Origin: a virus
Length of the DNA: 46,656 nucleotides
Direction: 5' to 3' (one strand)
Virus record (IMG/VR): IMGVR_UViG_3300046536_000127
Location: 1 to 46,656 of that record
Part shown: in pieces, positions 1 to 46,656 of the stretch
Layout: each line of letters begins with the position of its first letter
Position numbering within the stretch: the stretch's first letter is position 1
The notes under the pieces: model-generated
What the model was told of the DNA's origin: nothing
Databases searched by the model: none
The model's input: only the letters and a program-made list of their open reading frames with translations
Translations under genes and position numbers: made by a program

Positions 1-1
1 C

Positions 2-643
2 TTCAAGAACGTAAGCGGCGTCAATCGCTCCGCGACCTACAACATGACCACGCAGACGTGGACCTTCGACGACATGCCGTCCATCTTCTCGTTTGACGAT
101 GGTCCGGTGTCGAACCTGCTCACCTACGAAACTGTCACGGCTTCCTATGAAGACATGGGCGGCTCGTATCAGGATCAGGAGGACGGAGGCAAACGTATCA
201 CCGTCGCTGTGGGCGAAGCTTCGACCGAGTATGGTCTGCAGGCCTCGCTATACGCATTCGACGTTTACGGTGTTGGCTCAGTCGCTCCGTATCCTGTGGA
301 CGCAAACGCCACTGCTCCTGCGTACCTGGAGCGGACAGGCATCGACCTCGACGACTTGGGTGTCGATCTGAAAGCGTACAAGCTTCTGCGCACTGTCTAT
401 CCGCAGGCTCGCGTCGATACCACAGGCGGCAAGATGCTGCAGATCGCTGTCGGCACTTCTGACGACGTCAACAGCACCGATGCGACCTATGGCCCGTGGC
501 AGCCCTACGACGGCAAAGAGTTCTACAAGGTGGATGTCAACGCTGCAGGCAAATGGCTTGCAGTGAAAATCCAGTGGAATGACTACCGCGAGTTCTCGAT
601 CACAGGATTCGACCTCGACATCATGACCACAGGACATCGCTGA
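2..643 (+). CDS. Tail hub-like structural protein, C-terminal part (5' truncated by window edge)
   Basis: An open frame enters the window at base 2 and ends at TGA 641-643 (213 codons visible). It begins FKNVSGVNRSATYNMTTQTW, which reads like the blade-type repeat of a phage tail hub/nozzle protein (NRSATYN followed by TWTFDDMP) and has no start of its own. The gene cut by the right window edge (45747-46656) is a plausible N-terminal portion, so both pieces are probably one gene interrupted by linearisation. An internal ATG at 44 exists, but the upstream residues are clearly coding. It overlaps the next gene by TGATG coupling. Assignment as a P22 gp10-like hub is inference. Confidence 0.7.
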   Translation, partial: FKNVSGVNRSATYNMTTQTWTFDDMPSIFSFDDGPVSNLLTYETVTASYEDMGGSYQDQEDGGKRITVAVGEASTEYGLQASLYAFDVYGVGSVAPYPVDANATAPAYLERTGIDLDDLGVDLKAYKLLRTVYPQARVDTTGGKMLQIAVGTSDDVNSTDATYGPWQPYDGKEFYKVDVNAAGKWLAVKIQWNDYREFSITGFDLDIMTTGHR

Positions 644-804
644 TGGCGAACACGGTCACTTACGTTCCTCGGCCGATGCCTACGCTCGGCGGCGACGCCA
701 TCTTCCTGCAACAGGAACTGGCGGCAATCTCGCAGAGCATCAAAACCATCGTCCGCGAAATCGAAGAGTTGAAAACGCTCCTCGCTGCTCACGGAATCAC
801 ATGA
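643..804 (+). CDS. Small hypothetical protein with helical C-terminus
   Basis: This 53-residue protein starts at the ATG in TGATG, directly coupled to the upstream tail gene. It ends in an ATGA overlap with the next gene. The N-terminus is Pro-rich (YVPRPMPTLGG). Residues 20-48 form an amphipathic helix or short coiled coil rich in Q, E, I and L. The late-operon position between a tail protein and the ejection proteins suggests a minor virion or assembly factor. I do not recognise a family. Confidence 0.7.
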   Translation: MANTVTYVPRPMPTLGGDAIFLQQELAAISQSIKTIVREIEELKTLLAAHGIT

Positions 805-1133
805 ACGACTTTGAGTTTGTCGGGCGGTCTACAGCACATGAGACCCCCGACTACTCTTTCGTCCTCGACGAGTACAGACGGCCAGACGGCGCGCAGTTTC
901 TTCTCGCGCACCTGACGTTCTCCCGCTTCACACCCTCGGTGTTCAAGAAGCTCCTGTGCGAATGGCGAACCTTTAGAGAGAGCGTCACCGCTCCTCTCTT
1001 CGCGTGCCCAGAGCACGACGACGACAAATGGCACAGGTTCGTCACTCGAACAGGATGGAAGTATCTTCTTCACATCAAATGCAACAACGGAGCCGTACGG
1101 CCCCTCTACATTCATAGGACCCCATGTCCCTAG
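801..1133 (+). CDS. Hypothetical late protein (110 aa)
   Basis: The ATG overlaps the upstream stop (ATGA), and the 3' end overlaps the next start by 10 bases, so it sits inside a coupled late operon. The protein is rich in aromatic and charged residues (FEFVGRS, LTFSRF, KWHRFV, GWKYLL) and reads as a small compact alpha/beta protein. Many podophages encode a protein of about this size just before their internal virion proteins. I cannot assign a function. Confidence 0.75.
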   Translation: MNDFEFVGRSTAHETPDYSFVLDEYRRPDGAQFLLAHLTFSRFTPSVFKKLLCEWRTFRESVTAPLFACPEHDDDKWHRFVTRTGWKYLLHIKCNNGAVRPLYIHRTPCP

Positions 1134-2107
1134 GCCCTTCTACCGACAAAACGGAATCGTCTCAGACGTCCCCTTGGGGTCCGCAGGCCGACGCACTGAC
1201 GCAAGCTTTCCAGCAGGCGCAGAATGCGTACCAGCAGACGCAGAGTGGCGGCGCTCCCAAGCTTCCGACTGACTTCACGGCTGGTGCAAACCAGAACCAA
1301 CAGAACACTTACCAGCAGGCCATCGACTTCTCGAACGGCAATGCTGGCACGGCCCAGACGCAGATCGGCGCAGGCCAGACCGCAATGAACAGCGGTCAGA
1401 CCAACATCAGCAACGCGACCAATGGTCTGAATAGCTTCAGTTCGGTCAACTCGAACAACCCGCAGTCGCTGATCGACGCTGCGAACTCGTATGCCTCAGG
1501 TCAGAACATCCCGGCGCAGGTTAAGCTTGCGATGCAGGGCGCTACCGAACAGGCACGCGACGTCACGATGCCCGGCATCACGCAGGCAGCGACCAACAGT
1601 GGCAACGCGAACTCTTCGCGTGCAGGTATCGCGGACGGTCTCGTCCAGCGCGGCCTCGCTGAGCAGTCGGCCAACCTCTCGGGCACCTTGCAGTCGCAGG
1701 CGTACCAGAATGGTCTCACGCTCGCGCAGCAGCAGGCTCAGAACAACAACGTCAATCAACTGACGGCGCTCAGCCAGCAGGGCAACCTCGGTGTGAACTC
1801 GCTCAACAGCGGCAACACCGGCGTCAACAGCGGCGTCACGAACGAAAGCAACGTGCTCAACATCGGCAACGGTGGCGGCACGGGACAGCAGAACGCGACA
1901 CAGGCTGATCTGACGAACCAGCTTCAGCAGTTTCAGCAGGGCCAGACTGCGCCCTACACGAGCCTGCAGCAGCTTATGGGCATCATCGGCTCGCAGAACT
2001 GGGGCAGCAACTCGACCGGCACTTCGCATACTGAAAGCGACCCGGGCGTCCTTGGCGTCCTTGGTGGCCTGCTCGGCACCGCTTCCGGCGTGAAGAAACT
2101 CTTCTAA
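1124..2107 (+). CDS. Gln/Asn-rich internal virion (ejection) protein
   Basis: The 327-residue protein is very rich in Q, N, S and G. It has a repetitive helical N-terminus (ADALTQAFQQAQNAYQQTQ), a long central Q/N-rich region, and a short Gly-rich hydrophobic C-terminus (GVLGVLGGLLGTASGVKKLF) that could insert in a membrane. It is the first of three consecutive large genes before the terminase. In P22 and T7 a three-gene group encodes the core or ejection proteins that leave the capsid with the DNA. The role is inferred from composition and position. Confidence 0.65.
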   Translation: MSLGPSTDKTESSQTSPWGPQADALTQAFQQAQNAYQQTQSGGAPKLPTDFTAGANQNQQNTYQQAIDFSNGNAGTAQTQIGAGQTAMNSGQTNISNATNGLNSFSSVNSNNPQSLIDAANSYASGQNIPAQVKLAMQGATEQARDVTMPGITQAATNSGNANSSRAGIADGLVQRGLAEQSANLSGTLQSQAYQNGLTLAQQQAQNNNVNQLTALSQQGNLGVNSLNSGNTGVNSGVTNESNVLNIGNGGGTGQQNATQADLTNQLQQFQQGQTAPYTSLQQLMGIIGSQNWGSNSTGTSHTESDPGVLGVLGGLLGTASGVKKLF

Positions 2108-2108
2108 C

Positions 2109-3737
2109 ATGGCAGACAACACCTCAGCGTGGATGGACTTCGCCCAGCGTCCCTACGATGAGGGTGGTCTGGGTCTCGCCAAGCACCAAGCGGCAGGCAT
2201 CGTTGGCAACCTCGCGAATGAGAGCGGCAACGGTATCCCGTCTTGGGGCCCGACAGGCGACAACGGTACGGCATGGGGTTCGGCGCAGTGGCGAGGTGAT
2301 CGCCTCGCGTCGCTGAAGAACATGTATCCCGACACGTATCAGACACCCGAAGCTCAGATGGCGTTCATGCGCCACGAGCTTGGGAATTCTGAGAGCGCAG
2401 CCTTCAAGGCTATTCAGGCCGCTACGACGCCTGAGGAAGCCGCTCGTGCTTGGGACCAACACTATGAACGGTCTGACGGAGCAACGCGCGACCGACGCGC
2501 CATGTCTGCTCGCGCCATCTACGGCGGCGCTGACCTCCCTGACACTGGTGCTCCAGGTCGAAGCTACTCACAGAAAGGACCGGGCGTGCCCGCACTAAGC
2601 CCCGACAACACTATGGGCCCCGGCGCTCTCGCTCAGCAGCCCGAGGACCCTTGGGACCGACGCGCAGAAGGTCTCTCGCAGATCGGCGCATCCATCGCAG
2701 GCATCGTCAATCCTGCGCAGGCCGCTGCGATCCAGAACTCGCTTACCGCTGACCACAACGACCGCAACACCAAGACGCAACAGGCGCTCATGGCGAAGGT
2801 CTACGCGCAGCGCATGTCCAAGGACGCGCAAGGCTCGTGGACAAGCCACGTGATGCCGAACGGTCAGGTGATGCAGACGAACACCAACGGCCAGATGCGT
2901 ATGCTCGATGGCAATTGGGCGAAGGATTCTGGTGACGCCTCAACGCAGGCTCCTCAGATGGCCCCCGTGTGGGGCGACGCCTCTAAGCTGGACGCTGACC
3001 CGACGAAGCGCACGCCTGAACAAGAGGCGGCCTACTTCGCCACCATGAAGCCCGCTGAGGCTGCAATGGTGAAGGGACTTCTCGAGAATTCGCTGCCGCC
3101 TCCGACTGCAGCCGCGATGTCTAAGAAGGACAGTCCGTATCCTGCGGCATTTGCTGCCGCCAAGGTTCTTGATCCCGCACTCGACAGCACCGTCTACGGC
3201 GCTCGTGTTGCTGGACAGAAGGACATGGCGACCAAGGGTGCCGAAAGCGCCCGTGCATTGAACCAGACCATCGCTCACCAAAGTGACGCGCTTGTTGGTG
3301 CAATGAAAGGTCTCGGCAACGGTGACACGCCTCTCTGGAATCGCGCGAAGAACGTGTGGAGTGAAGAGGTCCAAGGCAGTGGAGCCGTCCCCGGCTTCCG
3401 AACTGCGGCGCACGCCGTGGTCGATGAGCTTGGCAAGGTTTTCAAGCAGAACAACCTCTCGGACACAGAAATTCGTAAGTGGGAGGAGAACCTTCCCCCG
3501 AGTATGTCCCCTGAGCAGCAGCGTACGCAGATTGCAGCGTTCAAGACGCTTATGCATGGCGCGATGTCTGCGTTGGAAGACAAGCGAAAGACGCAGATCG
3601 GCGCACGCGCTGCTGCAAAGCTTCCGCCTCTTCTGAGTGAAGACGGCAAGGCGGGCCTCCAGAAACTGGAAGAGTTCGCGAACCCTCCCGCTCCCAGCGC
3701 AGACAAACGTCCCTCGCTGGACAGCATCTTCAAATAA
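2109..3737 (+). CDS. Ejection protein with N-terminal phage-lysozyme-type domain
   Basis: The 542-residue protein has an N-terminal domain (about residues 10-140) with AAGIVGNLANESG, then WGSAQWRGDRLASL and later AARAWDQHYERS. This pattern matches the tail-lysozyme family (Phage_lysozyme2 type), where the Glu in ESG is the likely catalytic acid. The rest is helical and Ala/Gln-rich. Virion-borne muramidases make a local hole in peptidoglycan during genome ejection, and the position between two other internal virion proteins fits. It starts one base after the upstream stop. Confidence 0.75.
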   Translation: MADNTSAWMDFAQRPYDEGGLGLAKHQAAGIVGNLANESGNGIPSWGPTGDNGTAWGSAQWRGDRLASLKNMYPDTYQTPEAQMAFMRHELGNSESAAFKAIQAATTPEEAARAWDQHYERSDGATRDRRAMSARAIYGGADLPDTGAPGRSYSQKGPGVPALSPDNTMGPGALAQQPEDPWDRRAEGLSQIGASIAGIVNPAQAAAIQNSLTADHNDRNTKTQQALMAKVYAQRMSKDAQGSWTSHVMPNGQVMQTNTNGQMRMLDGNWAKDSGDASTQAPQMAPVWGDASKLDADPTKRTPEQEAAYFATMKPAEAAMVKGLLENSLPPPTAAAMSKKDSPYPAAFAAAKVLDPALDSTVYGARVAGQKDMATKGAESARALNQTIAHQSDALVGAMKGLGNGDTPLWNRAKNVWSEEVQGSGAVPGFRTAAHAVVDELGKVFKQNNLSDTEIRKWEENLPPSMSPEQQRTQIAAFKTLMHGAMSALEDKRKTQIGARAAAKLPPLLSEDGKAGLQKLEEFANPPAPSADKRPSLDSIFK

Positions 3738-3746
3738 GGAAATTGA

Positions 3747-6221
3747 ATGGCCGACGTAACAGCGGACCAAATCTCTCAGGCCCGCGCGGCTGGCTATTCT
3801 GACGACGAAATCGTGAGCCATCTCGCGTCCAAGTCCCCTGAGAAATTCAAGGCGGCGAAGGACGCGGGATACTCCGCTGGTGAAATCCTCTCGCACTTCG
3901 GCGCAGCCAAGACGGCTTCCAAGCCAACTACGGCTGCAGCACCAGAGGCTTCATCCACCGAACCCGGCATGCTGTCCGACATCACCTCAGGTGTACGGCA
4001 CGGCTACAACGAGATGGTTCGGGGCGTACAGTCCTCACGTAAGAATATTCTCGGCAGCGACGTCGATGACAGTCCTGTCGATCCGAACTACAAACCTGCC
4101 AACGTCACCAACGGCTCGTGGAATCCGCTCAAGTGGAGCCCGCGTCAGATACCGAAGCTCGTCGCTGAACAAGCACCTCTCGCTGCTACGTCAGCGGCTA
4201 CGGCAGCGGTTGGTAACATCCTCAGCCCGGTAGGCGCAGTGATCGGCGGCCTCTCGCCGCTCGTAGCCACCTCGGCAGGCGACAACGTCAAGGCTCGCGC
4301 AGTTGCCCGCTCGGGTGACCAGAGCGCAGTCCCGAACGACGAAGACAAAGCCATCGGCATCGGCACCACGCTTGCTGCAGCCGTCCCCGGCTCGCTTCTG
4401 CACGCGCCCGGTATCGGCAACGCAGTAGGCGCTGGCCTGAATGGCATCGGTCGTATTGCGACCAACTTGCTCACTCGCGGTGCCGTAGGCGCTGGCGGCG
4501 GCGTAGCGCAGAACGCTATCACGCAGGCCGGTACCAAGATCGGCACCGACGCGCCCTTCGACCCCTCGGCTCTGCCTGAGGCTGCTGTCGGCGGCGCGGC
4601 GAACGTATCGCCTCACGTGCTCCCCGCAGTCGCTGCAGGCGCTCGTGCTATCCGCATGGGCAAGTACGCTGCGGACCCGGAAGCTGCGGCCAACTACGCC
4701 ACTCGTCTGCAGAACACTGGGCTCGACCTCAACAACATTCACGAGGCAGCGCAGGCCCACCAGAAGGTGATGGCCGACACGCATGGCGAACTTAAAGCCG
4801 CGCTCGACAAGGTCGCACAGCAGAAGACGCTGACGCCTGAAGAGACCAACGCTGTCGCTTCCATCAAACGTGGTGATCAGATCACCCCGAAGGACATGGA
4901 GCACCTGACGACCGCGACGGCGAACACGCCTGACGGTGACAACGCGCACTTCCTCGCGCGTGCGTTCAAGACAGGTCAGCAGGCTCAAGAAGAAGGCTCG
5001 TTCGATCCCAAGACTGGCTGGCAAGGCTCCGCTACTGGCGGAATGAAGAACGTCGTGCGCGGCGTCTTCAACCCTTGGCACATTGGTGGCACGATGGCAG
5101 GCCTCGGCGCTCTCGCGTTCGGGATGCCTCACGTGTCTGGTGCAGTCGGCGGCGGCCTCATGGGCGGCCTCGGTATCGGCCTTGGTGGTGCTCGTCTACT
5201 CGACAGCGTCACTGGTGGATCACGACCGGCCGCAAACTTCGCTCGCACGTTCGCAGATCACAACGCAGAGCTACGCAAGGCTACGAACCCGCCTCCGGTC
5301 CCGCAGCAGCCTCCTCCGCTGCCGCAGCCGACCAATGCACCTTGGGGCCCTCGGCCTCCTGCGACTGGACCCACGGGTCCGCAGGTTGCGCCTCCGGGTG
5401 CTCCTCCTCCTGCCGCGCCTCAGTTCAATCCGATGGCGCTGCAGATGCTGAAGAAGCAACTGGCGACACCTTTACCTGGTGCGCCCGCGCCCCCGGCTCC
5501 CCCGGCTCCTGCGATGCCCGAGTTCAACCCGATGGCACTGCAGATGCTGAAGCAGAAGCTGAAGGCAGGCCTCCCGCCTGAGCCTCAGGCTGAGCCTACG
5601 CCGCCCCCGGCACCGCCTGCCAAACCGGACATCAGTCCAATGGCGCTCGCGATGCTGCAGAAGAAGCTGAAGGCAGGCCTACCGCCCGCTGAAGCTCCTC
5701 CGGCAGAAGCTCCGACTGCACCTCCTGCAGCCCCGGAGTTCAATCCGATGGCGCTCTCGATGCTCAAGCAGAAGCTGAAGGCAGGCCTACCGCCCGAACC
5801 GGGTGCGGAGAACGCAGCACCTCCCGCTGCGATGAAGATCAGCAAGAGCAATGGCAAGGTGAAGACTGAAGCCCCCAAGGCTGAAGAGGCACCGAAGGCG
5901 ACGCCGTACGAACCGCTCGACGATGCTCAACTGTATCCTGCGGACATCTCTGCGAAGGCGTATGCCGTGCATGAGGCGTCAGCTTACGGAGCAAAGAGCC
6001 CGAAGTATCTCGCTAAGGCTGAGCACTCTGCGCAGAAGCGTATCAACGCAGAGCAGACGCTCGTCTCGCAGTTTCCTGAGTATTCGCATGCCATCAAGGG
6101 ACTGGTTCGCCAGCTTCACAAGATCGGCTCGAACACGAAGGAGCGCGACAAGGCTGTAGAGCACTACGCGGCGTTCTTATCGCCCGAAGCAGCTACGGCA
6201 GTTACGAGCGCGTTCAAGTAA
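3747..6221 (+). CDS. Large internal virion protein with Pro-rich repeats
   Basis: This 824-residue protein follows a good ribosome site (AAGGAAAT). The N-terminus carries two copies of an A-G-Y-S-x-x-E-I-x-S-H-L/F motif (about residues 14-25 and 40-51), seen in many phage internal proteins. Residues about 150-260 are Ala/Gly-rich and hydrophobic. Residues about 510-690 are Pro-rich and contain four copies of a unit with core NPMALxMLKxKL(KAGLPP), at DNA positions near 5420, 5520, 5630 and 5740. The C-terminus is helical and charged. It is the third of the probable ejection proteins; its composition suggests a flexible, membrane-active DNA-translocation protein. Confidence 0.65.
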   Translation: MADVTADQISQARAAGYSDDEIVSHLASKSPEKFKAAKDAGYSAGEILSHFGAAKTASKPTTAAAPEASSTEPGMLSDITSGVRHGYNEMVRGVQSSRKNILGSDVDDSPVDPNYKPANVTNGSWNPLKWSPRQIPKLVAEQAPLAATSAATAAVGNILSPVGAVIGGLSPLVATSAGDNVKARAVARSGDQSAVPNDEDKAIGIGTTLAAAVPGSLLHAPGIGNAVGAGLNGIGRIATNLLTRGAVGAGGGVAQNAITQAGTKIGTDAPFDPSALPEAAVGGAANVSPHVLPAVAAGARAIRMGKYAADPEAAANYATRLQNTGLDLNNIHEAAQAHQKVMADTHGELKAALDKVAQQKTLTPEETNAVASIKRGDQITPKDMEHLTTATANTPDGDNAHFLARAFKTGQQAQEEGSFDPKTGWQGSATGGMKNVVRGVFNPWHIGGTMAGLGALAFGMPHVSGAVGGGLMGGLGIGLGGARLLDSVTGGSRPAANFARTFADHNAELRKATNPPPVPQQPPPLPQPTNAPWGPRPPATGPTGPQVAPPGAPPPAAPQFNPMALQMLKKQLATPLPGAPAPPAPPAPAMPEFNPMALQMLKQKLKAGLPPEPQAEPTPPPAPPAKPDISPMALAMLQKKLKAGLPPAEAPPAEAPTAPPAAPEFNPMALSMLKQKLKAGLPPEPGAENAAPPAAMKISKSNGKVKTEAPKAEEAPKATPYEPLDDAQLYPADISAKAYAVHEASAYGAKSPKYLAKAEHSAQKRINAEQTLVSQFPEYSHAIKGLVRQLHKIGSNTKERDKAVEHYAAFLSPEAATAVTSAFK
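5421..5800 (+). repeat. Four in-frame coding repeats of about 100 bp
   Basis: Within the large ejection protein gene, a unit encoding NPMALQMLKQKLKAGLPP and close variants occurs four times, beginning near 5421, 5520, 5628 and 5736. The intervening DNA is Pro/Ala-rich. The last three copies share the run aagctgaaggcaggcct. These repeats could expand or contract by recombination. Confidence 0.85.
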
Positions 6222-6230
6222 GGAAGACAA

Positions 6231-6731
6231 ATGACCGACGACAAGAGGCTGGAGAGCAATCTCCAGTCCCTTGCGGCGAAGACTGCGTGGCTCGACGAAG
6301 ATTACCGCATCAAGATGAAGCTGCGGGACATGCAGCTAAAGCTCGACCGCAAAATCGACCCACAGAAATTCAAACGCACAGGCGTCCCCAACGGTTCTAC
6401 TCGCGCGAAAGCCGAGAAGAAGTGGGCGAAGGCGCGTGCGCTTGCAGACAGGTTTATCCAAATCATGACCGACACTGGCCAGCTTGCCCCCGAGGAGGAC
6501 CGCGTCCTCAGCGAGAACGGCGAGTGGATCACCATTCCCAACGACGACGCTGGGATGGCCAAGGCGGCTCTGCGTGAGTGCTTCGTGCTCGCTGTAGGCC
6601 CGACCGAACAGAAGACCAAGGTATCAGCCATCAACACCGTGCTCGCCTACACCAAGAGCAAGCCAGAGAGCAAATCTAAGCTGACACTCAGCAAGGCCGA
6701 GGACTTCCTCGACGAGATTTCCGGTGACTGA
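6231..6731 (+). CDS. Putative terminase small subunit
   Basis: The 166-residue charged protein has a helical N-terminus (about residues 4-45). The middle section (KAEKKWAKARALADRFIQIM) could be a DNA-binding helix pair, and the C-terminus is Lys/Ser-rich. It has a strong ribosome site (AAGGAAGAC) and overlaps the large terminase gene by 8 bases. The sequence does not itself show a known small-terminase fold; the call rests on size, charge and position. Confidence 0.5.
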   Translation: MTDDKRLESNLQSLAAKTAWLDEDYRIKMKLRDMQLKLDRKIDPQKFKRTGVPNGSTRAKAEKKWAKARALADRFIQIMTDTGQLAPEEDRVLSENGEWITIPNDDAGMAKAALRECFVLAVGPTEQKTKVSAINTVLAYTKSKPESKSKLTLSKAEDFLDEISGD

Positions 6732-8382
6732 GCTTACCGACAAGCAGAGGACGGCGCGCAAGCGCCTCCTCGACGACTTCGAATTCTACGCTGCTAAGTG
6801 TGTGAAGATCAGAACGAAGAAGGGCAAGATTGCTCCGCTCGTGCTGAACCGCGTGCAGAAGCGTTTCTTGGAAGAAGTGCTGGAGCAGTGGGAGAAGACG
6901 GGCAAGGTTCGCTTCGTCGTCCTCAAAGCTCGACAGCAGGGTCTCTCCACAGTCATCTCCGCATTCCAATATTGGTGGTTGTCTCAGCGCAAGGCCCAGA
7001 AGGGTCTCGTTATGGCGCACGAAGGCGACTCCACGACGACGCTGCTCGATATGTATCGGCGCGTCCACGACAACGTTCCTGACATCGTCCGTCCATCGAC
7101 GAAGTATCTCTCGCGTAACGAGTTGAACTTCGACAAGCTCGATAGCGGCATGCGCGTTGCCACGGCAGGCGGCCGAGGTATCGCTCGCGGCGAAACGCTT
7201 ACGTTCGCTCATCTCTCTGAGGTGGCGTTCTGGCCCGTCGCATTCGCCAACACAAACTTCAACGGTCTAGTGCAGGCCATCCCCGAAGAGGACGACACGT
7301 TCCTATTCCTGGAGAGCACGGCACAAGGCGTGACCGGCAAGTTCTACGAGATGTATCAAGGCGCAGTTCGCCGCGACCATCTATGGAACGGGTACGAGGT
7401 GTTTTTCAGCGCATGGTTCGAAACGGATGAATACCGTGAGACCGCGCCCGCAGACTTTGTGCGAACACCCGAAGAAGAAAAGATGCTGGAGCTTTACGCT
7501 CCGCTTCTGAACTCCAACGACCAACTCTACTGGCGACGCAAGAAGGTTGCGACCAGCGGCGTTGATCTGTTCAAGCAAGAATATCCGTCAACCGCCGAGG
7601 AAGCCTTCCTCAGCACTGGACGTCCCATCTTCAACTCCGAGAGCCTCAACGAGCGGCTGCAGATCGCCAAGGCGAAGAAGCCCCTCAAGCAGATGTCTGT
7701 CGATGTCCGCTATGATCCTAAGACCGGCAAGCCCCTGCCCCTGCGTGTCCTCGAAGAGAACCCGCGTGGCGAGCTTCTGATCTTCCACCCGCGCTCTGCC
7801 ACTGAGACGTACACCATTGGTGCTGACGTCGGCATGGGCATCCGTGGTGGCGTGAAGGGCAAGAAGGAAGGCGACAGCAGCGTTGCGCAAATCCTCGACA
7901 GCAAACGACGTCAAGTCGCGGTCTGGCGTGGCATCGTGCATCCTGACGTGTTCGCGTCCATCCTCATAGCTCTCGGCTATCACTACAACTGCGCCACCAT
8001 CGCTCCAGAGCGCAACAACCACGGTCTGGTGACATGCGTCGCCCTGCGTGATGCGAACTATCCCTACCTCTACACGGAGCAGCCTGAAGGCACTCTGGAC
8101 GAGAAGGACAGCATCAACCTCGGCTTCTTCACCAGCGAACGGACCAAGCCCCTCATCATCGACAAGCTGCGCGAACTAGATCGCGACGGCGGCATCGAGA
8201 TCAACGACCCCACGACTCTTGCCGAAATGATGACGTTCGTCGTCACCGAGGCCGGGAAGATGGAGGCCGAGGGTGGCACGCACGACGACACGGTCATGGC
8301 GCTCGCAATCGCAGCGTACGTCTCCGAGGACGTGTGGACGCCGGTCGAAGTCACCGACGACTACTACGTTCAAGCCATCTAA
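6724..8382 (+). CDS. Terminase large subunit (ATPase-nuclease)
   Basis: The 552-residue protein begins with GTG inside the upstream gene. An atypical Walker A, ARQQGLST, lies at residues 69-76, of the arginine/glutamine-containing type seen in several phage terminases. An acidic strand resembling Walker B and the coupling motif (DDTFLFLESTAQG) follows near residue 190-205. The C-terminal RNase H-like nuclease shows TIGADVGMG followed by GDSS (about residues 361-385), with further acidic residues near the end. It packages DNA by ATP-driven translocation through the portal and cuts the concatemer. Gene order (TerS-TerL-portal) supports the call. Confidence 0.93.
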   Translation: MTELTDKQRTARKRLLDDFEFYAAKCVKIRTKKGKIAPLVLNRVQKRFLEEVLEQWEKTGKVRFVVLKARQQGLSTVISAFQYWWLSQRKAQKGLVMAHEGDSTTTLLDMYRRVHDNVPDIVRPSTKYLSRNELNFDKLDSGMRVATAGGRGIARGETLTFAHLSEVAFWPVAFANTNFNGLVQAIPEEDDTFLFLESTAQGVTGKFYEMYQGAVRRDHLWNGYEVFFSAWFETDEYRETAPADFVRTPEEEKMLELYAPLLNSNDQLYWRRKKVATSGVDLFKQEYPSTAEEAFLSTGRPIFNSESLNERLQIAKAKKPLKQMSVDVRYDPKTGKPLPLRVLEENPRGELLIFHPRSATETYTIGADVGMGIRGGVKGKKEGDSSVAQILDSKRRQVAVWRGIVHPDVFASILIALGYHYNCATIAPERNNHGLVTCVALRDANYPYLYTEQPEGTLDEKDSINLGFFTSERTKPLIIDKLRELDRDGGIEINDPTTLAEMMTFVVTEAGKMEAEGGTHDDTVMALAIAAYVSEDVWTPVEVTDDYYVQAI

Positions 8383-8394
8383 CAAAGGAAACCT

Positions 8395-10443
8395 ATGGCG
8401 ACAACTCGCCCCCTAAGTCCCGAGGATATTGTCGCCCGGGTCTCCCAGAAGCAGATGACCGCTTCAGGCTTCTACGACAGCCGACTGGCGCTGGAGCGCA
8501 CGCGCGTCACGAAGTATCTGAACGGCGAGCTTCCTCGGCGCACCAACGAAGGCTCGTCCTCGTACGTGGCCAGCGACGTCTACGACAGCGTCGAGATGAT
8601 GCGCGCTCAGTTGCAGGAGGTCTTCTCCGGTGGCGAGCAGATTGCGCAGTTCGATCCCGACCAGTTCATGAATGCAGGCCACTGTCGCATCGCGACCGAG
8701 GCGGCCCGCTACGTCATCTATCGTGAGAACGATGGCTTCAACATCTTCGGCAGCGCAATTTACGATGGTCTCGTAGCCCGCGCTGGCGTTGTGAAGGTGT
8801 TCTGGGAAGAGAAGTTCAAATACTCGGACGAAGAGTTCGAGGGCATCAGCCACGACGACGCGCAGGCTCTCGCCTCGCACGACGAGGTCGATACCTTCGA
8901 CGCCGAGGAGCAGCCTGACGGCAGCTTCAAGGGCTCGCTCACGCGCAAGCAGGACATCTCCAAGGTCACCATCGTCCCCATTGCTCCCGAAGAGTTTCTG
9001 ATCGAGAGCATTGCGACGTGCATCGACAAGGCCGTCTATTGCGGTCATCGCACGCCGAAGACGAAGGCTGAACTCATCGAGATGGGCGTAGACCCGAAGC
9101 TCGTTGCGTCCCTATCGGCCGACGACGCTCGTGCTCTGATGTTCTCCCCCGAGGTTCTCGCGCGCACTGCGCCCACCCGACAGAACGACGTCAACGACGA
9201 CCCGATCCAAGACGAACTCGAATACATCGTCTACTTTGAGAACTTCGTGCGTATGCAGATCGACCCCGCCAAGGGCGTCCGTCTCTACAAAATCTGCATC
9301 GCTGGCGACAAGCTGCTCTATCCGCCTGAGGAAGTCGACAAGGCTCCCTTCATTGCGTATGTGCCGCTGCCGGTCAGCCACGTGTTCTATGGCAACAACT
9401 TCGCACAGCGTGTGATCCACACTCAGAACGCCCGCACGGTCCTATTCCGTGGCGTCCTCGATCACACGGCCATCACGACCAACCCACGATGGGCTGTGGT
9501 CAACGGTGGCCTGATGAACCCGCGTGAGCTTCTCGACAACCGCCTTGGTGGTGTCGTGAACGTCCGCAGGCCAGACAGCGTGCAGCCCTTCCAGCAGGCC
9601 AACCTGAACCCCTACGTGTTCAATGTGCTTGGCATGCTGAACGACAACAACGAGAAGTCCACGGGCATCTCTGCGCTCTCGCAGGGTCTCGACAAGAGTG
9701 CCATCTCGACCCAGAACTCCAAGGGTCTTGTGGACACGATGATGAAGGTAAGCAGCATCCGCCAGAAGATCATGGCGCGCAACTTCGCTTACAACTTCCT
9801 CGTCCCGCTGATGCTGGAGGTCGTGCGTCTGCTCATCCTGAACCATCAGGACGAGAAGATCATCGAAATCTCTGGTCAGCCGATTGGGTTCACGCCCAAG
9901 CAATGGACTGAGCGCACCTCGTGCACCGTGTCCGCTCACCTCGGTTATGGTGAGAAGGATCAGGCCGCTATGGACCTCATGCAGGGCTACGAAGCCATGG
10001 CAAAGGACCCCGGCTTGGGTGGCATGTTCGGCAGCAAAGGCCGGTTCGCCATGCTCAGCGACATCGCGAAGCTCAAAGGCTTCACGAACTTCAACTCGTA
10101 TCTCGATCCCAATGCACCGCCTCCGGGTCCCGACCCGATCAAGATGGGTGAACTCCAGGTCAAGCAGCAGACTGCAAAGACTGCGCAGGACGCACTCACC
10201 ATCAAGCAGGCAGACGCCAGCCGACTGTTCGCCTTGGATCAAGCCAAGACGACGCAGCAGGACCAGCAGCTTGCTCTGTCCGCCGACAACCAGTCCCGCA
10301 CGAACGATCGGCAGGATGCAGAGACACGTGCTCGCATCGTACACGACGCTCAGGCACTGGCTCTGGAGGAGGACAAGATCAACAAGGACCACGAGGCCAA
10401 GATGAAAGCCGCATCACGACCAGCGGCTTCCAAGGCAGCTTAA
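8395..10443 (+). CDS. Portal protein (P22-like)
   Basis: The 682-residue protein follows the large terminase with a clear ribosome site (AAAGGAAAC). The N-terminus (SRLALERTRVTKYLNGELP and SSYVASDVYDSVEMMRAQL) and the overall length are like the large P22-type portals (P22 gp1 is about 725 residues), not the shorter T7 gp8. The C-terminal part (about residues 570-680) is long, Gln-rich and coiled-coil-like, as expected for a barrel or crown extension. It forms the dodecameric DNA channel at one capsid vertex. Confidence 0.88.
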   Translation: MATTRPLSPEDIVARVSQKQMTASGFYDSRLALERTRVTKYLNGELPRRTNEGSSSYVASDVYDSVEMMRAQLQEVFSGGEQIAQFDPDQFMNAGHCRIATEAARYVIYRENDGFNIFGSAIYDGLVARAGVVKVFWEEKFKYSDEEFEGISHDDAQALASHDEVDTFDAEEQPDGSFKGSLTRKQDISKVTIVPIAPEEFLIESIATCIDKAVYCGHRTPKTKAELIEMGVDPKLVASLSADDARALMFSPEVLARTAPTRQNDVNDDPIQDELEYIVYFENFVRMQIDPAKGVRLYKICIAGDKLLYPPEEVDKAPFIAYVPLPVSHVFYGNNFAQRVIHTQNARTVLFRGVLDHTAITTNPRWAVVNGGLMNPRELLDNRLGGVVNVRRPDSVQPFQQANLNPYVFNVLGMLNDNNEKSTGISALSQGLDKSAISTQNSKGLVDTMMKVSSIRQKIMARNFAYNFLVPLMLEVVRLLILNHQDEKIIEISGQPIGFTPKQWTERTSCTVSAHLGYGEKDQAAMDLMQGYEAMAKDPGLGGMFGSKGRFAMLSDIAKLKGFTNFNSYLDPNAPPPGPDPIKMGELQVKQQTAKTAQDALTIKQADASRLFALDQAKTTQQDQQLALSADNQSRTNDRQDAETRARIVHDAQALALEEDKINKDHEAKMKAASRPAASKAA

Positions 10444-10450
10444 GGACTAA

Positions 10451-10765
10451 ATGGACGACGCAACGATCCTCGAACTGGGAGGCTTCTGTACGGAGCTTCT
10501 CAGTTCGGAGGCGTTCGCGGCGCTCACTGCAATGTATTCCCAGCAGTGCGCCACGGACATCCTCAACACCGACCCGAAGAACGCCAAAGAACGCGAAGGC
10601 ATTTATGCCGCCTACCAAGGTTTCTCAGGCTTCCTAGCGCTGACGCAGAAGTTCTCTGCCGCGCACACCAAACTAACTGAACAGAAGACGTCCGAGACCA
10701 CCCAAGAAGTCGATTACTTCGACCACGAGGGCGTCCACGACATCTATAGGAATGACAACGACTAA
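10451..10765 (+). CDS. Hypothetical protein between portal and scaffold
   Basis: The 104-residue acidic, mostly helical protein starts after AAGGACTAA and ends in a TAATG overlap with the scaffold gene. Its C-terminus is very acidic (VDYFDHEGVHDIYRNDND). The location inside the head-assembly cluster suggests an assembly or decoration role, but I do not recognise a family. Confidence 0.75.
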   Translation: MDDATILELGGFCTELLSSEAFAALTAMYSQQCATDILNTDPKNAKEREGIYAAYQGFSGFLALTQKFSAAHTKLTEQKTSETTQEVDYFDHEGVHDIYRNDND

Positions 10766-11847
10766 TGACGACGGCCATCAACTCCAACGACGCCGCATTG
10801 ACTGACGTAGAATACCCGGAAGAGATCAACGATGACGATTTCGTTGCTGCTCTCCTTGGCGACAGTGATCCCGAAGAGGGTGACGACGCTTCTGCAAAGA
10901 AGCCATCGAAGAAAGAAGCTGAAGCCGACGAAGACGAAGAGAACGCCAACGACGCCGAGAACGAACCCGAGAACGAGGACGCTGAAGACGAGCCATCCGA
11001 GGACGAGGAAGAGAACGAAGGCGACGAGGACGAAGAGAACGACGAAGGCGAAGACAAATCGAAGCGCAAGTTTGCCGATGACAGTGACGAGACGTACGTC
11101 AAGGTCAAGGAAGGTGACACTGAGCATGAGGTTAAGGTCTCCGACCTGAAGCGTCTCTTTGGTCAAGAGGCTGCTCTCACCCGCAAGTCGCAAGAAGTCG
11201 CCACTGAGCGCGAGGCCGTTAACACCAAACGCACTGAGAACGTCACTGCGTACAACGCCCTCCTGCAGCGTGCGACCGCGCGAGCGGACAAATACCGCGC
11301 TCTGCCGTGGACCCAGTACATGAAGGACCCGAATATCCCCGCTGAGCATCTGCAGGAACTCACTGCAGAGGCGAACGAGGCTATTCAGGAAGAGGCGTTC
11401 CTCAAGAACGAACTCACCTCCTACGTCGAAAAGATCACCGCTGAGCAGAAGGCTGCGGCGAAGAAGCAGTCCGCTGATTGTCTGAAGGCTCTCAAGAACC
11501 CCGAGAGCCCTTCGTACATCAAGAACTGGAATGACGCGCTCTACGCGGACATTCGCAACTTCGCAGTTGATCAGGGCTTTGACGCAAAGGTCGTCACGTC
11601 CCTCAACGATCCCGCTGCTTTCAAAGTGCTGCACATGGCGATGCAGTTCAAGAAGGGTGCCAACAAGGTCTTGACCAAGAAGGTGAACAAGACCCCGACG
11701 CGCATCGTGAAGAACTCCGCATCAACCCCCGCAGTTCGCGACAACGCAAAGAAAGTCACGGCCAAGTCGGCTGTGCAGAAGGCGAAGCAGTCTGGCTCTC
11801 AGGCCGACGCCGCCAACGCATTCCTCGCCATGTTTGATGGCGAGTAA
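10765..11847 (+). CDS. Scaffolding protein
   Basis: The 360-residue protein has a highly acidic low-complexity section (about residues 25-95, mostly E and D). A charged helical region follows, then a basic C-terminus rich in K (KKGANKVLTKKVNKTPTRI). An acidic front half and a basic C-terminal helix directly upstream of the major capsid gene is the usual pattern of a tailed-phage scaffold, which co-assembles with capsid and then leaves. The start overlaps the upstream stop. Confidence 0.8.
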   Translation: MTTAINSNDAALTDVEYPEEINDDDFVAALLGDSDPEEGDDASAKKPSKKEAEADEDEENANDAENEPENEDAEDEPSEDEEENEGDEDEENDEGEDKSKRKFADDSDETYVKVKEGDTEHEVKVSDLKRLFGQEAALTRKSQEVATEREAVNTKRTENVTAYNALLQRATARADKYRALPWTQYMKDPNIPAEHLQELTAEANEAIQEEAFLKNELTSYVEKITAEQKAAAKKQSADCLKALKNPESPSYIKNWNDALYADIRNFAVDQGFDAKVVTSLNDPAAFKVLHMAMQFKKGANKVLTKKVNKTPTRIVKNSASTPAVRDNAKKVTAKSAVQKAKQSGSQADAANAFLAMFDGE

Positions 11848-11883
11848 CACACCACTACATTTGCAGAAGAGACTAAATTTCTA

Positions 11884-12789
11884 ATGGCTCAGTATCAGAC
11901 TTACCAGATGGTCGGCATCAAGGAAGACGTGGCCGACGTCATCACCAACCTCTCGCCGCGCAAGACGCCCTTCCAGAGCGCCATCGGCTCGGAGAAGATC
12001 ACCCAGCCGCTGTTCCAGTGGCAGGAAGATTCGCTGCGCGCACCGGCCCAGAACGCTGCGGTCGAAGGCGCGGACCCGACCTTCATCACCGTCTCTCCGA
12101 CCACGATGAAGTCGAACTACACGCAAATCTTCACCGAGGCGGTCACCGTCTCCGACCGTGCCGACGTCGTCTCGACCTACGGCCGGAAGAAAGAGTTCGC
12201 TTACCAGATGGCCAAGACGGCCGCTGCGCTGAAGCGTGACGTGGAAATCGCCTACATCGGCCTCGCCGGTACCAAGGCTGCGGGTAACGGCTCGACCGTC
12301 CCCTCGACCTTCGATTCCGCTCAGGTCCAGATCGCCAGCGCCAACGTCGTTCGCACCGCGAATAACGATGACCCGCTGACGGAGCAGTTGCTCGTCTCGG
12401 CGCTGCAGAAGTCGTACGAGAGCGGCGCTGAGCCGTCCCGCATCATGGTGACCCCGACCAACTCGGTGACCCTCGCGGGCTTCGCTGCGGCGGCTGGTCG
12501 TTACCGGACCCTCTCGGGCTCCGATGCGAAGAAGCTCGTCAACGTCGTCAACCTGTATGTCTCGCCGTTCGGTGAGCAGAAGGTCGAGATCAACCGCTGG
12601 CTCCGTACGGAGAACACGCTGGTTTACGAACCCGACATGTGGTCGAAGCCGACCCTTCGTCCGTGGGAGCGTAAGGACCTCGCGAAGACCGGCGACAGCA
12701 CCAAGGCCATGTTGCTGGGCGAGTTCTCGCTCAAGCACAAGAACAGCCTCGGCTCTGCGCTGATCGTCCAGAAGACCACTGGCTTCTAA
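11884..12789 (+). CDS. Major capsid protein (SU10/DUF5309 type)
   Basis: This 301-residue protein starts MAQYQTYQMVGIKEDVADVI and contains LSPRKTPFQSAIG and FTEAVTVSDRADVVSTYGR. These are characteristic of the HK97-fold major head proteins of the DUF5309/SU10 group and unlike T7 gp10. It is preceded by the scaffold and followed at once by a strong terminator, the usual arrangement for a highly expressed capsid gene. Its codon use is regular and GC-rich at third positions. Confidence 0.88.
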   Translation: MAQYQTYQMVGIKEDVADVITNLSPRKTPFQSAIGSEKITQPLFQWQEDSLRAPAQNAAVEGADPTFITVSPTTMKSNYTQIFTEAVTVSDRADVVSTYGRKKEFAYQMAKTAAALKRDVEIAYIGLAGTKAAGNGSTVPSTFDSAQVQIASANVVRTANNDDPLTEQLLVSALQKSYESGAEPSRIMVTPTNSVTLAGFAAAAGRYRTLSGSDAKKLVNVVNLYVSPFGEQKVEINRWLRTENTLVYEPDMWSKPTLRPWERKDLAKTGDSTKAMLLGEFSLKHKNSLGSALIVQKTTGF

Positions 12790-12802
12790 GGTCAAACAAA
12801 TG

Positions 12803-12834
12803 GGGGCACGGGTAATTCCGTGTCCCTATTTTTG
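12803..12834 (+). terminator. Intrinsic terminator after major capsid gene
   Basis: A 9-bp stem (GGGGCACGG with CCGTGTCCC, one G-U pair) with a 6-nt loop lies at 12803-12826. It is followed by TATTTTTG. It sits directly after the capsid stop and before the next ribosome site, so it probably attenuates transcription into downstream head-tail genes. Confidence 0.85.
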
Positions 12835-12845
12835 CTTTTGAGAAT

Positions 12846-13172
12846 ATGTCCAAAGAAACTTTCTACGAAGAACCCGTCCTCCTCGATACGCTTGTTGCCT
12901 TCGACGAAGACCGCGCCTCCAACGAACTGATCGTTAAGCGGACGCAGGAAATCCCCGACGAATTCCTGACCAGTCTGCAGCATGAGCGCCTTGATAGCAT
13001 CTCCACACCCACGGGCGAGATGCACAAGGTAGCCAGCATTCCCGTCGAGGTCGTCGATGACCTCTATCGCAAATACGGCTTCGACGTGATGACCGCGCCC
13101 GCACGTGAGGTGCTCTCGATGCTGCGTCGATACGCGCTCGACAAATTCATCACGACCAACAAACGCATCTAA
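12846..13172 (+). CDS. Hypothetical head-region protein (108 aa)
   Basis: The 108-residue protein MSKETFYEEPVLLDTLVAFD... ends with KFITTNKRI. It is acidic at the N-terminus and basic at the end. It lies between the capsid terminator and the head-tail adaptor gene, so a head completion or minor virion role is possible. No motif is recognised. Confidence 0.75.
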   Translation: MSKETFYEEPVLLDTLVAFDEDRASNELIVKRTQEIPDEFLTSLQHERLDSISTPTGEMHKVASIPVEVVDDLYRKYGFDVMTAPAREVLSMLRRYALDKFITTNKRI

Positions 13173-13181
13173 GGAAACCCT

Positions 13182-13823
13182 GTGACCCTCGGTGAACTGA
13201 AGGCCCAATTCAAGGCGCTGTTGAACAACGGCATCGTCAACAACAACGCAGCATTGGTCTCGACCTTCGTGAACCAAGGCATCCAGCGTATCCAGCGCGA
13301 ACTCCGTGTCCCGTTCATGGAGAAGCAAATCCTGTACACCATCCCCGACAGCTACACGAAGCTGGGCATCCCCAGTGACCTCCTGCAGCTTATCTCGATC
13401 CAGGTAGACCGAGACGGGGATGGCGTCCTCGAATACGAACTCCAGCGCGTCGATCTGAACCGCGTCATGGGCGCGTCGCAAGACGTAGGCCCTCCCTCGA
13501 TCTACGCGCGCCAAGGTGCCGCTTGGTATCTGGGACCTCGGCCCTGCGTGGGCGACAAAGTCCTCATCACCTATTACGCCGAATTCTCCGCGCTCGTGGC
13601 CGACACGGACAGCAACACGATGTCCAAGGTCGCATGGGACGCTGTGGCCTACGCGGCTCTCGTGGCCGCCTCGTCGTATCTCAATGACGACCGCAAGGCC
13701 GGGTTCGAGCAAGACTTCCAGCGCATCATGGCGACCCTGCAGGACCAAGCGGACAGCGACGAGTTGACCGCAGATGCCGCAGTGCGCCCCGCGCTCTACT
13801 TTGACCGAGGCGATGAATGGTAA
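13182..13823 (+). CDS. Head-tail adaptor / head completion protein
   Basis: The GTG start follows a good ribosome site (AAGGAAACCCT). The 213-residue protein begins with a helix (MTLGELKAQFKALLN), then has NQGIQRIQRELRVPFME and a beta-rich middle (YTIPDSYTKLGIPSDLLQLI). A later helical segment (AWDAVAYAALVAASSYLND) leads into LQDQADSDELT. This order matches the small adaptor proteins of P22 gp4/SU10-like phages that bind below the portal. It overlaps the following fibre gene by 7 bases. Confidence 0.75.
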   Translation: MTLGELKAQFKALLNNGIVNNNAALVSTFVNQGIQRIQRELRVPFMEKQILYTIPDSYTKLGIPSDLLQLISIQVDRDGDGVLEYELQRVDLNRVMGASQDVGPPSIYARQGAAWYLGPRPCVGDKVLITYYAEFSALVADTDSNTMSKVAWDAVAYAALVAASSYLNDDRKAGFEQDFQRIMATLQDQADSDELTADAAVRPALYFDRGDEW

Positions 13824-14938
13824 ACCCGACGCCCACCAGTTTCTACGCTGACGGCACTTCCTATGACGAGGCAGAGGTGGTCACGAACGATCACCCGTCC
13901 TCCTCGCAGGCCAGCGCTGCGCCTAGCTCTTTCTTCACTGATGGTGGGCTGGTCGGTGCTGAAGACGTCACTCACAACGACGTCACGCCCTCAGGACCGT
14001 CCTCCCCGATGCCTAGCTCGTTCTTCACGGACGGCGGGCTGGTAGGTGCAGAGACGGTCACCAACAACGACAACGTCCCTGACAGCACTCCGCGTCCTGC
14101 GCCAACGTCATTCTATCCTGACGGCAATCTCTACGACTTCCTGTCGCAGGAGAGCGCAGTGGTCGCGCTGCTGAAGCAACTCGCAGCCACGACGACGACC
14201 AATGCAGACGCAGCTTCCACCTCGGCCTCACAGTCCTCCACCTCGGCCTCTCAGGCTGCGACGTCGGCGGCTAACGCTGCTGCGTCGGTTCAGGCTGTTG
14301 CAGGCACGGCTACGCCTATCGTGGACGGCACAGCAACTGTCGGCTCAAGCTCCAAATGGGCCCACGAGGATCACGTCCATCCAACGGACACCTCGCGCGC
14401 CTCGGTGACTGCGGTCGCTCTCAAAGCGGACAAGACCTACGTCGATACGCAGGACGCTGCAGGCAAGTCCTACACGGACGCTGCGGTAGCTCCGAAGGCC
14501 GACAAGACCTACGTCGATACGCAGGACGCCGCTGGCAAGACCTACACGGACGCGGCAGTCGCTCCTAAGGCCAACACGACCTACGTGGACGCGGCAGACA
14601 ACGCTCGCGTCAAGCTCGCAGGCGGCCAGACCCTAACGGGCGGCTTCACGATCACTTCGGTGCCCCTCGGCACCCTCTCCAGCTTCACGCCGAATCCTCT
14701 GCTCGGAAACTATCAGTACGGCTACAACAACGGAGCCTTCACGATCACAGCGCCGACCGTCGATTGTGCTGTGGACATTCTCCTAGTCAACCTTGCTGCC
14801 GCTGGAGCCATCACGTTCTCCGGCTTCCGTGGGGGCCTCACTGGTGAACCTCTGACGACCGCGAACGGGAGTTGCTTCCTGCTTTCGATCAGGCGCATCG
14901 CTGGTGTGCCTATGTACATCGTCAAGGCGCTGCAGTAG
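13817..14938 (+). CDS. Tail fibre or appendage protein with repeats
   Basis: The 373-residue protein carries four N-terminal repeats with cores PTSFYADG, PSSFFTDGG, PSSFFTDGG and PTSFYPDG (about residues 4-100). Next comes an Ala/Ser/Thr-rich coiled-coil-like section, then the sequence WAHEDHVHPTDTSRAS, typical of phage fibre linkers. Three copies of (A/D)KTYVDTQDAAGK-like units follow, and a compact beta C-terminus. The pattern fits a trimeric fibre shaft with a C-terminal host-binding or next-fibre-binding head. Confidence 0.7.
   Translation: MVNPTPTSFYADGTSYDEAEVVTNDHPSSSQASAAPSSFFTDGGLVGAEDVTHNDVTPSGPSSPMPSSFFTDGGLVGAETVTNNDNVPDSTPRPAPTSFYPDGNLYDFLSQESAVVALLKQLAATTTTNADAASTSASQSSTSASQAATSAANAAASVQAVAGTATPIVDGTATVGSSSKWAHEDHVHPTDTSRASVTAVALKADKTYVDTQDAAGKSYTDAAVAPKADKTYVDTQDAAGKTYTDAAVAPKANTTYVDAADNARVKLAGGQTLTGGFTITSVPLGTLSSFTPNPLLGNYQYGYNNGAFTITAPTVDCAVDILLVNLAAAGAITFSGFRGGLTGEPLTTANGSCFLLSIRRIAGVPMYIVKALQ
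14429..14554 (+). repeat. 72-bp tandem coding repeat in fibre gene
   Basis: The segment starting gacaagacctacgtcgatac at 14429 recurs at 14501 with only a few differences across about 54 bases. A third, more diverged unit follows near 14573. It encodes fibre-shaft repeats and could mediate length variation. Confidence 0.85.
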
Positions 14939-15609
14939 TGGCGCAGGTTCAGATCAACATCACGACGTCCCAGACGTTCGTGGTGCCGCATGACTGCATC
15001 AAATGGGACAGCATCGAGTGTGTTGGCCCCGGCTACGCAGGCGGCACAGGCGGCTCAAGCTCTGGAGGCGGTGGTGCTCCGGGCGGCAATGGTGGTGGCG
15101 GTGGCGCTTATGCTGTCGCCTTCAACCGTGCTGCCACACCCGGCGCGTCCCTTGGTGCCACGGTGGGCACACAGTCCTCCGTCGTCGCAACCAACTTCGC
15201 AGGCCTTTGCATCGCCGCTGCAGCCAATGGCAGCACTGGTGGTCAGGCTGCGTCCAGTGCGGGCGACAGCACAGCGAGTGGCAGCAACGGCGCCGCAGGC
15301 GGTCCAGCAGGACAGAACGGCTTCTCCACAGGCGGCAATGGAGGCACCAGCGGTGCAGGCGCAGGCCCTTATGGTGGCCCGGCCGTAGGCGGTGGCGCAG
15401 GCCAGCTAGTTGGTGGTGGTGCTGCTGCGGCTGGCGCAGGCGGCTCAGGTAACCCTTGGGGCGGCGGTGGCGGCGGTGGTGGCGGTAGCTCCTACTTCTC
15501 AGGCCCGCGTCCCGGTGGCGCAGGCGGCGCAGGCTACCAAGGCATCATCGTTCTCAAATACACGCCCTTCATTCCAATCCAATTCAACATGCCCATGCTC
15601 GGCATGTGA
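14938..15609 (+). CDS. Glycine-rich tail adhesin-like protein
   Basis: I place the start at the GTG overlapping the fibre stop (TAGTG at 14936-14940); a ribosome-site-like AAGG lies upstream. This gives 223 residues. After a short beta N-terminus (VQINITTSQTFVVP) the protein is dominated by Gly runs and GGxGG motifs from about residue 33 to 200. It ends GYQGIIVLKYTPF. Glycine-rich domains closing with a G-x-I-x-L-x-Y strand occur in phage tail-tip adhesins (polyglycine-helix packing, as in T-even gp38-like proteins). It probably contacts the host surface. Confidence 0.7.
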   Translation: MAQVQINITTSQTFVVPHDCIKWDSIECVGPGYAGGTGGSSSGGGGAPGGNGGGGGAYAVAFNRAATPGASLGATVGTQSSVVATNFAGLCIAAAANGSTGGQAASSAGDSTASGSNGAAGGPAGQNGFSTGGNGGTSGAGAGPYGGPAVGGGAGQLVGGGAAAAGAGGSGNPWGGGGGGGGGSSYFSGPRPGGAGGAGYQGIIVLKYTPFIPIQFNMPMLGM

Positions 15610-15618
15610 GGACTATTC

Positions 15619-16506
15619 ATGACCGCACTTAACCGTGAGGCGAGCATCAGCAAGACGCTCACCTACGAAGGTGGCTGGACCAACAACAAGAATGATCCAG
15701 GTCACGCGACCAACTGGGGCATCACGATTGCTGACGCTCGCCTGTACTGGAAGCACGACGCTTCCCCGTACGACGTCAGGAACATGCCGAAGTCAGTCGC
15801 CATCGCCATCTATCGCTTCAAGTATTGGGGCGCTATGGGCTGCGATGATCGCCCGTCCGGTCCCGACTTCGTAGACTTCGACTTCGGCGTCAACAGCGGC
15901 ATCTCGCGGGCTCTCAAGCTCCGAGAGAAGCTCGACGCACAGAAGCTCTCGCCCATCAACTACGTGAAGGCGCAGACCAAAGCGCGCCTGTCGTTCCTGA
16001 CGAACCTCCGCACGTGGCAGTTCTTCGGCAAAGGCTGGGGACGCCGCGTCGCTGACGTGCAGGCTACTGGCGTCCGCATGGCCGTAGAGGCCGTAGGGAA
16101 ACCTGTGGGCCCCTCAATGGAGCGTCGGTCGGCAGAGGCTTCCTCGCGCTCGACCAAGCACACCACGGCAGCAACTGCGACCGCAGGCTCATCGCCAATC
16201 TTGGCGCACCTCGGTGCCCTCGACACTTCGACCGAGATTGGCCTGTGTGTCCTCGGGCTCGTTGTGGGCTTCGGCCTTCTCTATTTCATCTGGCACGCCG
16301 TGCATGCTTCGCACCTCGCTGCCGCCTACAAGGACCAAATCCCGTGCGAGCCTACTTCGCAGACCTCTGGGCCCGAATTGAACTCCGATGGCACGCTCTC
16401 GCCATCGTCCTCCTCGCCGCAGCCCCCGGCATCCTCGACTGGCTTGGCGTCATCGACCTCAAGCCCATCCTTATGCACGTCGTGTCAGAAAGCGTTGCCG
16501 ACCTGA
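15619..16506 (+). CDS. Endolysin, GH108 type, with C-terminal membrane segment
   Basis: The start follows GAGGA. Residues 13-40 contain YEGGWTNNKNDPGHATNWGI, the glycosyl-hydrolase-108 signature with its catalytic Glu in EGG. The following FVDFDFGVNSG and KARLSFLTNL match the rest of that family. The enzyme would cleave peptidoglycan glycan strands. A hydrophobic segment near residues 205-227 (IGLCVLGLVVGFGLLYFIW) suggests membrane anchoring or signal-arrest-like control. The last 55 residues are Ser/Pro-rich and are encoded over the next gene in another frame. Confidence 0.85.
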   Translation: MTALNREASISKTLTYEGGWTNNKNDPGHATNWGITIADARLYWKHDASPYDVRNMPKSVAIAIYRFKYWGAMGCDDRPSGPDFVDFDFGVNSGISRALKLREKLDAQKLSPINYVKAQTKARLSFLTNLRTWQFFGKGWGRRVADVQATGVRMAVEAVGKPVGPSMERRSAEASSRSTKHTTAATATAGSSPILAHLGALDTSTEIGLCVLGLVVGFGLLYFIWHAVHASHLAAAYKDQIPCEPTSQTSGPELNSDGTLSPSSSSPQPPASSTGLASSTSSPSLCTSCQKALPT

Positions 16507-16595
16507 TCGTCGGCTGCTTGCCCTTCGTGCTCGCCTTCGTGCGACCGATGCTGGCCGTTACGCCTGCCACTGTGCCCCTTGAGGAAGACGAATGA
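16344..16595 (+). CDS. Small membrane protein, holin candidate
   Basis: I choose the GTG at 16344 because AAGGA lies at 16330-16334 with ideal spacing; the frame stays open further upstream but only in the endolysin shadow. The 83-residue product has two hydrophobic segments (ALAIVLLAAAPGILDWLGVI and SVADLIVGCLPFVLAFV) and an acidic tail (VPLEEDE). It overlaps the endolysin gene by 163 bases out of frame. Two transmembrane helices next to an endolysin fit a class II holin, by inference. Confidence 0.7.
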   Translation: MRAYFADLWARIELRWHALAIVLLAAAPGILDWLGVIDLKPILMHVVSESVADLIVGCLPFVLAFVRPMLAVTPATVPLEEDE

Positions 16596-17023
16596 ACTTC
16601 CTTTGGGGCTTAGTGCTTAAGCTCCCGCAGTTGCTCTTGGGTCTCTTCAACAAGGCCCAAGACACTGCACAGGTCCAAAGCAACAACGCCAAAGACGTCA
16701 CCGTCGCCGCACTATCGGCAGACACTGCACACTTCAATGCAGTGAAGGACGTGACGATGGCAATGTTCTCGCATCCCATCTTCTGGGTCGCGTGGGGCCT
16801 CGGGGTCTTCCCGGTGCTTAGCTATCACTCACTCATCTTCTTCGTCAGCACGTTCCCGTATCTGTGGCACTGGGCCACAGGCATCGACGCGAGACTTGCT
16901 GTCCTCAGGGTCCCCACGGAGGAGCTTAGCTACGGCCAGATGGTCGTCGGCTCTGTCTTCACTCTCACTGGGGCGTCAACTCTCGTAGCCGGGCTTACAG
17001 CCGCATGGACCAAGAGAATCTAA
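16592..17023 (+). CDS. Membrane protein of the lysis cluster
   Basis: The 143-residue protein starts in an ATGA overlap with the holin candidate. It has an amphipathic N-terminus (FLWGLVLKLPQLLLGLF), a middle membrane region about residues 51-83 (PIFWVAWGLGVFPVLSYHSL onward), and a C-terminal hydrophobic helix (MVVGSVFTLTGASTLVAGL). It may be a holin, antiholin or pinholin-like partner. Position is the main evidence. Confidence 0.7.
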   Translation: MNFLWGLVLKLPQLLLGLFNKAQDTAQVQSNNAKDVTVAALSADTAHFNAVKDVTMAMFSHPIFWVAWGLGVFPVLSYHSLIFFVSTFPYLWHWATGIDARLAVLRVPTEELSYGQMVVGSVFTLTGASTLVAGLTAAWTKRI

Positions 17024-17187
17024 TGGACACCGTAACCACTGCAGGCGCGGGCGTGATGGTCACCGCTCCTCTCTGGATCGACACGCTCAATCCGTACGTC
17101 CAGTTCACTGTGGCCGTCCTCGGCGGCTTGTGGATCGCGACCAAAATCGTCACCACCATTTACTCTACGTTCTTCAAGAAAGACTGA
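17023..17187 (+). CDS. Tiny membrane protein, possible holin/antiholin
   Basis: The ATG at 17023 sits in a TAATG overlap and has AAGAGA five bases upstream. An alternative ATG at 17005 lacks a site. The 54-residue product has one or two hydrophobic stretches (GAGVMVTAPLWI and YVQFTVAVLGGLWIATKIV) and a basic end (FFKKD). Three consecutive small membrane proteins after the endolysin probably share lysis timing. Confidence 0.65.
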   Translation: MDTVTTAGAGVMVTAPLWIDTLNPYVQFTVAVLGGLWIATKIVTTIYSTFFKKD

Positions 17188-17456
17188 TGGCTCTGAAAAT
17201 GAGCGAGGGCTTCGGCACCTCGCAGGTTGCAGTAACGACTGCAGCTACCAAGGTTGTCCCCGGCGCGTCCGGTCGAGACACCGTCACTCTCTACAACACT
17301 GGCACCGCTACGGCCTACGTCGGCAACAGCGCGAACGTCACGACCTCCACAGGCTTCCCCATCATCGCTGGTGCGGCTCTCGTCATGGAGGCCACGCTTG
17401 ACATCTACGCAATCGGTGCTGCTGCCACGACCTTCGCAGTTCTGCAGGAGGGCTAA
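17187..17456 (+). CDS. Small beta-sandwich virion protein
   Basis: The ATG is in a TGATG overlap. The 89-residue product MALKMSEGFGTSQVAV... contains a repeating beta pattern (RDTVTLYNTGTATAYVGNSA, then LDIYAIGAAATTFAVLQEG). Such short NTGTATAYVG-type domains are found in phage head decorations and tail-fibre accessory proteins. Its place just before the esterase-like tail protein suggests a virion role. Confidence 0.65.
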   Translation: MALKMSEGFGTSQVAVTTAATKVVPGASGRDTVTLYNTGTATAYVGNSANVTTSTGFPIIAGAALVMEATLDIYAIGAAATTFAVLQEG

Positions 17457-18808
17457 TGGCTAAGCTCATTCTCCCCGGAGCTTCCCCGCAGCTACTGTGG
17501 GACACCTTCGACTTCATTGGTGACAGCCGCTGCGCCGCCATCAGTTCGACGGTCGGCGGTCAGTTGCACGGCACAGGTGCGACCCATTGGTTCCCTTGGG
17601 TGCGCGCCATGAGCCAGCACAAGTACAAGCTTGGCCTGGCCCTCGGCCTCTCTGGCTATACGACCGACCAGTACATCAACGCCAATCTGGCGCAGGCTCT
17701 CGCGAGCAAGTCCGGTTGGCTGGTGTTCGACAAGCCCTGCATCAACGACTTGGTCGCCAACTCGAACGGCGGCGTCTTCCCGTTCACCAACACCAACGGC
17801 GTTGTCGTTACGACTTCGAACGTTGCGCAGATTGCAGTCGGCAACATCATCGCTGCTGCTACGAAAGCTCTCGCCCTCGGCAAGCGTGTGCTCGTCACCG
17901 CTGAACCTGGAGCGGCGAACCTGCAGACCGCGATGCTGAACCAGTGCTTCCTTGTGTCGGACATGCTGAAGGCGTGGGCCGATGTGACGCCGAATGTCAC
18001 CTACTACGACCCGCGCGCCAAGCTCTGGAACGCTACCGTGAGCACCACGGGCCTTCAGTACAAAGCGAACTTCTCGCCTGATGGCACGCACGCTTATCCG
18101 ATCATGGCTTACACGGAAGCGGTAGACATCAAGCAGATGCTCGATCCGCTCATCATCGGTAACGACAACGCTTCGTTCAACACTGCAATGACGAACGCGA
18201 ACTACGCTCGCGAGATGACGCCTAACCCGCTGTTCAACAACCTGTCGGGCGGTGTGCGTACGACGATTGGCGGCACGGGCCCCGTCCCGGCTGGCATGAC
18301 CATCTCTGGTCTGGCTTCCTCGACCTGCAACATCACGTCTGTGGCAAACGCCAACGGTTGGGGCAACGACATTACGTTCGCATGCACCACGACCGTAGCG
18401 GACTCCATCAAGCTGCTGATCTCGCAGCCGTCAAACGCGCTGTTCACACTGAATAGCTACCTGACGTCTGGCGTCGATGTGGATGTCGCTGCAGGTTCAA
18501 CCAACGCCTACGTTCCTTACCTGACGACCGTGATGGGATCGAACACCAACGCCACCCCGCACGGTGACGCATCGTACGACATGTACTCCAACGTCACCTC
18601 GTGGTTCAGCCCAAGCGCGGCATACTCGATGCGCTATCGCACCCCGAAGGCTCGGCTGCTTGATATGAACCCGACCGCGACGTCGATCTGGTACGTCCAG
18701 TCCCTCGTCAACGTCATCTTCTCAGCAGCAGGCACTCAGACCGTGACGCTTCGTCGTCCGACCTTCAAGACTGGTCTGGTCTACGCCAACGGCGCATTCT
18801 CAGGCTAA
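17456..18808 (+). CDS. Tail protein with SGNH/GDSL-hydrolase-like domain
   Basis: The 450-residue protein shows the SGNH blocks in order. FIGDSR near residue 20 carries the nucleophile Ser, KPCINDLVAN near residue 98 the block III Asn, and FSPDGTHAYP near residue 209 the catalytic Asp/His pair. The second half (from about residue 230) is beta-rich and looks like a receptor-binding or carbohydrate-binding region. A likely role is deacetylating or de-esterifying host surface polysaccharide during adsorption. Signal peptides are absent, consistent with a virion protein. Confidence 0.75.
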   Translation: MAKLILPGASPQLLWDTFDFIGDSRCAAISSTVGGQLHGTGATHWFPWVRAMSQHKYKLGLALGLSGYTTDQYINANLAQALASKSGWLVFDKPCINDLVANSNGGVFPFTNTNGVVVTTSNVAQIAVGNIIAAATKALALGKRVLVTAEPGAANLQTAMLNQCFLVSDMLKAWADVTPNVTYYDPRAKLWNATVSTTGLQYKANFSPDGTHAYPIMAYTEAVDIKQMLDPLIIGNDNASFNTAMTNANYAREMTPNPLFNNLSGGVRTTIGGTGPVPAGMTISGLASSTCNITSVANANGWGNDITFACTTTVADSIKLLISQPSNALFTLNSYLTSGVDVDVAAGSTNAYVPYLTTVMGSNTNATPHGDASYDMYSNVTSWFSPSAAYSMRYRTPKARLLDMNPTATSIWYVQSLVNVIFSAAGTQTVTLRRPTFKTGLVYANGAFSG

Positions 18809-18820
18809 CAAAGGACACCT

Positions 18821-19150
18821 ATGTCTCTCGACCTTTCCAAACTCACTGACGCGATCACCCGCGTCGCCTCTCTGGCCGCCGACCGTGACGCAGCCAAGGC
18901 CGCTCAGGCGGTTGCCGAGGCTTCCGTGGTATCGGCTCAGGCCGACATCGACGCCCTCACGGCCCAACTGGTGGCCGCTGTGAGCACCCCTGCGGAGGCC
19001 GTAGGGCTCGTTGCGGTGGCTGCGGCCCTAGTAGCCCCGGCTCCCGCCGTGGACCCTGTGGCTCCCGTTGTGGACACTGCGCTGCCTCTGGGCCCCGTGG
19101 TCTCCGTGGCCACCTTCCTCCCGGGTGATCCCCGCGCGCCGAAGGCCTAA
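18821..19150 (+). CDS. Coiled-coil plus Pro/Ala-rich protein ending the late operon
   Basis: This 109-residue protein has a strong ribosome site (AAAGGACAC). Residues 5-50 form an Ala-rich heptad-like helix (AADRDAAKAAQAVAEASVVS), followed by a Pro/Val/Ala-rich tail. Its last codons are followed at once by the terminal hairpin of the late operon. The form resembles a small head or tail fibre, but no family is recognised. Confidence 0.7.
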   Translation: MSLDLSKLTDAITRVASLAADRDAAKAAQAVAEASVVSAQADIDALTAQLVAAVSTPAEAVGLVAVAAALVAPAPAVDPVAPVVDTALPLGPVVSVATFLPGDPRAPKA

Positions 19151-19161
19151 ATCGAAAAATA

Positions 19162-19200
19162 CCCCCAAGAATCCCGTAATGGGTTCCTTGGGGGTTTTTT
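19162..19200 (+). terminator. Bidirectional terminator between convergent arms
   Basis: CCCCCAAG pairs with CTTGGGGG around an interrupted inner stem (TCCC/GGG). On the plus strand it is followed by TTTTTT. On the minus strand the same stem is followed by TATTTTT (19153-19161 region). It therefore ends both the late plus-strand operon (stop 19150) and the early minus-strand operon (last stop 19204). Confidence 0.92.
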
Positions 19201-19203
19201 GCG

Positions 19204-19371
19204 TCAGTTGAGTTCCTCGCATTCCGTGTCCACGGTCTGCTCGTCGAGGATGGCCCAGCTATCGTTGCTGTCGGCCGTAGCGAAGGCTGCGTCTCGAGAA
19301 ACAGCCTCAACACGGGCGTCCTCTACAACTCTGCGCCAGCGAATGACGCGGAAGGTTCTCAGGTCACTCAT
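19204..19371 (-). CDS. Small hypothetical protein, last gene of minus arm
   Basis: The 55-residue product begins MSDLRTFRVIRWRRVVEDAR and ends DTECEELN. The ATG overlaps the upstream stop (ATGA). It looks like the short beta-alpha proteins, with a basic R-V-x-R start and acidic Trp-containing end, that are frequent in phage early operons. Function unknown. Confidence 0.6.
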   Translation of the reverse strand: MSDLRTFRVIRWRRVVEDARVEAVSRDAAFATADSNDSWAILDEQTVDTECEELN

Positions 19372-19709
19372 GAGGCAACAGCCGTCACGTATCGAAGCTT
19401 CATCTGTTTGTCGGTCTTCCACTTGTGTGGGTAAGGGTAATCGGAGCAACGCTTGTTGCGCTTCCAGAAGAGTTCGCGAGCAGCGCCCACGGACATGACG
19501 GTGAACTTGAAATGGCTCCCGCCTGCCGCTGTAGACCCGGGGTCCCCAAGCTGCCACTGGCGCACAGGGTCCAATTGGTCCCAGTGCTCTGCGACGTATT
19601 TGGACATCGCATCGTATTCGTGGTCGCTCATAGGGCCGTCGTCGAGCACGTAATACATGTAGGCCGCGACGATGATCTTGCGCGCTGCCAGATCGGGCAC
19701 TAGCCCCAT
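19368..19709 (-). CDS. Protein resembling the N-terminal (Ia) domain of NAD-dependent DNA ligase
   Basis: The 113-residue protein contains AAYMYYVLDDGPMSDHEYDA near residues 14-33. This resembles the Y-Y-x-x-D-x-P-x-S-D-x-E-Y-D pattern of bacterial LigA domain Ia, which binds the nicotinamide mononucleotide part of NAD. No adenylation-domain lysine motif is present, so it is not a complete ligase. It overlaps both neighbours by short coupling overlaps. It could be an NAD-binding regulator, or simply a helical phage protein with a chance motif. Confidence 0.55.
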   Translation of the reverse strand: MGLVPDLAARKIIVAAYMYYVLDDGPMSDHEYDAMSKYVAEHWDQLDPVRQWQLGDPGSTAAGGSHFKFTVMSVGAARELFWKRNKRCSDYPYPHKWKTDKQMKLRYVTAVAS

Positions 19710-20344
19710 TGGTCAGCCATGGCGTTCGCTATGCCCTGATACGTGAGGCTCCGCATCTTCCATCGGTCCTCACCTGGAGGAGCCAGATGGACAGCCTGCT
19801 TCGGCTTGGCGTCGGCCTTCAGGCGCAACGCGGTCCTGCAGTTGTCCCATGTCGCATAGGTCGGCACGAGAGCCGGTAGCTCGCGGAGCCAGAGGCACGT
19901 GGCCTTCTGCTCGGGATCACCGAACATCCAAGGCTGCACAGTCTGCGTCTGCTTCCCGCAGCCGATGCGGTCCTTGGCGTAGCCCAGCATGATGGGGTTC
20001 TCACACGCCACCTTGCCGATGTGCTTCGTCGTCCAGAGCTTCTTGAAGAAGTCTGCACCCCAGCGAAGCTCTTGCCAGCGCTCAGGGTCTGGTCCGTTTT
20101 CCTTCTTGCCGTCGAGGTAGAGGTGCTTCGATGAACTGTTGGAGAGATAGGTGCATGGCGGATGAAAGATACCTAGGTCCCAGTCTCGGTCGAGAATGGT
20201 GAGGACGTCGCCTTGGTAGTGGTAAGGGCTGTCCGAGGGTTCGAGGTCGCACGACCATGCGTCGTGACCTTTGGCTCGGAATGCGTCTCTCACGCGCCCG
20301 CTGAATTCACAGCCGACGAGGACCCGCAGTTTGCGGGAGGGAAT
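19700..20344 (-). CDS. Small cytosine-C5 DNA methyltransferase-like protein with non-canonical start
   Basis: The reading frame encodes LRVLVGCEFSGRVRDAFRAKG (AdoMet-binding motif I), then HDAWSCDLEP and GDVLTI. The catalytic-loop-like HPPCTYLSNSS follows (Pro-Cys, motif IV type), with CENP later. The first ordinary start is the GTG at 20293, which would remove motif I. The frame is open to 20353, where an in-frame TAG stops it. Between the two there is only an ATT (20344) and a CTG (20329), so I extend it to the ATT. About 640 bp is short for a full Dcm-type enzyme; it could be a minimal phage enzyme. Confidence 0.65.
   Translation of the reverse strand: MPSRKLRVLVGCEFSGRVRDAFRAKGHDAWSCDLEPSDSPYHYQGDVLTILDRDWDLGIFHPPCTYLSNSSSKHLYLDGKKENGPDPERWQELRWGADFFKKLWTTKHIGKVACENPIMLGYAKDRIGCGKQTQTVQPWMFGDPEQKATCLWLRELPALVPTYATWDNCRTALRLKADAKPKQAVHLAPPGEDRWKMRSLTYQGIANAMADQWG
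20322..20336 (-). promoter_or_regulatory. Perfect 6-bp hairpin at the 5' end of the methyltransferase frame
   Basis: On the minus strand CCCGCA-AAC-TGCGGG forms a perfect hairpin just downstream of the upstream stop (20346). It lies exactly where the missing start of the methyltransferase would be. It lacks a T tract, so it is not a terminator. It might influence re-initiation or frameshifting. Confidence 0.5.
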
Positions 20345-20345
20345 A

Positions 20346-20927
20346 TTACGCTGCTAGGGAAATGATCTGTGCTTGAAACTTCTGTTGAGGTTGCCGGTCG
20401 TAGCCTTCAGGACTGCGCATCTGCTCTTTGATGCGGTCAGTGCGTGCGGGCTGCTGAAGCTCCAGAATGCGCTCCATCAGCTTCGGTACGCTGTCCTCAG
20501 GGATGATCACCTCGTTGCATCGAACCAGCGGCGCAGCGAAGTGCGCTAGGTCTTCAATGCGGGTGATCTTGCGGTCAGTGAAGCAGGGCTTGGCATCAAT
20601 CGCATTGAAGCCCCAGTCGATACTGCCGTGCTCTTGAATGAACACCTCGCGGCCCATGGCCTGCATGACGATCAGGGGGAAGTCGCACCGAGGGTCATGA
20701 GCGAACCTGTCGAACTCGAACTCGGTCATACGGCTCATGGCGTACAGGCTGAGACGCTCGTGGTGCATCGCCAGCCGCATGCGGTTCTGGTAGACGTCCT
20801 GCTCGGCGCTCAGCTTCCAGCCTGCTTGCTGCAGGCGGTATGTGGTGGTCTCCCATCCCGCCCACTCAACTCGGAGCGGACGGGACAGAAGACGGGCGTC
20901 AGCCGATATCGCGGAGGAGAACGCCAT
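20346..20927 (-). CDS. Hypothetical protein (193 aa)
   Basis: I start it at the ATG at 20927, overlapping the end of the coiled-coil gene, rather than at the longer Ser/Pro-rich extension. It reads MAFSSAISADARLL..., then FEFDRFAHDPRCDFPLIVMQ and FNAIDAKPCFTDRKITRIED. It has a mixed alpha/beta look with a helical C-terminus, and I do not recognise a family. Its stop lies next to the unusual methyltransferase start. Confidence 0.65.
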   Translation of the reverse strand: MAFSSAISADARLLSRPLRVEWAGWETTTYRLQQAGWKLSAEQDVYQNRMRLAMHHERLSLYAMSRMTEFEFDRFAHDPRCDFPLIVMQAMGREVFIQEHGSIDWGFNAIDAKPCFTDRKITRIEDLAHFAAPLVRCNEVIIPEDSVPKLMERILELQQPARTDRIKEQMRSPEGYDRQPQQKFQAQIISLAA

Positions 20928-21069
20928 ACTCGTCGCGCAGGTTGGAGACGATGCGCTCGGCGTCAGCAATCTGCTTCAGCTTGGCCTTGATCTTGGACTT
21001 GGCGGCAGTCGCCTTCTCGTCGCTGAGTTCCTTGAGGGCTTCAGCTTCGACCTTCTTGATGTCAAACAT
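20899..21069 (-). CDS. Small coiled-coil protein
   Basis: The ATG at 21069 (MFDIKKVEAEALKELSDEKA) overlaps the stop of the upstream membrane protein. A longer in-frame start at 21108 has no better site. The 56-residue product is a single charged helix with heptad spacing, similar in style to small phage proteins near lysis or early genes. Function unknown. Confidence 0.6.
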   Translation of the reverse strand: MFDIKKVEAEALKELSDEKATAAKSKIKAKLKQIADAERIVSNLRDEYGVLLRDIG

Positions 21070-21226
21070 TGTTGTCCACGTTCCAGAGGGACTTGAAGTC
21101 AAGCGCAAACCCGATGGGCGCGTTGACGATGTATTCGACGAGCACAGGCAGAGCCACGAGGCACATTACGAACCTGCGGCCATTGGTGCTCTTGATGCGA
21201 GTGACCCACGAGAAGCAGCGGATCAC
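21062..21226 (-). CDS. Small single-span membrane protein
   Basis: A GTG start overlaps the upstream stop (GTGA at 21223-21226). The 54-residue product has a basic N-terminus (VTRIKSTNGRR). One transmembrane helix follows (FVMCLVALPVLVEYIVNAPI), then a soluble C-terminus (SLWNVDNNV). Similar K/R-R-x-F-hydrophobic small proteins are common in phage early operons. Function unknown. Confidence 0.6.
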   Translation of the reverse strand: MIRCFSWVTRIKSTNGRRFVMCLVALPVLVEYIVNAPIGFALDFKSLWNVDNNV

Positions 21227-21417
21227 AGGCGGTCAACCTTGCGGGAAGGCTTGGCTTCCAGCTTGACGGGGGTCGGTTTCTTGACCTCGGTCTCTTCGGT
21301 CTTCTGCTGCTTCGCGATCAGCAACTCTTCGATACGCAGGAGCGCGTCTAGAATCTGCTGTTCGAGGGTGCGTTGGTGGTGCTGTTCGTGTGGGCGTTGG
21401 CGGTCAACTAGGGACAC
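21223..21417 (-). CDS. Small helical hypothetical protein
   Basis: This 64-residue protein has a His/Gln-rich N-terminus (RQRPHEQHHQRTLEQQI). A leucine-rich helix (ILDALLRIEELLIAKQQ) and a basic tail (KLEAKPSRKVDRL) follow. It is coupled by overlap to both neighbours. It could be a small nucleic-acid- or protein-binding helix; there is no family match. Confidence 0.6.
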   Translation of the reverse strand: MSLVDRQRPHEQHHQRTLEQQILDALLRIEELLIAKQQKTEETEVKKPTPVKLEAKPSRKVDRL

Positions 21418-21521
21418 ATGTCCTCCATGAATTCAGTGTGAGCCTGCAGCATCTTGAGCCAGTAGACCCACGGCAGGTAGGCGAGCATTTCGAGGGCGAA
21501 GAGGTCGGCTTCATCAGGCAT
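21408..21521 (-). CDS. Small protein (37 aa)
   Basis: The frame from ATG 21521 to TAG 21408 encodes a 37-residue peptide with the hydrophobic helix LEMLAYLPWVYWLKMLQ. It overlaps the genes on both sides by about 8-10 bases, typical of this operon. The tight coupling is the main reason to call it. Confidence 0.5.
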   Translation of the reverse strand: MPDEADLFALEMLAYLPWVYWLKMLQAHTEFMEDMCP

Positions 21522-21696
21522 AGAGTTCAATCAACCTTGCTTCTGCGGTGACGAGGAAAAGCTTTGCGGCCTGCACGCGAGCGTCGGCCGTGTAGCGTTT
21601 GTCCCACCATCCATCCCTGCGTAGGGCGTAGGTGGGGAAGTCGGCAGGCAAGACGATGTCTCCGTAGGCACTAACCCACAGCGACACCGTTCTCAC
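21514..21696 (-). CDS. Hypothetical protein (60 aa)
   Basis: The GTG start at 21696 overlaps the stop of the upstream small gene. The product reads MRTVSLWVSAYGDIVLPADF and then a helix (ARVQAAKLFLVTAEARLIEL). It looks like a beta-hairpin followed by a helix. Function unknown. Confidence 0.55.
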   Translation of the reverse strand: MRTVSLWVSAYGDIVLPADFPTYALRRDGWWDKRYTADARVQAAKLFLVTAEARLIELYA

Positions 21697-21800
21697 GCGC
21701 GACCTATGGCGTGTATCCAGATGAAGGTGTCGCCTTTGCGCCACCAGCCGGAAGCCAGAAGGCCTTTGACCAACTCAGGGTCTTTGGTGGTGATGATCAT
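21693..21800 (-). CDS. Tiny hypothetical protein (35 aa)
   Basis: The frame ATG 21800 to TGA 21693 reads MIITTKDPELVKGLLASGWW and ends IHAIGRA. It is coupled by ATGA to the lipoprotein gene upstream and by GTGA to the next gene. The composition is protein-like (W/K/D balanced). No family is recognised. Confidence 0.5.
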   Translation of the reverse strand: MIITTKDPELVKGLLASGWWRKGDTFIWIHAIGRA

Positions 21801-22144
21801 TGCTGCGGCCGACAACCAGGTATGAGGTTCAGCGGGAAGATGCACTCAAGCTCGGGCGTGACGACAGAAGGCTCCTCCGCAACATACGGGATTGGAGTTG
21901 GGACAACCTTCGGGCTCGTCTTTGCAACGACACCATGCCGGGAGACGGGACTGTGCACCTTGGGTTTCTGCGGAGACGGGTTGAAGGTAGGCACGGTGAT
22001 CGTCGGAAGCGTAGGTGCGCTTGGGAACGCATCGTGCGCTTGCTGGATGATTTCCGCCGGGGTCGGTTGGACAAGGTAGTGGAAGCTGCAACTGCCAAGC
22101 CATGCGAGGGCTCCGAAGAGAGGGACGATCAGAAGTTTCTTCAT
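21797..22144 (-). CDS. Predicted lipoprotein
   Basis: The 115-residue protein begins with a lipoprotein signal: two lysines, a hydrophobic core (LLIVPLFGALAWLGSC) and a lipobox-like L-G-S-C with Cys at residue 19. The mature part is Pro-rich (PTPAEII, PSAPTLPTITVP, VVPTPIPY) and ends with two more Cys. An outer-membrane lipoprotein made from an early operon could act in superinfection exclusion or receptor masking. A spanin-like role is less likely, as the lysis genes are elsewhere. Confidence 0.65.
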   Translation of the reverse strand: MKKLLIVPLFGALAWLGSCSFHYLVQPTPAEIIQQAHDAFPSAPTLPTITVPTFNPSPQKPKVHSPVSRHGVVAKTSPKVVPTPIPYVAEEPSVVTPELECIFPLNLIPGCRPQQ

Positions 22145-22335
22145 GCAAGCTTGGTGACCTTGTGGCGCTCGACCGGGATGACGCTGGACGTGGCCTTCAC
22201 CACGTAGCAGTCGACGCTGTATTCCTTGGCGGCGGCAACGGCTGCAGCCTCGGTCGCATATTCGGTCGGAAGCCCGTCCACGCTGAGCATGAAGCTTTCA
22301 GTGGTCGCCGGGTCTGCGATGACGAAGTATTTCAT
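22141..22335 (-). CDS. Hypothetical protein (64 aa)
   Basis: I choose ATG 22335 because GGAGAAG lies just upstream; the longer frame is a shadow of the GNAT gene. The product MKYFVIADPATTESFMLSVD... has an Ala-rich helix (TEAAAVAAAKEYSVD) and ends in a beta strand (CYVVKATSSVIPVER). It resembles short phage proteins of unknown role. The stop overlaps the lipoprotein start. Confidence 0.6.
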   Translation of the reverse strand: MKYFVIADPATTESFMLSVDGLPTEYATEAAAVAAAKEYSVDCYVVKATSSVIPVERHKVTKLA

Positions 22336-22778
22336 AGATTCTTCTCCCAATAGCAGGTGTGCCGGAAGCCCCAAGGGTGCTCCGGGGTGAACATGCGGTA
22401 ACCGCACTTGATTAGGTTGTTGGCTGACGAAGGGTTGTCGCTGGTGTCGGTGATGATGCCACGCATGCCGAGGCGTCGCGCTTTCGCTTCACGTACTCTA
22501 ACAAAGCGTCGTTGCAGGCTTTGGCCACGATGCTCTTTCCGCACTGCCGCCCGCTTGAGATAACCAAGCGATTCATCTGCATAAGTTGGTGTGAGACCGC
22601 AGAAACCGGCAAGCTCTCGTCGGCCATCAACTGCATAAGCCAGCCACCAATGACCTCTTGCTGCCTCTTCTGCTGAAATGTTCGGAGCACTGTCTCCGAA
22701 GCATTCGTCGTGAAGCTCTCGGATGACGTCAACGATTTCTTCGTCGAGGCCATCAACCTCACGAACGCGATACGCCAA
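22332..22778 (-). CDS. GNAT-family N-acetyltransferase
   Basis: The 148-residue protein has GNAT motif A near residues 74-92 (YLKRAAVRKEHRGQSLQRRF, with the RGQSLQ acetyl-CoA loop). Motif D (WWLAYAVDGR...LAGFCGL) is before it, and the NxSSxNxxIKxGY motif B follows (SSANNLIKCGYRM). The TTG start at 22778 directly follows an in-frame TAG, so it is the only option. It would transfer an acetyl group from acetyl-CoA to an amine; the substrate is unknown and could be a host protein, toxin or small molecule. Confidence 0.8.
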   Translation of the reverse strand: MAYRVREVDGLDEEIVDVIRELHDECFGDSAPNISAEEAARGHWWLAYAVDGRRELAGFCGLTPTYADESLGYLKRAAVRKEHRGQSLQRRFVRVREAKARRLGMRGIITDTSDNPSSANNLIKCGYRMFTPEHPWGFRHTCYWEKNL

Positions 22779-22944
22779 CTAGCAGGCTCGGGTCAGTGAT
22801 GTCGTCAGCCGTTGCACGCCGGTAGTCGTTCTTCCAGACGCACACGCCATTGGGCTGAGCCGCGAAGTAGCTGTAGCCCACTTCAAGCACGAGGCCATCA
22901 GGCGTCACGCGGAAGCGATGGGACCCGTTGCGCTCAGACGTCAT
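22759..22944 (-). CDS. Hypothetical protein (61 aa)
   Basis: Start ATG 22944 is preceded by GGAGAG and overlaps the upstream gene by 11 bases. The product reads MTSERNGSHRFRVTPDGLVL and then FAAQPNGVCVWKNDYRRATA, a small beta-rich fold. Its 3' end overlaps the GNAT start. Function unknown. Confidence 0.6.
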   Translation of the reverse strand: MTSERNGSHRFRVTPDGLVLEVGYSYFAAQPNGVCVWKNDYRRATADDITDPSLLVGVSRS

Positions 22945-23191
22945 GGAAGGTGCTCTCCACGGTGATCTTGTTCTCACCCTTCGCGACCGTCTTCACGATG
23001 ACGACCGAGTTGATGTTGTAGCGCCCGCCGTCGTCCTGCAGATACATGTAGGCGTCGGCCTGCGCAGCTTCCTTGGTGGCGAACGGCCCTGCGAACGCAT
23101 GGTCGCCCGGGGACATGTGCCAGAACTCACCGAAGGTCACCGTGGAGCTTTCGCCCTCGATCACGGCGTTGGGGGATTGGATGTCAGTCAT
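22934..23191 (-). CDS. Hypothetical protein (85 aa)
   Basis: The ATG overlaps the RNA ligase stop (ATGA). The product includes FGEFWHMSPGDHAFAGPFAT and an Ala-rich helix (KEAAQADAYMYLQ), with beta strands at the end (INSVVIVKTVAKG). Compact and protein-like, no family recognised. Part of the nucleotide/RNA block. Confidence 0.65.
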   Translation of the reverse strand: MTDIQSPNAVIEGESSTVTFGEFWHMSPGDHAFAGPFATKEAAQADAYMYLQDDGGRYNINSVVIVKTVAKGENKITVESTFHDV

Positions 23192-23787
23192 GCTGCTTCC
23201 TTGTGTTTGTCGTCGAATGTCTTCTTGAACTGCGTGCGGGACGCCTGATGGTAGACGACGATGCCCTCGGGGTTCATGAAGCCGGGGACGGCCTTGGAGC
23301 CATCACGGCTCAGGCGATACATCACGTCTTCGATGACGCTCGTCGAGAACTCGCCATGATGGAGAACAGGCACCACCTCGACGCACGACGGACGCGGACG
23401 CTCCGCAGGCCAGCGGCTGGTATCGAAGAGAGCGAAGCGCTTCTCAGGGAGACCGTAGCTCCGCTGGATGCCGTTGCCATACCACTCACCGAAGTGACGT
23501 CCCTCGCCTAGCTCGACGAGGTCGGGATGATCCGACACCCACTGAGCAAAGCCGTAGTTGTCCGTCTTCTTACCTGGAGTGATCAGGCGCGTGCGGGAGC
23601 CGACGTAGATATGCTTCGACCCTACCGTCAGAACGGGCTCGGTCTGGGCGACGTCTTCGTACTCTTCGCCTTCAAGCGTGTCGGGATCGACGATGTAGAT
23701 TTGAGCATTGGTGCCATCGAGCTTCTCGGTGATGACACACCCGCGAGAGAGCCTCGCGAGCTTGGGAAACGGTTGGAAGATGCTCAC
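23188..23787 (-). CDS. RNA ligase (nucleotidyltransferase superfamily)
   Basis: The 199-residue protein carries the ligase motifs in order: motif I EKLDGTNAQI (Lys22 is the predicted adenylylation site), then GSRTR (Ia-like) and FGEWYG (III). Next come RFALFD (IIIa-like), EGIVVYH (IV) and QFKKTF (V). This is the compact form of the RNA_ligase family seen in phages and bacteria that seals RNA ends using ATP. The gene overlaps the nucleotidyltransferase gene by ATGA, suggesting coupled RNA repair or capping. A DNA-sealing role cannot be excluded. Confidence 0.85.
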   Translation of the reverse strand: MSIFQPFPKLARLSRGCVITEKLDGTNAQIYIVDPDTLEGEEYEDVAQTEPVLTVGSKHIYVGSRTRLITPGKKTDNYGFAQWVSDHPDLVELGEGRHFGEWYGNGIQRSYGLPEKRFALFDTSRWPAERPRPSCVEVVPVLHHGEFSTSVIEDVMYRLSRDGSKAVPGFMNPEGIVVYHQASRTQFKKTFDDKHKEAA

Positions 23788-24302
23788 TTAACGATAGACC
23801 ATCCGGGGTATTTGCGGGAGAGACGAGCGAACCGCTCCAGCGAATACTTGCGCTGCAGTTCGGTCTGGTAGCCACGCAGGGTGAAGGTCTCGTTCTGTTG
23901 GTCGATCTGGTAGCGCTGTGCCTTAATCAGGTTCTTGCCGTCCCAGCCAATCGCGCAGATGCCGAAGTCGAAGCGCTCAAGCTGGGCCTCAAGGTCACAA
24001 CGACCGTAGACCTCAATGACGTTGACCGGCAGCGAGTGCTTCCGTTCGAAGTAGCTGCAGCACATAACGCTGCTGTCCAGCGTCATGTAGGCTTGGTCGA
24101 GCGTCTTGGTTCGAACGTATCCTGCATCGAGAAGCGCGGCGTAGGCGTTCCCAGCGTAACGATTACCGACGAACACGTCGATATCGTTGATCGTCCTGTC
24201 GTTGTCAGCGTCTCGCAGACAGCCACCAGCGATGACGGCGTCGTTAGCAAAGTTCTTCTTCACGAGGTCGAGGACCTGACGGGCCTCTTGGGGGATATTC
24301 AT
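23784..24302 (-). CDS. Nucleotidyltransferase-fold protein (poly(A)/CCA-like head)
   Basis: The 172-residue protein has AVIAGGCLRDADNDRTINDI with D40-I-D42 (G26-G27 helix turn, then D-x-D), the nucleotidyltransferase signature of class II CCA-adding and poly(A) polymerase heads. A later helix-rich part has FDFGICAIGWD. It lacks the long C-terminal domains of a full CCA-adding enzyme. Immediately coupled to the RNA ligase, it may add nucleotides to damaged RNA 3' ends before ligation; that is inference. Confidence 0.7.
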   Translation of the reverse strand: MNIPQEARQVLDLVKKNFANDAVIAGGCLRDADNDRTINDIDVFVGNRYAGNAYAALLDAGYVRTKTLDQAYMTLDSSVMCCSYFERKHSLPVNVIEVYGRCDLEAQLERFDFGICAIGWDGKNLIKAQRYQIDQQNETFTLRGYQTELQRKYSLERFARLSRKYPGWSIVK

Positions 24303-24556
24303 TTACGCTCCATAGCGTCAGCCAAAGCTTTCATCAGGTCGTATGCCTGCCCCTGCGTCACCTCCAGAACCTCTGCGGTGTCGCGGCCGGGCCACTCCTG
24401 ACGGATGATGATGGTTTCGTCGGCCTTCGCTCCATCACGCGACCACCAGACTTCAACGAGGGGGCACCCGGGGCGCACTTGGCCCCCGGGCGTAACCTTC
24501 AGTGTGTCTGCGTCGATGATGTAGCTGGTGCCGTGAGCGTCATTTGTTCGCTTCAC
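24299..24556 (-). CDS. Hypothetical protein (85 aa)
   Basis: A GTG start overlaps the upstream gene by 17 bases and has GGAG upstream. The product has a beta-rich front half (LKVTPGGQVRPGCPLVEVWW) and a C-terminal helix (QAYDLMKALADAMERK). It is coupled by ATGA to the nucleotidyltransferase. No family is recognised. Confidence 0.6.
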   Translation of the reverse strand: MKRTNDAHGTSYIIDADTLKVTPGGQVRPGCPLVEVWWSRDGAKADETIIIRQEWPGRDTAEVLEVTQGQAYDLMKALADAMERK

Positions 24557-25019
24557 TAGTCGGATACTCCTCCGCGAACTGACGCTTCTTCTTCAGAACC
24601 TCGTGCAGCAGGCCACTCGCATTGAACAGGACGGCGCACAGTTCGGTTTCGAGGTCCTTCACGATGATCTCCCCACGGACAACCTCGGTCACCGGGAGCC
24701 CCCTGTGGAGCTTCCAGACGCTGAAGAAGTGCCGCCACAGGGACTTCATGTAGACGACCACGGGGATGCCAAGCTGCCAGTTGTCGGAAGCCCGCATGGA
24801 GCCGTCGAGCATCCTGCGCGCCTTGTGCATGTGCTCGGCGTAGCGTTCGAGGACCAGCGGGCTAAGGAAGCCTTCGAAGTCCAGCTTGTTGGCGTCGAGG
24901 TCGCGAGTGGCACCTGTGCCGAACACGCGAGCGCTGGCTTCTGTCTGCGGCTGCAGATCGGACCCACGAGCGCGAGGCGCGTCCACGGTGTCGAACGGAG
25001 GGACGTGTCCCGTGATCAT
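24540..25019 (-). CDS. dATP/dGTP diphosphohydrolase N-terminal-domain protein (DUF5664-like)
   Basis: I start at ATG 25019 (ATGA overlap with the upstream gene); an earlier in-frame ATG lies 12 bases upstream. The 159-residue product has FGTGATRDLDANKLDFEGFL and YAEHMHKARRMLDGSMRASD. NWQLGIPVVVYMKSLWRHFF follows, and then the W-x-L-H-R-G motif. This pattern matches the family named dATP/dGTP diphosphohydrolase N-terminal, an all-helical MazG-like metal pyrophosphohydrolase. Related phage enzymes adjust dATP/dGTP pools; the reaction here is inferred. Confidence 0.75.
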   Translation of the reverse strand: MITGHVPPFDTVDAPRARGSDLQPQTEASARVFGTGATRDLDANKLDFEGFLSPLVLERYAEHMHKARRMLDGSMRASDNWQLGIPVVVYMKSLWRHFFSVWKLHRGLPVTEVVRGEIIVKDLETELCAVLFNASGLLHEVLKKKRQFAEEYPTSEANK

Positions 25020-25234
25020 TCCTTTACCCATTTCCAGAGATTGCGGGCGTGGATGATGCCCGTGAAGATGTTGACGGGGAGCAAGCCCCAGAGACCCTGC
25101 GTGACCATGATGACCCACCACGGGATTTGAGCGGAGAGCCCGAGGATCGGACCCCACTTGCTCTTATTGCCGTAGAACCATTGGCCCGAGAGGCTCAGCA
25201 CGCTGGCTGAGAGTTGAATTATGAAGGCGACCAA
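25016..25234 (-). CDS. Small membrane protein (72 aa)
   Basis: The product has two hydrophobic segments (FIIQLSASVLSLSGQWF and WWVIMVTQGLWGLLPVNIF) separated by GNKSKWGPIL. It ends with a basic segment (ARNLWKWVKE). The W-G-P-x-L-G-L motif resembles short transporter-like phage membrane proteins (PnuC-like style). It overlaps the exonuclease end and the next gene start. Function unknown. Confidence 0.65.
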   Translation of the reverse strand: MVAFIIQLSASVLSLSGQWFYGNKSKWGPILGLSAQIPWWVIMVTQGLWGLLPVNIFTGIIHARNLWKWVKE

Positions 25235-26100
25235 AGGATCGGTTCTTTCTTTTTGTTGTCCCAGTCACTCCAGCGCAGGATGCGCGCCAGTCGGGCCTGT
25301 CGGAGAGCATCAGCCTCGGTGAGGCCTGCCTTGGCGTACAGCGAGACCACACCGGCCCACAGGTCAGCCGTGGGCTCCTCACGCCAGCGCGTCTCCACCT
25401 CGCCCTTGCGCTTGCCACGAGCCATCGTGTGCTCGTACGGCGTGGCGATGTAGGGCTCGTTGACGAAGGCTTCTGCGGTGACCATGCCGACCCCGGGGCA
25501 ACCCGGATAGCCGTCAGTGATGTCGCCAGCGAGCGTCTGCATCAGGTGAAACTTGTCAGCCTCCTCCTCGGTCACGGTCACAAGGTCGCCCTTGCGCCAT
25601 ACCTGGGTGGGGATGGTCTGCATGTCTTTGTCCTGCGAGATGATGATCGGCTGCACCGCACCTTTCGGGCGGGGCATGGTTGCCAGAACTCCCATCACGT
25701 CGTCGGCCTCAAGGCCCACGAAGTTCTTGCACTTGTATTTGGTCTCGACCCACTGTCGCATCATCGCGTAGCACAGGGGCTTGCGTGAGTTGGCGCGGTT
25801 GTTCTTGTAGGTCGGATCGACGTCGAAGCGGAAGTTCGCCTGTTTGTCTTGTTCGAAGTTGAAGTCTGGCGTGGTGGAGAAGCAGAGAAAATGGTTGTCG
25901 GTCTCGAACCGTTCGAAGAACCGCTCGATCATTTCCTCAAAGACTTGCTGGGCCTTGCTCGGGGACGAGGTGAGCACGTGGATTGGAGGCTCGCGCCAGT
26001 CAACCTCACCCAGTACCACGTTCCATTTGGTTTCATGCTCGACAGCGGCTGTTGCCTTGAACAGCATTTCGTCGCCGTCGATCAGTAGAAGCTTCTTCAT
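25219..26100 (-). CDS. 5'-3' exonuclease, T7 gp6-like
   Basis: The 293-residue protein begins MKKLLLIDGDEMLFKA (metal-site Asp) and contains YKNNRAN. GLEADDVMGV and SQDKDMQT follow, then the helix-hairpin-helix-like AGDITDGYPGCPGVGMVTAE. These are the acidic motifs of the FEN/PolI-type 5'-nuclease family. It would remove RNA primers, degrade host DNA and help recombination, as gp6 does in T7. It follows the DNA polymerase in the T7 order. Confidence 0.93.
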   Translation of the reverse strand: MKKLLLIDGDEMLFKATAAVEHETKWNVVLGEVDWREPPIHVLTSSPSKAQQVFEEMIERFFERFETDNHFLCFSTTPDFNFEQDKQANFRFDVDPTYKNNRANSRKPLCYAMMRQWVETKYKCKNFVGLEADDVMGVLATMPRPKGAVQPIIISQDKDMQTIPTQVWRKGDLVTVTEEEADKFHLMQTLAGDITDGYPGCPGVGMVTAEAFVNEPYIATPYEHTMARGKRKGEVETRWREEPTADLWAGVVSLYAKAGLTEADALRQARLARILRWSDWDNKKKEPILWSPS

Positions 26101-26327
26101 CAGTCGCGGACACTCGCGGCGTAGGCCGACCAGTTGGCCACAGCGTCCTGCAGGGTCTCGTAGTAGTCCGCAGCGCCATCAGCGATGATCTCCTGCACGA
26201 GGGCATCAGCCTTCGCAGGGTGTGCACGAGCGTCACCGACGCCTCTGAGATAGCCAGCGTCCCATGCGTTGTCGCGCACGGCTTCGATTTCGGTCTGAAG
26301 CTCGCTGACGATGGTTTCGATTGACAT
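26100..26327 (-). CDS. Hypothetical protein (75 aa)
   Basis: The ATG 26327 (TAATG overlap, AAAGGA upstream) gives MSIETIVSELQTEIEAVRDN. It continues with AWDAGYLRGVGDARAHPAKA and QEIIADGAADYYETLQDAVA. It is an acidic helical protein. Its end overlaps the exonuclease start. Function unknown. Confidence 0.6.
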   Translation of the reverse strand: MSIETIVSELQTEIEAVRDNAWDAGYLRGVGDARAHPAKADALVQEIIADGAADYYETLQDAVANWSAYAASVRD

Positions 26328-26485
26328 TAGTCGTCCTTTTCGTTGAGCCACACGAGGCCCTTGCTGGTAATCAGCCACGTCTTGGCGAAGCGCTGAGCGC
26401 CCACCTTGGTCGATATGAGTTGAAGGGAAGCAGCCATCGCGATGACCTCTGCTTCCTTGCGTGCGAGGTCGCTCTTGACCCTCAC
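26327..26485 (-). CDS. Hypothetical protein (52 aa)
   Basis: I choose GTG 26485 because GGGAG lies just upstream. The longer frame is a shadow of the DNA polymerase gene, and a shorter ATG start is also possible. The product MRVKSDLARKEAEVIAMAAS... ends with a beta-like segment (FAKTWLITSKGLVWLNEKDD). It could be a small winged-helix-like protein. Confidence 0.45.
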   Translation of the reverse strand: MRVKSDLARKEAEVIAMAASLQLISTKVGAQRFAKTWLITSKGLVWLNEKDD

Positions 26486-26546
26486 GTGCTCCCGCTGCAC
26501 TTGGCGCAGGATGCGGAGGAGACGCCCGTAGGCGTCCCCTGTGTCT

Positions 26547-28766
26547 TCAGTGTGTGTCTTCCCACGTGTCGCCGACGACGAACTTGCTGTCGAGCGGGAC
26601 GCGGAGGCCGTACGGGAGGCCCGCTTTTTGGGCGCACTCGACGATGATCTTACCGATTTCTTCTTCAAGGCCTTCTCTTACGCAAAGCTGGACTTCGTCG
26701 TGCACCCAAAGCACGAACACGAAGTCTCCAGCCCACGGGTCATCCCAGTTGTAGGTGTATCGCCGTTCGAGTTCTTCGAAAGCGCTGGCGACCCATTCCT
26801 TGCAGACGATGGCACCGGCTGACTGAATGAGGAAATTGAGTGCACTATGGTCAGACCGAATTGGGATGATCCGACCATCGAGACCGATGACGCGATTGCG
26901 TTTGCCCACCTGCTCAGAGAGCCGGTCCTGCAAAGTCTTGAAGCCTTCGATGCGAGTTCGGAAGCTTCGGCGTACCTTCTTGCCCACTCGGCGTAGCTCA
27001 TCCTCACCGGGGTTCTCGGTGAAGAACTTGCTGTAGACCGCAGCGCCTTCGGCTCCGCAGCTTCTCCTCGCGTTGAGGAGAGCTTCGTAAATGATAGAGC
27101 CAGCTTTCTCGTCTCCGCACCCGTAGATGTAGGCATAGATGAACCTCTTGCTGCCGTCCTCACGGAGAACGGTGTGGAGTTGGTTGGCTTTGTCGCGCTC
27201 ACCCTCAGCAAGGCCCATGACGACCGCATGGAGCCAGTGAGGATCACCGCTGATGACTGTGGTGCAATACTTGCCGCCGTCGAGCGGATGCAGGTAGTGG
27301 GCGAGCCCACGAAGCTCTAGGCCCTCTTGGTCAGCACCGAGGAATTTCCACGGCACCATCTTCCCAAGTTTGCACGACGCTAGGCCTGTGCCGTGATAAG
27401 GCGTCGGCACATGCTTGGTGAACAAGCGCCTGAACTCGTGCCCGTAAGGCTTCTTCGCGCTCGGCACCTGTCCGAGATTCGGAAACATATGGGCCGCTCG
27501 ACTGGTGATCGTGCCCATAGGGTTGATGACGCCGTGGATGCATCCATCCTCCTGCACGCTGTCAATCAGCGGATACTTCGAAGACTTGCCACCAACGAGT
27601 TGCGACAGTCGCTTGTTGACCATCAGAAGCGTCGGCAGGCCGTCCATATCGGGGAACAGGTTGCCAATGCTCTCGATGACTTCTTCGTCCATGGCTGGCT
27701 TGCCGCCATCCGTGAACTTCGTTGGTCGCCACCCCTGCTCGATCAACTTCTTCGAAAGGTGATCCGAGGAGCCCGGGTTGAACTCGATCTTCTTGAGCTT
27801 GGTAACCGGATAGCCCACGAAGGTTTTCACCTTGCGGGTCTGCACCACACCCTTCGCGTTGACGACAGGCTGGCCATCGACGTCGAGCTTCGGCTCCTCG
27901 GTGATCGTCTCGTCGCCCCAGTATCCGGGGTTGGACCATTCCCAATCGCCGTTCTCGTCCAGCGTAGCGACCGCAGGCTTGCGGTTCGGCTGCTTAGGGA
28001 TGAACAGCGACTTGGTCGGATCAGGGCTCACTGGCTGAAACCAGAAGCCGTACTTCTCTTTGAGCTTCGTCTCGATGATATGCTTCTTGCCGACCAGTTC
28101 GGCCTGAAGCTCACCAGCGGCCTGAAGATCGAAAGGCACCCCCGCAGTGTTCATGGCATCGCACACGCGGGAAATACGATGCTCAAGGTTCAACGGTGCC
28201 TGCGGGTAGGCATCGGGATTGAAGTGCTTCCACATGTCGAAGTTGGTGGCGCAGTCCTGTGCCATGTACTCGAACATGTCTTCGTTGAAGGTGCCCCACA
28301 CGAAGGTCGCAATGTCACGCGGGTTCTCAAGGCCAAGCTCACGAGCTTTGGCTTCCATGATCTCCGCGTAGTCGCCCTTGGGATTCCCGAGGCGATGGCC
28401 CCACGCAGCGACGCTGTGCTTGCCTTTGTATTTCGGCGGGAGCTTGCCCGCCTGCACCAGACCGATGTCAGTCGCTTTGATGTTCGGAAACAGCGTGCGG
28501 CTGATGACCATCGTGTCGCTGACCTTCGCTCCAGGTTTGGGGCTCCAGCCTTTCTTCAGCTTCTTGGCGAGCGGGATATCGTGCCTGATGATGTTCTGGC
28601 CGATGATCTCGTCAGCTTCGCGCATGTGCTCCAAAGCTGTGTCGAGCTTGTCGGGACGGTAGCCAGTGTATTCGCCCGTATCGACGTTGGTGATACCGAT
28701 GCAGTGGAAACGGGTGGCGTTAGCCAGAAACCCGTTACTCTCGGTGTCCCATAGTAGTCTCAGCAT
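26547..28766 (-). CDS. DNA polymerase, family A, T7 gp5-like
   Basis: The 739-residue protein has the proofreading exonuclease motifs LLWDTESNG (D7/E9), GQNIIRHDIP and YMAQDCATNFDMW. Next are the palm motif A GADQEGLELRGLAHYL, motif B RFIYAYIYGCGDEKAGSIIY and LDGRIIPIRSDHSALNFLIQ. Motif C VLWVHDEVQ follows, ending in a T7-like GDTWEDTH. The motif A Ser found in Pol I and T7 (D-x-S-G/Q) is Glu here. It overlaps the small gene upstream by 32 bases. It replicates the phage genome with the primase-helicase. Confidence 0.97.
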   Translation of the reverse strand: MLRLLWDTESNGFLANATRFHCIGITNVDTGEYTGYRPDKLDTALEHMREADEIIGQNIIRHDIPLAKKLKKGWSPKPGAKVSDTMVISRTLFPNIKATDIGLVQAGKLPPKYKGKHSVAAWGHRLGNPKGDYAEIMEAKARELGLENPRDIATFVWGTFNEDMFEYMAQDCATNFDMWKHFNPDAYPQAPLNLEHRISRVCDAMNTAGVPFDLQAAGELQAELVGKKHIIETKLKEKYGFWFQPVSPDPTKSLFIPKQPNRKPAVATLDENGDWEWSNPGYWGDETITEEPKLDVDGQPVVNAKGVVQTRKVKTFVGYPVTKLKKIEFNPGSSDHLSKKLIEQGWRPTKFTDGGKPAMDEEVIESIGNLFPDMDGLPTLLMVNKRLSQLVGGKSSKYPLIDSVQEDGCIHGVINPMGTITSRAAHMFPNLGQVPSAKKPYGHEFRRLFTKHVPTPYHGTGLASCKLGKMVPWKFLGADQEGLELRGLAHYLHPLDGGKYCTTVISGDPHWLHAVVMGLAEGERDKANQLHTVLREDGSKRFIYAYIYGCGDEKAGSIIYEALLNARRSCGAEGAAVYSKFFTENPGEDELRRVGKKVRRSFRTRIEGFKTLQDRLSEQVGKRNRVIGLDGRIIPIRSDHSALNFLIQSAGAIVCKEWVASAFEELERRYTYNWDDPWAGDFVFVLWVHDEVQLCVREGLEEEIGKIIVECAQKAGLPYGLRVPLDSKFVVGDTWEDTH

Positions 28767-28986
28767 TCTGTGCGCCGTATTCCTTTGCTTTGGCTATGGC
28801 CCACTTGGCCATTTGGTACTGACGCTCCCTGAGCCGCGTCCGTTGGTCAGGGTTCTGACATCCCGACATGGGGACCTTGTAGACATCGGTCATGATGGTC
28901 TTCGCCTGACCACGGGTTGCCCCGTGCCTCATGAGAAGCGCAACGATGTCGTTGTCGTACGTCACGTACTTAGAACTTTGTGTCAT
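28735..28986 (-). CDS. Hypothetical protein (83 aa)
   Basis: I start at ATG 28986, after GAAGGGTG, inside the end of the primase-helicase gene. The product (MTQSSKYVTYDNDIVALLMR, then RGQAKTIMTDVYKV and QRTRLRERQYQMAKWAIAKA) is basic and helical. It could bind DNA or a replisome partner. There is no family match. Confidence 0.6.
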   Translation of the reverse strand: MTQSSKYVTYDNDIVALLMRHGATRGQAKTIMTDVYKVPMSGCQNPDQRTRLRERQYQMAKWAIAKAKEYGAQNAETTMGHRE

Positions 28987-30631
28987 CACCCTTCTCGTGT
29001 GGATCGAAGTCAGGGATTTCTTTGCTGCGGGTCGCAACCTCGTAGCAGCCCTTCGCGATATTCCACTTCAGCAAGTCGGCTTCACCAGTCTCTCCGGTGA
29101 TGCGGCACTTCAGTGAACGTATCTGTGCGTAGAGCTTCTCTTCCTCGTTCTGTTGATCGCGCTCAAGGGCGAGCACGTTGAACGAAAGCTGCTCCAGAGA
29201 CGCGGAGCCTCGGAGGTCGTTGAGGCTGATCTGGTCGCCGCCGTTGAAGTCTTTGCCGGTAGACCTCTTCAAGTGAACGATGGCGATGACGCCAACACCG
29301 GTTTCCTTCACGAAGGAAGCCAGCTTGGTCATCAGGACGTCGATGTCCTTACGCTCGTCCATCGTCTCAAGGCCGGATACGACGATGCTGATATGGTCGA
29401 GCACGATGTAGTTGCAGCCACTCGCCGCCATGTAACGCATCATGGTCAGCAGCCGGTCGCTCTGCAGCGAGCCGAAGTGGTCGTAGAACATCATCTTGTC
29501 GTGGACGACTGCAGCGAGCGCAGCGTCCCACTGGTCGTCACTGATGTTCTCAGGGTTCGCGATCAGGCTCTTGAGAGGCACACCAGCGTGCAAGGCGCAG
29601 TAGGCTGCGACCGACGTCTCGTTGTCTTCCTCAAGATAGATGTTGCCGATCTTCGCGTCGTGCGCCACTCGCATGTGATAAGCGATGGCTCGGGCCAGCG
29701 TTGACTTGCCGATGCCTGAGCCTGCGCACAGCGTGGTGATCTCGCCCGGGCGAAGACCCATCCACATGCCGTTGAGCTTGGGATACGGAAGGTCGAGACC
29801 TTTCCGCTTGGCCATGGAGGCCTTGAGAACCTCACGGGAGAACTCGCGGCCTTCCCTGATGCCATCAGGCCTGAAGGGCTTTGCGTCCCAGTAGGCTCGG
29901 ATGATCGGCGCAGGACCCTCGTCCATCAAGGTCGCGTTGGCGTCCTTATCTGGAACGGTCATGATCTTCACACGGCCGACCGGCAGGAGGTCGCAGGCTT
30001 CCTTAAGGGCCTTCTGTCCCGGCTCGTCGTTGTCGAAGCACAGCACGATATGGTCGAAGCGCAGAAGCTTCTCCCAACTCGCGAGCAGCGCCTTCTTCAC
30101 GGAGCCTGAGCCGTTCGGGAGAGAGCCTGTCGGATACTTGTTGTCGAAAGCTTGCGAGACCGACATGCGGTCAATCTCGCCTTCCGTGATGACGACGGTC
30201 TTGCCCTTCGCGGGCCACGACCATTCACCAATGATCCCGCCGTTGTTCTTGTAGACGCTGCCACCAAGCCACTTGAACTGCTTGTCGCGTGTGCGCGTCT
30301 TCTGGTCGATCAGCTTGCCGTGCTCGTCCTTGATTAGCTGGACGTGAACCGGCGTGCCGTCCCAGAGCTTGCCGAGACGGTAGTCGCACTTGCGCATGGT
30401 ATCTTCGGTGATGCCACGTGCGGTGAGTGCTTTGATCTCGGTGTCGATGGGACTGAAATCTTTGCTGACCTTCTCTGTGCTCGCCTTAGCGTCGCCGGGT
30501 CCAGAGCGTCCTCCAGCGTTAAACTTGCTCGGGTCATTGCAGCTAAAGCACCAACTTCCACTTCCGTCGTCATATGTTGCGAATGCGTCCGAGGACGTTC
30601 CGCAGGGGCATGGCCCCTTAGTGCAACTCAC
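28970..30631 (-). CDS. Primase-helicase, T7 gp4-like
   Basis: The 553-residue protein begins with a zinc-binding set (Cys3/8/10 and Cys28/31: CPCGTSSDAF...WCFSCND). The TOPRIM-like primase follows (VVITEGEIDRMSVSQAF, CFDNDEPGQKALKEA). The RecA-type helicase shows Walker A AGSGIGKSTLARAIAYHM and Walker B NYIVLDHISIVVSGL, with later HLKRSTGKDFNG and LRGSASLEQLSF. T7 gp4 is about 566 residues. The GTG start has GAGAGG upstream. It unwinds DNA and makes primers for gp5. Confidence 0.95.
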   Translation of the reverse strand: MSCTKGPCPCGTSSDAFATYDDGSGSWCFSCNDPSKFNAGGRSGPGDAKASTEKVSKDFSPIDTEIKALTARGITEDTMRKCDYRLGKLWDGTPVHVQLIKDEHGKLIDQKTRTRDKQFKWLGGSVYKNNGGIIGEWSWPAKGKTVVITEGEIDRMSVSQAFDNKYPTGSLPNGSGSVKKALLASWEKLLRFDHIVLCFDNDEPGQKALKEACDLLPVGRVKIMTVPDKDANATLMDEGPAPIIRAYWDAKPFRPDGIREGREFSREVLKASMAKRKGLDLPYPKLNGMWMGLRPGEITTLCAGSGIGKSTLARAIAYHMRVAHDAKIGNIYLEEDNETSVAAYCALHAGVPLKSLIANPENISDDQWDAALAAVVHDKMMFYDHFGSLQSDRLLTMMRYMAASGCNYIVLDHISIVVSGLETMDERKDIDVLMTKLASFVKETGVGVIAIVHLKRSTGKDFNGGDQISLNDLRGSASLEQLSFNVLALERDQQNEEEKLYAQIRSLKCRITGETGEADLLKWNIAKGCYEVATRSKEIPDFDPHEKGDDTKF

Positions 30632-30752
30632 TCCGTAGCCTCTCTAAGAACTCTCGTGTGCAGGCATAGGCGATCACAACGACGATCACCCACGCAGCGA
30701 TTGGCAACCACGGGAGAACCGTGGCTGCCGTATTTGCGATTGCGATGTCCAT
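30618..30752 (-). CDS. Tiny membrane protein (44 aa)
   Basis: The product has one transmembrane helix (LPWLPIAAWVIVVVIAYACT) and a charged C-terminus (REFLERLRSELH). It is coupled by overlap to the primase gene downstream and to another tiny membrane gene upstream. Function unknown. Confidence 0.55.
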   Translation of the reverse strand: MDIAIANTAATVLPWLPIAAWVIVVVIAYACTREFLERLRSELH

Positions 30753-30895
30753 CAGACGGCGGCCAGCGCTTCACCGAGGGCGTAGAGCATCAGCCCAAGC
30801 CCCGCAGAGACCAACGCAGGCGTGAAGCCTCCGTCGATAGCCACTGCTGTGGTGATCAGGCCGAGACCGACGAGATAGATGTGGCGTACGGTCAC
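30752..30895 (-). CDS. Tiny membrane protein (47 aa)
   Basis: A GTG start overlaps the upstream stop (TAGTG). The product MTVRHIYLVGLGLITTAVAI... has two hydrophobic segments (LVGLGLITTAVAI and ALVSAGLGLMLYALGEAL). It ends in a TGATG overlap with the next gene. Function unknown. Confidence 0.55.
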   Translation of the reverse strand: MTVRHIYLVGLGLITTAVAIDGGFTPALVSAGLGLMLYALGEALAAV

Positions 30896-31164
30896 TAGCG
30901 GACCAACTGGTAGGAGGCGTACTGGCCGCCGACACCATCGGTCTTCATGGTCATCTTGATCGGGTAGCCAGCGTTGCGGAGCTTGAAGATCACGTCCGAG
31001 AGCCGCTGCACGTGATAGACACCCATGCTTTCCATGTTGGTGATCGTGCGGTATTTGCCGTTGTCGCCCTTGCTCTCAAGGTGCGCGAGAATCTTCCGGC
31101 ACTGCGGCGACAGCGTGAGGTCGTTCGCGAGGTTCGGGGTGCCGATGGTCAGGGTCTCAGACAT
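30895..31164 (-). CDS. Winged-helix-like DNA-binding protein
   Basis: The ATG 31164 gives an 89-residue protein. The segment LSPQCRKILAHLESKGDNGK, then ITNMESMGVYHVQRLSDVIF and KLRNAGYPI, reads as helix-turn-helix plus wing (two short helices, a recognition-like helix, beta strand). It may bind phage DNA or regulate. It lies between endonuclease I and the primase gene. Confidence 0.6.
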   Translation of the reverse strand: MSETLTIGTPNLANDLTLSPQCRKILAHLESKGDNGKYRTITNMESMGVYHVQRLSDVIFKLRNAGYPIKMTMKTDGVGGQYASYQLVR

Positions 31165-31168
31165 GAGG

Positions 31169-31642
31169 TCACTTTCTCTTTTTAGGTTTCTGGTACGCCT
31201 TGATTTCTTCGATCCAAGCATCAGGCACGACCTTCTCGCACCACTTGAAGCCGTGGTCGGTCGCCCACTTCCCGTAGGTCGTTGGGGAGCCCTTGTAGAT
31301 GGGCGTCGATGCTCGGGAGAAGATGAAGCGGATGTCCAACTCAGGATGCTGTTTCTTGAGCAGGGCGAACTTCTGTCGTTCCTTCACGGCAGCGTCTTTG
31401 GTGGAGACGCGAAACTTGCCACCGGGGACCGCACCACCGAAGCGCCCTTTGGGCTCTAGGATGATCGGGCAACCGTCGAAGGAAAAGTCTGGAAGATACT
31501 TAGCCTCGCGCTCAGGCACGATGTACTTGATCCATTGGCTTTCGTAACCAAAGGGCACACCGGCCTGAGTTAGCTTGGCCGCAGCATCCCGTTCGAGGCC
31601 TGAGCGAAACTCAGGCTCGATGGTGAGTGCGGGCTTCGACAT
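31169..31642 (-). CDS. Endonuclease I (Holliday-junction resolvase), T7 gp3-like
   Basis: The 157-residue protein carries FRSGLERDAA with E17, then EAKYLPDFSFD with D52, and LEPKG with E63/K65. This is the E-D-E-K catalytic set of T7 endonuclease I. It resolves branched replication intermediates and degrades host DNA. The C-terminus is basic (KAYQKPKKRK). It directly follows the SSB, as in T7. Confidence 0.92.
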   Translation of the reverse strand: MSKPALTIEPEFRSGLERDAAAKLTQAGVPFGYESQWIKYIVPEREAKYLPDFSFDGCPIILEPKGRFGGAVPGGKFRVSTKDAAVKERQKFALLKKQHPELDIRFIFSRASTPIYKGSPTTYGKWATDHGFKWCEKVVPDAWIEEIKAYQKPKKRK

Positions 31643-31645
31643 TAC

Positions 31646-32242
31646 TTAGAACGGAATGTCGTCGTCCGTGTTGCTGTCCGGTGCCTCGGGGGCCTCGGGC
31701 TCAGCGTCGTCGAGGTCTTCCGTGGTTTCATCCGCATCCCCACCGTTGAAGACGTAACCGCCCTCTTCGGCTTCGAACTTGTTCAAGACGCGGGTCTTGA
31801 GTTCGATGATCTGGATTTGGTTGATGTAGAGGTTGATGCCTCCACCAAAGCCTTCGTACGGGTTCACAGTGACGTCGGGCTTGATGATCGAGCCGCCGCC
31901 AATCTTCACCTTGCTACGCGGGACTTCGTTGCCAGCCGCATCGACGAACGGCGGCGGATAGTCTTCACCAGAGGTCATCTGGAGAGACATCGAGCCGTCC
32001 TTCTTGTTCTTCTTCCAAGGCAGCTTGGCGTTCTCGGGGAGACCGTTCGCCTTCAACTGCTTCTTCAGATACGCATCGACCTTGCGGTGGTCTTCGTCGT
32101 TGAACTTCACGCCCGTGATGTAGCGGCGCTTCTCAGGGCCGTTGTTCTTTCCGGACGGGGTCTTCGGCTGATAGACGTCAATCTCGTTCAGCTTCGGGAA
32201 TTCAGCGACGCCCTTGGGGAGGATAACACTAGTCTTAGCCAT
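31646..32242 (-). CDS. Single-stranded DNA-binding protein, T7 gp2.5-like
   Basis: The 198-residue protein has a basic, OB-fold-like body (KFNDEDHRKVDAYLKKQL, VKIGGGSIIKPDVTVNPYEG, INLYINQIQIIELKTR). It ends in a very acidic C-terminal tail finishing DDDIPF. That tail, with an aromatic last residue, is the hallmark of gp2.5-type SSB and mediates contacts with gp4 and gp5. There is no clear ribosome site, but the start context is unambiguous. Confidence 0.9.
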   Translation of the reverse strand: MAKTSVILPKGVAEFPKLNEIDVYQPKTPSGKNNGPEKRRYITGVKFNDEDHRKVDAYLKKQLKANGLPENAKLPWKKNKKDGSMSLQMTSGEDYPPPFVDAAGNEVPRSKVKIGGGSIIKPDVTVNPYEGFGGGINLYINQIQIIELKTRVLNKFEAEEGGYVFNGGDADETTEDLDDAEPEAPEAPDSNTDDDIPF

Positions 32243-32293
32243 TATGGATTGATCGAAATACTCAGTGGGGCACTGACGTTAGTCGTCGAGCGC

Positions 32294-32560
32294 CTATGCT
32301 TTGAAGCGAGGCGTGCAGCCCCGCCACGTTGACTGAAGGTCACCGTCCACGCAGGTTTTAGGTTTCTTGGTGACCCTCGCGAGGGTCCTCGGGTTCAAGC
32401 CCCGAGGGTATGCGAAGGTGCATCGCGGGCCAGAGGTCACAATGCTCGGAGCCGCTGGATGCGGATCGAAGGTGCCCAACTGGCCCGCGCCTACGAAGAC
32501 GACACCGACCAACCACGCAGCAACGCCAAGAAGTCCAATCGAAGTGCCGTCATTCGTCAT
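32294..32560 (-). CDS. Small signal-anchored protein (88 aa)
   Basis: The product MTNDGTSIGLLGVAAWLVGV... has one hydrophobic segment near residues 8-27, then a basic, Cys-containing part (RCTFAYPRGL, KKPKTCVDGD, RGCTPRFKA). It could be exported with Cys pairs outside. It lies directly after TerC. No family is recognised, and it is the least certain gene in this neighbourhood. Confidence 0.5.
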   Translation of the reverse strand: MTNDGTSIGLLGVAAWLVGVVFVGAGQLGTFDPHPAAPSIVTSGPRCTFAYPRGLNPRTLARVTKKPKTCVDGDLQSTWRGCTPRFKA

Positions 32561-32561
32561 T

Positions 32562-33212
32562 TTATGCAGCCTTGTTTTTGAAGCGTGCCCAGAGCCCCAC
32601 GAGGAGCACCAGTGCAGCGCCGGAAGCCGAGGTGATGGTGTGATCCAGGTACGGAGCAGCCCACGGATCAGCAGCGACGATGCCGCCTGCGACCCAGCCG
32701 AGAACGCCAGCGCCTGCCCAGACCATGATCGGGAAGCGTGCGACGAACTTGCTAATGAGAGCAGCGCCCGCGATGACCAGCGGGATAGACAGGACGACGC
32801 CGGTCGCCATGAGGACGATGTTGCCATGGGCCAGCGCGGCCACAGCAAGCACGTTGTCGAGGCTCATGGAGGCGTCAGCCACGGCAATGGTGCCGATGGC
32901 AGCAGAGAGCGTGATGCGCCCCACGGTGTCCCCGTTCTCGTCTGAGGCCTCGTCCACGAGGAGACCAACGGCCACCTTGAGCAGGAAGAGACCGCCGACA
33001 ATCGACAGCGCAGGAACGCCGAGGAGGAACACGGCGAAGAACGACATGACGACGCGGAGCAGGACGGCTGCAGCAGTGCCACCAACGATGCCCCACTTCT
33101 GTTGCTCGGGAGGCAGGCGGTTGCTGACGAGCGCGATGACGACCGCGTTGTCACCCGACAGCAGGAGGTCAATCCATACGATGCCGAGTAGCGATACGAT
33201 GAAGGTTTCCAA
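32562..33212 (-). CDS. TerC-family integral membrane protein
   Basis: The 216-residue protein has about seven hydrophobic segments and both hallmark motifs: IDLLLSGDNAVVIALVS (SGDN, residues 19-22) and MSLDNVLAVAALAH (SLDN, residues 117-120). TerC/YjbE-type proteins act in tellurite resistance, manganese export and membrane stress. I start at TTG 33212, with GGAG about 9 bases upstream, immediately after a terminator. Phages seldom carry such a gene, and its TerB-like neighbour makes the pairing more notable. Confidence 0.85.
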   Translation of the reverse strand: METFIVSLLGIVWIDLLLSGDNAVVIALVSNRLPPEQQKWGIVGGTAAAVLLRVVMSFFAVFLLGVPALSIVGGLFLLKVAVGLLVDEASDENGDTVGRITLSAAIGTIAVADASMSLDNVLAVAALAHGNIVLMATGVVLSIPLVIAGAALISKFVARFPIMVWAGAGVLGWVAGGIVAADPWAAPYLDHTITSASGAALVLLVGLWARFKNKAA

Positions 33213-33232
33213 AGGAAGCAGTCTCCAAGAAA

Positions 33233-33254
33233 AAGGGGCCCCGAAGGACCCCTT
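33233..33254 (-). terminator. Terminator with UUCG tetraloop upstream of terC
   Basis: On the minus strand AAGGGGTCC-TTCG-GGGCCCCTT forms a 9-bp stem (one G-U) closed by a C(UUCG)G loop, then TTTTTCT. It lies between the TerB/peptide genes and the TerC ribosome site (GGAG). It will terminate or attenuate transcription entering terC. Confidence 0.88.
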
Positions 33255-33258
33255 AGGT

Positions 33259-33339
33259 TCAGATGGTTCGAGCGATGTAGATCAGGATCGGCACCCCAAC
33301 GGAAAACGTCGCGGTGACGATTAGCTCTGCTACGCTCAC
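33259..33339 (-). CDS. Tiny membrane peptide (26 aa)
   Basis: A GTG start overlaps the TerB stop (GTGA). The peptide MSVAELIVTATFSVGVPILI... is almost entirely one hydrophobic helix and ends IARTI. It lies between TerB and the terminator that precedes TerC. It may be a regulator of TerC or just a coupled leader. Confidence 0.5.
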   Translation of the reverse strand: MSVAELIVTATFSVGVPILIYIARTI

Positions 33340-33767
33340 CCGAGAAGCTTCGCGCCGTCCACGTTGAGGAGCTTGGCGATGTCGTTCAGCACGACCTGTT
33401 CCTCGGAGCCGATGCCACCCTGATCGGCAACGTCGGCCGAGATCAGGAAGACGTCCTGACGCACGCTCACGTCGCGGGTCATCAGCGCTTCGATGTTGCG
33501 CTTGTTCTCCATGCGACCGGCACGGGACTTCGCACGCGACAGGGCGGCGTTGAGAGCCTCCTCGATCTGCGAGGAAGAGTAGGACGCGGAGACCAGCGGG
33601 TTGGCCTGCATGCCCGAGATGGCGCTGTCGATTTCGTTGTCGTCGATGGAGCCGTCCGCAGCGGTGACGTTGGCAGCGGCCGAAGCAACGCCCTTCAGGA
33701 AGGTCGTGTCGCCAGTGTAGCTGTTGAGGGTCTTGCGGGCGGCGGCGAAGAAGTTGGAGAGGCTCAT
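33336..33767 (-). CDS. TerB-like protein
   Basis: The 143-residue helical protein has AAANVTAADGSIDDNEIDSA in its first half and SADVADQGGIGSEEQVVLND with IAKLLNVD near the end. This is the duplicated D-G-x-I-x-x-x-E pattern of TerB (tellurite-resistance/DjlA-associated) domains that bind metal. A good ribosome site (AGGGAC) precedes it. TerB and TerC proteins form membrane metal-sensing complexes in bacteria. Here the two genes are separated only by a tiny peptide and a terminator. Confidence 0.8.
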   Translation of the reverse strand: MSLSNFFAAARKTLNSYTGDTTFLKGVASAAANVTAADGSIDDNEIDSAISGMQANPLVSASYSSSQIEEALNAALSRAKSRAGRMENKRNIEALMTRDVSVRQDVFLISADVADQGGIGSEEQVVLNDIAKLLNVDGAKLLG

Positions 33768-33782
33768 AGGATCAGTCCCTGT

Positions 33783-33896
33783 TCAGAAGAACCATCGGCT
33801 CACGGGATATCCGCGAGCAATCTTGATGGTCGATGAAACGATGTAGATGATGCCAATCGCGTCGATGACGTGATTAGCGAGAACGGCGAGAATCAT
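33783..33896 (-). CDS. Tiny membrane peptide (37 aa)
   Basis: The frame ATG 33896 to TGA 33783 reads MILAVLANHVIDAIGIIYIV and ends ARGYPVSRWFF, with one hydrophobic helix. It couples by TAATG to the gene upstream. Function unknown. Confidence 0.5.
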   Translation of the reverse strand: MILAVLANHVIDAIGIIYIVSSTIKIARGYPVSRWFF

Positions 33897-34075
33897 TAGG
33901 CGTCGTGTATCTCGTGTGCGGCCTTGCTCATGGCGGACCAACGTGTACGCAAGAACATGCGCAGAGCCTGCGGGTTGACGGTGACGCCAAGGTCATCCTT
34001 GAGCATCTTGGCGATACGTTCCTCCGGGGGAGCCTCCGGGGTGTAGATGTAGCCGCTGGCGGTCTCGTTACGCAT
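33896..34075 (-). CDS. Hypothetical protein (59 aa)
   Basis: The product reads MRNETASGYIYTPEAPPEER, continues with KMLKDDLGVTVNPQALRMFL, and ends SKAAHEIHDA. It looks like a small helical domain with a flexible Pro-rich start. Coupled to both neighbours. Function unknown. Confidence 0.55.
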   Translation of the reverse strand: MRNETASGYIYTPEAPPEERIAKMLKDDLGVTVNPQALRMFLRTRWSAMSKAAHEIHDA

Positions 34076-34226
34076 TACGCCACGCCTTCATGAACTCGCG
34101 GTGGAAGTTGCGGCGACCGTCCTTGTCCATGGCGTACAGGTCAAACATGACCGGCTCGCCATTGGCGCCCTTGACGGTGACGGTCCACAGGGACGCGCCC
34201 ATGCGGATGGTGCAGTTGTTCTTCAT
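34068..34226 (-). CDS. Hypothetical protein (52 aa)
   Basis: ATG 34226 overlaps the upstream stop (TAATG). The product MKNNCTIRMGASLWTVTVKG... looks beta-rich, then has a basic C-terminal helix (RRNFHREFMKAWRNA). The longer frame upstream is a shadow of the neighbouring gene. Function unknown. Confidence 0.6.
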   Translation of the reverse strand: MKNNCTIRMGASLWTVTVKGANGEPVMFDLYAMDKDGRRNFHREFMKAWRNA

Positions 34227-34660
34227 TAGACGGCGTATCCTACGGCCTGAGGGACGGGAACTAATGTGGAGTTGACGACGCGGTCGATGCGGCGGCTGTA
34301 CTCTCCGTAGAGCCACCCACCAGGTACGCGCAGGCGCATGGTCTCGCCTGTCACGCGCTCCCAGTTGTGCTTGCCGTTGCCCTTGTATTCCTGCGCGCCA
34401 TGGGGACGCTTCTTGGGCTTCTGCTCGACGTAGGGGGTGATGTCGAAGTCCTTGCGGTCGAAGTCGCTGAACTGCCACTCGTGATCACCTTTGCCGTGAC
34501 CACCCTTCCACGTATCGAACCGAACTGTGCGGGTGAACTCGGTATCCCAAGTCCCCTTGACGATGGTGCCCACCTCGCCGGTGAACACCTTGCCGTCCTG
34601 CTTGCCTGCCACCGCAACGCGGTCGCCGTCCTTGAGCTTCAAGAATGCCTTCTTCAACAT
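34226..34660 (-). CDS. Hypothetical protein (144 aa)
   Basis: The start has AGAGGAAA upstream. The product MLKKAFLKLKDGDRVAVAGK... has an SH3/KOW-like beta front (KVFTGEVGTIVKG) and Gly/His/Lys-rich linkers (KGGHGKGDHEW). Its basic body (YVEQKPKKRPHG) suggests nucleic-acid binding, but this is inference from composition. Confidence 0.6.
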   Translation of the reverse strand: MLKKAFLKLKDGDRVAVAGKQDGKVFTGEVGTIVKGTWDTEFTRTVRFDTWKGGHGKGDHEWQFSDFDRKDFDITPYVEQKPKKRPHGAQEYKGNGKHNWERVTGETMRLRVPGGWLYGEYSRRIDRVVNSTLVPVPQAVGYAV

Positions 34661-34956
34661 GTGAGATTTCCTCTGCTGTAGTAGAAGCGAGCGAGTAACT
34701 CGTCGCGGGTTTCAGTGGGTTCGCACGCGAGGGCTGTTAGCTGCTCGCGGAAGGAAGGCCCCCAAAGCTTGCGGGCCACGTTGTGGTCGAAGATCATCGT
34801 ATCGACGCTGGGCTGTTCATCGGTCTTCGCTCCGTCCGAGAACATCAGGTGATGACCGATGCCGATGTTGTCGGCACCGTAGACCTCCCTGATGATCGCC
34901 TTGAACAGTTCAACATTGCGCGCGTTACGCTCGTTCTCTGCGAGCCAGATGCTCAC
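34654..34956 (-). CDS. Tandem-paralogue protein B (100 aa)
   Basis: The GTG start overlaps the stop of paralogue A (GTGA). Shared pattern: ENERNARNVELFKAIIREVY, then GHHLMF, TMIFDHNVARKLWG and ARFYYSRG. The adjacent gene shows the same order with ENDRN, LYKAIIREAYG, GHHLVY and LIFDTDVAQRLWG. The product is compact and alpha/beta; function unknown. Confidence 0.65.
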   Translation of the reverse strand: MSIWLAENERNARNVELFKAIIREVYGADNIGIGHHLMFSDGAKTDEQPSVDTMIFDHNVARKLWGPSFREQLTALACEPTETRDELLARFYYSRGNLTC

Positions 34957-35321
34957 GCCTCGGCCTCATGAGCACGACCGTAGTAGAAGTCGTGCAGCAA
35001 GGCGTCGCGCTCAGCGATGGGCGTGACAGCGAGGATGGTGAGAACGGACTTCCACTTGTCGCCCCAGAGACGCTGGGCCACGTCGGTGTCGAAGATCAGC
35101 GTGTCAGCGCTGGGCACTTCCTCGACGAACGTGTAGGTGAACCCGTCAGCCCTCTTGTCCTCCACCTGATAGACGAGGTGGTGACCGCAGATGACGTCGG
35201 TGACGCCATATGCTTCGCGGATGATCGCCTTGTAGAGGTCGGCGTTCTCCCCGTTGCGGTCGTTCTCATACGGGCCTTCGAGCTTGATACCGGACGGCGT
35301 GAAGTCGGTCTTGGTGGTCAT
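34953..35321 (-). CDS. Tandem-paralogue protein A (122 aa)
   Basis: This protein and its downstream neighbour clearly arose by duplication, sharing GHHL, IFDxDVAxxLWG and DFYYGR-like blocks at matching positions. It has an extra N-terminus (MTTKTDFTPSGIKLEGP) and a longer central loop. The conserved GHHL and DxDVA pairs might be metal or nucleotide sites. Position after RNA polymerase suggests an early host-takeover role. Confidence 0.65.
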   Translation of the reverse strand: MTTKTDFTPSGIKLEGPYENDRNGENADLYKAIIREAYGVTDVICGHHLVYQVEDKRADGFTYTFVEEVPSADTLIFDTDVAQRLWGDKWKSVLTILAVTPIAERDALLHDFYYGRAHEAEA

Positions 35322-35355
35322 GGAAGTATCTCCGTTTGGATTGAGGGGTGACTGG

Positions 35356-35808
35356 TTAGTGGCCGAACAGGTCAGCGAGGAGTGACCCGAGGATGTTGTC
35401 GTCGCTCAGGTCTCGGCCCCCGAACGGTGCGTGCTTCTTGGCAGGCAGCACTTCGCCAATGCAGTCCGCAGGGATATGCGGCGCACGCCAAGCCTCGGGC
35501 GTCCCGTAGATGCCATCAGCGAACAGTTCATCGACCTTGAAGGTGGCGAACATCCGCTCTGGGACATGCAGCACGATGATCACAGGCTCGCCGCCCATTT
35601 CCTCGGCAGCAATGTTCGCGAAGTCTTCCGCCTGCTCTTTGTTGAGAGCTACGAAGACCTGTGGACCCCGATGTGCGGAGTTCTTGCCGACGCTCATGTG
35701 GTGCTCAGTGGCCCACACGTCGCCGCCATTGGCGTGGCCGGGTTCGAGGCCGACCTTCTTGATACAGTCGAGGTTGATGGATGAAGTGCCGTGATACAAC
35801 GTGTGCAT
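35356..35808 (-). CDS. ADP-ribosyltransferase-like protein
   Basis: The 150-residue protein begins MHTLYHGTSSINLDCIKKVG, with the R/H-G-T-S plus helix start typical of the ADP-ribosyltransferase/RNA 2'-phosphotransferase superfamily (here Y-H-G-T, with H6). Next come VWATEHH, VFVALNKEQAEDFANIAAEE and VIIVLHVP. The HIPADCIGEVLP segment resembles the closing P-x-x-I-x-x-V strand. Such phage enzymes modify host proteins or NAD-containing RNA early in infection. The catalytic Glu is not certain by eye. Confidence 0.6.
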   Translation of the reverse strand: MHTLYHGTSSINLDCIKKVGLEPGHANGGDVWATEHHMSVGKNSAHRGPQVFVALNKEQAEDFANIAAEEMGGEPVIIVLHVPERMFATFKVDELFADGIYGTPEAWRAPHIPADCIGEVLPAKKHAPFGGRDLSDDNILGSLLADLFGH

Positions 35809-35918
35809 TGGTGTCTCCAGTGACTGGTGCTGAATGGATTGGTTGGCGGGGTGTTCTCCACCCGGAGCGCATGGGGTCCATCGCTCAGCGCTTGTGCAGC
35901 GCTAGAACGATCCCCTGC

Positions 35919-35940
35919 CTTCTCTACCCGCCCCCGGGCC
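35919..35940 (-). promoter_or_regulatory. Weak relative of the GGGGGACGT-TAG element
   Basis: Minus strand CCGGGGGCGGGTAGAGAAG compares with CCGGGGGACGTTTAGCCAAG at 36640 and 39289. It lies in the 142-base gap before the ADP-ribosyltransferase-like gene. It may be a fourth copy of the same control element, but the match is loose. Confidence 0.3.
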
Positions 35941-35950
35941 CTGCCTCGTG

Positions 35951-36076
35951 TTAGCTGCGCAGGTAGTCTGCGATGGCGATGTGCCGCCGATAGTCGTCCC
36001 ACAGCTTCTTGCGGTAGGCCTTCATCGCCATGGTTGCGTGCCAGTCGGCCGTGTTGCTGATCGTGAGCGCGTTCAT
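35951..36076 (-). CDS. Hypothetical protein (41 aa)
   Basis: ATG 36076 has AGAGGA eight bases upstream and overlaps the upstream stop (ATGA). The product is a basic helical peptide (MNALTISNTADWHATMAMKA, then YRKKLWDDYRRHIAIADYLR). Nothing identifies its function. Confidence 0.55.
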   Translation of the reverse strand: MNALTISNTADWHATMAMKAYRKKLWDDYRRHIAIADYLRS

Positions 36077-36246
36077 AGGGCCGTCCTCTTCTGATGTTCT
36101 TCGTTGAGCGCACGCGCCAAGGCGTAAGCCTCGTCCGCTTTGATTTCGTCGGTGACGAGGTGGTGCCTACAAACGACAACGGCCCCACTAGGGGACCGAA
36201 TGACGACGTAGGGGTTCTCGCTCTTGGGGATGTCAGGAATGCTCAT
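36073..36246 (-). CDS. Hypothetical protein (57 aa)
   Basis: The product MSIPDIPKSENPYVVIRSPS... has a short beta hairpin (YVVIRSPSGAVVVCRHHL) followed by a helix (KADEAYALARALNEEHQKR). Coupled to neighbours. Function unknown. Confidence 0.55.
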   Translation of the reverse strand: MSIPDIPKSENPYVVIRSPSGAVVVCRHHLVTDEIKADEAYALARALNEEHQKRTAL

Positions 36247-36436
36247 CGTGCTCCTCCGTGGTCAGCACAGTGATCAGGGAGTAGACGACCATGACCCCGC
36301 CAACGACGGCGTACAGGCCATGCCCTTCTGCCATCACGGCCACGAAGTAAGCGCAGTGCGCCACCCCGTGAGACGCATGGAAGGCCGGGGTGTGCGAGAC
36401 GTTGCACAGCCGGTCGTAGAGACGCTTTCTGATCAT
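36233..36436 (-). CDS. Small membrane protein (67 aa)
   Basis: The product has a basic N-terminus (MIRKRLYDRL), one or two hydrophobic segments (HCAYFVAVMAEGHGLYAVVG then MVVYSLITVLTT) and an acidic end (EEHDEHS). It is coupled by ATGA to the first early gene. Function unknown. Confidence 0.6.
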   Translation of the reverse strand: MIRKRLYDRLCNVSHTPAFHASHGVAHCAYFVAVMAEGHGLYAVVGGVMVVYSLITVLTTEEHDEHS

Positions 36437-36600
36437 GAGTGGTATTGCTCCTTGCTCTGACGAATGCGCTGCTCCAGCGCCTCGGTGTCGATTCCACGTG
36501 CCTCCAGTGTTGCGCGGTCGATGATGGTGGGCTCGACGCCGCGAAGCACGTCATTGCGGAAGTTGCGGGAGGCAGAGGAATGCTTGGTCTGGTATTCCAT
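36433..36600 (-). CDS. First gene of the early operon after RNA polymerase (55 aa)
   Basis: The ATG at 36600 has GGAG about six bases upstream. The product (MEYQTKHSSASRNFRNDVLR, then TIIDRATLEARGIDTEALEQ, ending SKEQYHS) is a charged helical protein. It follows two candidate control motifs (36640-36666 and 36705-36734). Function unknown. Confidence 0.6.
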   Translation of the reverse strand: MEYQTKHSSASRNFRNDVLRGVEPTIIDRATLEARGIDTEALEQRIRQSKEQYHS

Positions 36601-36639
36601 GGGAATCTCCGGGGTGACTGGGGCCTTGGCCGGGATGGC

Positions 36640-36666
36640 GTCTTGGCTAAACGTCCCCCGGCTCGG
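36640..36666 (-). promoter_or_regulatory. 27-bp leader element, copy 1 (candidate phage promoter)
   Basis: The 27 bases are identical to 39289-39315. Minus-strand core: GGGGGACGTTTAGCCAAGAC. It ends 40 bases upstream of the gene starting at 36600. With the plus-strand relative at 44682-44695 it may be the promoter of the phage RNA polymerase. The C-rich half also forms part of a hairpin with the following GGGGG on the plus strand. Confidence 0.5.
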
Positions 36667-36704
36667 GGGCTAAGTGATTGTTTTCATGGAAGATGATGCT
36701 TCCC

Positions 36705-36734
36705 CGCAGTCAATTGACAGGGGGAAGCTATCTG
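36705..36734 (-). promoter_or_regulatory. 30-bp motif copy C downstream of RNA polymerase gene
   Basis: It matches motif A (43582-43611) at 21 of 30 positions, including TTGACA and GGAAGCTAT (plus-strand reading). It contains the perfect palindrome GTCAATTGAC. It lies just after the RNA polymerase stop and before the early gene block. Confidence 0.5.
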
Positions 36735-36735
36735 G

Positions 36736-39270
36736 TCACGCGAAGGCGTATAGAGCGCTGATCACCTGTTCCAGCGGCAAATCCCCCGGGATAGGCTTCG
36801 GAGCCTTCTCAAGCTCTTTGGCCAGCTTGGCCCGGCCCGCCTCAGATAGCTGCGCGTTGGCATCTTCCAGAAGCTCCTGCAGGACGTCGGTATTTTGATA
36901 GATGCGCAGGAACTCTTCGCGGATCACCTCATTGAACAGGTCAGCATCCGCTGGAAGGCAACCGTAGCTATCATGCACAGTCGCGAAGTCCACGACACCA
37001 CGGTCTGCAGCCGCGTTCACAGAGGCCTGCAGATGCGCGCCGTCGAGGGCATGCACGAAGTTAGGGGCAACGCCATTGGTCACCTCACGCTTCGCGATGT
37101 TCGCGTCGAAGCCATCCGCCAGCGACGTCTCGACGGTCACCCGAACGCCCTTGCTGTAGCAAGAGAGCTTGATGACCTTGACGTTGGACGAATGGTAACG
37201 GTTGATCCACGGGAGACCCATGGGCGTCTTCCACGTCAGCGCCTTGCCTTCGTGAGCGAGTTGCTGTGCGAGCTTCTGCATGAACGCCATGGCTTCGGCA
37301 GGCTTGGTCACAACGCTCTTGATTGCAGCCATCGCACGCTTGGCGAGATACGACGCGGCCAACTGCTGCTCGGCAAAGGTGGTGCCGAACGGATAGTTGC
37401 CCTTGAGGCTCTCAGCGTCGATGGTGTCTTCCACGTGCTGTTCCTTCATCCCGTTCTCTTTCGAGCTATAGGCGAAGGTCATCACGTTACGCTTCACGAG
37501 CTTGCGGTTGACGCCATACTCGATGGCGAGTTGCGCAAGATCACCCAGCGTAGCGTTAGCCTTGCGGGGTTCGTCAGCGGGACCCTGAGCGTAATACAGG
37601 GTGTTGCTGTACTTGTCGGCTTCGATGCTCTTGAGCGCAGCGTCAGCGACCAACTGATAGATGTCCTCGGGCGTAGCGTTGTCCGTCAGGTTGACGTACT
37701 TGCCTTCGGGCGCGCGGGTCATGGCGCACAGATGCTGCAGGCCATTGCAGCTACCGTCGAAGGCTACCGGAAGGTGGCAGACGTACGACGGATTGTCCCA
37801 TGCGTTGACCAACTCACGGACTGCAGCGAGGAAGGCGAAGGGCTTGTCGGCCTTCGTCCAGTCGGTGTTGTGCAAGGGACGCGCAACGTAGTCCCGCAGC
37901 AGTTCGATGTTGTCGTTTGCCCACTGCACGCGCACGTGCATCGGCTGCTTGTCGAGCTTCTGCTCGCCGCTCCAGGTATTGGCGCATTGGAGCTTCAGGT
38001 GATAGATGCCCCGCTCGCCAACCGGCTTGCCATTGGCAAACAGGAACATGCCGCGCACGTAGTCCTCGCGCTGGAAGTTGAATTGCGTGAGGTAATAAAC
38101 GCGACCGCGCCAGTCGAGGTTCATCGGGGTAAAGAAGCGCTCAGCGAGTTGCATGCGACGGGCAACGCTCAGGTCGATGTTGAACTTGAGACGTGCAGCC
38201 TTGTCGATGCGGTTGCGCTTCTTCTCGGTCTTGATCTGCGCAGCGCGACGGCCCTGCTCAGCCTTGGTCATTGCAGCCCACACGTCATCCGCAGAACGCG
38301 GGGTGACCTTCTTGGGCGTCTTCGGGGGCACGCCCTTAACCTCGATACCGAGGTGGTCGCATTCCTGCAGGACACCCAGCAGCCAACCGTTGAGCTTGTA
38401 AGGCACGCTCTGCAGGTTGTTGACTGCACGCATGACGCCATCCATCTGGCCCGTGCGAATGGCGTGCTTGATGGCGGCGACGGTCTCTTTGTGCAGCGTG
38501 CGGACCAAGGGGACCGCGACGGACGCAAAGCGCCTGTCTTCTGCAATCTTCGAATAGAAGCCTGTCCAATCGTCAGGCTTCACAGTGCGCGGCTGATACA
38601 CTGGCGACTTCAGCACGGCATCGTTGACGACGTCGTCCATCATGGTCGCGGCTTCGTCGGTGACGCTCCACGCCTTCTCGCTATCGTTCGGAATTTCGCG
38701 AAGCTCGAACACGTCAGGCAACGTCTGCAGCAGGATGTTCACACCCCACTGGCCAGCGTGCAGGCGCATCGGCCGCGACCACTCCTCCATCGTGAACCCA
38801 AGGCGGCTGGAGGCGTCTTTGATCACCTTGGCTTGCCTGAGCTTCACATTGGCGAAGCGCTCGCCAGCGGCCTTCGTAATGGCCCCTGCGGCCTTCTTGT
38901 CGGTGACCAGAAGCTTGGCCATGTAAGCCTCGGTCCACAGCGAGCCACCAATGGCCAGTGCGGCGTCACGGTGAGTGTGTTCGAGGGCGACGCTGTTGAG
39001 CGCAGGCATGAGGCACGCCAGTGCGATCACCTCAGGCTGCAGGCCCCTAAGGACACGCTGCAGCTTGAACTCCATGCTGTCGGAGCGGAGCTTGTGGCTG
39101 TTGTTCAATGCTTCAACGACACCCGCCTTGACAGCGCTCAGGCTGCGCTCGGTGAGCTTACGTGCACCTAGGGTGCTGCTGAATCCTTCGTTGGTCCTAG
39201 CTCTTGTGTCTTGGGTGTTGATCTTTTTAACGGCTAGATCGAATTCCAGAGTAGACGGAATGGCGTTCAT
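36736..39270 (-). CDS. Single-subunit DNA-directed RNA polymerase, T7-like
   Basis: I start at ATG 39270 (MNAIPSTLEFDLAVKKINTQ); AAAGGAAC lies upstream. The longer frame reaching 39501 runs through the tRNA-like attP and is not coding. The 844-residue protein has motif A FDGSCNGLQHLCAM and motif B RKLVKRNVMTFAYSSKENGM. Motif C TVHDSYGCLPADA follows, and it ends SALYAFA, as in T7 RNA polymerase (which ends FAFA). It transcribes phage middle and late genes from its own promoters. The neighbouring terminator and motifs B/C probably regulate it. Confidence 0.96.
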   Translation of the reverse strand: MNAIPSTLEFDLAVKKINTQDTRARTNEGFSSTLGARKLTERSLSAVKAGVVEALNNSHKLRSDSMEFKLQRVLRGLQPEVIALACLMPALNSVALEHTHRDAALAIGGSLWTEAYMAKLLVTDKKAAGAITKAAGERFANVKLRQAKVIKDASSRLGFTMEEWSRPMRLHAGQWGVNILLQTLPDVFELREIPNDSEKAWSVTDEAATMMDDVVNDAVLKSPVYQPRTVKPDDWTGFYSKIAEDRRFASVAVPLVRTLHKETVAAIKHAIRTGQMDGVMRAVNNLQSVPYKLNGWLLGVLQECDHLGIEVKGVPPKTPKKVTPRSADDVWAAMTKAEQGRRAAQIKTEKKRNRIDKAARLKFNIDLSVARRMQLAERFFTPMNLDWRGRVYYLTQFNFQREDYVRGMFLFANGKPVGERGIYHLKLQCANTWSGEQKLDKQPMHVRVQWANDNIELLRDYVARPLHNTDWTKADKPFAFLAAVRELVNAWDNPSYVCHLPVAFDGSCNGLQHLCAMTRAPEGKYVNLTDNATPEDIYQLVADAALKSIEADKYSNTLYYAQGPADEPRKANATLGDLAQLAIEYGVNRKLVKRNVMTFAYSSKENGMKEQHVEDTIDAESLKGNYPFGTTFAEQQLAASYLAKRAMAAIKSVVTKPAEAMAFMQKLAQQLAHEGKALTWKTPMGLPWINRYHSSNVKVIKLSCYSKGVRVTVETSLADGFDANIAKREVTNGVAPNFVHALDGAHLQASVNAAADRGVVDFATVHDSYGCLPADADLFNEVIREEFLRIYQNTDVLQELLEDANAQLSEAGRAKLAKELEKAPKPIPGDLPLEQVISALYAFA

Positions 39271-39288
39271 CGGGGAACAGTTCCTTTT

Positions 39289-39315
39289 GTCTTGGCTAAA
39301 CGTCCCCCGGCTCGG
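39289..39315 (-). promoter_or_regulatory. 27-bp leader element, copy 2, upstream of RNA polymerase
   Basis: Identical to 36640-36666 over 27 bases. It ends 19 bases upstream of the RNA polymerase start and just before its ribosome site (AAAGGAAC). It is probably a leader or promoter element that puts the RNA polymerase gene under its own control. Confidence 0.55.
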
Positions 39316-39353
39316 CCGGTAACCCATTGATAGGGCGACAGATGTGTCTCTGG

Positions 39354-39383
39354 GGAAGTCTTTTGACACGTGGAAGGTATTAG
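39354..39383 (-). promoter_or_regulatory. 30-bp motif copy B upstream of RNA polymerase
   Basis: Matches motif A at 26 of 30 positions. On the minus strand it reads CTAATACCTTCCACGTGTCA then AAAGACTTCC. It lies 84 bases before the RNA polymerase start, directly downstream of a terminator. A promoter or operator role is likely. Confidence 0.6.
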
Positions 39384-39394
39384 GGGCGCAGAAA

Positions 39395-39412
39395 GGCCCG
39401 CCGTAGCGAGCC
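39395..39412 (-). terminator. Terminator with UACG tetraloop between integrase/attP and RNA polymerase
   Basis: Minus strand GGCTCGC-TACG-GCGGGCC gives a 7-bp stem (one G-U) with a UNCG-type loop, then TTTCTG. It separates integrase/attP transcription from the RNA polymerase unit, which restarts at motif B. Confidence 0.7.
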
Positions 39413-39450
39413 CTGTTTGTTGTATAGGTCAGAAAATTACGTTTACAAGG

Positions 39451-39466
39451 GGAAGTATTTTGACAG
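39451..39466 (-). promoter_or_regulatory. Half motif copy D at the attP-like site
   Basis: Plus strand GGAAGTATTTTGACAG matches 15 of the first 16 bases of motif B, then diverges into the tRNA-Cys-like sequence. It may be an integrase arm site or another copy of the operator. Confidence 0.45.
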
Positions 39467-39507
39467 CGGTTTTGCAGACCGGCGCGTAACCACTCCGCCA
39501 CGTGGCC
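39464..39507 (-). other. attP-like site: 5' half of a tRNA-Cys(GCA) gene
   Basis: The minus strand starts GGCCACG and continues TGGCGGAGTGGTTACGC, a D-arm with GTGGTTA. An anticodon stem-loop CGGT-CTGCAAA-ACCG follows, with anticodon GCA. Pairing stops after the anticodon stem; there is no T-arm or 3' CCA half, so it is not a functional tRNA. Since the integrase ends only about 20 bases away, it is best read as attP sharing identity with a host tRNA-Cys, with crossover near the anticodon loop. Confidence 0.75.
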
Positions 39508-39526
39508 TCATTGCCAAGGGGCTGTA

Positions 39527-40651
39527 CTATAAGGCTTTCTTGAAAGCAACCACTTCGCTGCTGTCGGGAATTTTGCTCTCGCCCCCAAGCGTTGGGGTGA
39601 GAAATTCGACAGCTTGGACGAGGTCTTCGCTCTCGACGTGGACGTACTTCTCGGTCGTCTTGTAGCTGCTATGTCCCATGAATGATTGGATTTTTGCCGT
39701 CGCCATGCCCTGCTTCGTCAGGTAGGTCGCAGCCGCGTGGCGTGCTCCATAAAGCGTGAGGGACGGCGGCAACCCAAGCAATTCCCTTGCGACGTCGAAC
39801 CTAGTGCGCGAGCGGCTGTAGTTTGGTCTCCAATCGTTCCCGATTAGTGCTCGTACCTCTCGCGCCAACCCGGGCGTAATAGGGATGTCTCTGGGATGAT
39901 TTGTCTTGGTCCGATCCAGCTTGATCCAACCCACCTCGGAACCATTTCCGGCCTTGCTGATGACGACCATGTGCGGCTCCAGCCCCGCGAATTCCGACCA
40001 GCGCATGCCGCTCGCACAGAGGGTCCGAACGATCAGCGCTTCCTCAGGCCAGCCTTGCTCCAGGTAATGGCGCACGAGGAGCGCTTGCTGGTCCATGGTC
40101 ATAAAGTAGATGCGGGTCTCGATGACGTCCTGCCACGGCACCTCAGGCACCCGGAAGTCCCCATAGACCTTCGGGCGCGACGCGGCCCACGTCAGGACGG
40201 CGCTGGCCATGGTCAGGTAGCCGTTGATGGTGCGGCCCCTGAGCTTGCCCGTGTCGTTGCGCCTGTTGACCACCTTGCGCTTGCGTAGGGCCGTCACCAG
40301 CCCGTCCAAGTCCTCGGTGCTCACGCGGGCAACCGGCAGGTGCCCAATGTGCTCTATGACCCAGTCGAGCCGCTTCTGGCCGCTGACGTCCCGCCCCTGC
40401 AGCCAAACGTCATGCTTGGCTCGCATGTCCTCGGCCGCTTCCTTGAACGAAGGACCCTTGGCTTCCTCGGCCGATTGCTGGGGCCATAGGCCCGTCGCAC
40501 GCGCGTAAGTCTCTGCAGCCTCGGCCTCGGCCTTGCTGTCGAATGCGCGACGCATGCGCTTCTCTGGCTGGCCCTTAACACGCCACCAGAAGTCTACGGC
40601 CCATCGGCCCGTATGCTTCTTCGTGCGGCTGTCGCGTTCTGCAAATGCCAT
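39527..40651 (-). CDS. Tyrosine-family site-specific integrase
   Basis: The 374-residue protein has a SAM-like N-terminal core-binding part (about 70-170). The catalytic domain shows Arg in CASGMRWSEF and Lys in RTKTNHPRDIPI. H-x-x-R-like LYGARHAAATYL follows, then MGHSSYKTTEKYVHV with the nucleophile Tyr. It would catalyse recombination between attP and the host tRNA-Cys, giving lysogeny. The start ATG is at 40651, just after a regulator gene. A temperate T7-like phage is thus indicated. Confidence 0.95.
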   Translation of the reverse strand: MAFAERDSRTKKHTGRWAVDFWWRVKGQPEKRMRRAFDSKAEAEAAETYARATGLWPQQSAEEAKGPSFKEAAEDMRAKHDVWLQGRDVSGQKRLDWVIEHIGHLPVARVSTEDLDGLVTALRKRKVVNRRNDTGKLRGRTINGYLTMASAVLTWAASRPKVYGDFRVPEVPWQDVIETRIYFMTMDQQALLVRHYLEQGWPEEALIVRTLCASGMRWSEFAGLEPHMVVISKAGNGSEVGWIKLDRTKTNHPRDIPITPGLAREVRALIGNDWRPNYSRSRTRFDVARELLGLPPSLTLYGARHAAATYLTKQGMATAKIQSFMGHSSYKTTEKYVHVESEDLVQAVEFLTPTLGGESKIPDSSEVVAFKKAL

Positions 40652-40656
40652 GTGAT

Positions 40657-41040
40657 CTAGCCTTTACAATAAGAGCGCAGCACAGTGACCCACTGGCGCA
40701 CCATCGCGCGTCCCTTGGGCGTGACCCTCACGTTGTGCTTGCGGAGGTCGAACGGGTCGCGATCATTCGACACAAGCGCGAGGCCTTCTTCCTTGTGTCG
40801 GTTGAGCGTGCCGATGTCGAGAATGTTGCGCGTCATGACGCTGGGGGCGATGTCGCCAATGCCAGCGTATTCGTTGACGCCTAAACCCTCCTCCTCGGCA
40901 ATGAGCAGGAACGTGCGCAGGTAGCTCAGGGGCACGTTGGGACGCATGGTATAAAAAGGCTCTAAAGCAAGTCGGAGTGCGCGAGCGGCTGCGCGTTCTT
41001 CGTCGGAAAGCGTGGGCTTAAATGACTGATGCGCGGGCAT
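40657..41040 (-). CDS. MarR-like winged-helix regulator
   Basis: The 127-residue protein begins MPAHQSFKPTLSDEERAAAR and contains a PLSYLRTFLLIAEEEGLGVN segment, then DIAPSVMTRNILDIG as a helix-turn-helix, and a wing-like DLRKHNVRVTPKGRAMV. This resembles MarR-type DNA-binding domains. The ribosome site AAGGAA is upstream. Directly upstream of the integrase, it may control the lysogeny decision or integrase expression. Confidence 0.7.
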   Translation of the reverse strand: MPAHQSFKPTLSDEERAAARALRLALEPFYTMRPNVPLSYLRTFLLIAEEEGLGVNEYAGIGDIAPSVMTRNILDIGTLNRHKEEGLALVSNDRDPFDLRKHNVRVTPKGRAMVRQWVTVLRSYCKG

Positions 41041-41062
41041 TGGTACTGTTCCTTAAATGAAA

Positions 41063-41087
41063 CCCGGGGAACTATGTGCTCCCCGGG
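41063..41087 (-). terminator. Terminator before the MarR-like gene
   Basis: Minus strand CCCGGGGA pairs with TCCCCGGG across a 9-nt loop, then TTTCATTT. It lies between the hypothetical gene ending at 41098 and the MarR-like start at 41040. It separates the small-gene block from the regulator-integrase unit. Confidence 0.75.
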
Positions 41088-41097
41088 AATTCTGTTG

Positions 41098-41400
41098 TCA
41101 AGTGATTAGCTTCAGGCAAGCGGTCAAGTCTTCGGACATAAAGGGAAGCAAGATTAACAACCCATGCCACATGAACAGCGCTGGTAGCTTCTCCTGGACC
41201 TCCAGGTCAAGCTCGCCAGTCGCATCATGCGTTTCGATCACCGTTGCAGTAATCCCCGTTGGGACTTCTCCCCAAGGGGTTTCGTAAGGTGTGTGAAAGG
41301 TGAAGCGTGTACCCACTGCGATGTTCGGCGCAATCGCGTCGTTGTCGATAATAGTCGAGGTGAGAGAGCCGTTAGCGTCAATGGTGATGATTGGTCGCAT
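41098..41400 (-). CDS. Hypothetical protein (100 aa)
   Basis: I choose ATG 41400 (MRPIITIDANGSLTSTIIDN); a longer start at 41472 is possible. The product is beta-rich (FTFHTPYETPWGEVPTGITA, then VIETHDATGELDLEVQEK) and ends in a hydrophobic helix (LPALFMWHGLLILLPFM). Start and function are uncertain. It precedes the terminator at 41063. Confidence 0.55.
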   Translation of the reverse strand: MRPIITIDANGSLTSTIIDNDAIAPNIAVGTRFTFHTPYETPWGEVPTGITATVIETHDATGELDLEVQEKLPALFMWHGLLILLPFMSEDLTACLKLIT

Positions 41401-41559
41401 AATCCCATAATGCCTTCCCCGAGGCCTTAAACTGGCAGCATGCCGCGTGTGCGCCGGAACTGTGTTGCTCATAAGCACTAACCAAATTCAGGCACAAGTG
41501 TGATTGGCGCACAGTCGGGCACTGATTTTGGAATCCGTAATTTTACTGCGCCATATGCA

Positions 41560-41754
41560 TTACGGCGTGAATTGCCTACGCAAGATTGAGGCTGCACCCG
41601 CCCACGCGCGGTCGCTGTTAGTGTAAGAGCCTAGGCGCTGCGAAGGCCTACGCGGGCGCGCTGGCGTGATAATCCAGAGCAAGCCTTCCGCATCTTCTTC
41701 AATGCGAAACCCCGCTTGCTGTGCCTCTAGCGCGTATTGAGCAACGGTCGTCAT
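41560..41754 (-). CDS. Hypothetical protein (64 aa) behind structured RNA leader 1
   Basis: ATG 41754 follows AAAGGGACGTT at ideal distance; a longer frame upstream lacks a site. The product (MTTVAQYALEAQQAGFRIEE, then GLLWIITPARPRRPSQRLG, ending ASILRRQFTP) has an early helix, a hydrophobic strand and a basic part. The conserved RNA hairpin (41777-41826) lies 23 bases upstream. Function unknown. Confidence 0.65.
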   Translation of the reverse strand: MTTVAQYALEAQQAGFRIEEDAEGLLWIITPARPRRPSQRLGSYTNSDRAWAGAASILRRQFTP

Positions 41755-41776
41755 AACGTCCCTTTCTGTATTCCCC

Positions 41777-41826
41777 AATGCCTCAAGGCGCGTAGGCTTT
41801 CACCGCGCGCCGTAAGGTCTCGATTG
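41777..41826 (-). promoter_or_regulatory. Structured RNA leader, copy 1
   Basis: The 50 bases match copy 2 (42382-42431) at 44 positions. The minus-strand RNA folds as CCUUA:UGAGG, a 1x1 internal loop, GGCGCG:CGCGCC, a small asymmetric loop, and a 3-bp GGU:GCC helix capped by a GAAA tetraloop. It lies 23 bases before the start codon at 41754. No T tract follows. Confidence 0.7.
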
Positions 41827-41836
41827 ATTGCTGTTG

Positions 41837-42031
41837 TTAGTAGCGGCGATGCTTGTCCGCGAGCCGTTGCCAAGCGTCGTCAATAAGATCAGTGCGACGC
41901 GCAATCACGCCTAGCGTGCCCCCTAGGTGATGCTTGGACGCATACGCCTTGCGTGCATCCCATGACGTTTCCGCCTCTATGGTTTCGACGGGCAAGCGAT
42001 GCCCGGGCGCAAAGCATTCGTAATTCGGCAT
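41837..42031 (-). CDS. Hypothetical protein (64 aa)
   Basis: Strong site AAGGAAG upstream of ATG 42031. The product (MPNYECFAPGHRLPVETIEA, then DARKAYASKHHLGGTLGVIA, ending DKHRRY) has an early beta strand and a helix with basic residues. It may be a small nucleic-acid-binding protein. Its gene ends just before structured leader 1. Confidence 0.65.
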   Translation of the reverse strand: MPNYECFAPGHRLPVETIEAETSWDARKAYASKHHLGGTLGVIARRTDLIDDAWQRLADKHRRY

Positions 42032-42034
42032 GGC

Positions 42035-42358
42035 CTAGGCTTCCTTAATGATGCATCGGCCGTCCGCGAACCAAGTCGCGGTAACCTTGCCTGAGGGGAA
42101 AGCGTCGCGCACCTGCACGCCAGTGATATCGATAATGGGACGGTCGGGCTTGCCTGCTACCGTCGTGCGCTCGCTGCGGGGCAAGGCTTCAAAGGTCGCG
42201 GCATCAATCACGGAAAGCCTAAGCTTCCCTTCGTGCCACTCACGCGCCACATGGGCACCGTGCACAAAGCCGTGCTCGATTAGGCGTTTGCCTTCCAACC
42301 ATATGCGCGTCCCTTCTCCCGCGCGCGTCTTACCAAGCGTGTGATTGAATGTAGCCAT
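42035..42358 (-). CDS. Hypothetical protein (107 aa) behind structured RNA leader 2
   Basis: ATG 42358 follows AAAGGACGTCGC. The product shows GTRIWLEGKRLIEHGFVHGA, then WHEGKLRLSVIDAATFEALP. This I-W-L-E-G-x-x-L...G-F pattern is also seen in SymE/AbrB-like small phage proteins, so a nucleic-acid-binding barrel is possible. The structured leader (42382-42431) lies 24 bases upstream. Confidence 0.6.
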   Translation of the reverse strand: MATFNHTLGKTRAGEGTRIWLEGKRLIEHGFVHGAHVAREWHEGKLRLSVIDAATFEALPRSERTTVAGKPDRPIIDITGVQVRDAFPSGKVTATWFADGRCIIKEA

Positions 42359-42381
42359 GCGACGTCCTTTCGGTTTCTAGT

Positions 42382-42431
42382 AATGCCTCAGGGCACGTAG
42401 GCTTGCGCCGCGTGCCGTAAGGTCTCGAATG
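42382..42431 (-). promoter_or_regulatory. Structured RNA leader, copy 2
   Basis: Partner of copy 1 (44 of 50 identical). The minus-strand RNA folds as CCUUA:UGAGG, GGCACG:CGUGCC, and a 3-bp GGC:GCC helix capped by a GCAA tetraloop. The difference from copy 1 inside the main stem (A-U here, G-C there) preserves pairing. It sits 24 bases before the start at 42358. Confidence 0.7.
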
Positions 42432-42440
42432 TGTCGCGCG

Positions 42441-42524
42441 TCAATGCACGAATAGCGAAAGCAGTAAGAGCAACAGCGCGAACGTTAGGAGCATCGCAAT
42501 CCCGCACAATCGTTCTGTGATCAT
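42441..42524 (-). CDS. Tiny membrane peptide (27 aa)
   Basis: The frame ATG 42524 to TGA 42441 encodes MITERLCGIAMLLTFALLLL..., nearly a single hydrophobic helix ending LSLFVH. GGAG lies about eight bases upstream. It overlaps nothing, but it fits the pattern of tiny membrane genes in this arm. Confidence 0.5.
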   Translation of the reverse strand: MITERLCGIAMLLTFALLLLLLSLFVH

Positions 42525-42528
42525 GCCT

Positions 42529-42723
42529 CTACGCTCCAAAGGGGTTAGGAAGCGCAGCGCGTCGCGCGTAGTGATTGGCGAGTGCGGCCTTAGCTTCCTT
42601 AGGTGCCGCGCGTCCAAGGCGCTGCACGACGTCGGCAAGGCGCGACCAATCATCCGCAGTGTTGTTCCAAGAGTGAAGCGAAAGCGCCAAGGCTTGCGCG
42701 CGGTCTACGTTGCGTCGGGTCAT
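42529..42723 (-). CDS. Hypothetical protein (64 aa)
   Basis: ATG 42723 follows GAGGTAACC. The product (MTRRNVDRAQALALSLHSWN, then DDWSRLADVVQRLGRAAPKE, ending YARRAALPNPFGA) is a basic helical protein. Function unknown. Confidence 0.6.
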   Translation of the reverse strand: MTRRNVDRAQALALSLHSWNNTADDWSRLADVVQRLGRAAPKEAKAALANHYARRAALPNPFGA

Positions 42724-42734
42724 GTTCGGTTACC

Positions 42735-42827
42735 TCAGATTAGGTTGATGATTGCGCCAGCGCCGTACACGACAGCGCCAAGCCATAGGGTGATTAGGAA
42801 AGCCGCGTGCCATGTGTCCCCGGTCAT
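42735..42827 (-). CDS. Tiny membrane peptide (30 aa)
   Basis: The frame ATG 42827 to TGA 42735 encodes MTGDTWHAAFLITLWLGAVV... ending GAIINLI, a single hydrophobic helix. Its start overlaps the stop of the Cys-rich gene (ATGA). Function unknown. Confidence 0.5.
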   Translation of the reverse strand: MTGDTWHAAFLITLWLGAVVYGAGAIINLI

Positions 42828-43576
42828 GCTGCGGCACGCGCATTGAACGCATTCACCTTGCCAGCGGCACCATGGGCAATGATTGCAATGTCAACCTTGG
42901 CCTTTGCACCGTTCCCGCCGCACGCCTTGCACGCGCTGCAGTTAGTCTTTGCGCCAGCCTCTTTCGACGCGGGGCACGCAATTTCACGCGGGTTAAGCCG
43001 GTCGCCTTGGCGCATCACACGGAACGTGCGCCAGCCTTGCGCCTTAGCCAATTCTTGCTCAAAGGCGCTATCGCATGACGCCATGCAAAGGTCGCGCAAG
43101 TCGTCATTGGTGCGCCATTGGTGAGTGTATCCCGTGTGCCCCTCAGTGAACGCGACAAGCGCACGCCACACATGGGCAGGGACGGCCGCAGGGTCACCGT
43201 AAGAGCCAAGGCGCACAACCTTGCCCGACAATGCGAGGGATGCCGCGTGCTCGTTAAGCACGGGATACAGGCCGCGCTGCGCTGACTTCCACACGACAAG
43301 CGGGGCTTGAAACACGGTGACGTAGCACGACCGTTCCGAACCATCGTTGTTCGGGCCACGGTGAATGCACGTCCCGCAAATGCTGCGATCATTGCCCGAC
43401 TTCACAGCGTCAACCGGGGACATGTCGTCGCGCAAAATCCAAGTTTGCACTTCACTGCCCGTCTTACCGTTGCGGCTACCACGCGCCGTCCCCGTGGCAA
43501 CAGCGATGATTGGTGCACCGTCAAGCATCGACGGGCCACGATAGAAGATGAAACCATTAACTTGAGTGACGGCCAT
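42824..43576 (-). CDS. Cys-rich conserved phage protein (DUF7227-like)
   Basis: The 250-residue protein has SICGTCIHRGPNN with a later Cys (SCYV). KVVRLGSYGDPAAVPAHVW, TGYTHQW and LCMASCDSAFE follow. A Cys cluster CPASKEAGAKTNCSACKACG comes near residue 210, then IAIIAHGAAGK. These elements form a conserved but uncharacterised phage/bacterial family. The Cys pairs suggest zinc or iron-sulphur binding. Motif A (43582) lies directly upstream, so it probably heads its own transcript. Confidence 0.75.
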   Translation of the reverse strand: MAVTQVNGFIFYRGPSMLDGAPIIAVATGTARGSRNGKTGSEVQTWILRDDMSPVDAVKSGNDRSICGTCIHRGPNNDGSERSCYVTVFQAPLVVWKSAQRGLYPVLNEHAASLALSGKVVRLGSYGDPAAVPAHVWRALVAFTEGHTGYTHQWRTNDDLRDLCMASCDSAFEQELAKAQGWRTFRVMRQGDRLNPREIACPASKEAGAKTNCSACKACGGNGAKAKVDIAIIAHGAAGKVNAFNARAAA

Positions 43577-43581
43577 TGTGT

Positions 43582-43611
43582 GGAAGCCTTTTGACAGATG
43601 GAAGCTATTAG
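43582..43611 (-). promoter_or_regulatory. 30-bp motif copy A upstream of the Cys-rich gene
   Basis: Minus strand CTAATAGCTTCCATCTGTCA then AAAGGCTTCC, 5 bases before the ATG at 43576. It is the reference copy for motifs B, C and D. It lies in a 50-base gap between the two leftmost genes of the minus arm. Confidence 0.6.
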
Positions 43612-43626
43612 GACAAAGCGAAGGCG

Positions 43627-43857
43627 TTAGGCCGCGATCAAGATCATGGGGAAGTCAGCGGCGCAGCGCAGCGCAATGGCGTGTGCGGCTTCCTTGGCGG
43701 CTTCCGACGTCGTGAACGTGCGGAATTCTTGCGCGGCACCTTGGGGCACCTTGCATCCGATCATGCGGCCTTTGTCAGCGCGCAACGTGATCATGGGCAG
43801 GTAGTTGATTGCGCCGTCCCGAACGATAGCCTTGGAAGAAGCGTGCATCTTGATCAT
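43627..43857 (-). CDS. Hypothetical protein, first gene of minus arm (76 aa)
   Basis: I choose ATG 43857 (MIKMHASSKAIVRDGAINYL) over a longer frame running into the control region. The product ends with an Ala-rich helix (EAAKEAAHAIALRCAADF) and a short strand (PMILIAA). Function unknown. Confidence 0.6.
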   Translation of the reverse strand: MIKMHASSKAIVRDGAINYLPMITLRADKGRMIGCKVPQGAAQEFRTFTTSEAAKEAAHAIALRCAADFPMILIAA

Positions 43858-44303
43858 GGTCTCAAGTCCCGTTGTGTGGGCGCACCATCTGCGCCGCTGG
43901 AATGTTTCTACGGGCTCGCCATGGCCACGGTCTACACACAAGAATGCATGGCTGGTATTCCTGGCTTGCAGGTCTCGAGACTGGGAACCGATGTGCCCCT
44001 AGGATGCCTTAGGAAGCCCGTGCAGCCTTGGTCCGGCATTGGGGCACATTGGTGCGCCTAGGCGTGTGCGTTGCCCTTGGCGTCCCTTTGGGGGCCATTG
44101 GGGGACATAGTGGGATTGAGCGGAGTTTCGCCCATAACAGGCCGATAAGCCCCGAAGTCTGATAGGGCTAGATATAGTGGGTTGCCAGCCCCAAGCCCCT
44201 AGGCGACCGATGCAACCTAGGTCGCGTGTGTGCGCCCATGCAACCTGTAGCCCCCATGCGAGCCCCTAGGCCAGCGGTCCTATAGACCGTTGAGCACGTA
44301 GCA

Positions 44304-44317
44304 ATATCAATGACTTA
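44304..44317 (+). repeat. 14-bp direct repeat, copy 1
   Basis: ATATCAATGACTTA; identical to 44658-44671, 354 bases away, flanking the terminator and the CGGTTCCATC repeats. Confidence 0.85.
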
Positions 44318-44360
44318 ACACCATGCTTGGGGGCATTGCTTGGGGCACGGCAGCGAAAAC

Positions 44361-44391
44361 GGGTCCCCTTTGGCCGCATGGGACCCTTTTT
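44361..44391 (+). terminator. Plus-strand terminator inside the control region
   Basis: GGGTCCC pairs with GGGACCC across a 12-nt loop, followed by TTTTT (44387-44391). No plus-strand gene lies upstream in the control region, so it may end a short non-coding transcript. Confidence 0.75.
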
Positions 44392-44503
44392 GGGCCAAAT
44401 CGTGGCGCGAATTCGCAAACTCGGACTAAACCCGCCGCCGCCTCCGCCGAGCTTACGGCTTCACTGCTCGACCTCGGGGCCCCTGAGTTCCCTTGGGTCC
44501 CAT

Positions 44504-44595
44504 CGGTTCCATCTCCAGGTCAAGGACCATCGGTTCCATCGGGGGACCTCGGTTCCATCGGGGCCCATCGAGCCGCGCTTGGCCTCGGTTCCATC
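44504..44595 (+). repeat. Four CGGTTCCATC direct repeats
   Basis: Copies start at 44504, 44531, 44550 and 44586, with related CATCGGGG flanks. Irregular spacing of 27, 19 and 36 bases suits a protein-binding iteron array more than a coding repeat. Confidence 0.85.
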
Positions 44596-44657
44596 AGGAT
44601 CGAGCCTCGCTATACCTAGGTACCTCTGGGAGGCTCAGATTATGCTCTTATTGAATG

Positions 44658-44671
44658 ATATCAATGACTTA
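44658..44671 (+). repeat. 14-bp direct repeat, copy 2
   Basis: ATATCAATGACTTA, second copy, just upstream of the GGGGGACGTATAG element. Confidence 0.85.
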
Positions 44672-44681
44672 TCAGGCAAGC

Positions 44682-44695
44682 GGGGGGACGTATAG
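44682..44695 (+). promoter_or_regulatory. Candidate phage promoter upstream of the late operon
   Basis: GGGGGGACGTATAG on the plus strand matches the minus-strand leader element GGGGGACGTTTAG at 36640 and 39289 at 12 of 13 positions. It lies about 115 bases upstream of the first late gene. It would be a natural site for phage RNA polymerase to start late transcription. Confidence 0.45.
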
Positions 44696-44807
44696 AATGA
44701 GGAGCCTCAGATGCTCCCTGTACCCCCTAGGGGAACCTAAGTACCTCTATGAGGAACTATTATTATAACCATCAAGATAGTACCTAAGGGTACATAAGGA
44801 GCCTCTC

Positions 44808-45692
44808 TTGCCCTTAGAGACTGCGACGTACGTTGACGATCTGGTGACGACAAACCCAGCGCCCTCGGACGGCATGAACAATGCTGACGACCATATGAGG
44901 ATGATCAAGGCCACCCTGAAGAATACCTTCCCGGGCGGTGTTGGACCTCTGACTAACGAGGATGGTGGATTTACCGCTCAATCGGACGGCAGTGCTTCCC
45001 TGCCTGCTTACGCCTTCGCCTCTGAGCCGACCCTCGGCTTCTATCGTATGAGTGCCGGCGTTATCGGCATCGCTGGTGGCAAGTTCAAGGGCGGTGTTCC
45101 GACAGGCGCTGTGGTGATGTTTATCGCACCACCGGCTTCCCTAGGGACCGCTACGGCCAACACTGGCAAGGACTGGCTGGAGATCAACGGTGCGTCTTAC
45201 AACGTCACCGACTATCCCGACCTCGCGTCCTTCCTCGGCGTGGCCTCTGGCACCTTCACGCTGCCCGACATGTACACCCTCGGCCGCTTCCCGCGCTCAC
45301 GCACTGCCGCTACGGCGGTGAGGACCGCGCAGGCCGACACTGTGGGTCCGCATACGCATCCCGACGTCACCCCGACGACGGCTGCGGAGGCCCAAGAGCA
45401 CACGCACACGTTCTCAGGAACGACTGGCGTTGACAGCCCTGATCACACGCACGGCTTCACTGCTTCGATTTCAGGATCATCGACTGGCGGCGGCTCGTTC
45501 GCGGCTGGCGGCCCTATCGCTGGCAGCACGACGGCTGGGGCAAACCAGCGCCACGCGCACAGCTTCAGCGGCACCACATCCGGCCGCTCAGCCACGCATA
45601 ACCACACGGTTCTCGTGAGCACCCCGGCCAACACTGGCACGACCGAGACGCGCCCCGTTGCGCTGTCCTTCGTCTTCGCCGTCAAAACCTAA
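44808..45692 (+). CDS. Tail fibre/collar-domain protein, first late gene
   Basis: TTG start with a perfect AAGGAG six bases upstream. The 294-residue protein has N-terminal PAPSDGMNNADDHMRMIKAT (a fibre-base motif) and a central phage tail collar domain: PTGAVVMFIAPPASL, then WLEINGASYNVTDYPDLASF and GTFTLPDMYTLGRFPRSRT. The C-terminus is Thr/Ser/Gly-rich with many His in H-x-H pairs (HTHTFSGTT, DHTHGF, RHAHSF), which in fibres bind metal ions along the shaft. It probably binds the host surface. Confidence 0.85.
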   Translation: MPLETATYVDDLVTTNPAPSDGMNNADDHMRMIKATLKNTFPGGVGPLTNEDGGFTAQSDGSASLPAYAFASEPTLGFYRMSAGVIGIAGGKFKGGVPTGAVVMFIAPPASLGTATANTGKDWLEINGASYNVTDYPDLASFLGVASGTFTLPDMYTLGRFPRSRTAATAVRTAQADTVGPHTHPDVTPTTAAEAQEHTHTFSGTTGVDSPDHTHGFTASISGSSTGGGSFAAGGPIAGSTTAGANQRHAHSFSGTTSGRSATHNHTVLVSTPANTGTTETRPVALSFVFAVKT

Positions 45693-45699
45693 TCGACCA

Positions 45700-45733
45700 G
45701 ACCCCCGCCTCTGCATCAAAGCACGTGGGGGTC
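45700..45733 (+). other. Hairpin between collar fibre and hub genes
   Basis: GACCCCC pairs exactly with GGGGGTC across a 20-nt loop. There is no T tract, so it is unlikely to be a terminator. It lies just upstream of the ribosome site (AGGA) of the next gene and may influence its translation or mRNA stability. Confidence 0.5.
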
Positions 45734-45746
45734 ATCAGGACCCACG

Positions 45747-46656
45747 ATGCCCATAGTGCGACTGCGGGATGTTGCCAAGACTGGCATCGTCACCGATCAA
45801 GACCCTTACAACCTTCCTGTCGGCGCATTCTCTTCAGGCGTGAACGTCAGGTTCAGGAACAACAAGATTTCATCTGCTCCGGTCTTCCGCGCCGTCAAGC
45901 AGCCTCTCGCTTACTCCTATCCTCGCTACGCATTCACTGCAGGCCGCTCACAGAGCAACAACGATTTGTTCTTGGGCTACAAGAATGGCCGCGTGACTTA
46001 CTACTCGAACGGCGAAGAGACGGATTACTCTCCGACCAGCTTCACCGACAGCGAGGCCGAGGCCAACTGGACCTCCTACACCATCGGTAACCTGGTTTAC
46101 GTCAATCGCGCAGATCGCCCACCGTGGTATCTGCTGCCGACTGGCGACAAGTTCTTAGACCTCAGCGCCGCGACCTACGCGACCCCCGCTGACAAATGGG
46201 ACCCGACGTGGACCGCACGCATCATCGCTCAGTGCGCTGGTGCTGTTGTCATGCTCAACGTAGCCAAAGGTGCTGCGTCCTTCCCGACCATGGTGAAGAC
46301 CTCGTCCATCGTGACGGACGGTCAGTATCCTGCATCGTGGGACCAGACCACGCCGAACACACTCGCCACAGAGAACATCCTGCAGGCGATGGACGGCGGC
46401 ATCACTGACGCCTGTCAGCTTGGCAGCGACCTGATCATCTACGGTCAGCGCGAAGCTTGGCGCATGCACGCCGACGGTTCGACGTTTGTGTATTCGTACA
46501 CGAAGCTCTCGTACGCAAAGGGTGTGCTGAACACCAACTGCTCCATCGAGCTTGACGGCAAGAACTACTGCTTCGGCATCGACGACATCTGGGTGCACGA
46601 CGGCATCTCTGAGCAGAGCCTCTGCGACGAGAAGGTTCGAGACTTCATCTACGGCT
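45747..46656 (+). CDS. Tail hub-like structural protein, N-terminal part (3' cut by window edge)
   Basis: The frame starts MPIVRLRDVAKTGIVTDQDP and stays open to the window end (303 complete codons). It contains VNVRFRNNKISSAPVFRAV, LFLGYKNGRVTYYSNG, LIIYGQREAWRMHADG and YCFGIDDIWVHDGISE. These beta-propeller-like blocks resemble the P22 gp10-type tail hub family. It breaks at DFIYG. The fragment at 2-643 looks like its continuation, but direct joining is out of frame. Confidence 0.7.
   Translation, partial: MPIVRLRDVAKTGIVTDQDPYNLPVGAFSSGVNVRFRNNKISSAPVFRAVKQPLAYSYPRYAFTAGRSQSNNDLFLGYKNGRVTYYSNGEETDYSPTSFTDSEAEANWTSYTIGNLVYVNRADRPPWYLLPTGDKFLDLSAATYATPADKWDPTWTARIIAQCAGAVVMLNVAKGAASFPTMVKTSSIVTDGQYPASWDQTTPNTLATENILQAMDGGITDACQLGSDLIIYGQREAWRMHADGSTFVYSYTKLSYAKGVLNTNCSIELDGKNYCFGIDDIWVHDGISEQSLCDEKVRDFIYG

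Follow-up and report, generated by a model that had tools for sequence, protein, structure and literature searches.

The DNA analysed here, referred to as the window, is a stretch of 46,656 bases from a virus (record IMGVR_UViG_3300046536_000127, positions 1-46,656). Profile searches identified a single-subunit RNA polymerase of the T7 type (PF00940, 2.6e-83; PHROG 414, 2e-178), a gp2.5-like SSB (PHROG 112, 3e-13) and an integrase (PF00589, 1e-12), and endonuclease I was also found with Pfam and PHROG profiles. This combination of genes marks the source, a soil phage, as temperate and T7-like. The same profiles upheld the initial annotation in placing a terB and a terC gene between RNA polymerase and SSB in a T7-like setting. 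Together with two micropeptide genes they form the series mp1-terB-mp2-terC, amid the polymerase, SSB and endonuclease genes and all on one strand (Table 1). The RNA polymerase of this phage is only about 30% identical to those of known phages, and the integrase gene (39527-40651) lies directly upstream of the polymerase gene (36736-39501) on the same strand. Four copies of TCGGTTCCATC are present within about 90 bases at 44503-44595. No T7-type phage promoters were detected by a search for repeated k-mers, and no sigma70-type promoters were found near the module, an absence which is weak evidence in this GC-rich setting.

Table 1. Features of the TerB-TerC locus in the window, and location of a related gene pair in other phages
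Feature	Position	Strand	Remarks
mp1, 37-aa one-TM micropeptide MILAVLANHVIDAIGIIYIVSSTIKIARGYPVSRWFF	33783..33896	(-)	start overlaps stop of upstream gene (TAATG)
terB, 143-aa divergent TerB, all-helical	33336..33767	(-)	PHROG 632, 2e-19
mp2, 26-aa one-TM micropeptide MSVAELIVTATFSVGVPILIYIARTI	33259..33339	(-)	GTG start overlaps terB stop (GTGA)
Hairpin resembling a terminator (UUCG loop, U-tract), located between mp2 and terC	33233..33254	(-)	folding
terC, 216-aa TerC-family membrane protein, YjbE subfamily, TTG start	32562..33212	(-)	PF03741, TIGR03717
88-aa membrane/secreted protein with Cys pair	32294..32560	(-)	start adjoins terC stop
RWFF micropeptide + solute-binding protein pair	L158 7992-9055 (Bradyrhizobium phage BDU-MI-1); L159 6001-7054; L090-L104

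On re-check, the coordinates, strands and lengths first given for terB and terC were all correct, and the 26-aa membrane peptide and UUCG hairpin described between them are both present in the sequence. RNA folding of the hairpin (33254-33233) gave -19.6 kcal/mol with a z-score of -1.9. It occurs in only part of the T7-like group, being present in the window and in contigs L002, L003 and L010 and missing from L004, L005 and L016. The 88-aa protein had no match in Pfam or PHROG; its gene is retained in sister phages without the module and was therefore placed outside it. The pN/pS ratios of terC (0.21), terB (0.28), mp1 (0.42, over 13 sequences) and mp2 (0.50) show purifying selection on the module genes.

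The 216-aa protein had been read as a TerC-family member with SGDN and SLDN motifs, which was confirmed: PF03741 was matched at 4.3e-41 (141 bits, cut-off 27.8), and SGDN (residues 19-22) and SLDN (residues 117-120) were invariant across 20 relatives. The protein passed the YjbE subfamily model TIGR03717 (186.8 bits, cut-off 134.8) and remained below the threshold of the YkoY model (66.6 bits, cut-off 138.5); at E<=1, only YjbE, the weaker YkoY and a marginal PRK14013 were matched. Judged by these models, the phage TerC is of the YjbE type and not of the ter-operon type. Its predicted structure was too weak to use (pLDDT 57). In the tree, the phage TerC clade was sister to a clade holding Methylorubrum TerC, with a support of 96/96 for the joint group. 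The yybP-ykoY manganese riboswitch had no match in the window at the Rfam gathering threshold.

The 143-aa protein is a divergent TerB. PHROG 632, annotated as 'tellurite resistance', matched residues 16-140 at 2e-19, while the Pfam TerB family PF05099 scored 17.7 bits (E 0.0047), under its cut-off of 24.4. PF05099 was matched at E<=0.01 by 14 of 20 relatives, and a BLAST relative of the window protein, TerB of Rhizobium phage RHph_I1_18, exceeded the cut-off with 28.2 bits. Two copies of a D-G-x-I-x-x-x-E motif had been noted. The first is exact in the window (D-G-S-I-D-D-N-E) and conserved among relatives as D-G-x-[IV]-x-x-x-E, but the second copy is a degenerate form (A-D-Q-G-G-I-G-S-E-E). 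AlphaFold gave an all-helical structure of low confidence (pLDDT 63); with a model of this quality, the top PDB fold was 2h5n, a protein of unknown function (probability 1.00, E 0.015), and the match to 2ou3 (COG3793, tellurite resistance) was much weaker (E 2.9).

The pair is a conserved module across phage types. terC was located just downstream of terB on the same strand in 30 out of 30 viral contigs with close TerB relatives, hence the adjacency is not due to chance. These contigs comprise the group to which the window belongs, another T7-like group with RNA polymerases 41-49% identical to that of the window, and phages of 72-119 kb, for which a T7-type RNA polymerase was not found in the records. 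The pair had been presented as belonging to a T7-like phage; a TerB-TerC module in a phage it is, but it is not confined to T7-like phages, as the 72-119 kb phages and the plasmid pVL1_2 carry it too. A looser scan for TerC added 21 more distant contigs, nine of them with TerB next to terC, and no TerB was found elsewhere in the TerC-only phages. Compared with the window, L002 and L003 have TerC proteins of 95-97% identity but TerB proteins of only 67-69%, which indicates that TerC and TerB can be re-paired.

Other elements accompany the pair in related phages. A 77-aa coiled-coil protein (MFSKIKAFFV...KIKALVA; PHROG 2380, unknown function) is encoded between terB and terC in L020-L023, L030 and L033. 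About 100-250 bases upstream of terC, a strongly structured and conserved RNA leader was observed in L021, L030, L034 and L036 (also in L214 and L218-L220). Its core, CACCGGGCGCCGGTTGGACGGCGA...GATCCAAC, showed compensatory changes in 4 of 37 pairs over four sequences, and a comparison with Rfam, including the manganese riboswitch, gave no match above chance. The leader of L021, L030, L034 and L036 is a candidate for an RNA that regulates terC in these phages.

Among the extra parts of the module, mp1, located directly upstream of terB, is the most conserved, rather than the 26-aa mp2. The peptide, which ends in RWFF and had been overlooked in the initial annotation, was present in all 23 TerB-TerC loci compared, at a distance of 2.5-5 kb from terB in some of the 72-119 kb phages, and had no match in Pfam or PHROG. 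Homologues of mp2 were limited to seven T7-like records; the coupled position after terB is taken by unrelated hydrophobic peptides of 22-31 aa in other phages and is empty in some. The mp1 family is also found beside a secreted solute-binding protein in phages without TerB-TerC, and no TerB or TerC was found elsewhere in these micropeptide-only phages. This weakens the case for mp1 as a subunit dedicated to TerB-TerC. In large phages that lack TerB-TerC, the gene after the RWFF micropeptide encodes a secreted TAXI/NMT1-like solute-binding protein (PF16868, PHROG 6856), an odd pair (Table 1).

The module can be absent. The flanking genes of L223 and L229 are those of the module phages, with none of the four module genes between them. 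Up to the module, L223 shares 98% identity with L227, which carries the module, and the value beyond it is 94%. At the junction in L223, roughly the first six codons of the mp1 gene are fused to the last codons and stop of a terC. Since this scar keeps both ends of the module, the four genes were lost together, and their loss shows that the module is dispensable; L229 carries neither module nor scar. The module is thus accessory and exchangeable, and one sister phage has lost it as a whole. In L223 and L229, the module position is taken by a one-TM protein of 72-73 aa that contains a Cys pair (L223 5660-5878, L229 4372-4593), and the same gene lies directly upstream of the micropeptide in L005.

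A profile search of 111 Methylobacterium-group genomes yielded TerB matches in 110 and TerC-family matches in 107 (about 50 of them strong). Chromosomal TerB and TerC were never adjacent among the matches listed, the nearest pair on the same contig among these being about 137 kb apart, and no TerC was present in five TerB neighbourhoods of 13 kb. A pattern scan of genome contigs detected no close TerB, the chromosomal TerB proteins found with the profile being more distant, and none of the 111 genomes contained a close integrated prophage of the window phage. The phage-like plasmid pVL1_2 of Methylobacterium indicum (NZ_AP024147) carries micropeptide, TerB (54% identity) and TerC in one cluster with phage-like nucleotide-metabolism genes; it differs from the window in a 307-aa gene separating the micropeptide from TerB and in a more distant TerC. 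Bradyrhizobium phage BDU-MI-1 encodes a 37-aa peptide of the mp1 family. From pVL1_2 and BDU-MI-1 we infer a host range within the Hyphomicrobiales. The best explanation of these sequence comparisons is that the module is built of protein kinds found on hyphomicrobial (Methylobacteriaceae-like) chromosomes.

Among known systems, the ter operon terZABCDEF (plasmid R478, E. coli O157, K. pneumoniae) comes close; it shares TerB followed by TerC and links to metals and phage resistance. For K. pneumoniae, a complex of TerC with TerB is cited; terC contributes there to resistance against Zn(II), Mn(II) and phages, and TerC behaved as if it were not a Zn/Mn efflux pump (PMC12054061). TerD (PF02342) is absent from the window record and eight relatives, with control sequences that did match, so the phage locus is not a ter operon; TerZ, TerA, TerE and TerF were not seen at the phage locus either, and micropeptides replace the remaining ter-operon genes. 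TerC is not of the ter-operon type, with 216 aa in the phage versus 346 aa in the operon (PMC11256456). The B. subtilis proteins MeeF, MeeY and YjbE share the Pfam family with the phage TerC, which passes the YjbE cut-off. In B. subtilis, TerC proteins act as Mn exporters and supply metal to secreted enzymes at the Sec translocon, while for YjbE itself the test made showed no phenotype; no TerB is mentioned there (PMC10550928), and the window differs in having no Mn riboswitch match.

Phages with ter-family genes have been reported before. Otagovirus PhiPsa374 carries terC, terD, terF and telA (PMC9796965) and Pyxisvirus carries TerC (PMC11256456); these TerC proteins share the Pfam family with that of the window at 40-43% identity, but these are large Pseudomonas phages and their TerC falls on a different branch. 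RHph_I1_18 also has a TerB (33% identity) and a YjbE-type TerC, but the two genes are 18 kb apart and form no module, unlike those of the window; TerB was not detected outside this phage in the phage collection. In Paracoccus phages, TerB was reported as an auxiliary gene, with TerB and TerC in different phages and never paired (PMC6536676). The PADLOC defence-system models gave only a marginal match to ThsA (0.0027), and a known anti-phage system was rejected. In line with the initial view that such a module was undescribed, no account of a phage module combining a TerB-TerC pair with micropeptides was found in the papers searched.

As for its function, the module is read, tentatively and with a little less than even confidence, as an accessory membrane complex for metal (Mn-type) or envelope stress in infected cells. 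The YjbE subfamily match and the invariant SGDN and SLDN motifs speak for this reading; the missing manganese riboswitch match and the results cited above for K. pneumoniae TerC (no efflux-pump behaviour) and B. subtilis YjbE (no phenotype) speak against it. TerC in the inner membrane would be a YjbE-type transporter or metallochaperone for Mn2+-like metals, by analogy with its relatives, and TerB, an acidic, soluble and helical protein, may dock on the cytosolic face of TerC as a sensor or adaptor. Small membrane proteins often tether or tune transporters, and the one-TM micropeptides may do so for the TerC-TerB complex. Judging from gene position alone, between polymerase and SSB and with no recognisable promoter of its own, the module is probably expressed with the early/middle lytic genes; simple co-transcription is weakened by the terminator preceding terC. 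The complex would steady the metal balance and the inner-membrane/secretion function of the infected cell until lysis, and would be helpful but not essential to the phage.

The main rival, superinfection exclusion or anti-phage defence, in which the membrane complex would prevent competing phages from delivering their DNA or from growing, during lytic infection or lysogeny, is somewhat unlikely. It agrees with an accessory, swappable module that is lost as a unit and occurs in unrelated phages whose hosts are probably related, and very small membrane peptides are, in their general form, reminiscent of exclusion proteins. The TerC of the ter operon is needed for phage inhibition, its deletion giving larger plaques, but TerD and TerZ are required as well (PMC12054061), and TerD is absent here. 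The phage TerC is moreover of the YjbE type, PADLOC gave no match of substance, and no lysogeny-linked position or promoter was recognised. A specific version is unlikely: a minimal phage TerB-TerC complex with dedicated micropeptides, unlike any bacterial ter locus, would exclude competitors through the metal/secretion state of the inner membrane.

The integrase would suit a moron of lysogenic conversion, expressed from the prophage and providing the host with tolerance to metal or oxidative stress, and a contribution of phage ter genes to the stress tolerance of the host has been proposed (PMC11256456). This is quite unlikely, given the position on the same strand among polymerase, SSB and endonuclease genes, the lack of a sigma70-type promoter (weak evidence, as noted) and the lack of a close prophage copy in the Methylobacterium-group genomes. 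It is very unlikely that the phage TerB and TerC counteract a Ter-like host response, whether to stress or in defence, by serving as decoys or dominant negatives. If the host is of the Methylobacterium group, targets exist, with TerB relatives on nearly all chromosomes and TerC relatives on many, but this host is only inferred, host TerB and TerC share no common operon among the matches listed, and the intact TerC motifs and purifying selection are unlike a broken decoy.

That this small gene set is exchangeable, occurs in unrelated phages and can be lost whole suggests that phages assembled their own mini complex for metal or membrane stress from host parts. The finding bears on why phages carry ter-family genes, of which earlier papers note incomplete sets, and it names a conserved family of 37-aa phage membrane peptides without Pfam or PHROG match. 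With a compact gene set, a clear boundary and sister phages that naturally have or lack it, the role of the module is directly testable, and it offers a reduced system in which to study the contribution of TerB to TerC in the absence of TerD.
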